In this document: piece after piece, positions 1-64,000 of the stretch | How positions within the stretch are numbered: the stretch's first letter is position 1 | Layout of the letters: each line of letters begins with the position of its first letter | IMG/VR virus record: IMGVR_UViG_3300023178_000046 | Coordinates: 1-64,000 of that record | Reading direction: 5' to 3' (one strand) | From: a virus | DNA length: 64,000 nucleotides | Made by a program: the position numbers and the translations under genes | The notes under the pieces: generated by a model | Told to the model about the DNA's origin: nothing | The model's database searches: none | What the model saw: the letters and a program-made list of their open reading frames with translations, nothing else

Positions 1-507
1 ATCATCATCATCAGACAAAAAATGTTTTCCAATGTGATAAGATATGTCTTCATCGTCAAAATGTGGCTTGTTTTCTTTAATGTATGATTTTAATAAATCT
101 AATTCAGACATACTATCGTAGTCTTTGCTTAAATTCATATAATCAGACAAGCCTCTTCCTGTCTCTTTTTGATACTTTAAAAAGGCTTCCACATCTTCTG
201 TAAGCTCGATTTTATCTTCTTGCTTATCGTTATTTGAAAGAACGTCATCTAGATTCAGATCATACTTGCTTAGGTATTCTCTAACTCTATCTTCATCTGA
301 AACCTCAACGGTTTCTTGTTTTTCTTCTTGAACAGGCTCTTGTACTTCTTCTTGCACCTGTTCTTGTGCTTGTTCTTGCACCTGTTCTTGTACAGGTTCT
401 TGCACTTCTTTTCCCTCTTCGACCGATTGCTCTTTATTTGTTTCTTCAGTCCTTACGGTTATTTTAGAATCGTCTTCATCCAACGATCTTAATTTAAAAT
501 CTGCCAT
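1..507 (-). CDS. Scaffold-like acidic protein, 3' end cut by window
   Basis: The frame is open from the ATG at 507 to the window edge (169 codons seen). The N-terminus is strongly acidic and has a Gln-Glu-Val/Pro repeat of the type VQEQ/VQEP at about residues 37-65, encoded by near-identical 12-nt DNA units around 335-415. The rest is charged and probably helical. The gene directly follows portal in the late operon, where many phages encode a scaffold or head-assembly protein before the capsid gene, so a scaffold role is inferred from position and composition only. A TAnnTTTG box lies 32 nt upstream. Confidence 0.6.
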   Translation of the reverse strand, partial: MADFKLRSLDEDDSKITVRTEETNKEQSVEEGKEVQEPVQEQVQEQAQEQVQEEVQEPVQEEKQETVEVSDEDRVREYLSKYDLNLDDVLSNNDKQEDKIELTEDVEAFLKYQKETGRGLSDYMNLSKDYDSMSELDLLKSYIKENKPHFDDEDISYHIGKHFLSDDDD

Positions 508-538
508 TATATTTAATTTAAATTTATTTAATTATTTG

Positions 539-546
539 CAAAATTA
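539..546 (-). promoter_or_regulatory. Putative -7 promoter element TAATTTTG
   Basis: It matches the Bacteroidota TAnnTTTG box and lies in the only gap between portal and the scaffold-like gene, about 30 nt before its ATG. No TTG is seen at the -33 position. It belongs to a set of similar boxes before minus-strand operons. Confidence 0.45.
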
Positions 547-565
547 AAAAGAATAAAAGAGCCCT

Positions 566-2986
566 TTATGACCCCAATATTCTACTTACCATTTCATTTG
601 ACGATTCATTTTGAAAATCGACAGCCATCTGATCATTTTTTCTTTGCTCTATCATTTTTGATTGATTAGAACTCTGTTTGTCAATCCTTTGGTCTTTTCT
701 ATCTTCCTTCATCGTCTCTCTCTTCTCCAACCCTCTCTGTTCCAAACTTTTTGTTGCAAGATCGATTTCGAATTTTTGTTTCATAATCTCTAAATCAAGC
801 TTTGCTTTTTCCTGCATCTTTTGTATTTCGAAAGTTGCTCTTGTTTTCTCTAGCTCCATTTCTGCCTGATACTTATATTGCATTTCTTGCATTTGAGATT
901 GAGAAGCAGCTTGAGCTGATTTTATGTTAGACTCTGTCTGCATATTAATATTGGCTTGCTTTTTCTTTAAATCAAGAACCTCTTTTTTACCTTTTCTTAT
1001 TTTGAGAAGCATGTTAGCCAACTTTATGTTTTTGACATTTCTTATGTCTATAGCGTCATCTAAATCTATTTTTTCACCTTGAAGAGATTGTTGTATGTTT
1101 TGTTCAAGCATATTTTTCTCTTCCTCATCTGGATGCAATTCAATTTCAATACCAAAGTCATGTATATGAAGAGACTTTATATCTTCTAATATATCAACTG
1201 CATGACCACCGATCATATTAACAAAACTGTCTCTCATGTCCCCATATTCAAGCATATCAGAGAATCTATAAGATACTGCAGTAATAAGCTTGTTAACTAG
1301 GTTAATTCCAGATTGAAGTATGTGTCTAGTGGCCGTATTAGAGTTTAGTGCCGCTAGCTTCTGTACACCAACAAGAGTTTTTGCATCAGGAGTAGAAGCA
1401 TCTCTCGCCTCATTGATTCCTGTGACATCTCTTATCATTTGTATATAATGATTATACATGGAAACTAAAGAATTTATTTTTGCATTAGATCCTGAGCTAG
1501 TTAGTTCCTGTACAGGTACTTTTGCATTATTAAATTCACCTTCCTCGGTCAAACTTCGTCCCACAACACTTCCAGTCTGGAAATACATGCTGAGAGCTTC
1601 ATTCGGATTATAAATAGCTCCATTTCCAAGATCAACACTTGCAATGCCGTCTAAATCCAAGTATACTCCATCTGGAATCATTTTTTGAATTACTTGCTGT
1701 AATTTTAAATGTGTAAGTTGTATTTGGTCCGCAAAAGGAATCATTCTTTTTACAATAGAATCAATCTGACCTCTGTACATTTTTGGCGCACTTACAATGT
1801 ATGGAGCATACACCTTTTGTATTCCTGACTTTGGTCTCACCATGTTTTTCATTAGATCCCACTTGAGAACGTAATTCGTCCCTAGAACAAGAACACCTTC
1901 GTACCATACATCTATTCTTTTTGAGCGTTTTACAAATCGAGCCTGCTCTGTTTTTGGTGGGCTAAAAGAGTCATCTTTTTCTATAGCTCTTTTCCCTCCA
2001 TTAGCAGTCTCCTTAACCTTATATACAATGTTTTTATCTGTTTTGTAGCAGAAATATAGTAAGGTGGCTGTATTTGAATCGAAATTGTCTGTCTTGTAAC
2101 CTCCTCTTATACCTTGATATGCATCCCACTTTGCACTTAACTTAGATATATCTTTGATATCTTCTTGTGTTAAAGATGGGTCTATTTTTTTTAATTCGGT
2201 TATGTTAACGTTTTTTACCTCTCCGAAATAATAGCAATCATCAAAATTAGGGTCTTCCGTAGGGGACCATATCATATTTGCTGGGTCTACATATTCTATC
2301 TTAATACCATCATGGGTATTATAGCTATGCTTTACGCTTGATATTCCGATAACAGTTGCATCTTCATCAACTCTTCTTTTTGTAAGCTCAAAATCATTTA
2401 CGTTGAGAATAGCTTCTAGAGCCTTTTCTTCTGCCACCTCTATCTTTTGTTTGTAGGCGAGCTTCATATGTAGCTCTAACTCTTCTGATGTTTCTGGCAG
2501 GGCAGCAGGGTCATTAACAAAACCATTTACACCTGTTTGACTTTGTATATGCTCCAAGATAGGTCTAGCTAGCATATCTTTTTCTATCTCAGTTCTATAG
2601 TCTTGTCTTCTAGTCCTAGACGTGTCGTCTACAGCCTCTACCTTAACATCAAACAATCTGTTCGACATACCGTTAACAACAATATCTACGAATTTTGGTA
2701 CGATAGGTACAGGAGTCCAGTCAAGGTTTAAATAAGAAGTGTCACCATTGACCGCTAATTCGTTTTTGTATTTTTGAACAGACTGCTCTCCACGAGCGTA
2801 CATCCTCAACTTGTGAAAATTATCTCTGTTGTTATAAAATCTTGCTGCTCCATTATCTTTTCTAAACCACTCTGACTCTATTGCCTTTCCAACCGTGAGT
2901 CCATACTCCTTGGAGGATTTTTTTGAGTCAGGCGCTAGCTGATCAGGAAAAGAAATGTTAGCAATTTTAAAGTCGTCTCTTAGCAT
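566..2986 (-). CDS. Portal protein
   Basis: This 806-residue protein lies directly downstream of the large terminase (4-nt gap) and has the size and layout of large podoviral portals from Bacteroidota phages. The N-terminal two-thirds is mixed alpha/beta. A central segment (about 400-540) resembles the portal stem and crown, with a RDVTGINEARD stretch typical of portals. Residues about 640-800 are a long Gln/Lys/Glu-rich coiled coil, an extended C-terminus likely to sit in the barrel or contact the packaged DNA. The role is the dodecameric head vertex through which DNA is packaged and ejected. The assignment is from memory of the family, gene order and sequence pattern. Confidence 0.8.
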   Translation of the reverse strand: MLRDDFKIANISFPDQLAPDSKKSSKEYGLTVGKAIESEWFRKDNGAARFYNNRDNFHKLRMYARGEQSVQKYKNELAVNGDTSYLNLDWTPVPIVPKFVDIVVNGMSNRLFDVKVEAVDDTSRTRRQDYRTEIEKDMLARPILEHIQSQTGVNGFVNDPAALPETSEELELHMKLAYKQKIEVAEEKALEAILNVNDFELTKRRVDEDATVIGISSVKHSYNTHDGIKIEYVDPANMIWSPTEDPNFDDCYYFGEVKNVNITELKKIDPSLTQEDIKDISKLSAKWDAYQGIRGGYKTDNFDSNTATLLYFCYKTDKNIVYKVKETANGGKRAIEKDDSFSPPKTEQARFVKRSKRIDVWYEGVLVLGTNYVLKWDLMKNMVRPKSGIQKVYAPYIVSAPKMYRGQIDSIVKRMIPFADQIQLTHLKLQQVIQKMIPDGVYLDLDGIASVDLGNGAIYNPNEALSMYFQTGSVVGRSLTEEGEFNNAKVPVQELTSSGSNAKINSLVSMYNHYIQMIRDVTGINEARDASTPDAKTLVGVQKLAALNSNTATRHILQSGINLVNKLITAVSYRFSDMLEYGDMRDSFVNMIGGHAVDILEDIKSLHIHDFGIEIELHPDEEEKNMLEQNIQQSLQGEKIDLDDAIDIRNVKNIKLANMLLKIRKGKKEVLDLKKKQANINMQTESNIKSAQAASQSQMQEMQYKYQAEMELEKTRATFEIQKMQEKAKLDLEIMKQKFEIDLATKSLEQRGLEKRETMKEDRKDQRIDKQSSNQSKMIEQRKNDQMAVDFQNESSNEMVSRILGS

Positions 2987-2990
2987 ACCG

Positions 2991-5285
2991 TTACTTTATA
3001 ATTTCGCTGTTCAGGCCTGTATTATCGTACTTTGCAAAGTTAACGTTTATTTTATTATACTTTTTCTCAGGCTTATTTATAAATCTTTGATTTGCCATTA
3101 TGGCTAGACCAGAGCTAACTGTGGCGTCAAACTTGGTTCTATTAAATATGTTGTAGTTGGACCAATCCTTCAATGTTCTCATAAAATACATCTTTCCCAT
3201 AGCCCCTACATCTCTGTAGACACCTATATTGTCTACTCCTACATTCTTCTCTATGTAAGCTTCAATTGCTTCAGCGTGAATAGATATCACCGCTTGTGAT
3301 GAAGGAACTCCACCAAGCTCTCTTTCAGACTTAGAAAGATCGTGTTTTAGCTTGTCTGGTCTGTTCATAGAGAAAGCTCTATAGCCTCTGTTCTTCATAT
3401 AGTAAAGCAACCTTGGCTTATTATTCTCAACTAATATAGGCATTCCATAAAAATGCATTGCCATCAAAACATCCTCATAAAACAACTCTGCCGTTTGTGG
3501 TCTTGCTATGTATTCCAGGAAAAACAGTTCAGATGGAGCGTTGTCAAAATTAACCTTTGTAAGCCCATGTAAAGCACCTTTTGAACCTGACCCACCAACA
3601 ACTCCAGATATATCATAAGAGTCACAACCAAAGCTTCCTATGTGGTCGTTAAGAGGGAAAAACTTTCCTCCGTCTTTTCTTACATTATTCCTCAGTTCTT
3701 TTGGTGGTAACCAAGTTACATAGAACCTGCCTTTTCTATTAGGCATCCAGACAACTTGTGAATCTCTTTTACCGTCCATCCAATGAAAGTCTCCTCTTTG
3801 AACAATAGACTCGATACCTGTAGTGTCGTTGTAATCTATCTGTTCGTATATCTTTGTTAGATTAAAAAGGCTGTTTTTAGACTCATCTCTAAATGCATGG
3901 TTCTCTGACCTCGGAAACTGTCTGTAAAATTCATTTAATGCGTCTGCATCGTTTTTTAAAGAATAAACTTCATTTTCCCAATAATCCAATACTCCTTGAT
4001 CGATGTAATCACCATATGTTGTTAGCGTTTCCTCTTTTGGAGTTCTAAACACAGGCTGTCCATACATATCTATAAAACCTTCCATATTCCATTCCATTGG
4101 AATAAAAAGATGATATAGTCCGCTTTTAGTCTGTCCATTGGAGTTTCTTTCCTGTGGATTGCTATCGTAGAATAGTTTTTTGAAGTTGTCTCCTCCTTTA
4201 TCTAAAGCGTTTGATGTTGATCCCATCATACACTTTCCTATAATCCTACGACCTAATCTTAGCGTAGTTTTAGTGACACGCCAGTTGTTGAGGATATTAT
4301 CTGGACGTTCCCATTTTCCAGATTCATCATGCACAAGGAGTCGTAGCTTTTCCCCATCGTAGGAGTTATCTCCAGTGTTTTTCCAGTCAATAGTTGTGTC
4401 GAGCCCTGTAAGATTGTCTGTGTCTTCTGTATTTTCGATATTCTTTCTTGTGAGCTTTGATGCTGGTACTCTGTAGGCAAGCTCTGTTTTTGGTCTATCC
4501 ATACCATCTTGAATTGGTCTGAAGAAGAATGGATAGTTTGTTGAGATTGGGACAACCTTGTCGGTGAACATTTTTTTGGCATCTGCACCAGTCTTGGATA
4601 AAATACCGAACCTAGCATCTGAGGTGATTGTAGCTTGGTTGACTGTTTCTGACGATGACATAAAGCTAAATCCACTCCGTCTATTTTTGAGGTAGCACAT
4701 TCCATAACATCTGTCGTCTGCTTTGCACGCTTCCCAATAAATAAAAAAGATTCTGTTTGATTCTCTGTACTCTGGCTTTCCAACATCAATCTTTGTCCAT
4801 TGGAGGTACATGTAGTGAGACCCAGTAATATAAGTAGGATTACCATTATTTTTAAACCAGAAACCAGAATCTCTTCTTTCAAACTCATCTTCAATGTATG
4901 GGATCCATGACTCTTTGAATGAAGACGACATGCCATTCCACTGGAATATGGTCTTGATCTTATTGAGCTCTTTTGGGTATTCAAACTCCTCCCAGAACTG
5001 CTCCTCTTTTTTCTTGCTGCGCTCATGTATTTTTTTTGGCTGCAAAGGTAAGGCTATTTTCAACCCACTTATATTGACTACATCGCCAATTTGTCCTGTT
5101 TTAGATATAACCACAACATCATGGTCTTTGTTGTAGCCATAATCCCAAGCTTTATTTTTATTTAGTTTGTCTATCACTTTTGAATCAATGTGATAAACAA
5201 GCCTCATAAGCTCAAGACTTTCTACCTCTCGACTCAGCGAAGCCTTGGAAAGACTCTTCTTTTTTGGTTTCTTTAGATCCTCCAT
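2991..5285 (-). CDS. terL: Terminase large subunit (packaging ATPase/nuclease)
   Basis: This 764-residue protein is longer than most TerL proteins. Residues about 200-208 (KNRRSGFSF) fit the Arg-rich deviant Walker A region found in TerL of Bacteroidota podoviruses. LRLLVHDE at about 314-321 is a good Walker B with the catalytic DE pair. A conserved Asp near residue 565 (in SFGCDSYD) fits the first metal ligand of the RNase H-like nuclease. It would drive DNA into the prohead through the adjacent portal. Its start overlaps the small-terminase candidate by 74 nt, so the two are translationally linked. Confidence 0.88.
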   Translation of the reverse strand: MEDLKKPKKKSLSKASLSREVESLELMRLVYHIDSKVIDKLNKNKAWDYGYNKDHDVVVISKTGQIGDVVNISGLKIALPLQPKKIHERSKKKEEQFWEEFEYPKELNKIKTIFQWNGMSSSFKESWIPYIEDEFERRDSGFWFKNNGNPTYITGSHYMYLQWTKIDVGKPEYRESNRIFFIYWEACKADDRCYGMCYLKNRRSGFSFMSSSETVNQATITSDARFGILSKTGADAKKMFTDKVVPISTNYPFFFRPIQDGMDRPKTELAYRVPASKLTRKNIENTEDTDNLTGLDTTIDWKNTGDNSYDGEKLRLLVHDESGKWERPDNILNNWRVTKTTLRLGRRIIGKCMMGSTSNALDKGGDNFKKLFYDSNPQERNSNGQTKSGLYHLFIPMEWNMEGFIDMYGQPVFRTPKEETLTTYGDYIDQGVLDYWENEVYSLKNDADALNEFYRQFPRSENHAFRDESKNSLFNLTKIYEQIDYNDTTGIESIVQRGDFHWMDGKRDSQVVWMPNRKGRFYVTWLPPKELRNNVRKDGGKFFPLNDHIGSFGCDSYDISGVVGGSGSKGALHGLTKVNFDNAPSELFFLEYIARPQTAELFYEDVLMAMHFYGMPILVENNKPRLLYYMKNRGYRAFSMNRPDKLKHDLSKSERELGGVPSSQAVISIHAEAIEAYIEKNVGVDNIGVYRDVGAMGKMYFMRTLKDWSNYNIFNRTKFDATVSSGLAIMANQRFINKPEKKYNKINVNFAKYDNTGLNSEIIK

Positions 5286-5508
5286 CTTCGAGCTTTTCTC
5301 TTTCTAGTTGTATTCTGTTCAATATCTCAAATGCATCGAATATAGCCAGCTTCTTTGTGGCAGCAGCGTTTTTCAATCTATCTGCAGCTAAATCTTCTGA
5401 TGGGTCATCTGTTATGATTTCATCATGAGCAACCTTGATGAGCTCCTCTACAGCCTTTTCGCCTGCAGCAATGACTCTTTCTATGGTTTCTTTAATATCT
5501 TTTGACAT
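5212..5508 (-). CDS. Probable small terminase subunit
   Basis: The protein is 98 aa from ATG 5508; a TTG lies four codons upstream. It is predicted to be all helical, with a segment around residues 45-75 (AADRLKNAAATKKLAIFDAF) typical of helical TerS-like proteins next to TerL in this phage type. The C-terminus is Lys/Glu-rich and overlaps the TerL start. The role (recognition of viral DNA and recruitment of TerL) is inferred from position and size. No clear helix-turn-helix was seen. Confidence 0.55.
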   Translation of the reverse strand: MSKDIKETIERVIAAGEKAVEELIKVAHDEIITDDPSEDLAADRLKNAAATKKLAIFDAFEILNRIQLEREKLEDGGSKETKKEESFQGFAESRGRKS

Positions 5509-5566
5509 AAACGTACTCAAAGCTTCCTGAGAACGTAGTTGTAGCGTACCAGTAATCTTTATCCAT
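5492..5566 (-). CDS. Possible 24-residue leader peptide
   Basis: A short frame starting MDKDYWYATT begins at 5566 and overlaps the start of the small-terminase candidate by 17 nt. It is the first ATG after the TAnnTTTG-like box at 5584-5591. It could be a leader peptide that couples translation, or chance. There is no support beyond position. Confidence 0.2.
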   Translation of the reverse strand: MDKDYWYATTTFSGSFEYVYVKRY

Positions 5567-5567
5567 T

Positions 5568-6128
5568 TTAATTTAATTTAATGCAAATATCTTTAGTCTT
5601 CATTCGATAGAGTAATGTGTCGTTAATTTCGAACTCATATTCACTATCATCTAAATATCCAACCCTATCTCCTTCTGTAACACCTAATGCTTGCAAAGAC
5701 TTGTTTGTGTATTTCATAGTTCCTATATTCTTATTATATCTTCCTACAAAAACTCCTGTCTCCTCCTCTTTTTCTGGACGGACAAAACAAAACTCATCAA
5801 AGCTAAACCAGTTATTATCTTTCTTAACAAGGTATATTTGATATATGTCTACAAGATACAAATTATCTTTGAAATGCTCACGGCTTTTACGCTCATAGCC
5901 TTTCATGTCATAATATGATCTAAAAATATTGTGATGTATTACAACTAAATCTCCTTTCGAGATTTCTCCTTTGTAACCAACAGGCACTTCTACAACTTCT
6001 CCTATACGGTTTACATCCTTATGATTTTCTATGGATGAGGTAAGTATTACTCCGTTTTTCTCTTTGTTGTATTCTGACCGTCCGTGTGGTTGTATTAAGA
6101 ATTTATTTAATGGATTAAAAATTGACAT
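5568..6128 (-). CDS. Tandem GroES-like (Cpn10-fold) protein
   Basis: The 186 residues read as two GroES-like halves. The first half has NGVILTS around residues 25-31, like the GIVL mobile loop of GroES, followed by IGEVVEVP and ISKGDLVVIHH, matching the RGEVlavG and vKvGDkV strands. The second half begins FCFVRPEKEEETGVFVG and continues VTEGDRVGY. It aligns well by eye with this phage's own GroES (YVVIRPEKEE...KGVFL...LEKGDRIYY). It sits just before the terminase genes, away from groEL. It may be a second co-chaperonin or a head protein that reuses the fold. Confidence 0.6.
   Translation of the reverse strand: MSIFNPLNKFLIQPHGRSEYNKEKNGVILTSSIENHKDVNRIGEVVEVPVGYKGEISKGDLVVIHHNIFRSYYDMKGYERKSREHFKDNLYLVDIYQIYLVKKDNNWFSFDEFCFVRPEKEEETGVFVGRYNKNIGTMKYTNKSLQALGVTEGDRVGYLDDSEYEFEINDTLLYRMKTKDICIKLN
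5584..5591 (-). promoter_or_regulatory. Putative -7 promoter element GATATTTG
   Basis: It is a 7-of-8 match to TAnnTTTG, lies inside the last codons of the tandem GroES-like gene and faces the terminase-portal operon. The downstream sequence (CA then AT-rich) matches the other boxes in this phage. Confidence 0.35.
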
Positions 6129-6333
6129 TATATTCGATTGTAATAGGCATATTCTTATTGAATTCTTTCCATTTTTTTATTTCATCGCCTTTTTGTATCC
6201 ATACATTGTAACTTAGATCGTCTTGCGTTACAGCGTGTATTTTCCAATCACCACCCATAACGACTTGATCAATCATATAATGCATAGCATCCTTGTAGTT
6301 AGCTCCTACAGAAATCTTTCTAATATGCTTCAT
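6115..6333 (-). CDS. Hypothetical protein, 72 aa
   Basis: This is a small soluble mixed-charge protein with no recognised domain. Its end overlaps the start of the tandem GroES-like gene by 14 nt, so the two are probably co-translated. A short AT-rich gap separates it from the fibre genes upstream. Confidence 0.6.
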   Translation of the reverse strand: MKHIRKISVGANYKDAMHYMIDQVVMGGDWKIHAVTQDDLSYNVWIQKGDEIKKWKEFNKNMPITIEYNVNF

Positions 6334-6356
6334 TTAATTAAATGATATGAAACTTT

Positions 6357-7133
6357 TTATATTTGTACAATAGGATCTTTCATCCATCCTGCTGCTGCGT
6401 AATTTGAGTAATTTCCAGGATTTGTAAGCAACCCTGTAGTCCCATAGTGTTCTATCTTGAGGCTGTTAGAAAAACTTAGATATGGAACTTGCCACTTATA
6501 ACAAGAAGCAACACTTAAAACACCAATATATTGATTTGCTGATCGAACTCCGTACTTATCTGGTCTTGTTCCCCAATAAGTTGCTGGATCATATCTATGC
6601 TCTCCGTGCTCATAATAGCTGTTAGGAGACGGATTGTATCCTGAACCAGTTTGAGGAAGGTCTGTAAAATAGCCCCAAAGAGCCTTATCATGATAAGGGC
6701 CTCCTGAGGTCGTTGTTTCTTTATTAGAAGCTAAGTAACTTGCGGTGTCTTCTCCTATTGTCATGTTTTGCTTCTTAAATGTGTAAGAGGAACCGTCTAC
6801 TGTTATCCTCATCCAACTCTCTGTGTTTGTATCTCCATTTGCTGCAACTCCAATAACCCAATATAGCCTACCTGCACCACCTGAGTAATCAACGTGTGTT
6901 TCCCAAGTGTTTTCTGCTGATAATACCATATAATCAAAAGTTTCATCACACTGAAAACTCACTCCATTCCAGAAATATTGATTGTTCATCGCATCGTAGG
7001 AAGTAGAGCCGTATTTAAAATATAAATTATTCCACCTACTACCCTGAAAAGGCATTTTAGTTGGATCTGTTACTATTGATGAATCAGTTCCGCTACCTTG
7101 TGCGTCTCCAAAAAATGATGATAATAATGCCAT
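6357..7133 (-). CDS. Fibre/virion surface protein, paralogue 1
   Basis: This 258-residue protein is rich in Tyr, Trp, Gly, Ser and Asn, as in phage fibre tips. Its first ~27 residues (start MALLSSFFGDAQGSGTDSS) are almost the same as those of the next gene upstream in the operon, and both proteins end with DPIVQI or DPTVII. The middles diverge but share ITVDGSSYTF/ITVDGSAYTF. This suggests tandem duplication with retained attachment ends and a diversified central, perhaps receptor-binding, part. No enzymatic motif was seen. Confidence 0.65.
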   Translation of the reverse strand: MALLSSFFGDAQGSGTDSSIVTDPTKMPFQGSRWNNLYFKYGSTSYDAMNNQYFWNGVSFQCDETFDYMVLSAENTWETHVDYSGGAGRLYWVIGVAANGDTNTESWMRITVDGSSYTFKKQNMTIGEDTASYLASNKETTTSGGPYHDKALWGYFTDLPQTGSGYNPSPNSYYEHGEHRYDPATYWGTRPDKYGVRSANQYIGVLSVASCYKWQVPYLSFSNSLKIEHYGTTGLLTNPGNYSNYAAAGWMKDPIVQI

Positions 7134-7145
7134 GTTTTATGTTTT

Positions 7146-8054
7146 TTATATAATAACTGTTGGGTCTACAATTCTTTTTGCGTAGGCTCTGTGAGTATAT
7201 CTGTGATTAGTATAACCTGCTGATCCTGTACCATTAGTCACTGTGTCTGTACTTTTATTAACTGCACACTCAACTTTAATACTGTTTTCATATCTTACAG
7301 AAGGTCTTCTTCCCTCTACAAACCATGAAGGATGTAATACATATGTTGTACCTCTTGCAGACCAATCATAAACACCAAATTCATCTTCTTGATCATAGTT
7401 AAACCAACTGCTGTTCATGTAGTCACCATACGGAGCCCCTATAAAGTTACCAGCTCTACCTCCATAAGAACTAGTGTAATATCCTCCACTTCTTCCAAAA
7501 TGACCCCACTCTAGATGTTGATAACCTAATTGAGAACTAGCTACATTATTGTGGGTTCTCAACACAGTTTGAAAAGTATACGCACTTCCATCAACAGTAA
7601 TTCTTATTTTAGAAATAGCTTTATCTCCTGCATTAAAATCATAAGTAGCATTCCAAGCCCCAAATCCTTTTACATAACACAAATTACCAGCCTCGTTAGA
7701 GTGATCCATTATTGTTATCCACTCACCTGCATAAGTAGCAGAGTCGTATTGAGCCCAATCAGCTCCCAATCTAGCAAATGTAGTACTACTAGCTAAAGTA
7801 CCATTGTCATCAAGCGTATTGGTGTTTCCACCAGGAGCGGTATATGGATCTCCACCAGTAGTTTGCCCTGTATTGCTATAACTATAATACCAAAAATTAT
7901 TTTCATGATCTCCGTAAAAGGAATGACTATCACTATACTTATAGTAAACAGGACTGGCACTGTGATTAACAGGCAATTTACGAGGGTCTGTTATTACTGA
8001 GGTGTCAGTTCCGCTACCTTGTGCGTCTCCAAAAAATGATGATAATGTTGCCAT
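7146..8054 (-). CDS. Fibre/virion surface protein, paralogue 2
   Basis: This 302-residue protein is the longer paralogue of the gene that follows it; the start MATLSSFFGDAQGSGTDTS and the end VDPTVII are shared. The interior is rich in aromatic, Gly, Ser and Asn residues with ITVDGSAYTF. It is probably an accessory tail or capsid fibre. The 12-nt spacing to the next gene and similar spacing upstream place it in one late operon. Confidence 0.65.
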   Translation of the reverse strand: MATLSSFFGDAQGSGTDTSVITDPRKLPVNHSASPVYYKYSDSHSFYGDHENNFWYYSYSNTGQTTGGDPYTAPGGNTNTLDDNGTLASSTTFARLGADWAQYDSATYAGEWITIMDHSNEAGNLCYVKGFGAWNATYDFNAGDKAISKIRITVDGSAYTFQTVLRTHNNVASSQLGYQHLEWGHFGRSGGYYTSSYGGRAGNFIGAPYGDYMNSSWFNYDQEDEFGVYDWSARGTTYVLHPSWFVEGRRPSVRYENSIKVECAVNKSTDTVTNGTGSAGYTNHRYTHRAYAKRIVDPTVII

Positions 8055-8060
8055 AATTTA

Positions 8061-8549
8061 TTAGTTTTGTCCGATTACAACCCAACCTTTGTTTGATCCA
8101 CTATAAACCATTTCAAAAGAACTATATCTGTTATCTAGAGTTAACGCTCCAGACAATCCTAATATCTTTTCTGCTCCCCCATCTACCTGGCAAGTGTCTA
8201 CTTGAGAAAGGTTTGATATTTTAACACTATGTCCCACCGTTGGGCTTGATGGCAGTGTTAGAACCAAATTTGCTGTTAGAACGTAAACCGCTCCAGCTAC
8301 TGCTGTTGTGTCTGTACTTATTTCAAAAACACTATACAGTGTATCGTTTGCGTCTAGAGTGACGTTCCCATTCCTTCCGTTTACTGAGTTTACGTCTGCC
8401 GCATCGTCTCCTTCAAAGTCCGTTCTCAACTGTGCTACGTCATCGTATAGCTCAATAAAATTGTCGTTGCTTTTATCGAATGCACTTCGAATTCCCTCTC
8501 CTGTGCCATCGTTAGCTACGGTTCCGATTAAAATGTGTTGTCTTGCCAT
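8061..8549 (-). CDS. Short tail-fibre/head-fibre-like protein
   Basis: The 162 residues begin MARQHILIGTVANDGTGEGIRSAFDKSNDNF, a start seen in many phage fibre proteins (the GTxxNDGTGD..R.aF.K.N.NF pattern). A short collagen-like or beta linker (NGRNGNVTLDAND) follows, then a beta-rich C-terminal knob. It lies between larger fibre genes. The attachment partner cannot be told from the sequence. Confidence 0.65.
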   Translation of the reverse strand: MARQHILIGTVANDGTGEGIRSAFDKSNDNFIELYDDVAQLRTDFEGDDAADVNSVNGRNGNVTLDANDTLYSVFEISTDTTAVAGAVYVLTANLVLTLPSSPTVGHSVKISNLSQVDTCQVDGGAEKILGLSGALTLDNRYSSFEMVYSGSNKGWVVIGQN

Positions 8550-8560
8550 GGTTCTTTACT

Positions 8561-11500
8561 TTATATGATAAATGGTATCTGTGTTGTTGTTGTTGTCGTT
8601 GTTGGTATTACGTATGATTGATCTCCGCACTCTTCTTCAAATATGAGTCTGTTTTGCCCACCACCGTAACCTGCGTGAGTATAGTAACTAGCTATTCCAA
8701 AATCAGCGCTTACATAAAGCTTAACATCACCCCAGAACATCTGATATTGATTTCCGTCTGGGCCTAAGTGTGTTATGTTTTTATTTGCATCTCCCCTTAC
8801 ATATATCTTTTGATAAAATCCATCATTTAAGACAGTGAAAGCATGCGTTTGAGGTACATTTTTAAGCAAGTACTGACCTGTGTTAAGTCCTTGTAGCAAA
8901 AACTCATTATAAGGAACTGCATCAAACTCTAACTCTCCGTTTCCATTAACGGTAACTTCTACCTCATTAAGAAGACATTTTGTGTAATAAGTGTTCGCTA
9001 AAGTTGTTGTTGTTGTAGTTGGTGCTGCTGTAGTCGTTGTGGTTGTGCTTCTATCCCAGCTAAAACAATTCTGAGCCCCTGCATAACCTAAACTAAATTC
9101 ATACAGACTAACAGTTACAAATGGTTGATCCACTATTACAGTTATCGCTCCACTATAAAAATAGTAAGGGATGTCGTTTATAGTCTTAATAGATCTTTTG
9201 TAGAAATCACCGCTATAGCTTATATTTGAATGCTGAGGTCCAAAATTTCCTGAGTTTGTTGCACCTTCTATAGCTATAGAAAGAGTGTCTGGTACATTAA
9301 ATATGTAAGTTCCTTCAGGAAGGACAATTCTTTCTCCTTGAGCAGCCAAACTGCTAAACGTAGATGGTGTTGCTAACGAACCTCCTTGTATGCCCAACTG
9401 TCCTCCTTGTTCGAATATATCAAAAGATTCGTTAGTCAAAGATATTGCTGTTGTATAATTTTCATCTCCATAGTCTGGAGCAGCAGTCGTAGTTGTAGTT
9501 GTAGGCTCTTGAATTACATCGTAAATTGGAGCTACCGTAGTAGTTGTTGTTGATGTAGTAACTCTAACAATATCGCTTCCCATTGTTTGTGAGTTTCCGT
9601 CACAAGTGAACCCTGTGAAGCTACTAGCATCAATAATGTCGCTATCAACTTTTATAGTATCATTATCAGCTCTAACTCCGTCTAAAAAGTCTTGGTGAAT
9701 AAATATGTTTTCCATTCCAAGATCTCCATTACCATAAGACCAAAGACTTACTCTTCCAAAGTTTCCTTCAACTTTTATAGTTATGTCTCCATAATAAAAA
9801 TCATAAACTCCATCGTTATTACTTCCAACAACATTTTTTAGCTTCTTTTTTGTTGGATCTCCTGTATATGATATTTCTGGGTATTTTCCAAGGTTTAATA
9901 CTGCTAATGGATCTGTTTCTGGTACATTTTCAATAGTATAAATACCATTCTCTAAAACGTAGTAAGTGTTGTCGAACTCTGTCTTTTCGTTAAATAGAAT
10001 ACGCCACTTATTAAAATGAACCTTATTAACCCCCTTACCTTCTATCAAGCACTCTAGTCTAGTTAGACCTTCTTCTCCTGTAGGTAGTGCTGGTGCTTGC
10101 GTTGTAGTTGTGGTTGTAACTTGAGATACATCAGCTCCTAAATCATAAGAACTTAATACAAATCTAGTTCCTGGAACAGTACCCACTATACCTCTATTAT
10201 CTATAATTGATAGTTGAAAAGAGTATGTTACATCAAAAAGACTTTCATCCCATGTATATCCATTTAAACTTGTTGCATATCCCCCTGGTATTGGAATAAT
10301 ATATATTCCGTTGGCATACAATACTCTTTGTGAAGCTGTCGTTCCATATTGAAACCAGTATCTGTCGTAATTATATCCTCCCTGCGACAAGTCGTACCCT
10401 ACCTCGTCTGGGAATGTCATTATTAAGTTCCTATTGTCGCCTGATTGTGAATAATATTGTGTAACCCAAAATCTCCCATTTTGATAGGTTGCATAAAGCA
10501 TAGAATAATAAGATGTAGATCCTTGCTGAATATTAACATCACCTACCCTTACTATATCTTGATTTATCAAAGCACCGTTATCACCCCAATCCGAAACAAA
10601 AACATTGTTCTCACCAGCAACCATGTAGTAATAACCAGTGTTAACGCCATATGATGGTACATTGACTAGCTCATAATTTGTGCTTCCAGGCGTTATCAAT
10701 ATTTTACCTAAGTCCCACTGGTTGGATGGATTTCTATAAGTTGCAAGTATAGTGGTGTCGTTTAGGTTTGCCATGGAAAGAGTGTTACTGTTTCCAAAAC
10801 TGCCTGTTACGTTTGTAAATGCTCCACTAAAGTCTCCTGTGTTCCAAAGAATAGAACCCTTACTTAATATCGGATCCCATCCACAAAAAAACCAAACGCC
10901 ATTTGCCGAATCATAGGCAATAGTGTCCCACCTGTGGTCCATATAGAACTCTTGAGTAGGATGTGAAGCTGTGTTCCATGTTTTTAAATCGTCACTCCAC
11001 AAAAATGAGCTTGATCTACCACTATTAACACCAGTTCTTATAGCCAAAAAGTATCTGCCTCCAACATATTTGATTGATTGATCATCTTGTGTAGGATCGT
11101 CAAATACTTCTGTTTGATTAAATTTAAGGTATTGTCTTAGCTTTTTAAATACTTCAGCATTTGAGAATATAGCTGCTGCTGAGTTTGGATTCTCCGTGAA
11201 TGCTTTTAGTCCGTTAGGAGCATTAAGTAAAGCATCCAAAGCCTCATCATTACCCAATATTAAATCAACGGCAGTAGAGCTTTCCGCTATATCAAATGCA
11301 GTTTTAGCGTTATCGATAATAATACCAAAACCAATATGTCCAGACACGGTGTTTAAAAAAGCGTCAAACTCTGCTTGTGTTCTTCCCTCAGCCGTTATGT
11401 ATATAAATGCATTAGACTCTAACTTAGAGTTTTCCTCTCTAGTTATGTTGGAAAGAATTAAGTTGTATGCGGTTGTTCCAATGCCTATTATCTCATCATA

Positions 11501-11668
11501 TCTGTCATGAGACTGCATTTTTTCCAGTAGATTCGGATATGAGATTACTTCTTCAAATGCTAATCTACTTAAAGAGGACTGTTCTAATTGGGAGTCAAAC
11601 TTTTCACTAGTAATGTAAGCACTAAAGAAGGTGTCATAAATATATACTGCCTTGTCAGATAAAGCCAT
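8561..11668 (-). CDS. Large adhesin with repeated modules and poly-Thr linkers
   Basis: This 1035-residue protein opens with about 170 residues of helical sequence, then a beta-propeller-like region to about 510 with repeated Gly/Trp/Tyr strands. After that come three related ~120-residue modules, each with a NVP/DTLS-type turn, a Y.GD segment, YYFYxG/DFYYGD and a late FGxxSLY-type strand. Runs of six to seven Thr (VTTTTTTQAP, STTTTTTAAPTTTTTT, PTTTTTTTQ) separate the modules. Poly-Thr linkers of this kind are common in marine phage fibres and are potential O-glycosylation tracts. Receptor binding is the likely role. Confidence 0.65.
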   Translation of the reverse strand: MALSDKAVYIYDTFFSAYITSEKFDSQLEQSSLSRLAFEEVISYPNLLEKMQSHDRYDEIIGIGTTAYNLILSNITREENSKLESNAFIYITAEGRTQAEFDAFLNTVSGHIGFGIIIDNAKTAFDIAESSTAVDLILGNDEALDALLNAPNGLKAFTENPNSAAAIFSNAEVFKKLRQYLKFNQTEVFDDPTQDDQSIKYVGGRYFLAIRTGVNSGRSSSFLWSDDLKTWNTASHPTQEFYMDHRWDTIAYDSANGVWFFCGWDPILSKGSILWNTGDFSGAFTNVTGSFGNSNTLSMANLNDTTILATYRNPSNQWDLGKILITPGSTNYELVNVPSYGVNTGYYYMVAGENNVFVSDWGDNGALINQDIVRVGDVNIQQGSTSYYSMLYATYQNGRFWVTQYYSQSGDNRNLIMTFPDEVGYDLSQGGYNYDRYWFQYGTTASQRVLYANGIYIIPIPGGYATSLNGYTWDESLFDVTYSFQLSIIDNRGIVGTVPGTRFVLSSYDLGADVSQVTTTTTTQAPALPTGEEGLTRLECLIEGKGVNKVHFNKWRILFNEKTEFDNTYYVLENGIYTIENVPETDPLAVLNLGKYPEISYTGDPTKKKLKNVVGSNNDGVYDFYYGDITIKVEGNFGRVSLWSYGNGDLGMENIFIHQDFLDGVRADNDTIKVDSDIIDASSFTGFTCDGNSQTMGSDIVRVTTSTTTTTVAPIYDVIQEPTTTTTTAAPDYGDENYTTAISLTNESFDIFEQGGQLGIQGGSLATPSTFSSLAAQGERIVLPEGTYIFNVPDTLSIAIEGATNSGNFGPQHSNISYSGDFYKRSIKTINDIPYYFYSGAITVIVDQPFVTVSLYEFSLGYAGAQNCFSWDRSTTTTTTAAPTTTTTTLANTYYTKCLLNEVEVTVNGNGELEFDAVPYNEFLLQGLNTGQYLLKNVPQTHAFTVLNDGFYQKIYVRGDANKNITHLGPDGNQYQMFWGDVKLYVSADFGIASYYTHAGYGGGQNRLIFEEECGDQSYVIPTTTTTTTQIPFII

Positions 11669-11675
11669 GTTTTAA

Positions 11676-12137
11676 TTATGCATTAGTCGTTGTGGTTGTT
11701 GTAGATGGATCCGCCATAATTTTTTCGTATGCTTCGGTATATCCTATAATTTCATCTACTTTTTCTTGCGTCAATAATCCATTATCAACTAAGCAAGTAT
11801 CCTCTAACATGTCAATTGATCCTAAACTTAGTTTGTCATATACTAATTGAAGAGACGCATCAGAAGCTTTGTTTGTATAAAAATCAGTAAGCTCTGTGCT
11901 GGTTAGAACCTGTTGCAATCCAGATAAATTTATTTTTGATTGAATCCTCAAAGAGAATCTATCAACAACTTCCTCCCTTGTTATATCCCTAACAGTTCCG
12001 TCATCTTCCATGATTTGTCCCACAGAGCCAGCAAAATCGTCTTCCACCAAAAGACCCACTCCTTTGTTATCGTAATCTGAAGGAAGATCAGCTTCTATGC
12101 TTTTTATCAACTTAGCGTCTAATATGATGTTTTTCAT
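11676..12137 (-). CDS. Small structural protein with poly-Thr tail
   Basis: The 153 residues are mostly helical and acidic and end in PSTTTTTTNA, the same Thr6 tract as in the adhesin encoded 7 nt downstream. No known domain was recognised. It may be a chaperone or connector for the neighbouring fibres. Confidence 0.55.
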   Translation of the reverse strand: MKNIILDAKLIKSIEADLPSDYDNKGVGLLVEDDFAGSVGQIMEDDGTVRDITREEVVDRFSLRIQSKINLSGLQQVLTSTELTDFYTNKASDASLQLVYDKLSLGSIDMLEDTCLVDNGLLTQEKVDEIIGYTEAYEKIMADPSTTTTTTNA

Positions 12138-12149
12138 TTTTTATTTTTT

Positions 12150-14063
12150 TTATAAAGTTCTGGTGTCTATATCGTTCTCGTTCATAAAGCCAATCTCTGG
12201 ACTGTATTCCTTGTATATGTTGTTCCATTGAGCAAAACCAGAAGGATAAGTTTCTCCCCACATATGTGAATAACCTGTGGTATTTGACTGATAAAGGTTT
12301 AAGAAAGTTCCGTCAGCATGCTGTGCAAACAAATAGTCCATATCTGCCATATTATTATAGCTATATCCAGTATAAGCCTGTATGCCAAAGTAAAATTTGT
12401 TTCTTTGAACTGGTATAACTTTATATCCATAACTAGTGTCGTCGTAGTCAAAGAAAAGAACCTTTCCATCCGAAACTCTTATGAATGTAGATCTTATCCC
12501 AGCTCCGTAATAATAATAGCTATTAAAGGCAACAACATATTTTCCGTCATTAGAAACGCAGCTTCTAACCCCATATGATGAACCTTGTTCATATCCATAG
12601 TTTGTCGTCTGACCACTGTGATTAAAGTGGGTGTCATAAATCAAATCATCTCCTGCTCCATTAGGTGTCCATCTATGAGTAAAAGCAGTCCCACCAGTAG
12701 CTGGGGTGTGTATGTGCTCAACAACATTTCCATTATCGCAAAGAACAGATATTCCTCTGTAGTTAGCTTCATTTGTGCTATTAGATGGTCTTCCTGTAGA
12801 ATTGTCTACAGTACCGTCTATTTCCAATGTAAGCTTTAGATTACCTAATACATCATAGTTATATCCTATCTGCTGCTCCCCTTTAGCTATGTCTACTAAA
12901 TTAAAATCACTAGCAAAACCATACACTTTAGGCGTGTGATTATATGAACCATCTGAAGTCATAACCAAAAGCTTGTTGGTGTTTTTATTGTAACAAACCA
13001 TTCCGTATCCAGTACCTACACCAGTGATTTGAAATGTTTCATGACTATTTTTCCATCTTTGTGGTTCATCCCAATAGTTTTCAGGAAACCCATAGCTTGT
13101 ACTGTTAGCATTTCCCTCTCTCATCCAGGCTCTATTGTGCCAACTATCAATAGTCGATGTAGCTATTCCTTTCGAACCACCAATCTTAAAAATATCATTA
13201 GTTCTTGAGATGTGGTACCTTTTATCTGCATCACCAACAACAACACCAACATCTCTCATCCAACTATTATTCCACTGATTATCTAAACCTAGCTGTCTCA
13301 TGTCTGTGTCGTTAAAGTGACCATAATGTGGTCCAAACGTACCGCCATTAGAGGTATAATAATTAGCTTCACCATTAGAACCAGTAGTTGGATATGTGTG
13401 AGTATAAAGATGTGTATAATATCCAGCAGTAATTTCTCTATAATTAAATGTGCTATTACTAGCAGTTTTTCTACCCCCAGAAGTTCCGTCAAGCTTCCAA
13501 TCACCGAAGTAAATAGTTTGTCTCCACCTTTGTCCACTTAACTTATCACAAACCCACTCACCTCGGTGGTTCATCCAGTATATACTGGTTTCATTTGCCG
13601 ATGAGTCATGGTCAGTTAGCATTACATACGCTGGTCTGTCGTATGGGTGAATATAATTCGAATCGTTATAAACCCCCTCTCTAATCTGTGTTAAGGATGG
13701 CAATCCAGATATAGTTGTTTCAAGATTTACAGAACTAGAGTTAAGAGTGTCCTTTGCGTTGTTGATAGCAGCAACTGCATTATCAGCAGAAGTATCAATA
13801 TCCGATGCAGTTGTATTAAAAATACTTGTTATAGCATCAATAGCTGCTTGTGAATCTTCTTGAAACTGTGCGTTCGAAGAATCTATTGCATCAACTGCGG
13901 ATTGTGACAGTCCTATTACGACTGCCTGAAAATCGTTTCCCTGTTGAAGTTGTTGCAACCCTTTTGTATACAGAACTACCTGCTCTGCTGTTGCGGTTCC
14001 GTCTTGAATCTTCTGAGCTATATCATCAACTAGACTCTGACTTAAAGTTATAGAATTTGCCAT
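12150..14063 (-). CDS. Tail fibre-like protein with N-terminal coiled coil
   Basis: In this 637-residue protein, residues 1-130 are a helical, Ala/Asp/Gln-rich segment likely to form a trimeric coiled coil. From about 135 on it is beta-rich with many Tyr, Trp, Gly and Asn, as in fibre tips and beta-propellers. It begins a transcript in front of which a TAAATTTG box lies. No catalytic motif was seen. Confidence 0.6.
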   Translation of the reverse strand: MANSITLSQSLVDDIAQKIQDGTATAEQVVLYTKGLQQLQQGNDFQAVVIGLSQSAVDAIDSSNAQFQEDSQAAIDAITSIFNTTASDIDTSADNAVAAINNAKDTLNSSSVNLETTISGLPSLTQIREGVYNDSNYIHPYDRPAYVMLTDHDSSANETSIYWMNHRGEWVCDKLSGQRWRQTIYFGDWKLDGTSGGRKTASNSTFNYREITAGYYTHLYTHTYPTTGSNGEANYYTSNGGTFGPHYGHFNDTDMRQLGLDNQWNNSWMRDVGVVVGDADKRYHISRTNDIFKIGGSKGIATSTIDSWHNRAWMREGNANSTSYGFPENYWDEPQRWKNSHETFQITGVGTGYGMVCYNKNTNKLLVMTSDGSYNHTPKVYGFASDFNLVDIAKGEQQIGYNYDVLGNLKLTLEIDGTVDNSTGRPSNSTNEANYRGISVLCDNGNVVEHIHTPATGGTAFTHRWTPNGAGDDLIYDTHFNHSGQTTNYGYEQGSSYGVRSCVSNDGKYVVAFNSYYYYGAGIRSTFIRVSDGKVLFFDYDDTSYGYKVIPVQRNKFYFGIQAYTGYSYNNMADMDYLFAQHADGTFLNLYQSNTTGYSHMWGETYPSGFAQWNNIYKEYSPEIGFMNENDIDTRTL

Positions 14064-14077
14064 CTTTTATTTTTTTA

Positions 14078-14085
14078 CAAATTTA
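14078..14085 (-). promoter_or_regulatory. Putative -7 promoter element TAAATTTG
   Basis: It is an exact TAnnTTTG match in the 34-nt gap between two fibre genes, 15 nt before the ATG at 14063, preceded by G as in most sites of this set. Confidence 0.5.
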
Positions 14086-14097
14086 CTAAATATATTT

Positions 14098-16722
14098 TTA
14101 CAAATTTTGTGCGTAGTACATGTCTGACAAGCCAACCAAGTGGTAAACCGCCTCCATATTATCTCCTCCAGCACCTGCTCCATTAGTCCAAACTTGATTT
14201 ACAGAATCATAAACAAGAGCCTGTCCTTCTTCTGGAGATGTAACTGAAACATCTGCTAAATCATTCAATCCAGCATTCACATCAACACCACCAGAGAATG
14301 TAGCCGATAAATTTCTAAACAAACCTGCCTGATAAATAAATGCATCAGCCTCTACTGTCAGGTCGGTTGTTTCTTTTTTCACCAAAAGTGTAGCTACATG
14401 TATAGCTTGTTGAGAGGTGTTGTCGGCTTCTTTAAATTCTTCCAAAAAGATACTTCTTTCTCCAACATCTTTGTTATCATAGTATCCTCTACCATAATAA
14501 ACAACCAAAATATCTGGTGTAGATGGGAAATAATATATCCTTTGAATAGAATATTTGTTATTAGGCATATTAGCCAAAGTTCCTGATCCATTATCAAACT
14601 TAGTTGGATCAATAGTAGTATATCCCTGTCCAGTAGGACCATCGTCTTTTATAAAGCCTCCAGATCCATCCTGATAATATCTATGGATAACACACTGAGT
14701 CTTTGCTCCATCTATGATGTCAGAAGGAGCATTCGGATTTGACGCATAGTTTCTTCCTAGAGCAAAAGCTGTACCAGCAGATCTATCCAAAGAAAGGTTT
14801 ATACCGTTTGGTGATATAATATGACCTTCTCTTTTTAGAGGTCCAAACAATCTGATAAACTGATTGAATTGAGTTGTATTACCATAAGCTACAGCAGGGA
14901 ATGTTCTAGCAAATCTTGCAGCACCTGCTGAGTGTATAACAGAACCTATGGTTATATAATTTCTATACTGAGCATCTGTAAATGGATCAGCTTGCTGTAA
15001 AATATTACCACTTCCGTCTATATAGATCCACGCATTTAATTGTGCATCATCATTAGAATCTAGATTTGTTATAGTTATAGTTTGTGTATTCCAGCTAACA
15101 TAATCTACATCAGGATAAGGCTCTGTAGTAGAAGTTTTTCTCAAGTTTACAATAATACCTGTACCTGCTTGAATGGTAAACTGTGTTGTGTTTGCTACTG
15201 AAAGCTCACCGCCTTTTAGAATACCTGTACTTAGCTCCTCTGTAATAGTAGAGAGGCTCAAGTCATGACCATGGTATCTGAAGTGCATTTCTTCATGACC
15301 CCCTGATTGTCTTATGTATATACCATTATCTAAGTCGGCTGGAGGTGTAGACTGAGAGTTATTAATTCTAATTAGATTCTGCGCCTCTAAATCATCTCCT
15401 ATGACATCTCCTGTTGCAGTAATGTTTCCTGTAGCGTCAACGTTATTTCCTACAGTAAGATCATTTGTTACTGTCACGTCATCTGGAAGCCCTACGGTAA
15501 AAGAAAGATTGCCTGAGAGTGCTTGTGGTGTAGCTGGAGAAACAGAAACCTCATCATTAGTTCCTTGAATCTGAACTGTTTGTGTCTTTTCAACTAATTC
15601 ATCTTCAATTCTTGTTCTCTCTGCATCCGTAATAATGTATCCTGACCCTTGATCAAAAACATCATTTGTTTCTGTAACACTATGCAAAGACAAGTCCGTA
15701 ACATCTGTTGGCTTGTTTTTAATGTAAGAGTCCTCTGTAGTAATCCCAGTGTTCCAATCAGACTGAACGTTTACCTCAGCTTCTGCTTCTATACCATCCA
15801 GTTTAGTTTTTAGAATAGTAGTAAAATCTTCTTCTGATAATTGTTTTCCTGTTATCTTGTCAACCTTGCTGTCTAAAGCAGATTGCAATCCAGCAATATT
15901 AGAAATAGCTAAACTTTCTAGCGTATCCCTATTTGCTTCAATAAAATCAACTACCTCCTGTAAAGAATCTAAATCAACATTGTCGCTTAACAATAATGTA
16001 TTAATATCATCTATCAGTCCTTTTAATACAAGCCCTTGATTTGCAGATAAAGGAACATCGTTGTTATTGCTAACTAAATCATCTATTACATCTGAATGTC
16101 TCAGACCATTTACATGTATCTCATTATAATTTGATCTTTCCGTATTTGTGATAATCTGTCCAGATCCTGCGCTAGTAACGTCTCCAAATTCAGTTACTGA
16201 GTCGTCACTAAAATCTTTGTCGATTATGGACTGATAATTACTTACAAAGTACCTTTCTTGCGAATGAATAGATCCGTTGCCTTCAATAAAGTTTACAAGA
16301 AGCTTTTTGTAATTAGAGTTGTAATCCTGTATCTCGTTAACCTGGAAAATACCAAAATTATTTAGATTTCCCTGTTGGTTTATTTTTATATAGTGCTCAT
16401 TAAATGCCTGAATATAATTAGCAACATTGTCACCTGAAGCTTGCTTTACGCTTAAAAATATTTGTGTTACTGCAGAAAAAGCAGTTACAGCATTTCCTGT
16501 TTCTGTTATGGCAATAATACCTGTTGGATCTAATTCTGCATCTAAGGTTTTATATTCGTATATAACACCGTCAAATTGATCAATAAGAGAGTTGTCGTTC
16601 AAAAGATCGACAATGCTCTCTACAGAAAAGTTCTTTGTTGAGTTAGTAGCTGAATCAGTCCCAATCCACTTATCCGATAAACTTGGGGTTGAATCTAAGC
16701 CATATGTGGATATCCTTGCCAT
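14098..16722 (-). CDS. Long tail fibre protein
   Basis: The 874 residues begin MARISTYGLDSTPSLSDKWIGTDS, matching the N-terminal pattern of the 64-aa protein at 20430 and (more weakly) the fibre at 17830. It is likely a shared virion-attachment module. The middle is an extended fibre shaft: two DEVEAEAEVNVQSDW-like and ITTEDSYIKNKPTDVTDLSLHSVTETND segments are typical of phage fibre repeats. The C-terminus is beta-rich and Tyr/Gly-rich, ending in a segment of the GLNDLADVSVTSPEEGQALVYDS type often found before fibre tips. Confidence 0.75.
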   Translation of the reverse strand: MARISTYGLDSTPSLSDKWIGTDSATNSTKNFSVESIVDLLNDNSLIDQFDGVIYEYKTLDAELDPTGIIAITETGNAVTAFSAVTQIFLSVKQASGDNVANYIQAFNEHYIKINQQGNLNNFGIFQVNEIQDYNSNYKKLLVNFIEGNGSIHSQERYFVSNYQSIIDKDFSDDSVTEFGDVTSAGSGQIITNTERSNYNEIHVNGLRHSDVIDDLVSNNNDVPLSANQGLVLKGLIDDINTLLLSDNVDLDSLQEVVDFIEANRDTLESLAISNIAGLQSALDSKVDKITGKQLSEEDFTTILKTKLDGIEAEAEVNVQSDWNTGITTEDSYIKNKPTDVTDLSLHSVTETNDVFDQGSGYIITDAERTRIEDELVEKTQTVQIQGTNDEVSVSPATPQALSGNLSFTVGLPDDVTVTNDLTVGNNVDATGNITATGDVIGDDLEAQNLIRINNSQSTPPADLDNGIYIRQSGGHEEMHFRYHGHDLSLSTITEELSTGILKGGELSVANTTQFTIQAGTGIIVNLRKTSTTEPYPDVDYVSWNTQTITITNLDSNDDAQLNAWIYIDGSGNILQQADPFTDAQYRNYITIGSVIHSAGAARFARTFPAVAYGNTTQFNQFIRLFGPLKREGHIISPNGINLSLDRSAGTAFALGRNYASNPNAPSDIIDGAKTQCVIHRYYQDGSGGFIKDDGPTGQGYTTIDPTKFDNGSGTLANMPNNKYSIQRIYYFPSTPDILVVYYGRGYYDNKDVGERSIFLEEFKEADNTSQQAIHVATLLVKKETTDLTVEADAFIYQAGLFRNLSATFSGGVDVNAGLNDLADVSVTSPEEGQALVYDSVNQVWTNGAGAGGDNMEAVYHLVGLSDMYYAQNL

Positions 16723-16736
16723 CTATTCTTTTTATG

Positions 16737-16744
16737 CAAATTTA
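16737..16744 (-). promoter_or_regulatory. Putative -7 promoter element TAAATTTG
   Basis: It is an exact TAnnTTTG match 15 nt before the long fibre start, in the gap after the 44-aa basic gene, followed by CA and an A-rich run as in the other sites. Confidence 0.5.
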
Positions 16745-16763
16745 CGAAATAAGAAAACACATC

Positions 16764-16898
16764 TTATCTCCCTTGAGAGCGGTACGCCTTCTTGTAGAGC
16801 TTTGACGACTTGATTTTAGAGGTTTTTGTTTTTGCGTGTACACCAGGTCTTTTAACCTTTGTTTTCTTGTAATGTACAGTTAAAATCCCCTTAGCCAT
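16764..16898 (-). CDS. Small basic protein, 44 aa
   Basis: An uninterrupted frame starts MAKGILTVHYKKTKVKRPG and ends AYRSQGR. About a third of the residues are Lys or Arg. It overlaps the end of the holin gene by 8 nt, which supports it as a real coupled gene. It resembles the cluster of small basic proteins at 21.4-23.1 kb and could bind DNA. Similar short basic proteins occur in other marine phages. Confidence 0.6.
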   Translation of the reverse strand: MAKGILTVHYKKTKVKRPGVHAKTKTSKIKSSKLYKKAYRSQGR

Positions 16899-17373
16899 TT
16901 TTATCGTCTTTCTTTACAGCAGAGCCGAAGTAATAGCCAAATATACTAAGGGCAACACCCTCAACGATACCTATCATATGGATAAATATCTCTTTGTTTT
17001 CTACAGGCACCTCTGTTGTAACAACGGTATAGACTAAAAATCCGAACGCAGCTAATCCAACAATACCTGTTAAGGTCATCATCCAATCTCTGCCTCCTGA
17101 AGCTACGATAGCAGCCTCTCTCTTTCTAGCTGAATCTCTGTCTGCTACCTCTAGTCTGTAAAGTTCAACAAGCTGATCGTGTGCAGCAGCTTTTTCTTCT
17201 TCAGACATATCAGGGTCTGTATCAATAAGGTTTTTAATAACACCTAGCACCCCAGAATCTGGCAGCACTTTTGACGCTCCTTTAACGACTCCTGGAAGTA
17301 CACTAAGCAATATCTTGCCTAATCCAGTCTCTTTAAAGGGTTTTTTAGCATTATGTTGCTTCTCTGTACTCAT
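16891..17373 (-). CDS. Holin-like membrane protein
   Basis: This 160-residue protein has a soluble charged N-terminal half, then GRDWMMTLTGIVGLAAFGF and a second hydrophobic segment around GIVEGVALSIFGYYFGS, followed by a basic tail KKDDKNG. This matches the layout of the phage holin family PF11351 (holin of 3TMs). It overlaps the M15 endolysin gene by 4 nt. The two form a lysis pair: the holin permeabilises the membrane and lets the peptidase act. Confidence 0.75.
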   Translation of the reverse strand: MSTEKQHNAKKPFKETGLGKILLSVLPGVVKGASKVLPDSGVLGVIKNLIDTDPDMSEEEKAAAHDQLVELYRLEVADRDSARKREAAIVASGGRDWMMTLTGIVGLAAFGFLVYTVVTTEVPVENKEIFIHMIGIVEGVALSIFGYYFGSAVKKDDKNG

Positions 17374-17828
17374 ATGTAAATATATTTAGTTTTACCATTA
17401 ACTTTTTCTGCTTTCATTACACGACCTCTATTTTGATCCTCCGAAACATAACTGACGTGAACCCATGCTGGGTTTTCACTATCACCAAACTCCCAGATGA
17501 GCTGGTCAAAACTTAAGTTATCTTTAATGTAATTGAACATTTCAGCATTTGTCTTGTGTCCAAAAGTGTCATCCAGGTCAATCGCTCTACCCTCGCAATG
17601 CTGTGACCGACTACTTCCTCCAATAGCCTTATTTAGCTTAGGCGATCTATAAAAACTGTTTATTTTTACTGGTCCCCCAACCCACTCTCTAAGGGGCTCG
17701 AATATTTTTTCTGCAACTATTTCCATATTCTGTTGCTCATAAGCTCCTGGCGTGTTATCAATTCCTCTTCTAAGCGCTGTATTAGATTTTACAGCTTCCT
17801 TGTAACTGATGTGATCTGATATTTTCAT
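17370..17828 (-). CDS. Endolysin, M15-family D-Ala-D-Ala peptidase
   Basis: The 152-residue protein fits the compact Peptidase_M15_3 domain. It has FYRSPKLN (about 60-67), the zinc-binding block SQHCEGRAIDLD (about 75-86; H77 and D84 as ligands) and the distal AWVHVSY with the third histidine. It has no signal peptide, so release through the adjacent holin is expected. The substrate is the peptide cross-link of peptidoglycan. Confidence 0.85.
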   Translation of the reverse strand: MKISDHISYKEAVKSNTALRRGIDNTPGAYEQQNMEIVAEKIFEPLREWVGGPVKINSFYRSPKLNKAIGGSSRSQHCEGRAIDLDDTFGHKTNAEMFNYIKDNLSFDQLIWEFGDSENPAWVHVSYVSEDQNRGRVMKAEKVNGKTKYIYI

Positions 17829-17829
17829 T

Positions 17830-20427
17830 TTATGTTATTTGATTTACAATATTTCCATTTGAATCTCTAATTTCAGTAATCCACGAATTATTATTATCAG
17901 CAGGTGTATCTACTATATTAGATATAAGTACGGCATAATCTGGGGAAGTAGAGAATATGTCTGTAACATAAGGATACCAACCTGGACTCTGATAGGTTCT
18001 ATAGGGCACTGTGGAGCTAGTAAATATTTTATCGTATGTTTCTGGATATCCATTCTGTCCGTCATGAGCGTAGTATATGTTTCCAGTAAACGAATAGGTC
18101 AGTGACTGGTCTAATGCATCTTGATAATTTGTATAAGGGGTTAGTATAGTCCCAGTATCACTTGTAGGATATAGCAAGGCTCCGTAATCCCCAAGGTACT
18201 GTTGTCCAGAAGGAGTTGAAATATCAACTAAAACATTTGTTGTTACATTTGTGTTACTCCAAAGACCTAGTATCTCAGACGTTGTTCCGTCAATCTTAAT
18301 CCAAACAAAGTCATCTTGTGTTGGGTCTATATTTTCATTATAAGCAACACTACCATCATACTTCATAGCTATATAAACGTAGTCGTGACTTTTTGGGAAA
18401 TCAGACCAAACAGAAGTGAATAATCCTACGTTTGATCCGTTTTGACCGTAAATAAAATCACCAACATCTGGACTTGACACTGAGTTTCCTTGTGAGTCCC
18501 TAAAAATCAATAAATATCCTATCCCAAACGCTGAATTTGTACTAACCTGAGAGTAGCAATACTCCATAAGTCTTTTAACTTCATTTGGAGTTTCGTGCAT
18601 ACTGTTATATCTCAAGTCGTTACTAAGATTTGATGTATAAACTCCTTTTGGATATCCTATTAAATTATTTGGATCTGATATTGATATAGATTGGTTTAAT
18701 GTTGACGAATCGTTTACTTTGTCTAAAATGTCACTTACATATAAATATCCATTTGCATCTGGGGATATCTCTAAATAAGTAGAAGGTAATTTTAACCTAT
18801 AATCTATTAATCCATCATTGTCTTCATCAATACTATTAGGATCCCTTATGTAAGAAATACTAGGACCAACAATCATGTAAAGAGGATAATCAGAAGCTGA
18901 TCCGTAATAAATAGTGTCAACCTGGTCGTTTACGTTTACAGAGTTAAATCCTCCGCCTCTCCATCCGTCATAAATGTAATCACCAATCTGCGGTGTAGAA
19001 CTGTCAAATTGATATTGAGCAAATCCATTACCTCCATACAGTTCTCCTTCATAATCTTGGAATGTGGATATACTAGTCATCAGACCTGTGTTTTGTCCAG
19101 TAGGGGAATCAGCTTCAACTGCTCCAGTTAATATAGTATGTAGGGCATACAAAGTGGTTCCAGACCCTTGAGTGGGTCCTGAAGAAGTTGTAGGAGCAGG
19201 AGTAGGACTAACTGTAGGTGCTGGTGTAGGAGCAACTGTAGGTGCTGTTGTAGGTGCTGTTGTAGGCGCTGGTGTAGGAGCAACTGTAGGTGCTGTTGTA
19301 GGAGCTGGTGTAGATGATGTAATTATTTCAGTTATTTTTACATATCCATTAGCTTGTTCCAGTTTATATATTGGGTAAGCAGCATAAGGGTTTCCAATTA
19401 AAGAAATACTATTTGCAACAATCTTCATATATACTGGCGATGAAAAAGCTGCGTAAGGAGGAAATTCATATGTTGAAATTAAATGTGTGTCATCACTATT
19501 TATAAAAGTGCCATCCTCATCCGCAATAAAAGTACCTACTGCTAATGAACTTGTGTCAATTTTCATTTCACGACTTCCTGCGTTAGAAGGCTCCAATCCG
19601 TTTGGTTCAGTTAAATCACTTAATGTGTATGTAAATCCAGGATAATTTGTTCCTCCATAACTCAAATTAATTGAAAAAGAATCGGTTGGGTTTCTTGTAT
19701 TCAAATAACTCATATAGTGCCACGTATCGGTTGTCACAGAATCAGGTGTATCACAATTATAAGTATTTAAAACTTCTCCAGTTGTGTATGATACTTTAAC
19801 CATATACCCAAAAGAAGAGTCATTATCAGTTTGAGACACACCATACCAGTAATTACCTCCATAGAAAGGATTACCAGTTGAAGCATAATAGAGAACAGTT
19901 CCTATAGGTGGAGGAAACTCGGTTCCTGTGTAATATAAGTCTGTATTGTGGTTTGCAGTAAGGTTACAGGCTTCTGTGTAATTAAAGTCAGTAAAATGAG
20001 GATAAAGACCCTCTTGATCTGCACCATCTGCATAAATATAAATAGTCCCTGTTGTAGGGGCTGGCGTAGGAGCTACCGTAGGAGCTACCGTAGGTGCTGG
20101 TGTAGGAGCAACTGTAGGAGCAACTGTAGGAGCAACTGTAGGAGCAACTGTAGGAGCAACTGTAGGTGCTACTGTAGGTGCTGTTGTAGGTGCTGGAGTA
20201 GGAGCTACTGTAGGAGCCACTGTAGGAGCAGGTGTAGGAGCAGGTGTAGGCACCGTGGCTAAAGGTAGATCAATATCTTGAAAAACGTAGCTTCTTATAG
20301 AAGATAATGGATAGTTTTTAGTTGACTCTTTGAGATTTGAGTCCACACCAATGATGTTTTCATTTCCATCTAATTGGGTGTCTTTATCGTATTCTTCTTG
20401 TTTTTTTTGTGGTACGTCATTAGTCAT
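17830..20427 (-). CDS. Fibre protein with two Ala-Pro/Thr-Pro/Val-Pro repeat tracts
   Basis: The ATG at 20427 gives 865 aa; a TTG lies four codons upstream. The N-terminus (about 1-60) keeps the ...GxDSNLKESTKNYPLSSI pattern of the anchoring module seen in neighbours. It is followed by a long run of APTPAPT/VAPTVAPT units, then a beta-rich module, a second run (TPAPTTAPT type), and further Tyr/Ser/Gly/Asp-rich beta modules. In plant proteins such AP, TP and VP repeats are targets of prolyl hydroxylation and O-glycosylation. Here they are likely flexible linkers. It ends just before the endolysin gene. Confidence 0.7.
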   Translation of the reverse strand: MTNDVPQKKQEEYDKDTQLDGNENIIGVDSNLKESTKNYPLSSIRSYVFQDIDLPLATVPTPAPTPAPTVAPTVAPTPAPTTAPTVAPTVAPTVAPTVAPTVAPTVAPTPAPTVAPTVAPTPAPTTGTIYIYADGADQEGLYPHFTDFNYTEACNLTANHNTDLYYTGTEFPPPIGTVLYYASTGNPFYGGNYWYGVSQTDNDSSFGYMVKVSYTTGEVLNTYNCDTPDSVTTDTWHYMSYLNTRNPTDSFSINLSYGGTNYPGFTYTLSDLTEPNGLEPSNAGSREMKIDTSSLAVGTFIADEDGTFINSDDTHLISTYEFPPYAAFSSPVYMKIVANSISLIGNPYAAYPIYKLEQANGYVKITEIITSSTPAPTTAPTVAPTPAPTTAPTTAPTVAPTPAPTVSPTPAPTTSSGPTQGSGTTLYALHTILTGAVEADSPTGQNTGLMTSISTFQDYEGELYGGNGFAQYQFDSSTPQIGDYIYDGWRGGGFNSVNVNDQVDTIYYGSASDYPLYMIVGPSISYIRDPNSIDEDNDGLIDYRLKLPSTYLEISPDANGYLYVSDILDKVNDSSTLNQSISISDPNNLIGYPKGVYTSNLSNDLRYNSMHETPNEVKRLMEYCYSQVSTNSAFGIGYLLIFRDSQGNSVSSPDVGDFIYGQNGSNVGLFTSVWSDFPKSHDYVYIAMKYDGSVAYNENIDPTQDDFVWIKIDGTTSEILGLWSNTNVTTNVLVDISTPSGQQYLGDYGALLYPTSDTGTILTPYTNYQDALDQSLTYSFTGNIYYAHDGQNGYPETYDKIFTSSTVPYRTYQSPGWYPYVTDIFSTSPDYAVLISNIVDTPADNNNSWITEIRDSNGNIVNQIT
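19184..19314. repeat. 12-nt coding repeats, second AP/TP tract of the fibre
   Basis: On the plus strand the unit is of the form GTAGGAGCAACT or GTAGGTGCTGTT, and encodes APT/VAPT/APTT on the minus strand. The copies vary mostly at third codon positions, so selection is for the peptide, not the DNA sequence. Confidence 0.7.
20048..20255. repeat. 12-nt coding repeats, first AP/TP tract of the fibre
   Basis: About sixteen units of GTAGGAGCAACT type lie in tandem, several identical in a row (20101-20165). Identical neighbours suggest recent slippage or unequal exchange, so linker length probably varies between relatives. Confidence 0.75.
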
Positions 20428-20429
20428 AA

Positions 20430-20624
20430 CTACTCCCAATAAAGACCCCCAGCTCCATCGCTTTTGAGGACTTGGCCTGGCTGTCCTCCAGGAGGTATGA
20501 TATAATTTTTTAAATCAGCAAGAGTTATGAGCTTTGATTTACTAGAATCATTAGCATCTGTACAGAGAAGTTTATCATCATCATTCAACTGTATATCAAT
20601 ATCATATCTTTTTATTCTTGCCAT
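20430..20624 (-). CDS. Short protein with fibre anchoring module
   Basis: The 64 residues begin MARIKRYDIDIQLNDDDKLLCTD, parallel to the long fibre at 14098 (MARISTYGLD...DKWIGTDS), and end with PGGQPGQVLKSDGAGGLYWE, a motif typical before fibre tips. It therefore looks like an attachment module with no shaft. It could be a stand-alone adaptor or a fibre split off from the gene that follows 2 nt later. Confidence 0.6.
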   Translation of the reverse strand: MARIKRYDIDIQLNDDDKLLCTDANDSSKSKLITLADLKNYIIPPGGQPGQVLKSDGAGGLYWE

Positions 20625-20917
20625 TATCTTTTCTTATTATCGATATCTCTTCTTAAGTACTCTATGTCCTTCATAAATGCCCTCATTTCTGCTTCAAGCT
20701 GCTTTACCTCTTCTTCGGTCTTTCTTTGATTAGGCCAGGTATATTTTTGTTCGTTTTCCTTTAATTTTTTAGCTTGCAACTCTACAGCGTCAACCCTAGC
20801 ATTTAATGTGTAATAAGAACCGATTATAGATACGAATAAGGTTAGTACCGTAATTATTTGCATTGGAGACACACTGAAATCAGCTTTACCGTCACCATTA
20901 ATATCAATTTTGCTCAT
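20624..20917 (-). CDS. Single-TM protein with EF-hand-like loop and coiled coil
   Basis: ATG 20917 gives 97 aa. Residues 1-13 contain DINGDGKADF, which fits the 12-residue Ca-binding loop of dockerin/EF-hand domains. A transmembrane helix (about 18-40, IITVLTLFVSIIGSYYTL) follows, then a Lys/Glu coiled coil to the end. This layout is seen in phage proteins annotated as holin or spanin partners. The lysis function is inferred from the nearby holin and endolysin. Confidence 0.55.
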   Translation of the reverse strand: MSKIDINGDGKADFSVSPMQIITVLTLFVSIIGSYYTLNARVDAVELQAKKLKENEQKYTWPNQRKTEEEVKQLEAEMRAFMKDIEYLRRDIDNKKR

Positions 20918-21071
20918 TTTTTCTCTTTCCCTTAAATTTTTCAATTATCTGTATAAGAGTGTATATTAAGGTTGCAGTCAAAACAAGCGTTGATAATATT
21001 GGGTTTAGTTCCGCCAAAAAACTACCGCCTAGTGCGGTTAAGCTAATTCCGTATATCTTCAAATCTTCCAT
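20904..21071 (-). CDS. Small two-TM holin-like protein, 55 aa
   Basis: A complete frame starts MEDLKIYGIS, with hydrophobic stretches LTALGGSFLAEL and ILSTLVLTATLIYTLIQII and a basic tail FKGKRKN. It overlaps the next gene by 14 nt and abuts the one before it, as in coupled late genes. The size and basic C-terminus fit a small holin or a membrane accessory, but no family was recognised. Confidence 0.6.
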   Translation of the reverse strand: MEDLKIYGISLTALGGSFLAELNPILSTLVLTATLIYTLIQIIEKFKGKRKNEQN

Positions 21072-21364
21072 TATTTTTTTGGCTTACGCCCTGGTCTTGT
21101 TCTACCTGTTGCTGCTTTTGGAATATCACCAATTTGATTTCCAACCTCTTTCACAGCCTTAACTACATCTTTCATTTCTTCGCCTACTCGCTCAACTCTG
21201 ATACTTACGTCTTCTTTCAAGTCCGTAAACTTTTCTTCTAAAATATCAGGTATCATATTGTTGTTGTCGTCACGAGTCAATCCTTTTCTTGTCATCCAGA
21301 TTGCAGCAATATTGACAACTATCAACAATATCACTAATCCAATTAAAATAAAAATTACATTCAT
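21071..21364 (-). CDS. N-terminally anchored membrane protein with helical stalk
   Basis: ATG 21364 gives 97 aa. The N-terminal helix MNVIFILIGLVILLIVVNIAAIW is a membrane anchor, followed by an acidic segment, a coiled coil (RVERVGEEMKDVVKAVKEV) and a basic tail (GRTRPGRKPKK). Three consecutive small membrane proteins make this a probable lysis or envelope-related cassette. The exact role is unknown. Confidence 0.6.
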   Translation of the reverse strand: MNVIFILIGLVILLIVVNIAAIWMTRKGLTRDDNNNMIPDILEEKFTDLKEDVSIRVERVGEEMKDVVKAVKEVGNQIGDIPKAATGRTRPGRKPKK

Positions 21365-21380
21365 TGTTTTAAAATTAATA

Positions 21381-21629
21381 TTAACGTCTATCTCTACCTC
21401 CACGAGCCCTGTTGGTATAACGTCTCTCGCTTAGGATAGTTCCTTTTTTATGAGAACAGTCCATATTGTCTCCGTTCCCATAAGTTCCATTTCTTCTGTT
21501 AAATTTATTGCATTCAACTCTCTTCCTCACCTGTCGAGGTCTTCTTTGAAAAGAAGAGTCATACTTCTTTTTAACCTCTCTAGCTTCAGGGTTGTTTCGA
21601 TAATACAGAGCTGATTTGCTTAAACTCAT
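21381..21629 (-). CDS. Small Arg-rich protein, 82 aa
   Basis: It is rich in Arg and Lys, with CNKFNRRNGTYGNGDNMDCSHK, where two Cys and one His could bind zinc. It shares its start codon with the stop of the next upstream gene (21629). Such small basic proteins recur in marine phages. DNA binding is plausible, function unknown. Confidence 0.55.
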   Translation of the reverse strand: MSLSKSALYYRNNPEAREVKKKYDSSFQRRPRQVRKRVECNKFNRRNGTYGNGDNMDCSHKKGTILSERRYTNRARGGRDRR

Positions 21630-21883
21630 TATCTTCTTCTAGTTAAAACTTTAGCTTGAGGTTTAGCGGTTTTAACCTTCTTAGCTCCTTGCTTTTTAAT
21701 AACATTGGCTTTCTTCTCTACTTTGATGTAAGATACATCAGACGCAGATCCGTTTTTTGTAAAAACCTTTCTTCTTGATCTTGAAGGTGTGTTACTCATT
21801 CTTTTTTCCCCAGATGAAGTTCTTGTAGTGCTACGAATATTTCTCATAGCCTGAGTTGTACCTCTTGTTGTTTTTTTAGCCAT
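21629..21883 (-). CDS. Small Lys/Arg/Thr-rich protein, 84 aa
   Basis: It is a strongly basic, low-complexity protein, with MAKKTTRGTTQAMRNIRSTTR at the start and KVLTRRR at the end. It is likely unstructured and may bind DNA. It overlaps its neighbours at both ends by one or a few nucleotides and so is part of a tight operon. Confidence 0.55.
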   Translation of the reverse strand: MAKKTTRGTTQAMRNIRSTTRTSSGEKRMSNTPSRSRRKVFTKNGSASDVSYIKVEKKANVIKKQGAKKVKTAKPQAKVLTRRR

Positions 21884-22011
21884 TACTCTCCTTTTTTAAT
21901 TTTATCTGAAGCTTTTTCTTTTTTTACTGCTTTCGCCTTTGGCTTTGGCGCTTCTTTTACCTTGCCAATTCTTTTTAAATAATCTTCTTTAGACTCGTTG
22001 ATTCCTCTCAT
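21883..22011 (-). CDS. Small Lys/Ala/Pro-rich protein, 42 aa
   Basis: It starts MRGINESKEDYLKRIGKV, followed by an Ala-Lys-Pro rich tail like histone H1 tails. It overlaps the next gene start by 1 nt. It fits the cluster of basic proteins. Confidence 0.5.
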   Translation of the reverse strand: MRGINESKEDYLKRIGKVKEAPKPKAKAVKKEKASDKIKKGE

Positions 22012-22014
22012 GTC

Positions 22015-22260
22015 TTATTTTTTAAATGAAACTCTTGCCGCATTTGTATTTGATACAAACTGCTGTCCTCGGCTCCCAGCAGCTTTTTTCTTCTTAGCAG
22101 TCGTTGCTCTTTGAGCTTGACTTAAACTTCTTGCCTTAGCTAATGGTAAACATCTATCTGGATTCTTTTTGTTCTTACTAGTACCACATTCGCCTTTTAT
22201 TTTGCCATCAGTACCAATGCGAACCCACTTTTGCCGTCTCCATTCAGCTAACTTACTCAT
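22015..22260 (-). CDS. Basic protein of the conserved CGTSKNKKNPDRCLP family
   Basis: The 81 residues have the pattern KWVRIGTDGKIKGECGTS...NPDRCLPLAKARSLSQAQRATTAKKKKAAG, which I recognise as a conserved family (DUF6321-like) found in marine phages and some large eukaryotic viruses. Two Cys and the basic tail are conserved. Function is unknown. Its ATG overlaps the stop of the gene before it (ATGA). Confidence 0.6.
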   Translation of the reverse strand: MSKLAEWRRQKWVRIGTDGKIKGECGTSKNKKNPDRCLPLAKARSLSQAQRATTAKKKKAAGSRGQQFVSNTNAARVSFKK

Positions 22261-22418
22261 TTTTTGCCTTTTCCGTATTTAGGGTCTTTGCAATACTTTG
22301 ATGCAGCCATATTAGCGTAAGCTGAAGGATACTTGTCGAAAGTACGCTTTGCCCATTCTATTCCTGCCGAACAAATCTTGTTGCCCCTGTTGGCTTTTGT
22401 TTTACTTTTTGTTGCCAT
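22257..22418 (-). CDS. Small basic protein, YPSAYAN family, 53 aa
   Basis: It has ICSAGIEWAKRTFDKYPSAYANMAASKYC, a pattern seen in short proteins of marine phages, and a basic tail. It overlaps both neighbouring genes, which supports its reality. Function unknown; it may be packaged in virions with the other basic proteins. Confidence 0.6.
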   Translation of the reverse strand: MATKSKTKANRGNKICSAGIEWAKRTFDKYPSAYANMAASKYCKDPKYGKGKK

Positions 22419-22578
22419 AAGGAAATAGGTCATTTAAGGTTTTTTTACGACCATCACAGCCGCAATCGGTGTTCATAGCCTTTGCAGCTTTTTCCACAAT
22501 GGTTTTTATTCCAGTTGCCTGGGTAAATGCCTCAACCGTATCACCAAGCCCTTTATGTCCTTTTAATGGATGACTCAT
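22402..22578 (-). CDS. Small conserved phage protein with CGCDGRK motif, 58 aa
   Basis: It starts MSHPLKGHKGLGDTVEAF and carries TDCGCDGRKKTLNDLFPY. The GLGDTVxxFTxATGIKxxV...DCGCDxRK pattern is one I have seen in short proteins of Bacteroidota phages. The two Cys next to the Lys/Arg-rich segment could bind metal. It overlaps its neighbours by 4 and 17 nt. Confidence 0.6.
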   Translation of the reverse strand: MSHPLKGHKGLGDTVEAFTQATGIKTIVEKAAKAMNTDCGCDGRKKTLNDLFPYGNKK

Positions 22579-22775
22579 GCTTTTGTTACTGGTTCTTTAG
22601 TTACAAATGTTGTTCCGTGAGCTCCTGGCTGACCGACCTTTCTCTTTGCTTTATTGATCTTTGGTTTTTTACCTGAAAGAGTATCAATATCTCTGTTTCT
22701 GAAAGGAATACTATCGTATTTCTTTTGATCTCTTTTTACTCTTTGCTTAATAGATTGTCTTTTATATGGATCCAT
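22575..22775 (-). CDS. Small basic protein, 66 aa
   Basis: The start at ATG 22775 (MDPYKRQSIKQRVK) is chosen because it follows the upstream gene by 4 nt. It is rich in Lys and Arg and ends GTTFVTKEPVTKA. No domain was recognised. It belongs to the basic cluster. Confidence 0.55.
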   Translation of the reverse strand: MDPYKRQSIKQRVKRDQKKYDSIPFRNRDIDTLSGKKPKINKAKRKVGQPGAHGTTFVTKEPVTKA

Positions 22776-22779
22776 AATA

Positions 22780-23052
22780 TTAATATTTACCTCGTCTATT
22801 AGAAGGAGATGATTTTGTGGACCCTCCTTTTCCAGCCCATAGATTTTTACACGCCCAATACCTAGCACTTAGCTTGTTTGTAGCAGATGAACATTTGTGT
22901 CTAGCTTTGAATGATTTACGTGCCGCTGAAGAATAGTTGTGTCCGTACCCTTTAGCTCCGTAGTGAATAATTTTCTCCGTTCCGCCAGAACAAGCCTTAA
23001 CCATTCTTTTCTTTCCTGGTCTTGTGCTTGATCTTGGCTTATTACAAGCCAT
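22780..23052 (-). CDS. Basic protein with KSFKARH motif, 90 aa
   Basis: The start at ATG 23052 (MACNKPRSSTRPGKKR) is preferred to the longer open frame because a TATATTTG box lies 60 nt upstream inside that frame. It has KGYGHNYSSAARKSFKARHKCSSATNKLSARYWACKNLW, matching by eye a small protein family with RRKSFKARH...SAAYWA (DUF5872-like) found in marine phages and algal viruses. Function unknown; possibly DNA condensation. It is the first gene of the basic-protein operon. Confidence 0.65.
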   Translation of the reverse strand: MACNKPRSSTRPGKKRMVKACSGGTEKIIHYGAKGYGHNYSSAARKSFKARHKCSSATNKLSARYWACKNLWAGKGGSTKSSPSNRRGKY

Positions 23053-23111
23053 TTTTGATTTGTCTACTCTAGCGGCCACGTATAAAGATTTTTTAGATTT
23101 ATTATCTTCGA

Positions 23112-23119
23112 CAAATATA
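23112..23119 (-). promoter_or_regulatory. Putative -7 promoter element TATATTTG
   Basis: It is an exact TAnnTTTG match, preceded by CG, in the divergent gap between the basic-protein operon and the plus-strand HTH gene. It would start the operon of basic and membrane proteins. Confidence 0.5.
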
Positions 23120-23143
23120 CGAATAAAAAAAAAGAGGTTTTTT

Positions 23144-23671
23144 ATGCATAAACGCCAAATGAAGCGTCTTCGTATGAAGGCAAAAGATAAATACCACATA
23201 ACATACGAAAGAGAGAGGAAATATAATTTTTTAAAATATTGGAGAATTGTGAGGTATTATGTTAAAAGAAAATACGAACTATCTGAAACAGATTTAGAGA
23301 TGCTTTTGTTTCTTTATGACGAAGGAAGGTTCACTTCTACTGATTTTAAAGAATACTCAAATTTAATGCATTGGGATAGGGATAGGTTCTGGAAGATGAA
23401 GGAAAGAGATTTTATTGGTGTCTGGAGAAAGAAAAATGAAGTAGCAAATAGAAAAGCAATATATGAATTAACAGCTAAATCGAAAAAAATAGTTTCTATA
23501 GTTTACAGAAGACTATTGATGGAAGAGACTTTTTCCGAAGACCCTAGACACAACCCTATAATGAAGGGATCAACCTACACAGATAGGATTTATAGAATGG
23601 CGATAAAAAAGATGAATAGTAAAATTAAAGACTCTCAAGAACGCAAGTTTTTAGAAGATGATAGTCTCTAA
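23144..23671 (+). CDS. Winged-helix (MarR-like) DNA-binding protein
   Basis: ATG 23144 gives 175 aa. A basic N-terminus (MHKRQMKRLRMKAKDK) is followed at about residues 45-125 by LSETDLEMLLFLYDEGRFTSTDF, ...DRFWKMKERDFIGVWR and AIYELTAKSKKIVSIVYRRL, the helix, wing and final-helix layout of MarR-type winged-helix domains. It is the only plus-strand gene in a 27-kb minus block and points at the preceding operon's promoter. A late-gene regulator is likely. It overlaps the convergent gene by 47 nt and ends in a hairpin-T8 terminator. Confidence 0.65.
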   Translation: MHKRQMKRLRMKAKDKYHITYERERKYNFLKYWRIVRYYVKRKYELSETDLEMLLFLYDEGRFTSTDFKEYSNLMHWDRDRFWKMKERDFIGVWRKKNEVANRKAIYELTAKSKKIVSIVYRRLLMEETFSEDPRHNPIMKGSTYTDRIYRMAIKKMNSKIKDSQERKFLEDDSL

Positions 23672-24353
23672 TAGGGACCCTTTTTTTTACCTCCCTCATT
23701 GTTAATGATCTGCCTTCTTTTTTAATTTGTGATATAGCTGAATTAATTAGTTCTTTCTCTTTTTTCTTCTTGATTAGAACGTTTTTATATTTAAGCATTG
23801 CAATCATATCATCATCAAAGCTTTTCTTTAGTGTAGGTGCAGAACACCCTAAAACTTCAGCTATCTTTTTCATAGTTAATTTCCCATCTATCATTCTGCA
23901 TGCATCCCATATTTCATTAGATTCAAACCTTATTTTAGGGTGTATTAATTTCTGCACTATTTTTCTTTTTTCTTCAACAGACAACATTTTGCTTGGATTA
24001 AATATTACTTTTCTTTTTCTTCTGCAATATGGCTTTTTATTTTTTTGCCACACTTCATTGCAAATGTATTCTACCTTTTTTTCTGAGTAAGTTCTTATTA
24101 TGTGTCCATTAGACCTATCAGATACTTGCTTCATGTGATAAACAAAAACTTCCCACTCTATTTCAGGATTTAACCACAAAAGCTTTTCTCCTACATACTC
24201 TAGTTCCTGTATGGTATTTATCTTCCTTGTCCCTCTATAAAGCGTATAATAATCTTTGCCTTCAGGGTAGTACATATAGGGTTGACCTCTAAAGGATATT
24301 GGTGTTTCCATTATCAGTCTATCCCTTTCGTAATCAAACAAGGGTATATACAT
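23625..24353 (-). CDS. Hypothetical HTH-containing protein
   Basis: The 242 residues include a likely helix-turn-helix around 165-190 (LTMKKIAEVLGCSAPTLKKSF) and a second basic helical region near the C-terminus (SLTMREVKKRVPIRDYHLL). The first half shows no recognised domain. It starts at the stop of groES (shared base) and lies downstream in the chaperonin operon. It may be a transcription regulator. Confidence 0.55.
   Translation of the reverse strand: MYIPLFDYERDRLIMETPISFRGQPYMYYPEGKDYYTLYRGTRKINTIQELEYVGEKLLWLNPEIEWEVFVYHMKQVSDRSNGHIIRTYSEKKVEYICNEVWQKNKKPYCRRKRKVIFNPSKMLSVEEKRKIVQKLIHPKIRFESNEIWDACRMIDGKLTMKKIAEVLGCSAPTLKKSFDDDMIAMLKYKNVLIKKKKEKELINSAISQIKKEGRSLTMREVKKRVPIRDYHLLKTCVLESL
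23664..23688 (+). terminator. Rho-independent terminator overlapping the stop codon
   Basis: A 5-bp stem (GTCTC with GGGAC, one G-T pair), loop TAATA and, after CC, a run of eight T. The stop codon of the winged-helix gene lies in the loop. It sits inside the 3' part of the convergent minus-strand gene. Confidence 0.5.
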
Positions 24354-24607
24354 TACTGTTTAACAACACAACCATTAAGATCTGTGACCAAATAAATGTC
24401 TTCGCCAACTCTTATCTGACTAGAAGCTGCTTTATCGTAATATATCCTATCTCCCTTCTCTAGATTGGTAACATCATCACCGCAAGTCACAACCTCTCCA
24501 GGCAAGTATCTTACATTTTTCTCTGAGTTAGTAGAAAGAAAAACTCCTTTAGACTCGATCTCTTCTTTCTCTGGTCTTATAACCACATATCTTCCTAACG
24601 CTATCAT
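24353..24607 (-). CDS. groS: Co-chaperonin GroES
   Basis: This 84-residue protein is short for GroES (E. coli 97). IALGRYVVIRPEKEE is the first strand, SKGVFLSTN fits the mobile loop with its hydrophobic tripeptide, PGEVVTCGDDV and LEKGDRIYYDK are the core strands, and DIYLVTDLNGCVVK closes the barrel. It follows groEL with a 4-nt overlap, so cap and chamber are made together. Confidence 0.85.
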   Translation of the reverse strand: MIALGRYVVIRPEKEEIESKGVFLSTNSEKNVRYLPGEVVTCGDDVTNLEKGDRIYYDKAASSQIRVGEDIYLVTDLNGCVVKQ

Positions 24608-26199
24608 GCTCTAATATTTGTAATTACACAATTTGTAGACAACAGTTCACAAGAAACACTAACTGCATTTTCCAATACTGACAATGTAACTGCTGTTGGA
24701 TCTAACACTCCTGCTTCAAACAAGTCTTCAACTTTATCTGTGTTGGCATTATATCCAATCTTACCGTCATCATCTTCAAACAGTTTTCTTCCAATATCAA
24801 CTATTTCATCCTCTGTTTTGCCAGCATTCATCAATATTGCCACAAAAAGACTATCCATGCTATCTTTCAAAGCATTCCATCCAAGAATGTAATCTTTAGT
24901 GTTTTCCATTTGATCTTTCAGAGACATAACAAAAAGTCCTGCATGAGATAAAGCAGATCCTCCTCCAGGCAAAACACCCATCTTCATTGCAGCACGAGTG
25001 GCGCTGATAGCATCGTCTACCCTATCTTTCTTCTCTTTCATTTCTATCTCAGTAGACGCTCCAACGTGTATAGATGCAACCCCTCCAGTTAGCTTAGACA
25101 ACCTATCTCTTAGGTGCCAGGCAGAGTCTTCATTCTTTTCGTCCTCTAGTTCAGACTCGATAAAGTGCTTTATTGCTTGTATCTCGTTTGCTGTATTTTC
25201 ATCTGGATTGATATACAAAACAGTTTCCCCTTCACTTACAATAAGCTTATCTGCATTACCAAGCCAATCTGGTGTTAATGTGCTAAAATCTTGCCCATGA
25301 CTTTCAGAGAAGAACTCTGCCCCTGTCATTCTAGCTAGATCTTGTAAAAGCTCATCTCTCTTGTACCCTATTCCTGGAGGTCTAACAACACAGGCTTTGA
25401 ATCTTCCCTTTGAGTTGTTTAAAATCATAGTTGCAATAAACTCCTCTGTGCATTCCGATACTATCAATATCGTTTTGTTATTTTTAGCACAAAACTCTAG
25501 AACAGGAAGAATCTGCTGTGCACTTTGTATTTCCGATCCAGAGATCAAAACAAACACATTGCTGGCTACAAACTCTCTTTTTGTAATATCTGTTACAAGA
25601 TGATGAGAAGCCCACCCCCTGTCTATCTTGGTTCCTTCTTTAACACTGATGTATGAATCTTCGTTATAAGACTCTTCAACAGTTACAACCCCATCTTTTC
25701 CTACCTTCTCAAAAGCATCGGCAATAAGCTGCCCTATGTTTCTGTCGTTGTTAGCTGATATGCTTGCTACATTAACTAGGTCATCGGTGGATAGCTCTAC
25801 GCTCAAACTCTTCAAAAAAGTCTTAGCCATATCCATGCAATCATTCATTCCCATTTTGAAATGGTTGACGTTGCGGATTTCACTTTTCTTAGTGTTTTGG
25901 ATAATGTGATTAGCAAGTACAACTGAAGATGTTGTGCCATCACCAGCGCGAAGCGCTGTTTTTTTAGAGGCCTGTCTAACAACAGTCATAGCTAAATGCT
26001 CTATTGGATCGCTGAGGTTTACACTCTCTGCAACCGTTATTCCGTCTTTAGTGACGTGTGGATTCCCAAACTGGTCTTCTAGGATTACAGTCTTTCCGTT
26101 AGGTCCGAGTGTACTTCCTACTGCCGAAGCTAGTTTGTCAACGCCAGATAATATCTTATCCCACGCTTCAGAATCAAAAGAAAGTTTTTTTTCTATCAT
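24604..26199 (-). CDS. groL: Chaperonin GroEL
   Basis: This 531-residue protein is complete except for the C-terminal tail. It has STLGPNGKTVILED, VTKDGITVAESV and the ATP site AGDGTTSSVVLAN (equivalent of E. coli 86-92), and TGGVASIHVGASTEIEMKEKKDRVDDAISATRAA with the catalytic Asp region. It ends TNCVITNIRA without the flexible Gly-Gly-Met repeats that line the chamber floor in host GroEL. Phage-encoded GroEL is known but rare. It probably folds a phage protein, such as capsid or large fibres. Confidence 0.95.
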   Translation of the reverse strand: MIEKKLSFDSEAWDKILSGVDKLASAVGSTLGPNGKTVILEDQFGNPHVTKDGITVAESVNLSDPIEHLAMTVVRQASKKTALRAGDGTTSSVVLANHIIQNTKKSEIRNVNHFKMGMNDCMDMAKTFLKSLSVELSTDDLVNVASISANNDRNIGQLIADAFEKVGKDGVVTVEESYNEDSYISVKEGTKIDRGWASHHLVTDITKREFVASNVFVLISGSEIQSAQQILPVLEFCAKNNKTILIVSECTEEFIATMILNNSKGRFKACVVRPPGIGYKRDELLQDLARMTGAEFFSESHGQDFSTLTPDWLGNADKLIVSEGETVLYINPDENTANEIQAIKHFIESELEDEKNEDSAWHLRDRLSKLTGGVASIHVGASTEIEMKEKKDRVDDAISATRAAMKMGVLPGGGSALSHAGLFVMSLKDQMENTKDYILGWNALKDSMDSLFVAILMNAGKTEDEIVDIGRKLFEDDDGKIGYNANTDKVEDLFEAGVLDPTAVTLSVLENAVSVSCELLSTNCVITNIRA

Positions 26200-26209
26200 A
26201 ATTAAAACT

Positions 26210-26310
26210 ATTTTATTTTTATTTTATTATTATTATATATATATATAATATATATACTATGTATTTGCTGTATATATACTCTGTAGTATTATATTTATTA
26301 TATACAACAG
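26210..26310. repeat. TA/TTA-rich low-complexity tract upstream of groEL
   Basis: The tract (TTATTATTATTATATATATATATAATATATATAC and following) is almost pure A/T. It ends about 10 nt before the groEL start and is likely easily melted or unstructured in the mRNA. It may act as a leader or promoter region for groEL. No TAnnTTTG box is clear in it. Confidence 0.5.
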
Positions 26311-26419
26311 GACTAGAGTTTGTGTCATACTTTGTGCGATTATTAAGCATCGACTTCTGTAAAGCCTTATGAATAAAGGGATACAAGGGTTTTTGCTTGT
26401 GTTGCTGTTTGTGCGACAT
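26219..26419 (-). CDS. Doubtful ORF ending in a TA-rich tract
   Basis: It begins MSHKQQHKQKPLYPF right after the stop of the upstream gene, which suggests coupled translation. The second half (about 45-66) is Tyr/Ile-rich and is encoded by TA/ATA repeats. It may be a real short gene before groEL or only its leader region. Confidence 0.3.
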   Translation of the reverse strand: MSHKQQHKQKPLYPFIHKALQKSMLNNRTKYDTNSSPVVYNKYNTTEYIYSKYIVYILYIYIIIIK

Positions 26420-26665
26420 CTACTCTTTCACATGTTTCCACTCAGACACAAGAGATTCTATTTTATCCAGAATCCCTTTCTGCTTCTCGGATAGCTCGAT
26501 ATTCTCATCATTATGGTCTATGAGAATCTCATAAATCAGTGATCGAACCTTTCTTAAAGTTTTAACTGCGATTTTTCTCTCAAAGAATAAGAGATTAGCA
26601 ACTGTTCTGACGCTGCCGTTGTTTTCTTTTAGCATATCTCGTATGCCGTCATTGATATTAGTCAT
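26420..26665 (-). CDS. Hypothetical helical protein, 81 aa
   Basis: ATG 26665 (MTNINDGIRDML) is chosen because a TATATTTG box lies 22 nt upstream within the longer open frame. The protein is helical and charged: VRTVANLLFFERKIAVKTLRKVR in the middle could form a helix-turn-helix or coiled coil. No family was recognised. Confidence 0.6.
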   Translation of the reverse strand: MTNINDGIRDMLKENNGSVRTVANLLFFERKIAVKTLRKVRSLIYEILIDHNDENIELSEKQKGILDKIESLVSEWKHVKE

Positions 26666-26686
26666 TTTGATTAGATTTAATTTATA

Positions 26687-26706
26687 CAAATATACAAAAT
26701 GTGGCG
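26687..26706 (-). promoter_or_regulatory. Putative promoter: GCCACA-N5-TATATTTG
   Basis: The -7 box TATATTTG (26687-26694) is exact, and a CGCCACA element precedes it by 5 nt. The same GCCACA plus TATATTT arrangement occurs at 27229-27251 (minus) and 27309-27328 (plus). Confidence 0.5.
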
Positions 26707-26720
26707 AATTTATTAAAACC

Positions 26721-27224
26721 CTACACCACAATTATTTCTCTATAACTAGGAATTTGTTCTGATAAATGTTTTCTACTGGTTTTTGTAGTTATGTCTTTCC
26801 GTCCACGACGTCTGTATAACACATGATACGGAACATCTAGCCCTGTTTTATCAGTGAAGACTTTCTTTACATTTTTCTTGACGAATTCTCTCAAATCAGA
26901 CGTCTCCATTACTGCAATAACCCCTATGTTTCTGTAAATTATAGCAAAGTGAGTGGACTTACCATATATAGATCCAGGAAAATTATAATTTCCTTTTATC
27001 TCTAGCCATACATGAGATTGATCTTTGACCTTCACATCAAAAGAAAACGTTTTGCCTCTGTAATAAGCAAAGTAATCTATTTTATCTATTTTGTTCTCAT
27101 GCACTGACGATGCCTTAACTACCATACCCTTGCTCTGTAAGAACCTTACAAAGGCAGACTCTCCTGCATCACCCTCTTTTTTATCTCTTTTTAGAGTCTC
27201 GTAAAACTTATCTGAGTTATTCAT
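26721..27224 (-). CDS. PD-(D/E)XK-type nuclease-like protein
   Basis: ATG 27224 (MNNSDKFYETLKRDK) gives 167 aa. It has EGDAGESAFVRFLQSKG (helix with Glu), then DKIDYFAYYRGKTFSFDVKVK, a good match to the D-x(n)-(D/E)xK core with DVK. The residues around IYGKSTHFAIIYRN follow as expected for the later strands. This layout suits small phage endonucleases or Holliday-junction-type nucleases. The target is not known. It is the first gene leftwards from the divergent region. Confidence 0.6.
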   Translation of the reverse strand: MNNSDKFYETLKRDKKEGDAGESAFVRFLQSKGMVVKASSVHENKIDKIDYFAYYRGKTFSFDVKVKDQSHVWLEIKGNYNFPGSIYGKSTHFAIIYRNIGVIAVMETSDLREFVKKNVKKVFTDKTGLDVPYHVLYRRRGRKDITTKTSRKHLSEQIPSYREIIVV

Positions 27225-27228
27225 ACCA

Positions 27229-27251
27229 TAAATATACAAAAAATATGTGGC
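27229..27251 (-). promoter_or_regulatory. Promoter-like GCCACA-N9-TATATTTA
   Basis: The elements match the other GCCACA sites, but the box lies only 5 nt before the ATG, so the transcript would be nearly leaderless. It may instead be a protein-binding site. Confidence 0.35.
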
Positions 27252-27308
27252 AGAAAAAAAAATATCCTTACACACCTATTATTTTATTATATAGCACTTT
27301 TATTTTTC

Positions 27309-27328
27309 GCCACAATGTTTTATATTTA
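27309..27328 (+). promoter_or_regulatory. Promoter-like GCCACA-N6-TATATTTA on plus strand
   Basis: It has CGCCACA at 27308-27314 and TATATTTATA at 27321-27330. It points rightwards into a terminator about 50 nt downstream. Confidence 0.4.
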
Positions 27329-27335
27329 TAAACGA

Positions 27336-27410
27336 TATTAAATCATTTAGATTTTATTATTGTTTTCTTGGACAGCCAGGTATGAAGATATAGTAATACC
27401 TGGTTTTTTT
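27336..27410 (+). ncRNA. Candidate very short RNA between promoter-like site and terminator
   Basis: No coding frame lies between the box at 27321 and the terminator ending at 27410, so a transcript would be about 75 nt and mostly the terminator hairpin. The start (about 27336) is inferred from the box. Confidence 0.35.
27376..27410 (+). terminator. Strong rho-independent terminator
   Basis: A perfect 8-bp stem (CCAGGTAT with ATACCTGG), a 12-nt loop and seven T directly after it. It faces right, with no gene upstream on that strand for this transcript, so it either ends a short RNA or blocks transcription that enters from the left. Confidence 0.8.
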
Positions 27411-28017
27411 ATGCAATATTTTCAAGGGGTTTAGATGCGTTGAGGTATTGGGTTCTCTCTTGTTTCAGGACATTACCGTTTGTCAGAAAAGTGAGTTCAG
27501 AAACAGTACCCCCTTGCTTTAGTCAGTTTTATTCCTCAAATTTTTTGGCTTTTTTATATTCAGCCGTTAAAATACAGTCCACATTTGCTCGCTTCGAGAT
27601 ATTTTTTTGCTATTGTATGCCTGTTGAGGTGGGGCTATCACAGCCGACCCATTCACTATCATTAAACAGTTTGTCTGTCCGCTCAAATATCTACTTGCTC
27701 ATCTACAGTACATTGCGACAAAAATGTAATGTCACAGACAGCAGATTGGAATATCGATTCAACTTTGCAACCCACAATAATGGAACGGCTACACTGCAAG
27801 CACATAGTCTTTGTAATGCTGTCTTCTGATTACACAACCTTCAGTTGTAATGTTAAAGTTAGATTAAATTAATTTCAGTTAATAAAAACGGTTCCAGATA
27901 AAAAAAATACAACAGCCTTACCGATGGCGTATCTACCTTTAACATTTTTGAAAATACTGGACATTTTGCATGATATATATTTTAATAATGCAAATATCAG
28001 CCATGACATTTAGCATC
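27411..28017. other. Long non-coding divergent region
   Basis: The only sizeable frame (27440-27829, plus) looks unlike a protein: it is Cys/Ser/Phe-rich with no promoter or coupled neighbours. Base composition between about 27420 and 27840 is visibly less AT-rich than the flanks. TGTAATG occurs three times (near 27726, 27812 and 27849), and ACAAC-N5-GTTGT forms a small hairpin near 27836. Possible content: origin or control region, or degraded host-derived sequence. Nothing more specific is supported. Confidence 0.5.
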
Positions 28018-28100
28018 CAACTTCTCGCCTTCGGCTCGGCTGTCGCTGTTATAATATTTCTTTTTTGCTGTCGCAAAAAATAATATGTATAACAAAGTTG
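28018..28100. repeat. Large imperfect inverted repeat
   Basis: Nested arms: CAACTT with AAGTTG (ends), TGTTATA (28047-28053) with TATAACA (28088-28094), ATATT with AATAT, and an 8-bp core TTTTTTGC with GCAAAAAA around a TGTC loop. A separate GCC/GGC-rich insert (CGCCTTCGGCTCGGC) lies in the left arm. The right end overlaps the -33 TTG of the early promoter. It could be a bidirectional terminator or a cruciform. Confidence 0.6.
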
Positions 28101-28127
28101 TCTTGCAAAATCTAACGGCTAATTTAT
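28098..28127 (+). promoter_or_regulatory. Putative early promoter TTG-N19-TAATTTAT
   Basis: The TTG at 28098-28100 and TAATTTAT at 28120-28127 are separated by exactly 19 nt, as in the Bacteroidota TTG-N19-TAnnTTTG promoter (two mismatches in the -7 box). It lies 24 nt before the first rightward gene. Confidence 0.5.
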
Positions 28128-28150
28128 TCGCAAATTAAAATTTATATATC

Positions 28151-28516
28151 ATGGAAAATGTAGTATTTTACGCAAAAATGTTGAAAGGCAGAGACGCCAT
28201 AGTTGGTAAGGCTGTCGTATTCGAGCAGATCAGTAACGATAAAAAGTTAACTGAAATTAATCTAATCAAAGCTTACTTTCCACTATCACAACTTCAGGTG
28301 GATGTAATCAAAAAAGATTACAATAAAGACTATGCACTTGTAGAGTGTAGAGTTCCAGTATGGTTGTGGGATGCAAAAGTTGAAGCCGAGAGAGGTTTCC
28401 AATCTAAACTGTCTGCGTCATTTACACAGTTGACGATGTTGACTGCAGATGACAATCCGACACTTGAGGCGGAAGCAGAAAAAGTTAGAGATGTAGTGAA
28501 TGAGGGGCTGGAATAG
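28151..28516 (+). CDS. Early hypothetical protein, 121 aa
   Basis: It is a soluble alpha/beta protein with no recognised domain. It is the first gene rightwards, follows a host-type promoter, and ends inside a strong terminator that overlaps its stop codon. It is therefore probably made early and in large amounts as a single-gene transcript. Such genes often encode host-takeover or DNA-binding proteins. That is only inference. Confidence 0.7.
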   Translation: MENVVFYAKMLKGRDAIVGKAVVFEQISNDKKLTEINLIKAYFPLSQLQVDVIKKDYNKDYALVECRVPVWLWDAKVEAERGFQSKLSASFTQLTMLTADDNPTLEAEAEKVRDVVNEGLE

Positions 28517-28527
28517 CCCCTTTTTTT
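28504..28527 (+). terminator. Rho-independent terminator overlapping stop codon
   Basis: A perfect GC-rich 6-bp stem GGGGCT with AGCCCC, loop GGAAT, then seven T. The stop codon TAG (28514-28516) is at the loop edge of the right arm. Confidence 0.9.
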
Positions 28528-28669
28528 AGTTATTAATGATGTGTCAGTATATAATCTTTTGTTTAGCATATTATCACTATCACTTTTACAAGGATAGTAT
28601 CAGTACAAAAAGCACAGCTTTACTGACACATTTTCCAACGGAGAGTTTCAGTGCTTCTCTCCTTTTTTT
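28528..28669 (+). ncRNA. Candidate structured small RNA between two terminators
   Basis: About 140 nt without a reading frame, bounded by one terminator on the left and ending in another. TGTGTCAGTA (28540-28549) pairs perfectly with TACTGACACA (28621-28630), closing a 71-nt domain. That domain has an internal hairpin: ACTATC (28576-28581) with GATAGT (28593-28598). The 3' end is the GGAGAG/CTCTCC terminator. The layout is that of an independent small RNA. No clear promoter was found, so processing from read-through is possible. Confidence 0.55.
28640..28669 (+). terminator. Rho-independent terminator
   Basis: A 6-bp stem GGAGAG with CTCTCC, an 11-nt loop and seven T. It forms the 3' end of the structured RNA candidate. 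Confidence 0.8.
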
Positions 28670-28676
28670 ACAGTAT

Positions 28677-28693
28677 ACAAGGATAATCCTTGT
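28677..28693. promoter_or_regulatory. 17-bp palindrome, possible operator
   Basis: ACAAGGAT-A-ATCCTTGT is a perfect palindrome with one central base, 29 nt before the next gene. The half-site ACAAGGAT also occurs at 28588-28595. It is consistent with a dimeric repressor site controlling the early operon. A small attenuator hairpin is the alternative. Confidence 0.5.
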
Positions 28694-28721
28694 TGTTTAG
28701 TTTAATTTAATTCTATTTATT

Positions 28722-29099
28722 ATGTTACGTAAATTTACGAACGACCAATTGTATCCATTGTTTAACTATTACACAAACAATGGTAAGAGTATCAGTAAGA
28801 CAGCTAAGAAATTCAAAATTTCTTACAATGATGCTTATTATCGTATCAGAGAATACGAAAGACGTTTAAACAAAGGTGAAGACCGTGTTGCTCAAGACAC
28901 AAATGGCAACAAGATTCGTGTTGCAGGTCTTGCTCCTTTCATGATTCGTTTCAACTCTGTTGATGACGCATGGGAAAAAATGCGCAAAGAGTTTACACAC
29001 GATCAACTCACTATCATAACCAAGTTTTACAATACTGTTATTTATCAAGCAGATTGTATTGGGACAGATAAAGTTAATGTAATCACAGAAAACGTCTAG
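28722..29099 (+). CDS. Hypothetical protein with possible HTH, 125 aa
   Basis: Residues about 8-48 (LYPLFNYYTNNGKSISKTAKKFKISYNDAYYRIREYERRL) look like a resolvase-type helix-turn-helix: helix, SKTAKKF turn, and a recognition helix. The remainder is basic and helical. It is followed 2 nt later by the peptidase gene. A DNA-binding regulator of early genes is possible; the palindrome upstream could be its target. Confidence 0.6.
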   Translation: MLRKFTNDQLYPLFNYYTNNGKSISKTAKKFKISYNDAYYRIREYERRLNKGEDRVAQDTNGNKIRVAGLAPFMIRFNSVDDAWEKMRKEFTHDQLTIITKFYNTVIYQADCIGTDKVNVITENV

Positions 29100-29101
29100 T
29101 T

Positions 29102-30085
29102 ATGAATAGTAGAAAGTTTGTAGATAATCTAAAAAAACTTGTTACTATTCAGTCCGAGTCATACAACACTAGAGACATGGCTCGTTATATCGTTGGTGTT
29201 GTACAGTCCATTGGTGGCTGTACAATTACCAATGATAAATATGGTAACATATACGTGACCAAGGGTAATGCTGATAAGTATGATTCTATGGTATGTCATA
29301 TTGATACAGTGCATAGTATTGTTAAAGCTAAGATTCATGCAATCAACATTGATGGTAACATAGTTGCTTTTAACGGCAAAACTATGAAACAACATGGTAC
29401 AGGTGGTGACGACAAGGTTGGTATACACATTACATTAGAACTCCTAAAAAGACGTAGTAATTTCAAAGCTGTATTCTTTTTAGATGAAGAAGTAGGTTGT
29501 GTTGGTTCAGCCAAAGCTGACTTCAAATTCTTTAACGACTGTAGATTTGTACTGGAATGTGATAGACGTGGCTCAAACGATTTCGTAGATAGTATATCTG
29601 GTACTCAATTGTATAGCAAAGAATTTTCAAAAGATATACAAAAAGTATTGCAGAAATACAATAGAAAAGAAGTTTCTGGTGGTATGACTGATGTAGTAGA
29701 GATTGCTTATTCAACAAACAAGTGTGTAGCTAATATGTCTTGTGGATATTACAATCCACACACTGATACAGAATATATCAATATTGAAGATGTAATTGAC
29801 ACTTTCAACTTTTGCAATGATTTATACGATATAAACAAGAAAATGTATTCATATGATGTTGCACGAGTAAATCAATGGGCAAATTATAGATGGGATTACG
29901 ATCCATACTATGGAACAAATGATGCATTCGATCATTATGATTTATTAGATGATAACGATGCTGATAAGAAAATCAAAGAGATTTGTGGACCTGGTTGTAT
30001 GTTACATGATAATTATTGTACAACATGCATGATGTATACAGAAGAACTAACAGAATTTTTTGAAGATGAGACTACCATTGACTGA
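29102..30085 (+). CDS. M20-type zinc metallopeptidase (peptidase T/carboxypeptidase-like)
   Basis: This 327-aa protein holds the whole M20 ligand set: H66-x-D68 in CHIDTV, D103/D104 in GGDDKVG, E129-E130 in FLDEEVG, D154 in ECDRRG, and H220 in NPHTDTEY. The lid domain of bacterial enzymes seems reduced. It is followed by a C-terminal ~70-residue tail with many Tyr/Asp and a small Cys cluster (GPGCMLHDNYCTTCM) that could bind zinc. M20 enzymes release amino acids from peptides. In a phage it may recycle host peptides or trim a specific target. It overlaps the next gene by 20 nt. Confidence 0.8.
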   Translation: MNSRKFVDNLKKLVTIQSESYNTRDMARYIVGVVQSIGGCTITNDKYGNIYVTKGNADKYDSMVCHIDTVHSIVKAKIHAINIDGNIVAFNGKTMKQHGTGGDDKVGIHITLELLKRRSNFKAVFFLDEEVGCVGSAKADFKFFNDCRFVLECDRRGSNDFVDSISGTQLYSKEFSKDIQKVLQKYNRKEVSGGMTDVVEIAYSTNKCVANMSCGYYNPHTDTEYINIEDVIDTFNFCNDLYDINKKMYSYDVARVNQWANYRWDYDPYYGTNDAFDHYDLLDDNDADKKIKEICGPGCMLHDNYCTTCMMYTEELTEFFEDETTID

Positions 30086-31670
30086 ATTTAAAAATTTATA
30101 TAATATACCAGATAAAGTTATAGATGCATGTTTTAATGCTGGTAATATACATCCTGATGTCTATACATTATATGACATATTTGTAGAGTTAGGAATGAGT
30201 ACTGAACGTTGGTTCGATAGTAATAAAAACTTCAGAAAATATAATTATTCTGATAAACCATTGTATCAATATGATATAGATTACTTTATATGTAAATATT
30301 TTTATGAGTATGAAAAATGGTGTGATTTATATCACAACACTAGATTTCATAAAGAAATCACTATCATTTCTAGATTAAAAACAACAAGCAAAAATATGTG
30401 TTATGCACAGTTACGAAATGTAACTGATGAGAAAGATTTTAGTTTGCTTGTTAAAATCAAAGGTGAAGATCGAAATGTAACTTGGGGTAAATTTTTACGA
30501 TCATTACCATGGCTTTATAAGAAAACAGATGCTGATTATGAAGAAATGGTAAACATTGCAAAAAGTCAGTTAATCAAATCATTTAGAATTAGAGAAGTAC
30601 ATCATTCTGCTATAATTGACTGGTATTATAAAGGTCGATATGCTGACTATAATACTGGTAGTTTAGCTCAGAGTTGCATGAGATATTCATCTTGCGAAGA
30701 TTATCTTCATATATACAATCAAGATGGTATACGTATGATAATTGTAATTGATAACGATGATAAACTTGTTGGTCGTGCTATTGTATGGGACAAAAAAATA
30801 TGGAACAAAAACTATTTTGATGATACGAATGCTTTTATAGATCGAATATATGGCACAGATAGTACAATACAAATGGTCAAAGATTATTGCAAAACAAAAG
30901 GCTATGCATGGAAAGAACGTCAAAGTTATGATTGTCCAAAAACATTTCAATATCTAAAGGATGGTGAAATACGTACTATTGATCGTAATGTACGTGTGAA
31001 TATAGAAACAAAATTTGATTACTATCCATTTATGGATACTATGTTTATGATGAATGATGGATATTTAGCTAACCAAGGTGGTGGTGACAAACTACGTGAG
31101 ACAGATGGTCATACCAGAAGTAACGGTTCTTGTTATAGTTGTGACAATGAACTTGATTATGATGATTGTCACAATATAGATGGTGACTCTTATTGTGGTG
31201 AATGTGCTAGATATTCAGAATACAGTGATCAATCATTCGTATATGATGATGTTGTATGGTCAGACAGAGATAATGATTATTACCATCATGAAGATGCGGT
31301 ATATTGTGAATATGAAGGAGATAATATATTACATGAAGAAGCTATAGAAGATTTTAGTGGTAATTGGATACATACAGACAATGCTACAAATGCTGATGTC
31401 AGCGAAAGTCTAATCTTTCATGATGAAGAATTTAAATGTTTTGAAATATTTGTAGCTGTTAACACACCAAATGAAGTAGGTATTTATATCCCATACACAA
31501 ACGGTACAACACAAACTGCATTTGTTGATTCTTTACACAGATATGTAAAAAATATTGGAAATGTTGTAGAAATAAAATTAGGTGATGATATTATAGAATA
31601 TGATACAGATCAAAATTCAGTATTACACATAATGTTAGATAGTTATATAGAAAATCATGTATTAGTATGA
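30066..31670 (+). CDS. Large early protein with zinc-ribbon-like segment
   Basis: ATG 30066 gives 534 aa; a TTG lies two codons upstream. Most is Tyr/Asp-rich without a known domain. Near residues 350-375, SCYSCDNELDYDDCHNIDGDSYCGECA shows CxxC-x(n)-CxxC spacing like LIM or zinc ribbons. After that come two very acidic Tyr/Asp/His-rich segments. I have seen similar arrangements in proteins of unknown function in large phages. It overlaps both neighbours and is in the early operon. Confidence 0.6.
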   Translation: MRLPLTEFKNLYNIPDKVIDACFNAGNIHPDVYTLYDIFVELGMSTERWFDSNKNFRKYNYSDKPLYQYDIDYFICKYFYEYEKWCDLYHNTRFHKEITIISRLKTTSKNMCYAQLRNVTDEKDFSLLVKIKGEDRNVTWGKFLRSLPWLYKKTDADYEEMVNIAKSQLIKSFRIREVHHSAIIDWYYKGRYADYNTGSLAQSCMRYSSCEDYLHIYNQDGIRMIIVIDNDDKLVGRAIVWDKKIWNKNYFDDTNAFIDRIYGTDSTIQMVKDYCKTKGYAWKERQSYDCPKTFQYLKDGEIRTIDRNVRVNIETKFDYYPFMDTMFMMNDGYLANQGGGDKLRETDGHTRSNGSCYSCDNELDYDDCHNIDGDSYCGECARYSEYSDQSFVYDDVVWSDRDNDYYHHEDAVYCEYEGDNILHEEAIEDFSGNWIHTDNATNADVSESLIFHDEEFKCFEIFVAVNTPNEVGIYIPYTNGTTQTAFVDSLHRYVKNIGNVVEIKLGDDIIEYDTDQNSVLHIMLDSYIENHVLV

Positions 31671-32305
31671 AAAATATAAAAAACAAAATAAATAATATCG
31701 GTATTGTTACAAAAGAAAACCATGATCAACTTGAAATTGTAACAAAAATGTATATGCAAATATGTGCTACACAAAATATAAAGTTTGATGCACACTTGCA
31801 TATGCAATTACACTATGCTTTAAGAAGCATTGCAGAAAACAACGTAATAATAACACAATTAGTATGTGATATGAGGGAAGAAATTGATAATAAATACAAA
31901 GAAATAAAAAGCAGTGTATATATAAAATATCTTGATGATTACATACATCCAGATAATGCAAGAAAAGACTTTAAAAATTGTTATTGTGACATAGATGATT
32001 GTTTAAACGAACTAACATCTGATGAACTTGTGTTTTCTCATAAAGAATATGAATATGTATGGATAAAAATGAATGGTAATGTTATAAATATACCTATAGA
32101 AAGTAATGGTTATTTAATAACAGAATTCATGGAAAACCTATATAATTACTTCAAAGAACATACAAGTATAAACAATATAGAATTTAAAATAGGTGAATAT
32201 ATTTTCACTTTAAAACGTGATGAATGTAGTTATTCGGACTTTTACGATATGATTTTCAAACACATATCTGCAATTAGTAAAAACGATTGGAATGGGAAGA
32301 AATAA
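31667..32305 (+). CDS. Hypothetical protein, 212 aa
   Basis: It is a helical soluble protein; the N-terminal half has heptad-like Ile/Leu/Met spacing, the C-terminal half is mixed alpha/beta. The 4-nt overlap with the preceding gene supports the start. No family was recognised. Confidence 0.6.
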   Translation: MKNIKNKINNIGIVTKENHDQLEIVTKMYMQICATQNIKFDAHLHMQLHYALRSIAENNVIITQLVCDMREEIDNKYKEIKSSVYIKYLDDYIHPDNARKDFKNCYCDIDDCLNELTSDELVFSHKEYEYVWIKMNGNVINIPIESNGYLITEFMENLYNYFKEHTSINNIEFKIGEYIFTLKRDECSYSDFYDMIFKHISAISKNDWNGKK

Positions 32306-32381
32306 ACCAATAGACATTCTTAGTAGAATAATACAAATTTTATTAATTATAGGTATATTTTATATATGTTTTAGCTTATAA
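32292..32381 (+). CDS. Small membrane peptide, 29 aa
   Basis: It starts MGRNKPIDILSRI and has a single hydrophobic helix IQILLIIGIFYICFSL with two or three basic residues at the N-terminus. It overlaps the preceding gene by 14 nt, so translation may be coupled. Its terminator follows 7 nt later. Role unknown. Confidence 0.4.
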   Translation: MGRNKPIDILSRIIQILLIIGIFYICFSL

Positions 32382-32388
32382 TAATGAT

Positions 32389-32415
32389 AACACATGCAAA
32401 TGTGTTTTCATTTTT
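32389..32415 (+). terminator. Rho-independent terminator with GNRA-like loop
   Basis: A perfect 7-bp stem AACACAT with ATGTGTT and a GCAA tetraloop, then a T-rich tail (TTCATTTTT). It ends the first part of the early operon. Confidence 0.65.
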
Positions 32416-32425
32416 CACTATCATC

Positions 32426-32471
32426 AGGGCGACTGACAAGGGCGATGTCGACTCCAGCCATACAAGGGCGA
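32426..32471. repeat. Three AGGGCGA direct repeats
   Basis: Copies at 32426-32432, 32439-32445 and 32465-32471; the last two share an 11-nt context (ACAAGGGCGAT). This is a GC-rich patch in otherwise AT-rich non-coding DNA. It may be iterons or an operator. Confidence 0.5.
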
Positions 32472-32554
32472 TAATTTCGAAAAAAATATAAATTATTAAA
32501 TAAAAACTTGCAAATGTTAATAAATATGATTATATTCACATAAAATTTAAAGCG
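32472..32554. other. AT-rich leader with a DnaA-box-like site
   Basis: The stretch 32477-32510 is almost all A/T. ATATTCACA at 32532-32540 is one base from a DnaA box (TTATNCACA). Together with the repeats on its left it could be an origin or the leader of the replication operon. Confidence 0.35.
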
Positions 32555-32863
32555 ATGACAATATACAGAGTAGAAAAATTAGAGTATGACGACAGCTGGG
32601 GGTTGCTGATAGGTCAAGAATTTAGGGTCTATTCCATAGACACAAAAACAAACATGGTGATAAAAGATATAGCGAACAAATCTAAATTCCTTGTTGAGAA
32701 AGACAAACATGATAGATGGTATGTTTTTGAAGTAGAATTTGATGATTTCGAAACAAAAAAGGATGCAATGGATTATTATAATAGCTGTGAATTCAATATA
32801 GAATACTATAACGATATTGTTATAAGTAATGTGAGTAAGTTAAATAATTTTTTAAATGGATAG
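32555..32863 (+). CDS. Hypothetical protein, 102 aa
   Basis: It is a small mixed alpha/beta protein with many charged and aromatic residues (about 10% Tyr/Trp/Phe). It opens the replication-recombination operon. No family was recognised. It overlaps the next gene by 8 nt. Confidence 0.6.
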   Translation: MTIYRVEKLEYDDSWGLLIGQEFRVYSIDTKTNMVIKDIANKSKFLVEKDKHDRWYVFEVEFDDFETKKDAMDYYNSCEFNIEYYNDIVISNVSKLNNFLNG

Positions 32864-33119
32864 TAATTACTGCAAGGGCAGAAAAATGAGGGATTATTTA
32901 CATTCAGATGTAATGATCAAAGACAACATACAGGTGTTCAATGATGTGTATGAATACATTGATAAAATGATAAATGACCGAAAGGATTTAATAGTAAAAA
33001 TGCTAAGAGTAACAGACGAAGAAACTATACAAAAAATAGAAGACGACTGTGCGAAACATTTAGCAGATGATATAATAAATATGTGCAATAAAATTATTCA
33101 TAAATGGAGTCACAAATAG
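32856..33119 (+). CDS. Hypothetical helical protein, 87 aa
   Basis: It is mostly helical and acidic/basic alternating, with a likely coiled coil in residues 20-80. The start MDSNYCKGRKMRDY overlaps the preceding gene; a second ATG ten codons later is an alternative start. It ends 16 nt into the next gene. Confidence 0.55.
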   Translation: MDSNYCKGRKMRDYLHSDVMIKDNIQVFNDVYEYIDKMINDRKDLIVKMLRVTDEETIQKIEDDCAKHLADDIINMCNKIIHKWSHK

Positions 33120-33526
33120 GACTTTCTTACAAAAACATAGGATTGAAAGAAAAAATATGGGCTGAATTAACCACCATGAAAGAGCCTTCTGATATGGATG
33201 GTGATGGCGTGAAAACATATTTTATGTTTAATATTAAGGCATATAGTGATGAAAATGGTATATTTATAGTATATACGAACTCTAGTCTATACCCAAGCGT
33301 ATCAAGCGATGACTTGCTCATCATCGCAGAAGAAGGTGTAGATAAAGGTGTGAGGCAAATTGCCTGGAGAGAAGCCAAAATAAAACTGGTGAATTTAAGA
33401 GATCAATTATATTTAAATCAAGCGAGAGGAGCATTTAAAAAAGTAGAAAAATCAAGAGAAGAAATCGAGCGGCATATAAACTATATGCGCAAGATAAAGG
33501 ACAAAGAAACAGTATTTTTAATCTAA
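33104..33526 (+). CDS. Hypothetical protein, 140 aa
   Basis: It has an alpha/beta N-terminal half and a highly charged helical C-terminal half (KVEKSREEIERHINYMRKIKDK). It lies just before the ERF annealing gene and so could be a recombination accessory protein. No domain was recognised. Confidence 0.55.
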   Translation: MESQIGLSYKNIGLKEKIWAELTTMKEPSDMDGDGVKTYFMFNIKAYSDENGIFIVYTNSSLYPSVSSDDLLIIAEEGVDKGVRQIAWREAKIKLVNLRDQLYLNQARGAFKKVEKSREEIERHINYMRKIKDKETVFLI

Positions 33527-33536
33527 ATTTAATCAA

Positions 33537-34037
33537 ATGTCAATTACAACAAAACTCTTTGCCGTTCAACAAGAGATAGGCAAGATATCAAAGGATGCAA
33601 CAAATCCTTTTTACAAAAGCAAATACTTCGATATAAACAGCTTAATTGAACAGACCATACCTTTGTTTAAGAAGCACGGTATTTTGCTCTTACAACCGAT
33701 TAGAAACGGTGAGGTGTACACGATACTACGATGTACAGAAACAGAAACTCAAGAGGAAAGCAGTATACCTCTACCAGAGATGTCAGATCCACAAAAGGTA
33801 GGTAGTGCTATTACTTATTTCAGAAGATACAATCTAGCTTCGATGTTAGGGCTACAAGCTCAAGATGATGATGGTAACGCTACCGTTGGTAGTGTTGTTG
33901 ACAACAGACCATTTTTGACTCAAGAAGGACTAGACTATGTTTTGAATGGTACGAAAGAAGATGCGATCAAAGCCATGCAGACTAGACGTATGAAAACCGA
34001 ATACAAACGATTAATACAAAAGAAACATGGAATATAA
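33537..34037 (+). CDS. ERF-family single-strand annealing protein
   Basis: The 166 residues have the ERF core: ATNPFYKSKYFDINSLIEQTIPLFKKHGILLLQP, then VGSAITYFRRYNLASMLGLQAQDDDGN (about 80-120), the most typical part of the family. ERF proteins anneal complementary single strands during phage recombination. It overlaps the exonuclease gene by 11 nt, forming a recombination pair with a nuclease and SSB. Confidence 0.88.
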   Translation: MSITTKLFAVQQEIGKISKDATNPFYKSKYFDINSLIEQTIPLFKKHGILLLQPIRNGEVYTILRCTETETQEESSIPLPEMSDPQKVGSAITYFRRYNLASMLGLQAQDDDGNATVGSVVDNRPFLTQEGLDYVLNGTKEDAIKAMQTRRMKTEYKRLIQKKHGI

Positions 34038-34761
34038 AGATCAAATAGAGATGCTAAGAAATGACGATCAATACTACAATGGTATTGGTAAAGAGTATCT
34101 TTCGAACTCGGACATACAAGTGTTAACTAAAAATCCAAAAGAGTTTCACAAGACCACAGAAAAAACAACTGAAATGCTGATAGGTAACTATGTTCACGAG
34201 ATTGTTTTCTTCGGTAAATCAGATATACCTTTTGTTTCTGCATCGAATAGAAACACAAAGATATACAAAGATGCAGTGGAAGAACACGGCTCAATTATGT
34301 TGCTGGAAAAAGAAATAGAAATGGCAAGAGATATTGAGTCTCATTTACGAAGCTTAACCAAAGCAAGTATATTGTTCGATAAAGATAATATATATGAGGA
34401 ACCTAACATAAAAGATTTGTTTGGTAACGGAGTCTTGTGGAAGGGAAAAGCAGACATTATAAACAAAAAAGAGGGAAAGATAATTGACCTCAAGACTACA
34501 AGTAACATAGATTCATTTTCAGCTAAAGCAAAGCTATATAATTATGATAGCCAAGCTTGGATTTACAAGGAGCTTTTTGGATATGAAATGATGTTTTTTG
34601 TAGTAGAGAAAGGAACTAACAGGTGTAAAATTGTTGAAGTTTCTGATGAGACCTACCAAAGAGGTAGAGATAAGGCCCAAGAGGCAGAGTTAAATTATGT
34701 GGATATGTATAAAAACAAAAACACAGATCCTAATCAATTTGTAGAGCATGGAATCATATAA
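34027..34761 (+). CDS. PD-(D/E)XK exonuclease (RecE/DUF3799-like)
   Basis: The 244-aa protein has GNYVHEIVFFG (His/Glu helix), LWKGKADIINKKEGKIIDLKTTSNI (D...DxK core near residues 139-160) and YDSQAWIYKELFG (the QxxxY motif). This matches the lambda-exonuclease/RecE-type PD-(D/E)XK nucleases such as PF12684. It would degrade one strand to give the single-stranded DNA on which the preceding ERF acts. Confidence 0.82.
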   Translation: MEYKDQIEMLRNDDQYYNGIGKEYLSNSDIQVLTKNPKEFHKTTEKTTEMLIGNYVHEIVFFGKSDIPFVSASNRNTKIYKDAVEEHGSIMLLEKEIEMARDIESHLRSLTKASILFDKDNIYEEPNIKDLFGNGVLWKGKADIINKKEGKIIDLKTTSNIDSFSAKAKLYNYDSQAWIYKELFGYEMMFFVVEKGTNRCKIVEVSDETYQRGRDKAQEAELNYVDMYKNKNTDPNQFVEHGII

Positions 34762-34827
34762 AAAAAGCATGAAACTGTGCATTACAATACTAACATTTTA
34801 TTTATTAATTTTTTTATTTTTTTAATC

Positions 34828-35172
34828 ATGATTAAAGCTAACATTTCAATCAACTTAACAAAACTAGGACAAAATCAAGCTAAAATTTCAACCTCAAAAA
34901 AAGGTGAAAAATGGGCTAACCTAGAAATTGCAATCAAAGACGAGGTTGATCAGTACAACCAAAACATTAGTGTGAAATTCTCTAAGAATAAAGATAATCC
35001 GAATGAAGATCCAATATGGCTAGGGAATGGGTCTACATACTGGACTGATGGAGCCACACCTAAGACTTCAAGAGAATTACCTTCAAAAGACGCAAATGCT
35101 GTTGGTAGTGTAGCCTCGCCTTTTCCTACAACAACAGAAACAAAAGTAGTTGAAGATGACTTACCATTCTAA
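34828..35172 (+). CDS. ssb: Single-stranded DNA-binding protein with acidic tail
   Basis: ATG 34828 gives 114 aa. The OB-like beta-rich core includes MIKANISINLTKLGQNQAKI and KWANLEIAIKDEV. The tail ends VVEDDLPF, which closely resembles the partner-binding DDDIPF tip of bacterial SSB. It lacks the standard SSB N-terminus, so it may be a phage SSB analogue. Partners through the tail are likely nuclease or helicase. It overlaps the next gene by 17 nt. Confidence 0.7.
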   Translation: MIKANISINLTKLGQNQAKISTSKKGEKWANLEIAIKDEVDQYNQNISVKFSKNKDNPNEDPIWLGNGSTYWTDGATPKTSRELPSKDANAVGSVASPFPTTTETKVVEDDLPF

Positions 35173-35671
35173 AAACATATTAGCAGCTTTTCATATAGTC
35201 GATAAAGTTTGTGAATGGTATGAAACAAAGCCATCACAATTATTTCAAAGAAGAAGATTCAGAGAAATAATACTTGCTAGACAAGAAGTCTTTTATTTAA
35301 TAAAGAATGTATGTCCAAAAATGAGTTTAGCCTCCATTGGGGGGCTAAGTGCTCATTTTGTTGAAGGGTCGGAATTTAATCATGCTACAGTACTACATAG
35401 TGTAAAAAGCGTAGAAGACAGGATGTTCTGCGATAAAAGTTATAAACATGGAATTCAAGGAAAACTATTTCAATTAAAAAGGGAGACTTTAAAAATAAAA
35501 GGTGATGACGATGATATTTATCAAACTATGTTGACAGATCTGATTTTAGAGCTAAACAAACGAAAAGAAAACAAAGAGTTAGAAATCTTATTAATGTATT
35601 TAAGAAAACTTCGAGATGAAGGAGAGGCCAATACAAATTCATACGAAAATCACGCAATGGAGGTGGTATAA
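35156..35671 (+). CDS. DnaA domain IV-like DNA-binding protein
   Basis: ATG 35156 gives 171 aa (a TTG is two codons upstream). Residues about 30-95 (RRRFREIILARQEVFYLIKNVCPKMSLASIGGL...FNHATVLHSVKSVE) match the C-terminal DNA-binding domain of DnaA: the aRqvamyL helix, sl..IG turn, and the H-x-TVlHa signature. There is no AAA+ module. Its target could be a DnaA-box-like origin of the phage or the host. It sits between SSB and a replisome-organiser-like gene. Confidence 0.7.
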   Translation: MTYHSKNILAAFHIVDKVCEWYETKPSQLFQRRRFREIILARQEVFYLIKNVCPKMSLASIGGLSAHFVEGSEFNHATVLHSVKSVEDRMFCDKSYKHGIQGKLFQLKRETLKIKGDDDDIYQTMLTDLILELNKRKENKELEILLMYLRKLRDEGEANTNSYENHAMEVV

Positions 35672-36320
35672 AGACGCAAATACAAAATCTCTATTCCTAC
35701 ACTTAATTATAACGGCCTGTCAATCTTCATGTATTGAAAACGAAATGTCTGTACAAAGAGGGCAACGTCTGACTACATACAGAGAATTGGCAGAGGAGAG
35801 CGGTCTTTCACTATCACAAACAAGAACTTCGGTAAAAAAACTTTTTGAAACAGGCGAAATAGATTTAGACACAACAAAAAGGTTTACACTTATAACACTG
35901 CTAAATTACGAGTCTTATCAGCAAAGACAAAAAGCAATAATTACTGAAGAGATTTCAGAAAACAATAACAGAATGTTTTACAAACAATCTATTAGCAACA
36001 CAGTATGGGTAGAAACTATGTGTATGCAGAATAATATGTCGAGTGAAAACTTAAAGTTTTTATTAGACAAATTCATGTTGCATTTACAAGCAAGCAACAT
36101 AAGAAAAACAAGACTGCAAGATTTTACTGGACACTTTAATAATTGGGTAAGGTATCAAAAGATAGATGAGACCTCTGTTCCTGCGAATGAAACTTACATT
36201 TATACATGGAGAGGTATGCATGAAAAAAGGGGAAATTTTTTACAATTTTCAAAAGACAAAAAATCATACGATCATCCAGGGTTCGATTTCAAACTAATAA
36301 AAATATTAAGAGATGAATGA
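35616..36320 (+). CDS. Replisome organiser-like protein with winged helix
   Basis: The 234-aa protein begins KERPIQIHTKITQWRWYKDANTKSLFLHLIITAC, then RGQRLTTYRELAEESGLSLSQTRTSVKKLFETGEI, a pattern common to phage replication-initiation proteins with an N-terminal winged helix. The C-terminal half is helical (DnaD-like or linker). It likely binds the origin and recruits the primase-helicase encoded by the next gene, which it overlaps by 8 nt. Confidence 0.7.
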   Translation: MKERPIQIHTKITQWRWYKDANTKSLFLHLIITACQSSCIENEMSVQRGQRLTTYRELAEESGLSLSQTRTSVKKLFETGEIDLDTTKRFTLITLLNYESYQQRQKAIITEEISENNNRMFYKQSISNTVWVETMCMQNNMSSENLKFLLDKFMLHLQASNIRKTRLQDFTGHFNNWVRYQKIDETSVPANETYIYTWRGMHEKRGNFLQFSKDKKSYDHPGFDFKLIKILRDE

Positions 36321-38097
36321 AATCAATGGATTTAAAATAAAAAACTACAACCAATACGGTTTTCCATCAAAAGCAAAAACACATACCTGCCCTGTATGTA
36401 GCGAAAACAGAAAAAAGAAAAAAGATAAGTGCGTGATGCTTGATTGGGATAGAGGTCTTGCAACTTGTCAGCACTGTGGTATCGTACTGCAAATGCATGA
36501 ATACGAAAAGAAAAATCAAACAGAAAAATACGTATTACCTCCAAAGAAATTGTACGATGATCCTAGCGAAAACGTACAAAAATGGTTTCTTGACAGGGGC
36601 ATATCATTGACAACAATAAACAAACTAAGAATAACCGATGGCATTGAGTGGATGCCTGTGGTCAATAAAGAAGTACACACAATACACTTCAATTATTTTA
36701 TTGATAGCACATTAGTGAATGTTAAATATAGAGACTCACAAAAGCACTTTAAAATGTATAAAGATGCGGAAAAAGTGTTCTATAATTTAGATTCCATAAG
36801 GTTTTCTGATTCTTGTGTAATTGTGGAAGGAGAAATGGATGTTGCCTCTGTCGTAGAAGCTGGTATAAATAGCGTAATATCTGTTCCAAATGGATTTAAT
36901 CTAAACGGAGAGTTAAATCTAGACTACTTAACAAACTATTACGAATTGTTTGAAGGCAAAACAAAAATATATTTGTGTGTAGATAATGATGATGCTGGTA
37001 AGAAAGGACAGGCTGAACTAATAAGAAGACTAGGCGCAGAGAAATGTTATCTTGTAAATTTAGATGACTGTAAAGATGCTAATGACTATCTACTAAAGTA
37101 TGGAGCAGAAAAGCTGAAAGAAAAAATACTTGGCGCACCACAATGTCCGCTAGAAAATGTGGTGACTGCTGAAGATGTAATGGATGACTTGGAAAACTTT
37201 TACCTCAACGGTCATCAGAAGGGTTTTGGTGTTGGACTATCGGAGTTTGACAACATATTTACAACATACACAAAACAATTTATTGTTGTCACAGGATTCC
37301 CTTCATCTGGAAAATCAGATTTCGTTGATCAGATGTGTGTAGGATACAATATGTTGCATGGTTTTAAAATAGCATACGCATCAACAGAAAACTTTCCTGC
37401 GTACCTACATGTAGATAAGATTGTAAGAAAATACTACGGCATGAGACCAGACTCAAAAGAAGTGTTATCCGAAAAGTGGAAAAGAGTAGTAAGACACGTA
37501 TCAAAAAACTTCTTTCATATAAACTACGATGATGGCTACGATTTAGAGAAGGTTCTTCAGAAGGCAGAAGAATTAGTTAAAAGAAAAGGCATAAGGGTTC
37601 TTGTCATTGACCCATACAATAAAGTAAGGTACAAGAATGGAAAGAACCTAGGTATTAATGACTATACAAATGAATACCTTAACATGATCGATAACTTTTG
37701 CAAAAAACATGATGTACTCGTAATTATAGTTGCACACCCTACAAAGCCTGAAAAGATAGATGGTAAGCTACAGCCTCCTACATTTTACGATGTGAAGGGT
37801 GGTGGTGAGTTTTACGACATGAGTCCTCATGGAATACTTGTTCACAGAGAGAGGACAGAAGAAGGGATGAGCAGCAATCTAGTAAAGATTAAGGTGTTGA
37901 AAGTAAAGTTTGCTAATCTTGGAGTAAACGATGCAGAATGTATGTTTGCATGGAATGTCAACAATGGTAGGTATGATAAAGTTGTGAATGGAGAGCCTAC
38001 TTGGGACAATTCTAATTGGATAGAAAATCCAAAAAACAAAATAGTACAGACGAAAATTATAGATGAAACTGTAAAAGACTTGGAAGATGCCTTCTAA
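36313..38097 (+). CDS. Primase-helicase (bifunctional, T7 gp4-like)
   Basis: In 594 aa it has a zinc ribbon (C26-P-V-C29 and C52-Q-H-C55), TOPRIM motifs (VEGEMD at about 171-176; DNDDAGKKG at about 224-232) and a RecA-type helicase with Walker A GFPSSGKS at about 328-335 and Walker B VLVIDPYN near 430. The order zinc ribbon-TOPRIM-helicase is that of T7 gp4. It makes primers and unwinds DNA at the fork. It is in the same operon as DnaA-like, SSB and recombination genes. No DNA polymerase was found in the window. Confidence 0.9.
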   Translation: MNEINGFKIKNYNQYGFPSKAKTHTCPVCSENRKKKKDKCVMLDWDRGLATCQHCGIVLQMHEYEKKNQTEKYVLPPKKLYDDPSENVQKWFLDRGISLTTINKLRITDGIEWMPVVNKEVHTIHFNYFIDSTLVNVKYRDSQKHFKMYKDAEKVFYNLDSIRFSDSCVIVEGEMDVASVVEAGINSVISVPNGFNLNGELNLDYLTNYYELFEGKTKIYLCVDNDDAGKKGQAELIRRLGAEKCYLVNLDDCKDANDYLLKYGAEKLKEKILGAPQCPLENVVTAEDVMDDLENFYLNGHQKGFGVGLSEFDNIFTTYTKQFIVVTGFPSSGKSDFVDQMCVGYNMLHGFKIAYASTENFPAYLHVDKIVRKYYGMRPDSKEVLSEKWKRVVRHVSKNFFHINYDDGYDLEKVLQKAEELVKRKGIRVLVIDPYNKVRYKNGKNLGINDYTNEYLNMIDNFCKKHDVLVIIVAHPTKPEKIDGKLQPPTFYDVKGGGEFYDMSPHGILVHRERTEEGMSSNLVKIKVLKVKFANLGVNDAECMFAWNVNNGRYDKVVNGEPTWDNSNWIENPKNKIVQTKIIDETVKDLEDAF

Positions 38098-38338
38098 AAA
38101 GATAAAAAACTTTTTTGCTCCTACGAAAGAAATGTATAATGCTTGTTCTTGGTGTTTTAGCAATGACATAAAAGCGTGGATAGAGCCAATAGGAAAAGAA
38201 TATGTTGTTGTTTTAGATTATCAAGGAAAGGTTAAACGTGGTAAGGAAATAGCTGTGTCTAGTGAGGAAGCATCAGAAATAATATGGAGGCTATACAAAA
38301 CAATATATGAAAAACAAAAAATATTTGGTGATTTGTAA
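38087..38338 (+). CDS. Hypothetical protein, 83 aa
   Basis: It is a small alpha/beta protein (start MPSKKIKNFFAPTKEMY, with CSWCF). It overlaps the helicase end by 11 nt. No family was recognised. Confidence 0.55.
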   Translation: MPSKKIKNFFAPTKEMYNACSWCFSNDIKAWIEPIGKEYVVVLDYQGKVKRGKEIAVSSEEASEIIWRLYKTIYEKQKIFGDL

Positions 38339-38363
38339 AAATTAATATAACTTTAAAAGCATT

Positions 38364-38741
38364 ATGAAAATTAATGCTATAGAACTCGTCCAAAAATTTA
38401 ATAAATCTTTTGGAATTTTGATAAACAAGAAGCCGAAGGCTCTTTCTGAATCAGACTACAAGCTGAAATTTGATCTGATGAAGGAAGAGCTTTCTGAATA
38501 TATGGAGGCTTGTAAAAACAATGATATTGTTGAAATTGCTGATGCGGTAGTTGACATGCAATATATATTAAATGGCATCGTGCTTGCCCATGGACTACAG
38601 GATGTTTTTGAAGACATGTTTGTTGAGGTACATGAGAGCAATATGAGTAAACTAGAAAACGGTAAGGTTTTAAAAAGAAAGGATGGCAAGGTGCTGAAGG
38701 GAAAAAACTATTACCCACCTAACCTAAAAAAATTCTTATGA
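38364..38741 (+). CDS. MazG/PRA-PH-like nucleotide pyrophosphohydrolase
   Basis: The 125-aa helical protein has LMKEELSEYMEACKNNDIVEIADAVVDMQYILNG, the ExxE...DxxD metal-binding pattern of all-alpha NTP pyrophosphatases (PF01503/MazG-like), and then the helix HGLQDVFEDMFVEVHESNMSKL with NMSKL typical of phage members. It hydrolyses nucleoside triphosphates and may adjust nucleotide pools or (p)ppGpp-type stress signals. It overlaps the next gene by 4 nt. Confidence 0.8.
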   Translation: MKINAIELVQKFNKSFGILINKKPKALSESDYKLKFDLMKEELSEYMEACKNNDIVEIADAVVDMQYILNGIVLAHGLQDVFEDMFVEVHESNMSKLENGKVLKRKDGKVLKGKNYYPPNLKKFL

Positions 38742-38986
38742 AATTAATAGACGAACAAATCAGAAAAATACTAGGCTACAAAACATGGTCAGTACAAAGA
38801 AAAGTGGACACTCTTTTAGAGATGGATGCTTCAGCTTATACTCAGCTTGGCACAGACTCAACCTCTACAGAAAAAAAAGAAACAAGAAAAAACAGCAGAA
38901 AGATATACAGAGCTATTGCGCAAATAAGTCCTATGGACGGATATATCCTGGAAGCGCACATGATGGAAAAAGAGCTAAATTTGTAA
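38738..38986 (+). CDS. Hypothetical basic protein, 82 aa
   Basis: It is helical, with many Thr/Ser/Lys in the middle (STSTEKKETRKNSRKI) and a final acidic segment. No domain was recognised. The 4-nt overlap with the pyrophosphohydrolase supports the start. Confidence 0.55.
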   Translation: MKLIDEQIRKILGYKTWSVQRKVDTLLEMDASAYTQLGTDSTSTEKKETRKNSRKIYRAIAQISPMDGYILEAHMMEKELNL

Positions 38987-38987
38987 C

Positions 38988-39161
38988 ATGAAACAATTCG
39001 GTGCATTTATTATAAATTACTTCAATGATCTCAATGAGATGTCTACGGACACGTATGAGTCTATCATGGAAAGCGATTTTGATACTGCAAAAAATCAAAT
39101 AAACCGAATGATTTTTAAACTTCAAGAGCTTAGAAAACTCTTGCACGACAATAATGAATGA
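38988..39161 (+). CDS. Small helical protein, 57 aa
   Basis: A complete frame starts MKQFGAFIINYFNDLNEM and ends LRKLLHDNNE. It is acidic and helical, probably a coiled coil. It begins 1 nt after the previous stop and overlaps the metallophosphoesterase gene by 8 nt, which fits a real coupled gene. Confidence 0.55.
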   Translation: MKQFGAFIINYFNDLNEMSTDTYESIMESDFDTAKNQINRMIFKLQELRKLLHDNNE

Positions 39162-40296
39162 TGAAATCAAACAATATGTTTTAGAGTATTATCAAAAAGG
39201 GTTTACCAATAAGACTGTTTTAGCTCGTATGTGTGTTAAAAAGTTTCACTTAAGTGAAACATACACAGTAGAGAAATTAAGAAGATCCATTTCTCACTTC
39301 TTGCAAAGACAGCAAATTAAAGAAGAAAACCCTGCTCTACTACAGGAATGTGAAACAGTAGGTATTGATCCATCTACTGTTGGACAGGCATGGTATAAAG
39401 GTAAGCATTGGAGTGTAAACTTTAAGCCAGGCAAAGTTGGACCGAGCTTCGAAGAGATGCTCAAAGATCATATAGAAGATGTTAAAAATCATACGTTCAA
39501 ATATGAGGAGATTAAACGAGAAAACAATTCTGATGATTGCTTACTTGTTATTGATCCTGCTGATATACACATTGGGAAGCTAGCTTCTTCATTCGAAACA
39601 GGCGAGGATTACAATTCACAAATTGCAGTACAAAGGGTTCTTGATGGTGTTGATGGAATCCTAGAGAAATCCTCTGGCTTCAATATTGATAAAATATTGT
39701 TTGTTGCAGGTAACGATATTCTTCATTACGACACACCCAAAAGAACTACTACAAGTGGAACACCACAGGATACTGATGGGATGTGGTACGAGAACTTTCT
39801 TACAGCAAAGAAATTATACGTTAATGTTTTAGATAAGCTTTTGAAGGTAGCTGACGTACACTTTATGTTTAATCCATCAAATCACGACTATCAAAGTGGG
39901 TTCTTTTTATCAGATTCTATAAGATCGTGGTATAACACGTGTAAAAACATAACCTTTGACACGTCTATAGCTCACCGAAAGTATTTCAGATACCACAACA
40001 ACCTTATAGGCACAACTCATGGAGATGGAGCTAAAACGCAAGACCTGCCTTTGTTGATGGCGCAAGAAGCTGGAGACGATTGGTCTGCTGCAAAAAACAG
40101 ATATGTATACATACATCACATACATCATAAGATGTCTAAAGATTTTATTGGCGTCACTGTCGAAGCTCTTAGATCACCATCTGGAACTGACTCCTGGCAC
40201 CACAGAAAGGGCTATCAACACGCCCCTAAAGCTGTTGAGGGTTTTATTCATGAAAAGCAATTCGGACAGATAGCAAGATTTACACATTTATTCTGA
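39154..40296 (+). CDS. Calcineurin-like metallophosphoesterase with N-terminal HTH
   Basis: In 380 aa, an N-terminal helical region with a possible HTH (FTNKTVLARMCVKKFHLSET) precedes the phosphoesterase core: DPADIHIGKL (DxH), VAGNDILHYD (GD/N-x), FNPSNHDYQ (GNHD-like with Asn and His), TTHGDG and YVYIHHIHH (GHxH-like). Phage proteins of this type are common in replication regions of Bacteroidota phages. The substrate is unknown: a DNA 3'/5' end or a nucleotide. It ends with a 1-nt overlap with the next small gene. Confidence 0.78.
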   Translation: MNDEIKQYVLEYYQKGFTNKTVLARMCVKKFHLSETYTVEKLRRSISHFLQRQQIKEENPALLQECETVGIDPSTVGQAWYKGKHWSVNFKPGKVGPSFEEMLKDHIEDVKNHTFKYEEIKRENNSDDCLLVIDPADIHIGKLASSFETGEDYNSQIAVQRVLDGVDGILEKSSGFNIDKILFVAGNDILHYDTPKRTTTSGTPQDTDGMWYENFLTAKKLYVNVLDKLLKVADVHFMFNPSNHDYQSGFFLSDSIRSWYNTCKNITFDTSIAHRKYFRYHNNLIGTTHGDGAKTQDLPLLMAQEAGDDWSAAKNRYVYIHHIHHKMSKDFIGVTVEALRSPSGTDSWHHRKGYQHAPKAVEGFIHEKQFGQIARFTHLF

Positions 40297-40394
40297 TGTT
40301 TTTAAAATTTGTAGAGTTTATAACCTTCTTGACCTCGTTTGTTTGTATCGTATATTTGATACGAATTTTGTTTTTCAACAAAACCGATTTGTAA
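40296..40394 (+). CDS. Small single-TM membrane peptide, 32 aa
   Basis: It starts MFLKFVEFITFL and has one long hydrophobic helix with a charged C-terminus (FFNKTDL). Its ATG overlaps the preceding stop (TGATG), which points to coupled translation and a real gene. Function unknown. Confidence 0.5.
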   Translation: MFLKFVEFITFLTSFVCIVYLIRILFFNKTDL

Positions 40395-40412
40395 TCACTA
40401 TCATCATGCATA

Positions 40413-40637
40413 ATGAAAGAAACAGAACTAATAAAAATCAAGAACAAGGGGATTCAGACACAAGCCAACGTGATCGCACTGCAGCATACTGTAGAGAATT
40501 TGCAGAGGCTTTACGTAGGACTACACGAGGTAGTGAAGAATATGGAGGGCTACGAGAAGGCCTTAGAAGAATTCAAGGAGACTTTCAGTCAAGATTCTGG
40601 GACGATGGGTGGAACGAATAGCGAATCAGATGTTTGA
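40413..40637 (+). CDS. Hypothetical coiled-coil protein, 74 aa
   Basis: It is charged and helical (IKIKNKGIQTQANVIALQHTVENLQ), a likely coiled coil. This frame is preferred over a longer overlapping frame whose product is Arg/Gly-rich and looks like a shadow. It overlaps the next gene by 8 nt. Confidence 0.5.
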   Translation: MKETELIKIKNKGIQTQANVIALQHTVENLQRLYVGLHEVVKNMEGYEKALEEFKETFSQDSGTMGGTNSESDV

Positions 40638-40806
40638 GATAAGATTTTTTCCAATATATGGTGTTGCGGCAGGGGTCAATTACTGGGACACTTACATGGA
40701 TTATGACCTAGAGGACTTCAAAGAAGATGGAGAATCCGTTCATATATTACAAATTCTTTTGTTTTTATTTGGAGTTTCCGTAATTTGGTACAAGAGCTTA
40801 GAATAG
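40630..40806 (+). CDS. Small membrane protein, 58 aa
   Basis: ATG 40630 (MFEIRFFPIYGVAAG) has an acidic mid-segment and a C-terminal hydrophobic helix (ILQILLFLFGVSVIWY). A GTG lies 7 codons upstream as an alternative start. Possible envelope role; unknown. Confidence 0.5.
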   Translation: MFEIRFFPIYGVAAGVNYWDTYMDYDLEDFKEDGESVHILQILLFLFGVSVIWYKSLE

Positions 40807-40837
40807 CTTTTTTCATATTAATTGTTTGTTTTTAGTG

Positions 40838-40871
40838 CTCCCATCAGCAAATATAGTTGGTGGGAGTTTTT
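40838..40871 (+). terminator. Rho-independent terminator
   Basis: A 9-bp stem (CTCCCATCA with TGGTGGGAG, one T-G pair), an 11-nt loop and five T directly after. It lies in the gap before the next gene. Confidence 0.75.
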
Positions 40872-40885
40872 CGTATTTTTACAGC

Positions 40886-41341
40886 ATGAGGTACAACAAG
40901 ATCATTTATAGCAAAACCCTAACAACAATACAGGAATTCATGTACTACGAGTTTCTTTCGGCTAGCAGAATGCTCGATAAACTTGACGATCACTACATGT
41001 ATGTTCATTTGGTTTCCCATGGGGAAACTTATATCTCATATTATAAAGATGGCAAAGTGAAAAGACTGGTCAATAAAGAAGAAATGACCATAATGGAGGC
41101 CGTAAAATATCTACACCATTCTTTTGGTTTTTTTCAGGAACTAAGGGAACTTCTTTACTGGAACGGCATCAATAGTTTTAAAAAATACGTACCTTGTACT
41201 GGAGAGATTAGAACAGTAGATGGTATTGAGCCTGTGACTGAAGATGAATGTGTCTTTGCTAAAAACGAAGAAGAAGCTAAAGATCTATTTAAGCAGTCTG
41301 GAGTCAAAGGTATACTTTACGTAATAGATATAGATGAGTAA
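40886..41341 (+). CDS. Hypothetical protein, 151 aa
   Basis: ATG 40886 is chosen because it lies after the terminator; an upstream TTG frame would run through it. The protein is alpha/beta with many Tyr and ends DLFKQSGVKGILYVIDIDE. No family was recognised. It overlaps the next gene by 8 nt. Confidence 0.55.
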   Translation: MRYNKIIYSKTLTTIQEFMYYEFLSASRMLDKLDDHYMYVHLVSHGETYISYYKDGKVKRLVNKEEMTIMEAVKYLHHSFGFFQELRELLYWNGINSFKKYVPCTGEIRTVDGIEPVTEDECVFAKNEEEAKDLFKQSGVKGILYVIDIDE

Positions 41342-41618
41342 ATTCCCATGTACATCCTGCGGTGCTTGCTGCAGAAGATTAAACATATTACCAAAAGAGG
41401 AAATAGAACAACACGGATTATCTTTAAATGAGAAAGGCCATTGCACGCATCTTAAAGAGGATAATACCTGTGAAATATATGAAGACAGACCAGATATATG
41501 TGTCGTCAATCACAAGAAATGGGGTTTGCCTATAGATCAATATCATAAAATGGTTGCTGAAATCTGCAACGAGTGGATGGATGAAGACAATTCGGAATAT
41601 GAAAGAGTAAAACTATGA
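41334..41618 (+). CDS. YkgJ-type CxxCxxCC metal-binding protein
   Basis: The 94-aa protein starts MSKFPCTSCGACCRRL, followed by HCTHLKEDNTCEIYEDRPDIC, the CxxCGxCC...C...C.iY..RP..C pattern of PF03692 (putative zinc- or iron-chelating domain). The family's function is not well known. It overlaps both neighbours by 4-8 nt and is in the early operon. Confidence 0.8.
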   Translation: MSKFPCTSCGACCRRLNILPKEEIEQHGLSLNEKGHCTHLKEDNTCEIYEDRPDICVVNHKKWGLPIDQYHKMVAEICNEWMDEDNSEYERVKL

Positions 41619-42064
41619 GAAGGAAGCCAAAGAATAGACAAATAACTCGATCATCAAAAGTAAATTATAAAGGTATACAATTTGCCTCCAAATTAGAAAT
41701 GCACATGTACAAACTGCTGTGCAAAGAAAAAATAGCAGTAGACTACGAAGGTAAAACATATGAAATAGTTAAGGGGTTTGATTTTGAGGCTGCAAGTTAC
41801 GAAAAAACTAAGACCAGAAAAGAGTTGCACGATAGAGGCAATAAAAAGGTGCTTCCAATCAAATATACACCAGATTTTATCGATAGAAATAACCCACCTA
41901 GATTCATCATAGAATGCAAAGGAAATCCGAACGAAGCTTTTCCCCTTCGATGGAAGTTATTTAAAAAGCATCTAATGGATGAAAACATAAAAGCTGCACT
42001 TTTGATGCCAAGAAATCAAAAAGATTGCGCAGAGGTCATTAAAATAATAAAATCACTGATTTAG
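41615..42064 (+). CDS. DUF1064-like PD-(D/E)XK endonuclease
   Basis: The 149-aa basic protein contains FASKLEMHMYKLL (Glu-helix), KYTPDF (D of core) and RFIIECKGN (ExK), the layout of small phage DUF1064/PF06356 and T7 endonuclease I-type resolvases. It would cut branched DNA after recombination by ERF. It is the last early gene, and its 3' end overlaps the convergent late gene by 12 nt. Confidence 0.7.
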   Translation: MRRKPKNRQITRSSKVNYKGIQFASKLEMHMYKLLCKEKIAVDYEGKTYEIVKGFDFEAASYEKTKTRKELHDRGNKKVLPIKYTPDFIDRNNPPRFIIECKGNPNEAFPLRWKLFKKHLMDENIKAALLMPRNQKDCAEVIKIIKSLI

Positions 42065-45000
42065 AGTCTTCTTAATCAGTTCATTCATTTCAACTGCGTT
42101 TTTTATTTCATTCTTTGTTCTTGTTCTAGAAGGCTTCTCTTGTTTTTTGAACACAGGAGTTGTTCCTTCATTTTTAAGGCTAACTGGAGGAACTGTGGTC
42201 AAATATTTTCTCTCAAGAACACCTCTTAAACCTCTCTGTAATCTTCTTAAATCACCAGAAGGGATCACTGCGTTTGCTATAGTGATCAAATGCAATATTG
42301 CGGCTGCTTTTTCTGCTCCCTCTGTTACATATCGATCTTTTCCTAGCGTTCCAAACTTAGGCATCTTTTCATTTGCAAAATAAACACCAGCATTATAAAG
42401 GTTTATACCGTCTTCCATCGTTAATTCATATATACCAAACAGAGTGGTTAAGTATGTTCCTAAAGTCTCTTGCGAGATTGGCTCAAGATCAGAGCCCAAC
42501 CCTCTTATGTTTCTATTATATATGTTGAATACATCTTCGTCTACAATACCAGCATTTTTCAAAGCATTGTTTGTTAATGCTGTACCTATGTCTATTACGC
42601 CTGAAGGAAGTGGAATAGGAAGCATGCCTTCGAAAAGCCCACCTACAGATTCCTTAACCAAATCTCTCTCATAATTATATAGGTCTAACTTATATTTAGT
42701 TACCTCATCTGCATTATCATACCCAATAACATCTGTCCATTCACTTAGATATTTATCAAAATCATCATCCCATCCAACTAAACTTGATATAAGTGGAGTA
42801 AGAAGCTCTGCTGTCATGATGCTAAAAATGGGGGTCAATGCCTTGAAAACTCCTATTTCTGTGGCTGCAGACGCTAGTCTCCTTTTTGCGTTGGCCTTGT
42901 CTGAATTAGAAGCATATGTATCATTTAAAATAGATAGGTCATTTGCTATACCTACTTTTCTGTTTTGTGCAAACCTACCAAACATAAATGCAACTCTAGA
43001 GAAAACCTTTACCATTTCGCTAGCATTAACGCCTCCAAAAACAGTACCTAGGTCCCAAGCAGCTCCTTGTGTTTGTGATCTTTCAACCTCAAAGTCAGCA
43101 TGTGCTATAGCTTTTGTATTTATGTTTTTAGACGCATACTCCCAGAATTCTTCGTTATTCATGTCTCTGACATCTGGATTGTTTTTGTATTCATAATCCA
43201 TGTAGTGAGCCAAGAAAGTTGATTTACCTGCATATCTATCTGTACTTGCCAATAGTCCTTCAAAAAGACCATCAGTAACATAGTCGATTCCATCGCCCAC
43301 TTTTTTACTAAATTTAGGCAACATCCAAGAAGGATCTTCTATAGCTGCTCTTTCAATAAATCCTTTTTCGAACGCAGTATCTCCGCCCCTTGTTTTAGTC
43401 TGACTTTGATCTAAAACGGCTTGATAGAACCTGTTAGCTTCCATTCTGGGTTGACCCTGAAATGCTGTAAACTCTGCAATTCTATTTGTTAAAAAACTAG
43501 CGGCTTCTTTTCCAAGAACAGGAAGTTGTCCGAACATAGCAGAATAACCCTGTTTCAATCGCATATCAAGAGTTGTAAGCCTTGCTGCTCCTGCCGTCTT
43601 TGTTGCTAGTCTAGCAAGGTTGCTAGCATAGTATCCTACATCTCTTTTTAATGGCTCTTTTGATCCGTGAGAGGATAGATATGTGGCAATATTTTTGTTT
43701 TTTGATTTAAGTACATCAACCATAAAATCATAATCAGAACCCATCTTGCCTTTTACAATTCTATTCCTTGTTGTTTGATCAAAAAGATCAGAAAAGTTTT
43801 TAGAGTCAATAGCTCCTTCGAACTGATCCATTAGAGGTCTAACGTCCATGTAAGCTCTTGAATTTTTATAGGTATTTAAGGTTAGCCTAAAAAAGTTTTC
43901 TAATGGCAGCCTACCTGATATCGTACCATCAACTCTTGCTTCTCTAAGGTTAGACGGAACTGTTGCTGATGTAACGTTATACATGTCAGGCAATGAATTA
44001 AAATAAGATTCAATATCAGAAGAACCATCGCTAGCTACGATTTGGTCAAAAATAGTTGGTACATACTCTTCCCACATAGTTGGTTCTTTTCCAAGATGGT
44101 GTCTCATAAAAGATGCAATTCTGTCTTTGTCTTTTCTAAACACATCTCTCAAAAAGTCGATACCCTTTTGCTGATCTTTACCTGCATTATTTTGAGCATC
44201 ACCATATGTAGAAGCCCTAGATACTAATCTATCAAAGATTTTTCTATGCATATCATAAAGCTTCTTTCCTTCTTTAGTCTGGTCCTTACCATATGTCTGT
44301 TCAATTGCAAGTTGTAGCTCTTTTTTTCTAGCCAAAAACTGTTCTTGCCTATCTTCTTCTGTTTTTTCGGATTTTAAATCAGCCTTGGTGTACTTCCCTA
44401 AATATCCCAGCATACCAATTTCAATCTGAGATTCTTTTGAAAAGAATTTTTGTTTTCTTTTATCGGTTAGCTGACCATCAAGAAACATCAAGTTATTAAA
44501 CTCATCTATATCTGCCTGTGTCCCTTGTAGAGACTGGCTAATAGCAACATTCATTTTATTTGAAAGCTCTAAAAGAGGCATTTTCATCTGACCGTTCTTC
44601 AACATCATGCTAATAGCTTGATTTACAGAAGAGAGTCTGAGACCAGGAATATTGTACCAAGATTCTAGAACAGTTAAAGGAATTATTTTCCCTGTTACAT
44701 CGGTAGGTTTTGCTAGAGCAATCTTTTTCGCTATAAGGTCTCCTCTTAAATAATTCGCTAAAGAAACAACACCACTTCTTTCGACATTAAAACCTTCGCC
44801 TTCCTTATTTATACCATTCATAAAAGATTTTATTCTTCTAGCGTATTCAGGAGAAATGTTAGTCTTTTCGTTGTTGTTTCTCAAATAGGAAATAATATCA
44901 GATATCTCTTGACTGTTTTCAACAAAAACATTTTTTGATGGATCAATTCCAACCTTTGGATTCGTAAAAGTACTTCTTAAATTTACTAGAATGTCAGCAG

Positions 45001-48000
45001 TCGATCTCATTTCTTTGTCAAAATCAGACACTGGGGCTAAGTATTCTTGTTCTCTAACAGACATTCTATCAAAAGCAGCGTAATCCTCTGCTGTTGCATT
45101 ATCAGGATAAACAGTTCTCTCAAAAGACCTCCAAACATCAAACTGATCTTTAGTTATTTCACCTGCTTTATACATTCCTTCAACCTGATAATGAGATTGT
45201 TTTGAATGTGTGAGTCTTATGGGAACCCCATATTTATTTGCCAACTCACTAACAGATTTTTCTTTAAGCACATCAGGCATTCCAGCTAAGTCTTCAGTAA
45301 GAGAATTCATGATGAAAAATCTATCAGACGGATCCATCTTTGGTAGATACAAATCAATACCTCTCAATCCATTGTCTCTGTTTAGAGGTATGTTTTGAGA
45401 AAAAAGAACTTCTCTTTCAATAGGAGTATCTTCCATTCTTCTTTCACCCTTTTGTGGCAACAATCTTTTGTCAAAGATGAATCTAGATCTAACATTGTCA
45501 TCAAAACTTAATATTTCGTTAGACCAGTTCTCTAGTTCAGTCAGAAAAACAGCGTTTTCGTCATTTTCTGCAAGTCTTTTAGTGGCCTCTTCACCTTTTT
45601 GCTTTTTTTGAACGTTAGGCAATTTTATTAACCCTTCATTAACTACGTCTAGACTTCTACTGTTATGATAAATCAACTGTATATCTTCAGGATCAGGAGC
45701 TGCGGTTCTGAACAATTCATCTGTCATTGCAGCTACATCAGCTCTTTCTTTGTAACTTAGTTCAGGGTCTAGTCTCTTTAGAACTTTATCTATCTTTTTC
45801 TGTATATCTTTTACTTGATTTACTATACCCTCTTTATTTACATTTTGTTTTCCAGAATTAAAAGAATCCTTTAGCAAAGCGAGATCCAAATCATATTTTG
45901 CTAAATTTCTAAGATCTGTTTCGTTTAGCCCTTTTCTGGCACGATCCAAATACCTTTCTTTTGTTATCAGGATGTCGTCTTTTAGTCTCCTTAACTCATC
46001 CACATCACCCAAAAGACTATATGCTGTAGGGTTATCTTTTAATCTTTTTTCGATCTCTATATCATCATTTAATTGTGATTCATTCAGATCTAAAGCATCA
46101 AGCATGTTAGCAAATATGTATCTATCTTTTAGATCTCCCTCTGTTAGCATTTGCTCAGAAACTCTATCAAGCATAATCTCTCTAGCAAAATCATTTCTCT
46201 TTCTGAGAGCGAAGTAGCTTATACCAGCAGAAGCTGCGGTTGATGCAATAGCAACATCCTTCATAGCAGTAAAGTAATCGTCCCAGGAGTAATCTGTCAA
46301 TCCATTTAAATCATCAATAAACATAGACGAAACAGCAATTAGATCTTCTTCAAGAACTTCTCTTTTGGTTAGGGTAGTAAACTCTTGCATCGTGCCAGTA
46401 AATCCTTTTGCGTAAGACTTCACAATGTCCATTAATTCAGCATTAGATGCTTTTTCAGCAAAAGGCTTGACCGCTTTATTTAAGCCTCTAAAATAATTAT
46501 ATGTGAAAGCTCTTGTAAATCCAAATTCTACACCAGCCTGGGCTAGCGCAAGACCTCTTGCCTTGCTGTAAGACATGCCGCTATATCCAAGAAGACTCTT
46601 ATCGACAAAACCATACATCTCTTTGGATTTTTCAGCTAATTCTGAAAACTCTAAATTCTGATTCAATCTTTCTCCGTAAACAGAAAGGCCTGTAAGTGCC
46701 AATCCAGCAGTAGGATTTGCTAAAAATGCAAAAGTAATAGGAGCTGTCTCTCCAACCGTCTGTCCTAATGACAAAGCAAACTGTCTGAAGCTCTCTGGGT
46801 CTGATAATGGGGCTGAATCTTCTACATAAGAATCTCTGATTTTTTTGACCTCATTCCTCATGTATTTGAAAGGTTTTTTATACCTAGAGTCGAACCCTCT
46901 ATGTATGCGCTCTCTATCCTCATCACTCAACCCACCATATTTCATTGCGCTTATACTGGCAAGACCCTCTGTAGCAATACCGACAAAGTCTAATAAAGCC
47001 GCAGGAACTTCGGTGGCAATATTTAGTGTTTCTCCAAGGATAGGATTCATAACCATTTCAACATTATAACCAAAACGATCTCTTACAGAGTTAGGATCAT
47101 ATGTTTGTTTGTCCCAATACCTTGCATATTGTTCTGTAAGTTTTCTGGTTATTTCCTGCATTGCTTCGCTACCAAAAAACAACTTAGACTCATCCATTAC
47201 CATATCCAAATCACCACTATGATAAGCGTCTCTCATCGTTTCATCCCTAAGAACTTGTTTTGCATAGTTAAGTGAAGCAGGTCTACCATTTATAATTATA
47301 GAAGGTAATGTTATGTCTGCTGGATCAAGCAAGTTGCTCTGAATAAGCTGTCCTATCAAAACTTCTCCGTCTTCATTTGAATCAATAAAACTTTGTAAAC
47401 CTCCGCTAAGATCTATCATCTTAACAACGCCTTGAGAAAATCTGTCAATTTGATTTTGTCTAGCATCTAATATTTTATATTGCTCGTCTATAGCATCTTG
47501 TATTACTTTGTATTCAGGATTTATCTTCTGGTTTTTAACAGGTCCTGCTACCGTTCTAGACGTTAAATATGGGTCTGCAGAAAAAGAAGCTTCTTCTGAA
47601 TACATTGGTATGTCTTTTCTTGCAGATAGCAATTCGTCAATCTTTGCATTTGCTCTGTTTACTTGATCATTACCTATCTTAATCAAATCGCCATGAAGAC
47701 CCTCTATTGCAGAAACAGGATCTGTAGTGAACTGAGTATATCTCTGTGTCCATGGCTCTTGATAAGCGCTTTTCATAAACATCTGAATCTGCTTTGCAGC
47801 GTTCTTATTTTTTATGTCATAAGACGAAGTATTAGGTCTTTTTAGTTGATTGAAACCAACGCCTATTCCTAAACCAACCCCTGCTGTTGTTGTAGCAACA
47901 ACGTCTCCAATAGTTTGAGATAAATTTCTAGATAGCTTTATTGGTCCAGACGAGACTTGCTCACCATCACTGGGTCTAGTGTAGGTGATTACAATCTGAT

Positions 48001-49039
48001 CCTTCATGCCCATCCCAGCTTGACTAAATGTAAAATTTAAATCGCCATAATCTTTTGTTAGCTTTACCTCTAACTCTTCTTCACTCAAATCGGATATGTA
48101 ATCTGATGTGAGTTTGTTGAATAGCTCTTCGGTTGATAAAGATCTATAGCTATCTCTGTACTGTGTTTCTTTTTCACTAGCTTTTATAGCGCCTATTGAA
48201 AATGCAGAAACATTTAATGCGTTCTCATATTCTTCAGGACTTATCTGAGCCATGTTTATGCCGCTCTCGTAATAAGACTGTCCTCTTTTTAGAGATTTAT
48301 CTTGTTTTTCTAAATCTTCTAAAAGTGGAAGTGAGGCGAACTCTTTGCTCATTTCGACAGAAAACTGTTTCTTGAATTCATCAGGGTTATTTAAAAAATC
48401 TTCTCCACCCCTGTCCTTGAAGCTTTGCAAAAACAGAATGTCTTGATTTTTCTCTGAGAATAAGTCTTCTTCGGTGAGCCCTGACTTTTCCATCTTTTCC
48501 CTCATGGTGTCAGGCATATACTGGTATTTACCTACAGCACGATACCTACCATTATCGTCTTTGTTTTCTTCTTGCCACTTTAAAACTTCTGAAATAGGCA
48601 TGTCGACAAAGTTGTATCTCTCTTCTTTGTCATAATACCCTCTATATGCATTAGGGTCGTTGTTAGATTCACCCTTAGCTACGAGATGGGAAAACTCTTT
48701 TAAGTAATCTTTGTTCTTATGAAATATTGAATCCGATGAAGATTCTTCTTGTTCCGAGTTGTATAGAAAATCCGTACGACCTGACAGAACACTTTCCGCA
48801 AGCTCTGCAGTGTTCGCAAAAGTCTTTTTTTTTTCGGATTCCTCTTCTTGCTGATCAGACACAGGCGCTTTGTTGAAATCAATACTTTCTATAAAACCAC
48901 CCAGATCATCTGCGTTCTCGATGAAAAGAGATTTAGCCCTTGAATTATATTTTTCTAACAAAAGGCTTTTGTCAGCACTACTGAATTCATTAGGATTCTC
49001 AGCATAAAGCTCTCTTAACAATTTTTCGATTTCGTTCAT
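42053..49039 (-). CDS. Giant internal virion/ejection protein with lysozyme-like domain (T7 gp16-like)
   Basis: In 2328 aa, residues about 110-215 are a transglycosylase/lysozyme-like domain: HLVAKGESNNDPNAY with catalytic Glu at 124, then AVGKYQYMPDTM and FLQSF. The remainder is mostly helical and Lys/Glu-rich, with some hydrophobic segments (about 670-870) that may cross or touch membrane. A lysozyme-like N-terminus followed by a huge helical body at the end of a three-gene ejection set is the T7 gp14-15-16 plan. It would be ejected with DNA and digest the cell wall. An RNA-polymerase DFDID-type motif, as in crAss-like virion polymerases, was not found. Confidence 0.78.
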   Translation of the reverse strand: MNEIEKLLRELYAENPNEFSSADKSLLLEKYNSRAKSLFIENADDLGGFIESIDFNKAPVSDQQEEESEKKKTFANTAELAESVLSGRTDFLYNSEQEESSSDSIFHKNKDYLKEFSHLVAKGESNNDPNAYRGYYDKEERYNFVDMPISEVLKWQEENKDDNGRYRAVGKYQYMPDTMREKMEKSGLTEEDLFSEKNQDILFLQSFKDRGGEDFLNNPDEFKKQFSVEMSKEFASLPLLEDLEKQDKSLKRGQSYYESGINMAQISPEEYENALNVSAFSIGAIKASEKETQYRDSYRSLSTEELFNKLTSDYISDLSEEELEVKLTKDYGDLNFTFSQAGMGMKDQIVITYTRPSDGEQVSSGPIKLSRNLSQTIGDVVATTTAGVGLGIGVGFNQLKRPNTSSYDIKNKNAAKQIQMFMKSAYQEPWTQRYTQFTTDPVSAIEGLHGDLIKIGNDQVNRANAKIDELLSARKDIPMYSEEASFSADPYLTSRTVAGPVKNQKINPEYKVIQDAIDEQYKILDARQNQIDRFSQGVVKMIDLSGGLQSFIDSNEDGEVLIGQLIQSNLLDPADITLPSIIINGRPASLNYAKQVLRDETMRDAYHSGDLDMVMDESKLFFGSEAMQEITRKLTEQYARYWDKQTYDPNSVRDRFGYNVEMVMNPILGETLNIATEVPAALLDFVGIATEGLASISAMKYGGLSDEDRERIHRGFDSRYKKPFKYMRNEVKKIRDSYVEDSAPLSDPESFRQFALSLGQTVGETAPITFAFLANPTAGLALTGLSVYGERLNQNLEFSELAEKSKEMYGFVDKSLLGYSGMSYSKARGLALAQAGVEFGFTRAFTYNYFRGLNKAVKPFAEKASNAELMDIVKSYAKGFTGTMQEFTTLTKREVLEEDLIAVSSMFIDDLNGLTDYSWDDYFTAMKDVAIASTAASAGISYFALRKRNDFAREIMLDRVSEQMLTEGDLKDRYIFANMLDALDLNESQLNDDIEIEKRLKDNPTAYSLLGDVDELRRLKDDILITKERYLDRARKGLNETDLRNLAKYDLDLALLKDSFNSGKQNVNKEGIVNQVKDIQKKIDKVLKRLDPELSYKERADVAAMTDELFRTAAPDPEDIQLIYHNSRSLDVVNEGLIKLPNVQKKQKGEEATKRLAENDENAVFLTELENWSNEILSFDDNVRSRFIFDKRLLPQKGERRMEDTPIEREVLFSQNIPLNRDNGLRGIDLYLPKMDPSDRFFIMNSLTEDLAGMPDVLKEKSVSELANKYGVPIRLTHSKQSHYQVEGMYKAGEITKDQFDVWRSFERTVYPDNATAEDYAAFDRMSVREQEYLAPVSDFDKEMRSTADILVNLRSTFTNPKVGIDPSKNVFVENSQEISDIISYLRNNNEKTNISPEYARRIKSFMNGINKEGEGFNVERSGVVSLANYLRGDLIAKKIALAKPTDVTGKIIPLTVLESWYNIPGLRLSSVNQAISMMLKNGQMKMPLLELSNKMNVAISQSLQGTQADIDEFNNLMFLDGQLTDKRKQKFFSKESQIEIGMLGYLGKYTKADLKSEKTEEDRQEQFLARKKELQLAIEQTYGKDQTKEGKKLYDMHRKIFDRLVSRASTYGDAQNNAGKDQQKGIDFLRDVFRKDKDRIASFMRHHLGKEPTMWEEYVPTIFDQIVASDGSSDIESYFNSLPDMYNVTSATVPSNLREARVDGTISGRLPLENFFRLTLNTYKNSRAYMDVRPLMDQFEGAIDSKNFSDLFDQTTRNRIVKGKMGSDYDFMVDVLKSKNKNIATYLSSHGSKEPLKRDVGYYASNLARLATKTAGAARLTTLDMRLKQGYSAMFGQLPVLGKEAASFLTNRIAEFTAFQGQPRMEANRFYQAVLDQSQTKTRGGDTAFEKGFIERAAIEDPSWMLPKFSKKVGDGIDYVTDGLFEGLLASTDRYAGKSTFLAHYMDYEYKNNPDVRDMNNEEFWEYASKNINTKAIAHADFEVERSQTQGAAWDLGTVFGGVNASEMVKVFSRVAFMFGRFAQNRKVGIANDLSILNDTYASNSDKANAKRRLASAATEIGVFKALTPIFSIMTAELLTPLISSLVGWDDDFDKYLSEWTDVIGYDNADEVTKYKLDLYNYERDLVKESVGGLFEGMLPIPLPSGVIDIGTALTNNALKNAGIVDEDVFNIYNRNIRGLGSDLEPISQETLGTYLTTLFGIYELTMEDGINLYNAGVYFANEKMPKFGTLGKDRYVTEGAEKAAAILHLITIANAVIPSGDLRRLQRGLRGVLERKYLTTVPPVSLKNEGTTPVFKKQEKPSRTRTKNEIKNAVEMNELIKKTLNQ
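42055..42080. terminator. Inverted repeat at convergent gene ends
   Basis: A perfect 7-bp stem ACTGATT with AATCAGT and a 12-nt loop spans the 3' ends of the plus and minus operons. There is no T-run, so termination would be weak. It lies where both transcripts meet. Confidence 0.35.
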
Positions 49040-49040
49040 C

Positions 49041-51002
49041 CTATTTTATATTTAATGCCTTTATTAATATTCTTACTGGATCGTCTTTGAATGCCGCTCC
49101 TACTTCTTGTTTTGCTTGAGCCAGTCTTATTTGGAAATTCTTATCAGCTTTAATAAGTCGATTTGTTAAAGCTTGAACCTCAGCCTTATTAAGAGGCTTA
49201 GAAACAGACGACATAGTAGTCGATCTTTCAGAAACCAAACCAACCCCTCCTTGAGTAATAGCGCTTTGCTTCTGTGGCTGACCTGCTGCCAGGACCTGTG
49301 TTGATTGGTATTCAGCCTGACCAACGACTCTAATGCCCATTGGTATTTTTGTCACTCTGCTTGAATCGAATTCTGTTTCTCCTGGTTTAGGTGTATATCC
49401 ATGTCTGTATGTGACAGTTATACCGCTAATGTTTTCCAGCTCTTGTCCTGTAGAATTAGTTTTAACAACCGCTTGCACATCAGCTTTAGAAAGGTTCAAT
49501 CCTAAAGACATGTGAGATTGTTCCATAGTCTTGTCCCTGTAAATGTCTTCTAGGCTCTCTGGTCGTCTTTCTTCTCTTGGAGACAATACATTTATTTTTT
49601 TTGTATTGCCACTATCATCAGTAACGGTCTGTTCTCTTTCTACATAGTATAAATCAGGATTGGATTTCTTGAACTGTTGATTACTCATTACCTCATTTAT
49701 GATTTCTTGATTAGATTTCGATTTAATTTCGTCAACCGATTGATTAAATCCTTTTATCTTGTCTTCAGGTGTCTGTGCTTCTGATGACATCAAAAATGCT
49801 TTAGTTCCTATCTGATGAAGCATTGCATAATCAACATTGCTCATTTTTTTGCCATACCCTGAAGGATCCAAACTATCTGAATCTTCTGCAGAAATAGATG
49901 ATCTTTGAACGATGCCTCCAGCATCCCCATAGGTGCTTACTATTCCTAAAGATCCTGATCCTCCACCTATAGTGCCTTTTCTAACTATCTGTGCATTTTT
50001 AGTTGTTTCAACTCCGAAAGTCTCATCTAGGTATTGAGAGAAACTATCTTTAACTTCTTTAAGCTTTCTAGCATCTTCCTCGTTGTTTTCTGGATCAAAA
50101 ACTACAGATCCATTAGAAACCCTATATGTTTTTCCAGAACCACTTCCAGGTTCATACCCCATATGATCATGAAGATAAGAAACAATATCATGTTTACTCA
50201 TTTCATTTACGAAAGTTTCTTTTAGTTTCTTGTAATTTTCTGGTGTATCTACTATATGACCAGTTATTACTGCGGTTGCATTCGCATCATCTAAATCCAA
50301 TAATTCAGGAGGAAGAAAGTCTTTGTTTTTATTTACAAATATATCTCTAAACGTTTTTGCCTCATCAAGCTTGTTGAACATTGCAATGTCTTCTGGGCCA
50401 CTAGAAACGAATTCTTTAATGTCTGTGGAAACCCAAACAGGATTGCCCTTTTCGTCTCTCTCACCTCTATCTATAACATAAGATCCGTCTTTTACAGAAA
50501 TTGAGTTTACAGATCCTCTGCCCATTACCTTTCCTAGATTGTAGTCCAAAATAGATAATTGAGCTCCAGAAACCTCGTCTCCTTTCTCTGCGATAGCATC
50601 TCTTGTATCTTTATAAAATTGTGGAAGTTTTGTGAACGATGCTGCAGACCCCATGCTTTTTGCTAATAGCTGATTATAATCATTAACAGTAAAGCCGTCT
50701 TTTCCTATTCTGCTTTTAGCTGAATAAATGTCTTCTCTAACTTTAGACATTAAATCTGCTGCTCCTCTATCAAAAAGCTCGTTTCCTGTTATTGGTGCGT
50801 CTGCAAGCTTTATAGCTTCATCAGTTCTTTCCAGAACCTGAGCATCTACAGATCTTTTAACCTCTTCAATGTGCTTAACGCCATCAAGGTATAGTTTTCC
50901 AAATTCACCGAAATCTTCTTGTATCGGCCCCCCTGTGGTACTGTAGTCGAATAGGTTTCTATTTCTATAAACCCCACCTAAACCTCTTCTGGAATTAGCC
51001 AT
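49041..51002 (-). CDS. Internal virion protein (T7 gp15-like in position)
   Basis: It is a 653-aa, mostly helical and hydrophilic protein lying between the 211-aa and 2328-aa ejection genes with 1-3 nt gaps. No domain was recognised. Position and size fit the second of the ejection proteins that build the channel across the periplasm. Confidence 0.6.
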   Translation of the reverse strand: MANSRRGLGGVYRNRNLFDYSTTGGPIQEDFGEFGKLYLDGVKHIEEVKRSVDAQVLERTDEAIKLADAPITGNELFDRGAADLMSKVREDIYSAKSRIGKDGFTVNDYNQLLAKSMGSAASFTKLPQFYKDTRDAIAEKGDEVSGAQLSILDYNLGKVMGRGSVNSISVKDGSYVIDRGERDEKGNPVWVSTDIKEFVSSGPEDIAMFNKLDEAKTFRDIFVNKNKDFLPPELLDLDDANATAVITGHIVDTPENYKKLKETFVNEMSKHDIVSYLHDHMGYEPGSGSGKTYRVSNGSVVFDPENNEEDARKLKEVKDSFSQYLDETFGVETTKNAQIVRKGTIGGGSGSLGIVSTYGDAGGIVQRSSISAEDSDSLDPSGYGKKMSNVDYAMLHQIGTKAFLMSSEAQTPEDKIKGFNQSVDEIKSKSNQEIINEVMSNQQFKKSNPDLYYVEREQTVTDDSGNTKKINVLSPREERRPESLEDIYRDKTMEQSHMSLGLNLSKADVQAVVKTNSTGQELENISGITVTYRHGYTPKPGETEFDSSRVTKIPMGIRVVGQAEYQSTQVLAAGQPQKQSAITQGGVGLVSERSTTMSSVSKPLNKAEVQALTNRLIKADKNFQIRLAQAKQEVGAAFKDDPVRILIKALNIK

Positions 51003-51005
51003 TTA

Positions 51006-51641
51006 TTAACTTTTTTTCTTAAATATACTTCCTATTGCAGCACCTAACTTCGTCTCACCCTTAAAAGTTTGGCCGAGCTTTGTTTGGTTAAAAGGCTTTC
51101 TTTGTTTGCCTGCGCTTCCAGTTGTAGTTGCTGTTTGTTCTTCTTGTCCAAGACCCAAACCAAGTCCGATTTGAGAAAGATCTCCAATAGCACCATATAT
51201 ATCTTGTCTGGCTGCAGCCATGTCTTCGCTAGCTCCTGATATCTTAGCTGCTTTTTGCGCCATTTCAAAATCACCATAATCAGCTTCACGACCAGCGATA
51301 TCCATATCTCTTCGATACATTCTTTGTTCTGCTTCTGCGCCTATCTCTGCCATACCTGCAATACCTGCTTCAGCGACTTTTCCAAGACCTCCAATGACTG
51401 CTCTCGTGCCTGCTTGTCTCAAAGTGTCTTGCATTTCGGATCTCATCGCCTGGATATCTTCTCTTCGCTGCTCTAAGTCTTCTTGAGGAATTCCTTTTTC
51501 ATAAGGATTTTGTGGCAGTGGAGCAACTTCAGCTTCCATCTGTTTTCTCATTGCAAGCTTTCTTTGTTGAAAACCATCAACGAGCTTTCCCACACTTCCT
51601 GCGACAGCCATACCTGTACTAATTAATGTGAAAGGATCCAT
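51006..51641 (-). CDS. Internal virion protein (T7 gp14-like in position)
   Basis: The 211-aa protein starts MDPFTLISTGMAVAGSVGKLVDGFQQRK and has Ala/Gly-rich hydrophobic stretches (TRAVIGGLGKVAEAGIAGMAEIGAEAEQ), as in membrane-inserting ejection proteins. The first gene of the ejection operon, with a TATATTTG box 17 nt upstream. Confidence 0.65.
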   Translation of the reverse strand: MDPFTLISTGMAVAGSVGKLVDGFQQRKLAMRKQMEAEVAPLPQNPYEKGIPQEDLEQRREDIQAMRSEMQDTLRQAGTRAVIGGLGKVAEAGIAGMAEIGAEAEQRMYRRDMDIAGREADYGDFEMAQKAAKISGASEDMAAARQDIYGAIGDLSQIGLGLGLGQEEQTATTTGSAGKQRKPFNQTKLGQTFKGETKLGAAIGSIFKKKS

Positions 51642-51657
51642 ACTAAATAATTTTTAA

Positions 51658-51665
51658 CAAATATA
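51658..51665 (-). promoter_or_regulatory. Putative -7 promoter element TATATTTG
   Basis: It is exact. The 15 nt ATTTTGTATATTTGT are identical to those of the promoter at 26687. It drives the ejection-protein operon. Confidence 0.5.
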
Positions 51666-51671
51666 CAAAAT

Positions 51672-52421
51672 TTACAGGTTGCTCTTAGTAACCTCAGAGT
51701 CTACAGCATATAGCTCAATAGGCGATGTGCTTGAGTTTGTCATGGTGTACTTTGTGTAATACCCTCTAACTCCTTCCGACTCGGAGGTTTGATTTTTACC
51801 CAACATAATAAAATCACCTGAAACAGGCATAGACGATATATTTTTAATTGTTATCGAATTCAAATTAATACTTTCAACAACCCCAACAAGAGTCATATCC
51901 CCAATCTCTGATGTTTCCTCATTAACAGTTGCTTTGTAAATATTGTCCTCCACGGATAATGTAGAGTCTGAAAAATCAGAAAAATTTATAGTGTCAGAGG
52001 AAACGCTTGTGCAAACTCCAATTCCTTGAAAAGTGAGCTTTTTCGTGTCTACCTCATCGTTATTGTTTCTAACGTACGCATAATACATGTTTTCTCTTTT
52101 AACAAAAGATTCTTTTTTTATGTGTCCGCTTTCAATATCGCTGTCAACCAAAACATCCCAATTTTTACTGTTTCCTTCAGTCTTTACAGCCCTATACATT
52201 TTAACTTCAGAAGGCCCTTCGTTATTAACGAATTCAATCCTCGTGTCGTAAGATTCACCATAAAATGTATTTCTGTCATTATCATCTTTATGATGCACAT
52301 ATATTTGTCCATTTTTGAAAGTAAAATATTCATCATTAAGATTGTCTATCCATTCTGGTTCATAAGAATAAAACGATGTCCATCCTTGTACCGATTTCTT
52401 ATATGTTAATGTTTTAGCCAT
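51672..52421 (-). CDS. Hypothetical beta-rich structural protein, 249 aa
   Basis: It is rich in beta-prone, charged and Tyr residues with many short turns; possibly a tail or fibre accessory. It follows the AP/TP-repeat protein by 1 nt and ends before the ejection operon's promoter. No family was recognised. Confidence 0.5.
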   Translation of the reverse strand: MAKTLTYKKSVQGWTSFYSYEPEWIDNLNDEYFTFKNGQIYVHHKDDNDRNTFYGESYDTRIEFVNNEGPSEVKMYRAVKTEGNSKNWDVLVDSDIESGHIKKESFVKRENMYYAYVRNNNDEVDTKKLTFQGIGVCTSVSSDTINFSDFSDSTLSVEDNIYKATVNEETSEIGDMTLVGVVESINLNSITIKNISSMPVSGDFIMLGKNQTSESEGVRGYYTKYTMTNSSTSPIELYAVDSEVTKSNL

Positions 52422-52422
52422 A

Positions 52423-53562
52423 TTATAATATTCTTACACTTAATGTAGCTGTACCGAATGCTCCTGAAGCACAGTCTAATGGTTCTAGCTGTAACTTGTA
52501 AATACCAACAGGTAACGTTATTGTTTTTGTTTCAATAGTTGGTCCAGATTGGTCTCTACCGTTAATAACATATGGAGGCCATCCGTAAGGGTTTGATGGG
52601 AATGACACATATTGTGTGTAAATACCTGCATTATTCAACAACAATCTACCTGTAGCATAAACGTATTCACCTGTCGTAACATCCACCTCTATTTTAACTT
52701 CAACTTCCCCTTCAGCTTCGACATTGAATATTCCTGTTTGATTTACGCTATTTGAACAATTAACATTTATGGAAGTAGTTCCTGTAATTACCGCAGATTT
52801 ATCTGGCACGACTGCTGGATCTGTACAGCACTCAGAACACTCACTATAAATAGGAGTAGTTGAGTTTATAATAACGTTATGAGCTTGCTGAGGAGAAACT
52901 TGTTCCCTGACCTCCCAACAACAAGAACTATTTTCAGTCTTAACAACTTGACCCTTGTTTAATTGTCTTGTTGTTCTCACTATTCTCCTTTCTTTGTTAT
53001 TATAGCAATTTATCGTTTCGTAGTGATTTTTATTTATATCTACGTCTGAAAAACCATCTGCCCATTCTACAAACTCTACGTCTATTTCTGCTCCACTATT
53101 CAAGAAAGGCTCAGTAAGAGATTCCATTTCCCTATCTGTATCTGGATACATTATTTTTGAAACCTTTTGACCAGTAGAACAGTCTGTAATCTGGAAATAA
53201 GATGTGCGAACAGGATCTCTATTAGTGATAAGATACACAGCACATTCTGTGTTAGCTACATCTAAGGTAACACAAGGATTACAAGTTGTCTGATCAGGTA
53301 TAGGCTCTTCCTGTGGAACAAAAACAGGAACAGGTGTTGGTGAAGGTGATGGCGTCGGTGTAGGAGTAGTACCAGGCGCTGGAGCTGGTGTAGGAGCTGG
53401 CGTGGGCACATCGTACACATATAGAGGGCAAGACCTAGTATCTGTATAAGGCTCAATGTAATCTGGGTCAGAAGATTGATTTACCTTCGTTTCAGTTGTT
53501 GCCTTACCATTTATGTATTTTCTAAGTCTTGTAACAGTCTTTAGTCCAGTAGTCTCTGCCAT
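52423..53562 (-). CDS. Fibre/tail protein with AP/TP/SP linker
   Basis: In 379 aa, residues 1-50 (TVTRLRKYINGKATTETK...DPDYIEPYTDTRSC) match the start of the fibre at 57761 (VVTELKKLVDGIATLDTK...DPDYIPPFQDTAKC), a shared attachment module. Residues about 53-82 are TPAPTPAPAPGTTPTPTPSPSP type repeats. The C-terminal part is beta-rich with CNPC and many Cys pairs, then a jelly-roll-like end. Located next to the modification operon, it is a candidate substrate. Confidence 0.65.
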   Translation of the reverse strand: MAETTGLKTVTRLRKYINGKATTETKVNQSSDPDYIEPYTDTRSCPLYVYDVPTPAPTPAPAPGTTPTPTPSPSPTPVPVFVPQEEPIPDQTTCNPCVTLDVANTECAVYLITNRDPVRTSYFQITDCSTGQKVSKIMYPDTDREMESLTEPFLNSGAEIDVEFVEWADGFSDVDINKNHYETINCYNNKERRIVRTTRQLNKGQVVKTENSSCCWEVREQVSPQQAHNVIINSTTPIYSECSECCTDPAVVPDKSAVITGTTSINVNCSNSVNQTGIFNVEAEGEVEVKIEVDVTTGEYVYATGRLLLNNAGIYTQYVSFPSNPYGWPPYVINGRDQSGPTIETKTITLPVGIYKLQLEPLDCASGAFGTATLSVRIL

Positions 53563-53577
53563 CTACAGAATTTTCTA

Positions 53578-53585
53578 CAAAGATA
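53578..53585 (-). promoter_or_regulatory. Putative -7 promoter element TATCTTTG
   Basis: It is an exact TAnnTTTG match between the epimerase gene and the AP/TP fibre gene, 15 nt before the ATG. Confidence 0.5.
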
Positions 53586-53590
53586 GTAAA

Positions 53591-54592
53591 TTAACCAACC
53601 TGCTTTTTTATCCAATCATAGGTCAACTGTACTCCATCCTTTAATTGGTACTGAGGTTTCCATCCTATCAACTCAGATATTAGTCTGTTGTCGGAGGATC
53701 TTCCTCTAACACCCAAAGGCCCATCTATATGTTTTATTTTTAACTTTTTTCCTGAAACGCTCATAACTGTATTTACAAGTCCATTGATGGTGACCATTTG
53801 CTCTGAACCAATATTAACAGGACCTAAATGCTTGTCTTGTCTCATGAAAGCAATTGTAGCGTCAATGGCATCGTCTATGTATAAGAATGATCTGGTTTGT
53901 TCGCCATCTCCCCATACTTCAACCACCTTGTCATTTTCAGCGACTTTTCTGCATATTGCGGCTGGTGCTTTTTCTTTCCCATCGTTCCAAGAACAATTTG
54001 GTCCATACACATTATGGTATCTAGCGATTCTTACATCTAGATTTTCGTTTCTGTTTGCAGATAAATAAAGTCTTTCTGAAAAAAGTTTTTCCCAACCATA
54101 TTCTGAATCAGGATTTGCAGGGTAAGCACTATCTTCTTCCGTGATAGGATTATCTGGATCAAGCTGGTTGTGCTCTGGATAAACACAAGCCGAACTAGAA
54201 AAAAATATTTTTTTGACGTTAAAAGAAACAGCGCTATCAACTACATTCAAATTAATCTTTGATGAGTTAGACATAACCTGCAGGTCATTATCTCCAGAAA
54301 AAATGTATCCTGCTCCACCCATATCTGCTGCCAAATTGTATACCTCGTCAAATGCGTTTTCACTATCATCTAACGACTTTTGATCTGGCGCATGCATGCA
54401 TAAAGAAACAAAGGATGGATTTCTCAGGTCTACAGGAGCATATTCATCGCATATTTCTTCTTTTTTGTGAAAGGAAGGCTCTTTTTTTATATCTGCAACT
54501 CTCACAAAACAACCCTCTTCTTTTAATCTTTTGGCCAAATGACCACCAACGAAGCCACCTCCCCCTAATACTAGTACCTTTTTTTTACTCAT
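53591..54592 (-). CDS. GDP-mannose 3,5-epimerase
   Basis: The 333-aa short-chain dehydrogenase/epimerase has the NAD-binding GGGGFVGGHLAKRL (about 9-22), VYNLAADMGGAGYI, the SSSACVYPEHNQL block with catalytic Ser/Cys, SEYGWEKL (YxxxK), RYHNVYGP, KAPAAICRK, GEQTRSFLYIDD and GVRGRSSDN. All of these match plant and bacterial GDP-mannose 3,5-epimerase much more closely than GDP-fucose synthase or UDP-glucose epimerase. It makes GDP-L-galactose or GDP-L-gulose, a sugar donor for a glycosyltransferase. Its start overlaps the glycosyltransferase gene by 8 nt. Confidence 0.88.
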   Translation of the reverse strand: MSKKKVLVLGGGGFVGGHLAKRLKEEGCFVRVADIKKEPSFHKKEEICDEYAPVDLRNPSFVSLCMHAPDQKSLDDSENAFDEVYNLAADMGGAGYIFSGDNDLQVMSNSSKINLNVVDSAVSFNVKKIFFSSSACVYPEHNQLDPDNPITEEDSAYPANPDSEYGWEKLFSERLYLSANRNENLDVRIARYHNVYGPNCSWNDGKEKAPAAICRKVAENDKVVEVWGDGEQTRSFLYIDDAIDATIAFMRQDKHLGPVNIGSEQMVTINGLVNTVMSVSGKKLKIKHIDGPLGVRGRSSDNRLISELIGWKPQYQLKDGVQLTYDWIKKQVG

Positions 54593-56519
54593 TTTGATTC
54601 ATTTTAATTTCAGTTTCTATTTCTGCGACCCACTGATCTACAGTTCTTTTTGTCTCCCTTGACTTAAATAAATGTAATGGATTTTTTATGTAATTATCCA
54701 ATCTATTATCTTCATGCCACAAGGGTCTAAGCTTTTTGTCTCCTCTTTCTGTGTTGTCGTTGTAGTTATGCCAGACGTTAGCAAACTTAGGGACATAAAA
54801 ATCATATCCTGCTATGTATGCTAAACAAGAGTATATTTCTTGATCTAAAAACGGATTTATCAAAAGATCGTTATTATCATCGTATTTGATTACATCTACT
54901 ATTTCTCCTCTTCCAAAAACATTAGAGCCTGACACATGAAAAGTTTTGCAGTATTTCTCACTCCTAGGCACGGTCCCTCTACTGTTAAAGAAAGGAAAAG
55001 CATTTTCTTTGAAATTTAATATTTTATTGCAATTAAGCCTATCGTGCTGTATATAATCATTGTATTCCGAGTAATTTCTTACATCTGGGGGGAATCCAGT
55101 TAGAAAGCTGTTCTCTGGAGATTCATCTATTTGTTGTGCTATACCTATGTCCCAATTCCTGTAGAATCTACAATGGCTGTCAACCTGTAAGAATATTTCC
55201 TCTCCATTATATAGTTCGTTGTTAATTCTATTTCTAGCGTAACCAACACCTTTTGCTTCTTTATAATGACAGTATATTATTTTTACATCACTCATCAGTC
55301 TTAACCTATCCAACATCCACTCTTCATCTTGTAGCATTACACCAAAGACAAGTCTATTTGGAAAAGCAGCTTTCTCTCTTGCATCATCTATCGTTCTTAT
55401 TAAATCTAAATCTCGATATGAGGCTATATTTATAAAGATCTTTCTGTCGTCTTTTTCAGGTGTCCAATAGTATTGAGATAAGTCGTGCCATGAAGATTGA
55501 TTGTCTTTGTTCCAAGGTAAAACATCGTAAGCAGAATCAACAGAGTCATGATTATTATATTCTAATATCCTGACGTTTTGATTTATTGACGCTCTATTTA
55601 CATTTATGTAATCGCTAAAAGTGCTTAACCTGCTACCTAAAAACTCTTCTGCATTACTACATGTTATCATGTCTAGCGCTATTTCTCTAAGAGGGTCTGT
55701 TATTTCATACAAATCTGAAAAGAAATGCTTATTTTGTATGTTTAATGAGTCAAAAAAGCTTTTGTCTTTTTCATCTGTTGCTATATAAACTGGTTTATCA
55801 TAGAAGTAATCTGGAAGAAATTCATTTATAGCACTTAAATCATATTCCATATTAGGTCTATCTGATAAGAAATCACCCCTTCTTATGTGAAGTGCGTTGT
55901 AATTTCCCATCTTTTTCTTCGCTTCATTTGCATACCTGTATAGATCTTGGTTAAAACGAATACCTCTGATTATCTTATTTTTTATGTAGTTTCTTTTGTC
56001 TGGAGAAGATCCATATACTATGTAATAGAAATGACCAAACAGGTTTCTTGGAAAATGAATGAACTTAGCTTCAGAGTTTACAGAGAAAGGTTTTCTTCCT
56101 GCAGCAAACATTTCAAAATCTTCCTGATCTTCTATATTGTTATACACTACGAAATCCTTATCTGGAGGAGGCAACGGATGCAGTTCTTCGTATTTAGATG
56201 AGAAGGTTTTTATTTCTGCTATTTTATCTATGCCATTAAAATATCCTATCTTACTGTTTAGAGAAGCATATTCTTCTACATCGTGATAATCAACAGCGTT
56301 AAATGTTTCTAAGAAAGTGTCTTTTCTCCAAATACTAAATATATCTAGGTATGAGTTCGTGTCATTCCAGTCGTTAATACCATTAAAATAAACCTTCGGT
56401 GGTATTATCAATGTTCTTCCTGTTATTTCTGATATAGCAATAGCTATCTCAAAAGACATTCTAACATTAGAATATCCTGCCCACCAAGGCTCAAAAGATA
56501 TATACTTATTCTGCGACAT
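54585..56519 (-). CDS. Bifunctional glycosyltransferase: fucosyltransferase-like + Skp1-type GlcNAc-transferase-like
   Basis: In 644 aa, the N-terminal half (1-310) starts PWWAGYSNVRMSFEIAIAIS.TGRTLIIPP and has NALHIRRGDF at about 208-217, the GDP-fucose-binding HxRRGD of protein O-/alpha-1,6-fucosyltransferases. The C-terminal half (about 360-640) has IFINIASYRD (361-370), KGVGYARNRINNELYNGEEIFLQVDSHCRF with the D447-S-H449 metal motif, and FANVWHNYNDN, the pattern of PF11397 (UDP-GlcNAc: hydroxyproline/Skp1 GlcNAc-transferase family). Two sugar transfers in one chain fit sequential glycan building. It overlaps oxygenase and epimerase genes. Confidence 0.75.
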   Translation of the reverse strand: MSQNKYISFEPWWAGYSNVRMSFEIAIAISEITGRTLIIPPKVYFNGINDWNDTNSYLDIFSIWRKDTFLETFNAVDYHDVEEYASLNSKIGYFNGIDKIAEIKTFSSKYEELHPLPPPDKDFVVYNNIEDQEDFEMFAAGRKPFSVNSEAKFIHFPRNLFGHFYYIVYGSSPDKRNYIKNKIIRGIRFNQDLYRYANEAKKKMGNYNALHIRRGDFLSDRPNMEYDLSAINEFLPDYFYDKPVYIATDEKDKSFFDSLNIQNKHFFSDLYEITDPLREIALDMITCSNAEEFLGSRLSTFSDYINVNRASINQNVRILEYNNHDSVDSAYDVLPWNKDNQSSWHDLSQYYWTPEKDDRKIFINIASYRDLDLIRTIDDAREKAAFPNRLVFGVMLQDEEWMLDRLRLMSDVKIIYCHYKEAKGVGYARNRINNELYNGEEIFLQVDSHCRFYRNWDIGIAQQIDESPENSFLTGFPPDVRNYSEYNDYIQHDRLNCNKILNFKENAFPFFNSRGTVPRSEKYCKTFHVSGSNVFGRGEIVDVIKYDDNNDLLINPFLDQEIYSCLAYIAGYDFYVPKFANVWHNYNDNTERGDKKLRPLWHEDNRLDNYIKNPLHLFKSRETKRTVDQWVAEIETEIKMNQNE

Positions 56520-57735
56520 ACTGCCAGTCGCTTAGCTTATAATGAACGAACATATTTCTAAAGTATGTTCCTGCAAATAAATAATTCCTTGCGTGTTCAC
56601 AAGCTGCTGACTCATATAAAATCATTTCCCCTACTTCAGCGTACACTTGATTCCATGCTCCGTTGTGAGATTGTATGTCTAATGGCCAATCATCGGCAAA
56701 CTCCCTGTTTTTGCATCCACATTTTAAGTCTTTGTCTACGATAATAATAGAAGATATGTGATGCGTTGCTATTCTATCCTTATGCGCAACTAGACCAGCT
56801 CCTCTTAAATAAGATCTAATACCGTAAATAAATGAAGGCTCTAGTTTTGTTCTTGCAAACTCTTCGTGCAAAGGCAACAACATCTGATGAAGTCTATCTC
56901 TTTTTTCATACACCTGTCCCACATCTAAAAGCTCGCTTGTCTTTCCTGTTCCAGGGATTATACTTTCTTTGCCTTCAAAAACCTCCTCTCTTGCGGTAGG
57001 CTTCACATCTTCATACATCTCTTGTATTAAAGCCCACGCATCATCTGGCACTTTTACAACTTTAAAGCCTGTCTCATGAAATTTAGGTATGTTGTCGTGA
57101 TTACTAAAAACCTTTTTCAAGTCTGTTGATTTTGGCCTTCTGTTATGATGTTCTGTCGCTAGCCTTACATCTTCAGATCCATTCCATTCGTTCTCTCTCC
57201 ACCAAGATGTAATTATGTATTTTGTTCCAGACACAACATCTGTACCTTCATGAAGAGTATCGTGTTGAGGAATACCGTTCTTTGTGTTTTCCCAAAAAAC
57301 AGCCTTACCTGTCTTAGGCTCTACTGTTTTATCTAAACTTGGAAAGTTAGTGCCACCTCCTTCAAAATCATCGTTAAGATAAATCATCATTGTGTATGTT
57401 CTGTTTCCAGAGCTAAGACAATGATTTGTGTAAGAATCGCCTGTAAAATAATCGTGATGCTGTCTAAAGAATTGACCAGCTTCATATTTTTGACCCTGTA
57501 TAGGCTCTCCTTTGCTTAAGTCTTGCTGTAAAAAAGACGCTATACGTCCCTTTACTTCAATAGTCAGACTATCATTAACATCAAGGTTCGATGTGTATGA
57601 TGTTCTGGATGAGTCAGTTTTTGATGCTTGTGATCCAGATCCAGCTACAGAAGATCTTACATTGTTTGCTTCAATGTTTGATATAAGCTGATCACATTCT
57701 TCTTTCGTTAGAAAGTTCTCTATTTCTGTTATCAT
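56506..57735 (-). CDS. Double-domain 2OG-Fe(II) oxygenase (prolyl 4-hydroxylase-like)
   Basis: In 409 aa, the N-terminal domain (1-185) has the prolyl 4-hydroxylase set: RTYTMMIYLND, iron ligands H93-x-D95 (RQHHDYFTGD), distal H162 (LHEG) and K172 (TKY) for 2-oxoglutarate. The second domain (about 220-409) has another complete triad: H318-K-D320 and H381 (ACEHAR) with R393 (YFRN), and a WPLDIQSHNG-type strand. The N-terminal domain is expected to hydroxylate proline in peptides; the second may act on another residue or position. It is translationally coupled (14-nt overlap) with the glycosyltransferase and follows the AP/TP fibre. Confidence 0.8.
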   Translation of the reverse strand: MITEIENFLTKEECDQLISNIEANNVRSSVAGSGSQASKTDSSRTSYTSNLDVNDSLTIEVKGRIASFLQQDLSKGEPIQGQKYEAGQFFRQHHDYFTGDSYTNHCLSSGNRTYTMMIYLNDDFEGGGTNFPSLDKTVEPKTGKAVFWENTKNGIPQHDTLHEGTDVVSGTKYIITSWWRENEWNGSEDVRLATEHHNRRPKSTDLKKVFSNHDNIPKFHETGFKVVKVPDDAWALIQEMYEDVKPTAREEVFEGKESIIPGTGKTSELLDVGQVYEKRDRLHQMLLPLHEEFARTKLEPSFIYGIRSYLRGAGLVAHKDRIATHHISSIIIVDKDLKCGCKNREFADDWPLDIQSHNGAWNQVYAEVGEMILYESAACEHARNYLFAGTYFRNMFVHYKLSDWQYVAE

Positions 57736-57760
57736 TGTATTTATATTTAATTATATTCAT

Positions 57761-59119
57761 TTAAAATCCACCATTTGCCGCAACACAACCTGAGCAATCA
57801 TTAAATTCTGAAACCCAAGACAATGTTGGAGTATTATTAGATGGCTGCATTAAAGTGTAACACTCTCCATCACTAGCTAATACTATATCTCCTGTCACGA
57901 TTGAACCTGTGCTATCCCATGCAAGATACTGATTATTTTGTCCATTTCCTCCTGCACAAGGTTGCAATTCCCAAGAAGCATATGAAACTGGAGCTGGTGT
58001 AGGTGCTACAGTAGGCGCAGGAGTTGTTTGTGAATTAAGACACTCACTACAAGAATCAAACTCTTGATCTACAGTTTGAGTGGGAACTCCATTTGCTTGG
58101 TATGAATCTATTGTATAACAAATACCATTAGACGCTAAAATTACAACTCCTACATCTAAATTAGCATCATACGCTATTTGCTGATTGGCAGTTCCTCCGC
58201 TACACAGACCTAGATTCCAAACAGGTGTTTGTGAAACTGGAGCAGGAGTTGGAGCAGGTGTTGCACAAGAACTGAAAGTAAACACAAATCCATTAGGTCC
58301 TACTTGGAAAGAGTTTCCTCCACCATATTGGTCCGTAAAGTATGTATTTCCTCCGTTATATAATGTTGTTAATGCGGCATCTAAATATAAAGCGTGCCCA
58401 TTATTGTATGTTTGTTGAACAGAAGTATCTCCGTGAGAGTTGTATACTGTTACAGGAGCTCCAGTCGAAGAACAAGCTAAAGCAGAGCTGGACCATCCTT
58501 GCAATGGATTTGTTCCGCTCGAAGTATTGGCGTATATAGTAAATGAAGCTACTGCAGGCGCAGGAGCAGGTGTAGGTGAAGGTGTAGTAGGCGCTGGTGT
58601 AGTCGTTGGAGCTGGTGTTGTAGGAGCTGGTGACGGTGATGGTGTTGTAGGTGCTGGCGTTGGAGCTGGCGTAGGGGCTACGCAACTAAAAGTTGAAATC
58701 ACAGTGCCATTAGATATTTCTATTCCAGATCCACTTGCGAGTATATAATGACCATCTGCATAATCAGATAAGCCTTGATTGTCTTGATAAACAGAATTAC
58801 TTACACCTGGATAGCTGCCTGATCCATTATGATAAGCTGTAGTATATCCTCCAGAATGCGCACATGCTTGGACTCCATCTGTGTAACCCTGATCTGAAAT
58901 AGCAAATGATGGGTATGAGAATACTGGAGCTGGTGTAGTCGTTGGAGCTGGTGTAGGAGCAGGAGTTACAGGGTCTGCACTTACAACACATTTAGCCGTG
59001 TCTTGAAAGGGAGGGATGTAATCTGGGTCTCCTTTTGAGTTAGGTTTTGTGTCTAAAGTAGCAATTCCGTCTACTAGCTTTTTTAGCTCTGTAACTACAA
59101 CTATACCAGTATTAGCCAT
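57761..59119 (-). CDS. Fibre with repeated modules and AP/TP linkers
   Basis: In 452 aa, residues 1-48 are the attachment module shared with 52423. Then come TPAPTPAPTTTPAP linker runs (about 50-70, 150-195, 285-295, 370-380). They separate at least two module types: one with ACxxxG...DGH/NGHY.L.SG around 75-150 and 200-285, and a pair around WNLGLCSGGTANQQIAYD / WELQPCAGGNGQNNQYLAWD with shared ILASNG/DGxCYT and EF(D/N)(S/D)CSxC ends. These cysteines probably form disulfides. It starts the transcript that also contains the oxygenase, glycosyltransferase and epimerase. Confidence 0.7.
   Translation of the reverse strand: MANTGIVVVTELKKLVDGIATLDTKPNSKGDPDYIPPFQDTAKCVVSADPVTPAPTPAPTTTPAPVFSYPSFAISDQGYTDGVQACAHSGGYTTAYHNGSGSYPGVSNSVYQDNQGLSDYADGHYILASGSGIEISNGTVISTFSCVAPTPAPTPAPTTPSPSPAPTTPAPTTTPAPTTPSPTPAPAPAVASFTIYANTSSGTNPLQGWSSSALACSSTGAPVTVYNSHGDTSVQQTYNNGHALYLDAALTTLYNGGNTYFTDQYGGGNSFQVGPNGFVFTFSSCATPAPTPAPVSQTPVWNLGLCSGGTANQQIAYDANLDVGVVILASNGICYTIDSYQANGVPTQTVDQEFDSCSECLNSQTTPAPTVAPTPAPVSYASWELQPCAGGNGQNNQYLAWDSTGSIVTGDIVLASDGECYTLMQPSNNTPTLSWVSEFNDCSGCVAANGGF
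58550..58680. repeat. TPAP/APTT coding repeats of the 57761 fibre
   Basis: Units of the form GGTGTAGTAGGCGCT or GGAGCTGGTGTTGTA (plus strand) encode PAPTT/TPSP. Codon choice varies between copies. Confidence 0.65.
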
Positions 59120-59135
59120 TAAAAATAATTTTACA

Positions 59136-59143
59136 CAAAGTTA
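59136..59143 (-). promoter_or_regulatory. Putative -7 promoter element TAACTTTG
   Basis: It is an exact TAnnTTTG match 16 nt before the AP/TP fibre, preceded by G. It would drive fibre, oxygenase, glycosyltransferase and epimerase as one transcript. Confidence 0.55.
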
Positions 59144-60061
59144 CTAATTTTTGAGACTCGCTTCTTTTAGTAAGCCATAGTATTGATAGGAGCATTTTTT
59201 TTCATCTAGCTTCAAATCTGAAGCAAACGGATCGTTATGTATGTAAGCTCCTTTGTAGAACATTCCTGTGTGTGAGGAGGTAACACCAGCGTTGTGATAT
59301 ATAGAACAATGATCCCATCTTTTTATAGGATCTGTTGCCCAACAAAAGTCCATATCTGGATGTATTCTTGTCTCTATACCCCTCATCCAAGCCATCCATA
59401 ATGTAGCCCACATTTCGGCAGTCCAAACCTGTAACATGTGATAGTTAGGGTCTGCTTTCTTTTTAGCCTTCTCATATACATTTGTCATCTTGTAAAGCTT
59501 AACGCCCATACTGTAACAGTCGTACCAGAATTTTGCGTCTACATTTTTGACAATATATTGCGCTCCTCCAGAATTATCTTCATTTTTCTTGACAGTATCT
59601 TCATCAATGCCTGTTGTAATGAGCATAGTTTCTAAGGTATCCCTACCCTTAGACATAATATAATTATATCCTAAGTAGCTTTTAGTGTCGCTTAGATACC
59701 AGATATCGTCATTACATAAATGATCTAGACTAGGATTTTTAGTAAAAGCGATATCAGAATCATGAAAAAAAACGGAATCATTTCTCGTTTCAGGAAATTG
59801 CTCATAGTATCTAAATAACAAATAATGTTTTATGCTTGGTATGTAAGACTTATCAGGCCTACCATCTTTATACCTGTGTATAGATATACCAGGGTACTTG
59901 CCTTCTAAATGTGAAAACCATTGTTTAGGTTGGTTGGGTAAAACAGATGCCAATATATGAACATCTCTCATTTCTATGCCTGCTTTTTGAAAAGAATAAA
60001 GCATGACATCTAGTTGCCAAGAGAAATAATGATTCTCTGGTTGAGCACATATATATTTCAT
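59144..60061 (-). CDS. DxD glycosyltransferase (possibly hydroxyproline-type)
   Basis: In 305 aa, FFHDSDIAF (about 98-106) carries the DxD metal-binding motif after a Rossmann-like start (MKYICAQPENHYFSWQLDVMLYSF). DNSGGAQYIVKN and WTAEMWATLWMA (about 213-224) follow, then IYHNAGV...IHNDPF near the end. The WxxEMxx segment and final His/Asn pattern resemble, from memory, plant hydroxyproline O-arabinosyltransferase/peptidyl-serine galactosyltransferase enzymes, but this is weaker than the DxD call. It sits between two AP/TP proteins and has no signal peptide. Confidence 0.65.
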   Translation of the reverse strand: MKYICAQPENHYFSWQLDVMLYSFQKAGIEMRDVHILASVLPNQPKQWFSHLEGKYPGISIHRYKDGRPDKSYIPSIKHYLLFRYYEQFPETRNDSVFFHDSDIAFTKNPSLDHLCNDDIWYLSDTKSYLGYNYIMSKGRDTLETMLITTGIDEDTVKKNEDNSGGAQYIVKNVDAKFWYDCYSMGVKLYKMTNVYEKAKKKADPNYHMLQVWTAEMWATLWMAWMRGIETRIHPDMDFCWATDPIKRWDHCSIYHNAGVTSSHTGMFYKGAYIHNDPFASDLKLDEKKCSYQYYGLLKEASLKN

Positions 60062-60071
60062 TTTAATTCAA

Positions 60072-63000
60072 TTAACTACAAGGCGTACACATTGAAGAGA
60101 AGCTCGATCCACTCCAGTAACTATACTCATTATTCTTGGTATAGTATCCTGTTGATGCATAACCACTTGTATCTCCTGTGTAACAAGCACTAGCGACTTG
60201 ATATACTTTAGACGAACTACACCAGTTAGAATTATCAGTATAAACAACTACGTAACTTCCTTCACAAACGCTAGTTGAACTATAGTACACCCCATGAGCA
60301 TAACAAGGTGCGTTAGTAGGCGTTGGAGCTGTTGGCGCTGGAGTAGTTGGTGCTGGCGTTGGTGACGGTGCTGGCGTTTCTGTTGGCGCTGGTGTTGTCG
60401 GTGCAGGAGTTGTAGGTGCAGGTGTAGCACATGTTGTATCAACTCCGACAGTACAAGTTATAGTTGTTCCTGAGTTAGTCCAATATGGGTCGCTTACATA
60501 GAAAGATGCACTAACACTTGCAGTTCCGCTATTTGGCGTAGCACTAGTTGGACTATAAGAAACTAATGTTTGATCGCTAAATCTAGCTGATACATCAATT
60601 GCTCCTGAATTACAATCAAAGCTAGTTACAAACCAATATGAACCATGAGTACCACAACTGTATGTACTACAATTAGTTGTACATACTGGTGGTGGGTTTG
60701 TTGGTGTAGGAGCAACAGGAACTGGTGCATTAGTAGGTGTTGGAGCTACAGGTGGTGGTGATGTAGGCGCAGGGGTCGGATTAGGAGATGCTGCTGTTGG
60801 CGCTGGAGTTGTTGGAGCAGGGGTTGGAGCTGGTGTAGGCGCTACAGTAGGAGCAGGAGTTGGAATTGGAACGACCGCTTGTTCACAATAATACTTGTTT
60901 ACAACCCAAGAAACATTACCTTTCTCACAATAGTAATCATCTTCTCTCCACTCAATAACAGGGTCTTTTACATTTATTACATATAAATCATTATAAGGAT
61001 CATATCCTCCAATAACCTGAGAGTTAGCTGTGTCTCCAACATTTTCTCTGAACCAGTCCTTCATTCCATATTCAGAAATCTCTTCTAAACCATTACTATC
61101 CAGTCTAACAACAGTTCCTCTCTTACTGTCTGTGAAAAATATGTCATTATACCATTTAGCAAAAGAAGATGGCGATTTTGATATTCCATATTCTCCTATA
61201 TAAGGAACTTGTGTTCCTAATACATCTTCGGTTGAACCAACATTTCCAGTTCCGTCTGCATTATATAAAACAGACTTTTCGAACATAATTTTACTAACCT
61301 TGTTCTCTTGGAAAACAATCAGGTCTGTATCTCTTGAAGATATTTTTTCAATAGACCCATATTTATCATCTATATCCCTAAAGTTAGATAAAGACAAATT
61401 AAATTCGTTAAGTCCATTGTAATTTGTAGATTGCTCATATCGACCACCATATGTTAATGAGGCTATTCTCTTATTTTGACGATAGCCTTCGTAGCTAATC
61501 AAAGGTCTTGCATTGTGCAACAATTCTTTTGCGTTAAAAGCATCTTTGTACTTATAACTTTCTATGGGTCCACCCCAAGTAAATGCGTTGAAGAAATCTA
61601 AAGTAACTAAAGCTGCTCTTCCTTCTGCTTGATCTCTATCTCCATTTGAGCCCTTATGATATCCTTGCTCCGTTATATCATATGTTTCTCCTATTTCATG
61701 AAAAGTATCATCATTTAATACTTTAGGCTTTGTTTCAAAAACAAGTAGAGAATCTCCTCTATCCTTCAGAACCATATTCCAGCTAGCCTCACAAAATACA
61801 TTTGCCGACAAACCGTCAAGTATGCCTCCAAGCCAAGTGTGATCTCCTGATCCAATAAGATCTGCTAATCCTGCGTCTTGTGAATTTTGAGAATCTATGA
61901 TCATGCACAAGGGGTCAGATGCGTTGTTTGTCACCTGAAAAGTTCTCCCTAATTCAGTTCCTGTATCTGTGACAACACCTCTTCTCCATTTAATCTTAGA
62001 TTCAGGAATCTTTATGGTCATTTCTTCCTTCATCTGCTCATGCCAAAACTCCTCTATGTTTGGATAATATTTGCTTGAAAGAATGCTGGACGAAAATATA
62101 TTAAAATAATCCGATCTTCTTTCATTGAAAGTCAATCTCAACGTACTTCCTGGACCAACCTCTCTGTTATCTTCTGGGCCCACTAATACAACTTGAGCAA
62201 ACTTTTCTTCATCGTATGAGGTTATTGGGTTTCTAGCATTTACAGTCCATCTTTCACCTAAAGAATGACCTGTAGATGCGTTAAATGAAATTCCAAGTCC
62301 ATCTTGAAGCGAGTAACTTTGATTCATCAAAAGATTCTCTGTCCATGGTCCTGTTCCATTTTCATCGGTTACCCTCCATTTAAAAGTATCAGTCGTTCCA
62401 ATTGAATCAACCTCAATTTCGAATCTTTGATCCGTAGATCCACTAGGTGTTCCTGTAATAGACATGTCGTTCAAAGATGAGCCTGCAACCTGATAATAAA
62501 AAGGCCCTTCAAAATATCTTACTGTCTGTTCGTTTGTGATCCTATTGCTAAGCTGACCTGTTTTTCTTCTTGAGTTGTCCTCGTCTCTACTTGTTTTCTT
62601 AAAATAACCTGCATCACTAATGCTATATCCTGAAGGCTTTAACTTCATATAGGTTCCCTCTTCCTGCAAAATTTCACCTATACCAGCAGATCCTGAAGTA
62701 TCAAGAAAGTTTCTATCTTTTTGTCCAAACTCTAGAACTTTTGTTTCTACATAATTATCTTTTTTCCCTGATGTATCAGATTTTACAACAAGAAAATCAC
62801 CTTCTTTAAACTTATCCAAATCAGCCTTCTCTACCTTAACCCAAGCAAAATCAGAGTCAGTAAAAAATATTACAGGAGTTACTGTTTCATACTGGCTTTC
62901 ATTTTCTTTTAAGAATAATCTATAATGCTTTGCCCATTTAGGTGCAATATTTTTTATTGTTAATTGAAGTTTATTTTTTCTATCAGAATATCCAACTGGT

Positions 63001-64000
63001 ATTTTTACAGCATTATTTTCGCAAGTCATTACCGTAGACATTCTTCCATATTCATCGAGGTAAACAATGCCTGCCTCATAACTTCGGTTACTCTTTATTG
63101 TTCTAGTTGGGTTAGAGAAAGGAACAAACGTAGAGAGGTGGTTCAAAGTGAAATCGAAGTTTATCTCTTCATTATTCACGTCAACCATATCGTAGTTTTC
63201 CGTGTAGTTTGCGTAAATGAGCCTATTTCCAATAATATCTTGTGTTTCGGCTTTTAATGGGACATTGTCAAATAGCCTAGTGCTTTCGTCAGAAGGAAGC
63301 ACAGTATATATCTTGCTGTTTTTAAATGAAAAAGTATAGTCTGAGTTATCTGACAACTTTAACTTGCTTTTTTTAAAATTTTCTATCAAAAATATTCTTG
63401 ACGAATCAGACTCTCTAAAACACAAATCAATCGAAACAACATTAGAGCCTCCTGTCTCAAAAGTTACATTTGCTTGATTGTATTGGTTTTTCATTGACTC
63501 ATTAGTAGCCTCATCATAGTTGTAGAAAAACTCTCTTGCATCAAATGCATATTCACTGAAAGGCCCAAGGCTACTAACCTCGCCATCAAGATATTTGTAT
63601 CTGTAAGCAAACTGTATAAATTTATCAGTCAAGAAATTCTCTTCACTGTTTCCAGTATTCACCAATTCAATCTCAGGCTGCCTTATGGGAGGTTTTACGA
63701 TAACATTTATGTCGTCTTGTGTAAATCCGTTTTCAGAGTAAGTTTTTGCTCTTTGTATATTTATTTTTCTAGGTGGATTAAAGCCATCTGTCCAAAACAA
63801 AAAGTCCCTATCATTATCAGTGTCGTTAAGTATGTTTGCACTGTGTATTTTATTAAACCTTTGAAAATTTAGTACATTTTCACCTTCAGGTCTAGTGTCT
63901 GATAAAACAAAAGAGCTTGTTCCAGAAACATTATCGTATTCGCAAATATAAGAAGCAGAGGAAGTAACAACAAACCAATAAATTCTATTGTTTGCGTCAT
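60072..64000 (-). CDS. Tail hub/stabilisation-type protein with AP/TP-rich C-terminus, 5' end cut by window
   Basis: The frame is open to the window edge, so the true start is beyond 64000. The sequence includes FLFWTDGFNPPRKINIQRA, YRYKYLDGEVSSLGPFSEYAF and a long beta-rich part resembling large tail-stabilisation/hub proteins of Bacteroidota podoviruses. At about 1000 residues in, two linkers of APTPAPTTPAPT type separate Cys-rich modules (CTTNCSTYSCGTHGSYWF; CYAHGVYYSSTSVCEGSY). So an adhesin-like tail appears fused to a core tail protein. It is a candidate substrate for the oxygenase and glycosyltransferases. Confidence 0.65.
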   Translation of the reverse strand, partial: DANNRIYWFVVTSSASYICEYDNVSGTSSFVLSDTRPEGENVLNFQRFNKIHSANILNDTDNDRDFLFWTDGFNPPRKINIQRAKTYSENGFTQDDINVIVKPPIRQPEIELVNTGNSEENFLTDKFIQFAYRYKYLDGEVSSLGPFSEYAFDAREFFYNYDEATNESMKNQYNQANVTFETGGSNVVSIDLCFRESDSSRIFLIENFKKSKLKLSDNSDYTFSFKNSKIYTVLPSDESTRLFDNVPLKAETQDIIGNRLIYANYTENYDMVDVNNEEINFDFTLNHLSTFVPFSNPTRTIKSNRSYEAGIVYLDEYGRMSTVMTCENNAVKIPVGYSDRKNKLQLTIKNIAPKWAKHYRLFLKENESQYETVTPVIFFTDSDFAWVKVEKADLDKFKEGDFLVVKSDTSGKKDNYVETKVLEFGQKDRNFLDTSGSAGIGEILQEEGTYMKLKPSGYSISDAGYFKKTSRDEDNSRRKTGQLSNRITNEQTVRYFEGPFYYQVAGSSLNDMSITGTPSGSTDQRFEIEVDSIGTTDTFKWRVTDENGTGPWTENLLMNQSYSLQDGLGISFNASTGHSLGERWTVNARNPITSYDEEKFAQVVLVGPEDNREVGPGSTLRLTFNERRSDYFNIFSSSILSSKYYPNIEEFWHEQMKEEMTIKIPESKIKWRRGVVTDTGTELGRTFQVTNNASDPLCMIIDSQNSQDAGLADLIGSGDHTWLGGILDGLSANVFCEASWNMVLKDRGDSLLVFETKPKVLNDDTFHEIGETYDITEQGYHKGSNGDRDQAEGRAALVTLDFFNAFTWGGPIESYKYKDAFNAKELLHNARPLISYEGYRQNKRIASLTYGGRYEQSTNYNGLNEFNLSLSNFRDIDDKYGSIEKISSRDTDLIVFQENKVSKIMFEKSVLYNADGTGNVGSTEDVLGTQVPYIGEYGISKSPSSFAKWYNDIFFTDSKRGTVVRLDSNGLEEISEYGMKDWFRENVGDTANSQVIGGYDPYNDLYVINVKDPVIEWREDDYYCEKGNVSWVVNKYYCEQAVVPIPTPAPTVAPTPAPTPAPTTPAPTAASPNPTPAPTSPPPVAPTPTNAPVPVAPTPTNPPPVCTTNCSTYSCGTHGSYWFVTSFDCNSGAIDVSARFSDQTLVSYSPTSATPNSGTASVSASFYVSDPYWTNSGTTITCTVGVDTTCATPAPTTPAPTTPAPTETPAPSPTPAPTTPAPTAPTPTNAPCYAHGVYYSSTSVCEGSYVVVYTDNSNWCSSSKVYQVASACYTGDTSGYASTGYYTKNNEYSYWSGSSFSSMCTPCS
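60298..60430. repeat. AP/TP coding repeats, distal linker of tail protein
   Basis: Units of GGCGCTGGTGTTGTCGGTGCAGGAGTTGTA type (plus strand) encode APTTPAPT on the minus strand, with scattered codon changes. Confidence 0.65.
60690..60865. repeat. AP/TP coding repeats, proximal linker of tail protein
   Basis: The same kind of 12-18-nt units encode VAPTPAPT, NPTPAPTSPPP and VAPTPTN. They resemble the tracts at 20.1 kb and 58.6 kb. Confidence 0.65.

Follow-up and report, generated by a model that had tools for sequence, protein, structure and literature searches.

The 205-nt gap between two plus-strand genes of an uncultured virus raises the question of whether it encodes an RNA, and of what such an RNA might do for the genes that follow it. 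The window, which is the whole stretch analyzed, covers 64,000 of the 64,835 bases in the record of this virus, and the gap separates a 121-aa gene (28151-28516, plus strand) from a 125-aa gene (28722-29099, plus strand). The initial annotation had proposed a structured small RNA between two terminators at 28528-28669. Because distant relatives keep its design in the corresponding position, the short non-coding element in the gap probably represents a genuine element of RNA control. The favored reading, held with slightly less than even confidence, is that the gap is a cis-acting leader or terminator module that gates the downstream gene.

The upstream gene belongs to a small-protein family that serves as the anchor of the locus in the relatives and has a predicted structure of five beta strands plus a helix. 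The window member is linked to this family by a weaker leave-one-out HMM E value of 0.002, and synteny backs its membership. The family of the downstream 125-aa protein is solid (leave-one-out HMM E value of 1e-13), and this product starts with an N-terminal helix-turn-helix-like domain (residues 7-50, with pLDDT ~90 over residues 11-50). The structure models of the neighboring genes gave no significant match in the PDB. Over ~72% of its length, a peptidase gene at 29102 shares 43-45% identity with its counterparts in the Pervagoviridae members phi38:1 and Calle_1, which are Cellulophaga phages, and the window phage is therefore distantly related to known phages of Bacteroidetes. ARAGORN finds no tRNA or tmRNA in the window.

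The sequence at 28528-28669 folds at a computed -32.4 kcal/mol versus -19.4 +/- 3.2 in shuffles (z -4.06), and none of 200 shuffles folds as well. The preceding terminator of the initial annotation was recovered by a terminator scanner on the plus strand at 28502-28527, where AGGGGCT and AGCCCCT form a stem (28502-28522) with a T7 tract (28521-28527); this terminator overlaps the end of the upstream gene. Another terminator-like hairpin, CCAGGTAT...ATACCTGG followed by T7, is located at ~27360-27410 in a divergent intergenic region. The closing stem P1, described earlier as 28540-28549 paired with 28621-28630, is present and extends to 11 Watson-Crick pairs (28539-28549 with 28621-28631), or 12 including one G-U pair. 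When 28528-28669 is dinucleotide-shuffled, 0.35% of the shuffles contain a Watson-Crick stem of at least this length. The internal hairpin P2 (28576-28598) has exactly the arms first reported, 28576-28581 and 28593-28598. Two more hairpins lie on the plus strand, arranged as TCAGTA-CAAAAAGCACAGCTT-TACTGA (H1, 28600-28626, 15-nt loop), 13 nt, and GGAGAG-TTTCAGTGCTT-CTCTCC (H2, 28640-28662, 11-nt loop). H1 is an alternative to P1, with 28621-28626 common to both. A T7 tract at 28663-28669 gives H2 a terminator-like form, and the combination (28640-28669) is absent from the scanner list because the 11-nt loop exceeds the scanner's 8-nt loop limit. The earlier view that the region has no coding frame is nearly right, except that one mechanical 54-aa ORF (28536-28700) spans the RNA element. 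Among 4227 Rfam families, none matches the window at the gathering threshold, and only weak sub-threshold matches are returned at E values up to 10.

Beyond these helices, the H2 loop segment GTGCTT (28651-28656) is complementary to AAGCAC (28610-28615) in the H1/P1 loop just upstream, which makes 28600-28662 a kissing-hairpin pair. The element TACTGA (28621-28626), contained in the 3' arm of P1, has three possible partners: TCAGTA at 28544-28549, TCAGTA at 28600-28605 and, with one G-U pair, TCAGTG at 28648-28653 in the H2 loop. This choice of partners suggests a switch, and 5000 shuffles yield no case of TACTGA with three TCAGTR partners. Of the alternatives P1 and H1, P1 has the higher computed stability, and AAGCAC stays looped in both, free for H2. 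No classical antiterminator is visible, because P1 and H2 can coexist.

Relatives of the locus were recovered only via the peptidase gene. A DNA similarity search of the gap against 50,697 phage records gave no match, protein searches of viral contigs with either flanking gene alone did not find relatives, and when 395 genomes from a single phylum were searched for the peptidase, only the already known genome was returned. The order of 121-aa family gene, 125-aa family gene and peptidase gene is retained in relatives L002, L015 and L017, and a member of the 121-aa family is located upstream of the peptidase in L036, L029, L026, L095 and L096. The relatives found are too distant for comparison of the long closing stem P1, and the closest near-identical contig begins at ~29980, past the gap. 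The gaps aligned too poorly in MAFFT to support a covariance model. When all viral contigs were searched with the closing stem as a pattern, two matches emerged, both inside coding sequence and attributed to chance. Rfam searches of the relatives yielded tRNA matches only, plus one sub-threshold match to DUF805b outside the slot that corresponds to the gap.

The two-hairpin design is found beside the 121-aa gene family in L002 (twice), L015, L017 and L036, where it directly follows the gene, and in a looser form in L029 (AAAAGCA/TGCTTTT). In L002, two hairpins with the complementary loops GTCTCG and CGAGAC occupy the gap between the same two genes, and a second pair with AACTAG and CTAGTT is present upstream of the first gene. 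L015 and L017 carry a pair before the same gene as this second L002 pair, with loops that are changed and complementarity that is kept (AACTT/AAGTT in L015, AACCTC/GGGGTT in L017 and AACTAGT/GCTAGTT in L002). H1, H2 and the loop-loop helix all differ in sequence across the relatives with pairing retained, and the G-U pairs in L017 (loop-loop helix) and L036 (H1) fit a plus-strand RNA. When six elements are aligned by hand, 95 of 96 cells pair and 15 of the 16 positions show 2-4 pair types, a count that overstates covariation because the elements were partly chosen by complementarity. The predicted loop-loop pairing, overlooked by the initial annotation, is the better-conserved feature and is common to the relatives. 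The kissing helix is located at the middle of the second loop (approximately positions 3-9) in one subtype, formed by L002, L015 and L017, and at the 3' end of the second loop (TTTC...CTT) in another, formed by the window and L036. Because of these two registers, the six elements may not be one homologous family. Kissing-like matches in L082 and L067 were rejected, as they are located in a different, repeat-rich region beside other genes.

Scan statistics are a fairer measure than the pair count, given that some elements were found by their complementarity. A strict scan with a fixed geometry, including an 11-nt second loop, was applied to 769 kb of the window and relatives and gave seven plus-strand matches versus 0-3 in shuffles. 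Four of the seven are in gaps flanking the 121-aa gene family (window 28600-28662, L002 3165-3228, L002 3531-3589 and L036 4118-4181), and the chance of such a pair per gap is ~0.0003-0.002 for each of the window, L017 and L036. In four relative contigs (G001, G003 and G004 scanned whole, G005 nearly whole), no equivalent intergenic pair occurs elsewhere, and the pair is therefore specific to this locus. These results bear on the possibility that the gap contains only chance pairings in ordinary terminators and AT-rich spacer, with its likeness to the relatives produced by the search. Such an explanation could draw on the ~3 loosely defined kissing hairpins expected by chance per 64 kb strand, on P1 being beyond comparison with close relatives, and on the several relatives that have no such structure. 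It is nevertheless judged improbable in view of the low per-gap probability at independent loci sharing the same genomic position, and of the strong fold.

If the gap is a cis-acting module, its plus strand would encode a structured RNA that acts on what follows. The core would consist of H1, or its longer alternative P1, together with H2, and pairing of the loops AAGCAC and GTGCTT would produce a compact kissing structure. With the U7 tract that follows H2 in this phage, the folded core may end transcription or gate read-through at a point immediately ahead of the 28722 helix-turn-helix gene and those that follow. Given the competing partners of TACTGA, the RNA could in principle alternate between two folds, one with the long P1 and one a compact combination of H1 and H2. 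Transcription of the gap, kissing of the loops in the cell and control of the downstream gene are all features that we infer from the DNA sequence. From the gap to 40,837, the scanner reports few terminator-like sites on the plus strand; together with the terminator-like hairpin ending the first gene, this suggests that transcription of the downstream genes probably begins anew within or close to the gap. The position of the core before a start codon or tRNA gene in the relatives suggests a cis role at least as much as a small RNA: the pair ends 14-17 nt before the ATG in L002 (twice), L015 and L017. Several results count against the leader reading. In the window, the distance from the pair to the start codon is 59 nt instead of 14-17 nt. 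With only five A/U-rich pairs, the kissing helix of L015 does not pass the strict test, the L095 gap contains no such pair with the same gene family present, and L015 and L017 have no pair between the two genes that flank the window element. A broader proposal, considered rather doubtful, is that the elements make up a novel family of RNA switches built on kissing hairpins in Bacteroidetes phages, in which the choice of partner by TACTGA would set read-through into the downstream operon and the core would be reused before start codons and tRNA-Glu.

The main rival to the leader module is a free small RNA of ~105-140 nt that would act in trans and be transcribed from a dedicated promoter located between the two terminators. 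Terminator-like hairpins do bound the element on both sides, the z value of -4.06 for 28528-28669 is consistent with such an RNA, and the palindrome farther downstream hints at a separate control region for the 28722 operon. No promoter is recognized above background in the gap, however, where a lone TATAAT occurs at 28550-28555. Promoters of Bacteroidetes do not normally conform to TATAAT, which counts against a small-RNA promoter at 28550; a transcript using it would start near 28562 and lack the 5' arm of P1, leaving P2, H1 and H2. The U-tract on which the proposed 3' terminator depends is also not kept in the relatives, being absent after H2 in L002 3531-3589 and L036 and reduced to weak T runs in L002 3165-3228, L015 and L017. 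Moreover, the core in the relatives stands directly before a start codon or tRNA rather than as a separate unit. The small-RNA explanation is thus possible but unlikely. Of the initial proposal, a structured non-coding RNA is upheld by folding energy and conserved architecture, whereas a free-standing RNA with its own terminator stays hypothetical, the hairpin and T7 being present with a U-tract that is particular to this phage.

The palindrome is the 17-nt ACAAGGATAATCCTTGT (28677-28693, plus strand), and its position before 28722, together with the helix-turn-helix-like start of the product, suggests a candidate operator of the downstream gene. A half-site of this palindrome, ACAAGGAT, is present at 28588-28595 (plus strand), as had been annotated, but it is weak evidence for RNA function. 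The window contains six copies, compared with an expectation of 3.2, and a count this high is attained in 13 of 100 shuffles; the link to the palindrome is weak because of this mild over-representation. Separately, GGATAATCC is found in a small hairpin with a UAA loop at 28681-28689 of the window and at 3975-3983 of L025, in the non-coding slot in both cases, and has five occurrences in all sequence scanned.

The candidate module resembles several known systems in part. In the purine riboswitch, two hairpins are joined loop to loop (L2-L3) in a kissing-loop core. The gap element shares with such cores the two hairpins, the loop-loop pairing and a leader position before a gene, but it has no recognized three-way junction core or ligand pocket and no Rfam match, and in the phage elements the H2 loop is 11 nt long and a 12-22 nt linker connects the two hairpins. 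It is like intrinsic terminators and attenuators in having a G+C-containing hairpin followed by T7, and differs in that the 11-nt loop of H2 can pair upstream and in that relatives with the hairpin pair have a weak U-tract or none. To our knowledge, structured RNAs of Bacteroidetes-infecting phages are little described. Phage-encoded small RNAs (PMC12197685) are similar to the candidate RNA of the window in being short and non-coding with a terminator-like 3' end. A term search of that review gave no mention of Bacteroidetes hosts (PMC12197685). The window RNA falls outside all current Rfam families, and, should the loop-loop core prove real and serve ahead of several types of gene in related phages, it would offer a compact, testable module of RNA control from which an RNA family could be built.

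The slot occupied by the gap also accommodates a tRNA gene. A tRNA-Glu(TTC) is located upstream of the peptidase in L020, L021, L025, L026, L029, L036 and L096, directly after the 121-aa family gene in the relatives checked, and is absent from the slot in the window, L002, L015 and L017. Structured 5' leaders of tRNA transcripts are another point of likeness, as the kissing pair of L036 and L029 ends ~4 nt before tRNA-Glu, with the difference that the window phage has no tRNA in the slot. In L026 (4123-4211) and L096 (4243-4310), stems of 11-12 bp close domains that end 3-5 nt before tRNA-Glu (P ~0.003 or less). These stems are reminiscent of P1 in the window, and the closed domains are possible released leader RNAs. 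The window element could accordingly be imagined as a relic or co-opted form of a structured tRNA-Glu leader in which the tRNA was lost and a terminator took its place; the tRNA-Glu of the seven relatives, the spacing in L036 and L029, the closing stems of L026 and L096 and the lack of a tRNA in the window are all in line with this. Kissing hairpins nevertheless occur without a tRNA in L002, L015 and L017, L020 and L021 carry the tRNA without a structured leader, and no tRNA remnant is recognized in the window, so that a relic of this kind seems improbable. The slot is an example of a tRNA gene and structured RNAs swapping at one position among related phages.

Other relatives show further variation upstream of the peptidase. 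ARAGORN reports a tmRNA at 3327-3686 in both L004 and L005 (phi38:1 and Calle_1), a site annotated as tmRNA in Calle_1 and as a minus-strand hypothetical protein in phi38:1. A pre-tRNA match in L005 was rejected as part of one extended hairpin with no kissing pair. In L009, the peptidase is immediately preceded by a 214-nt non-coding gap (2781-2994) whose fold is moderately stable (z -1.7), and no similar gap is present at this position in L018, L022 or L028. The L029 gap before tRNA-Glu (1060-1170) contains short G+C-rich direct repeats that are CACGGAATCGTTGCGGC-like.
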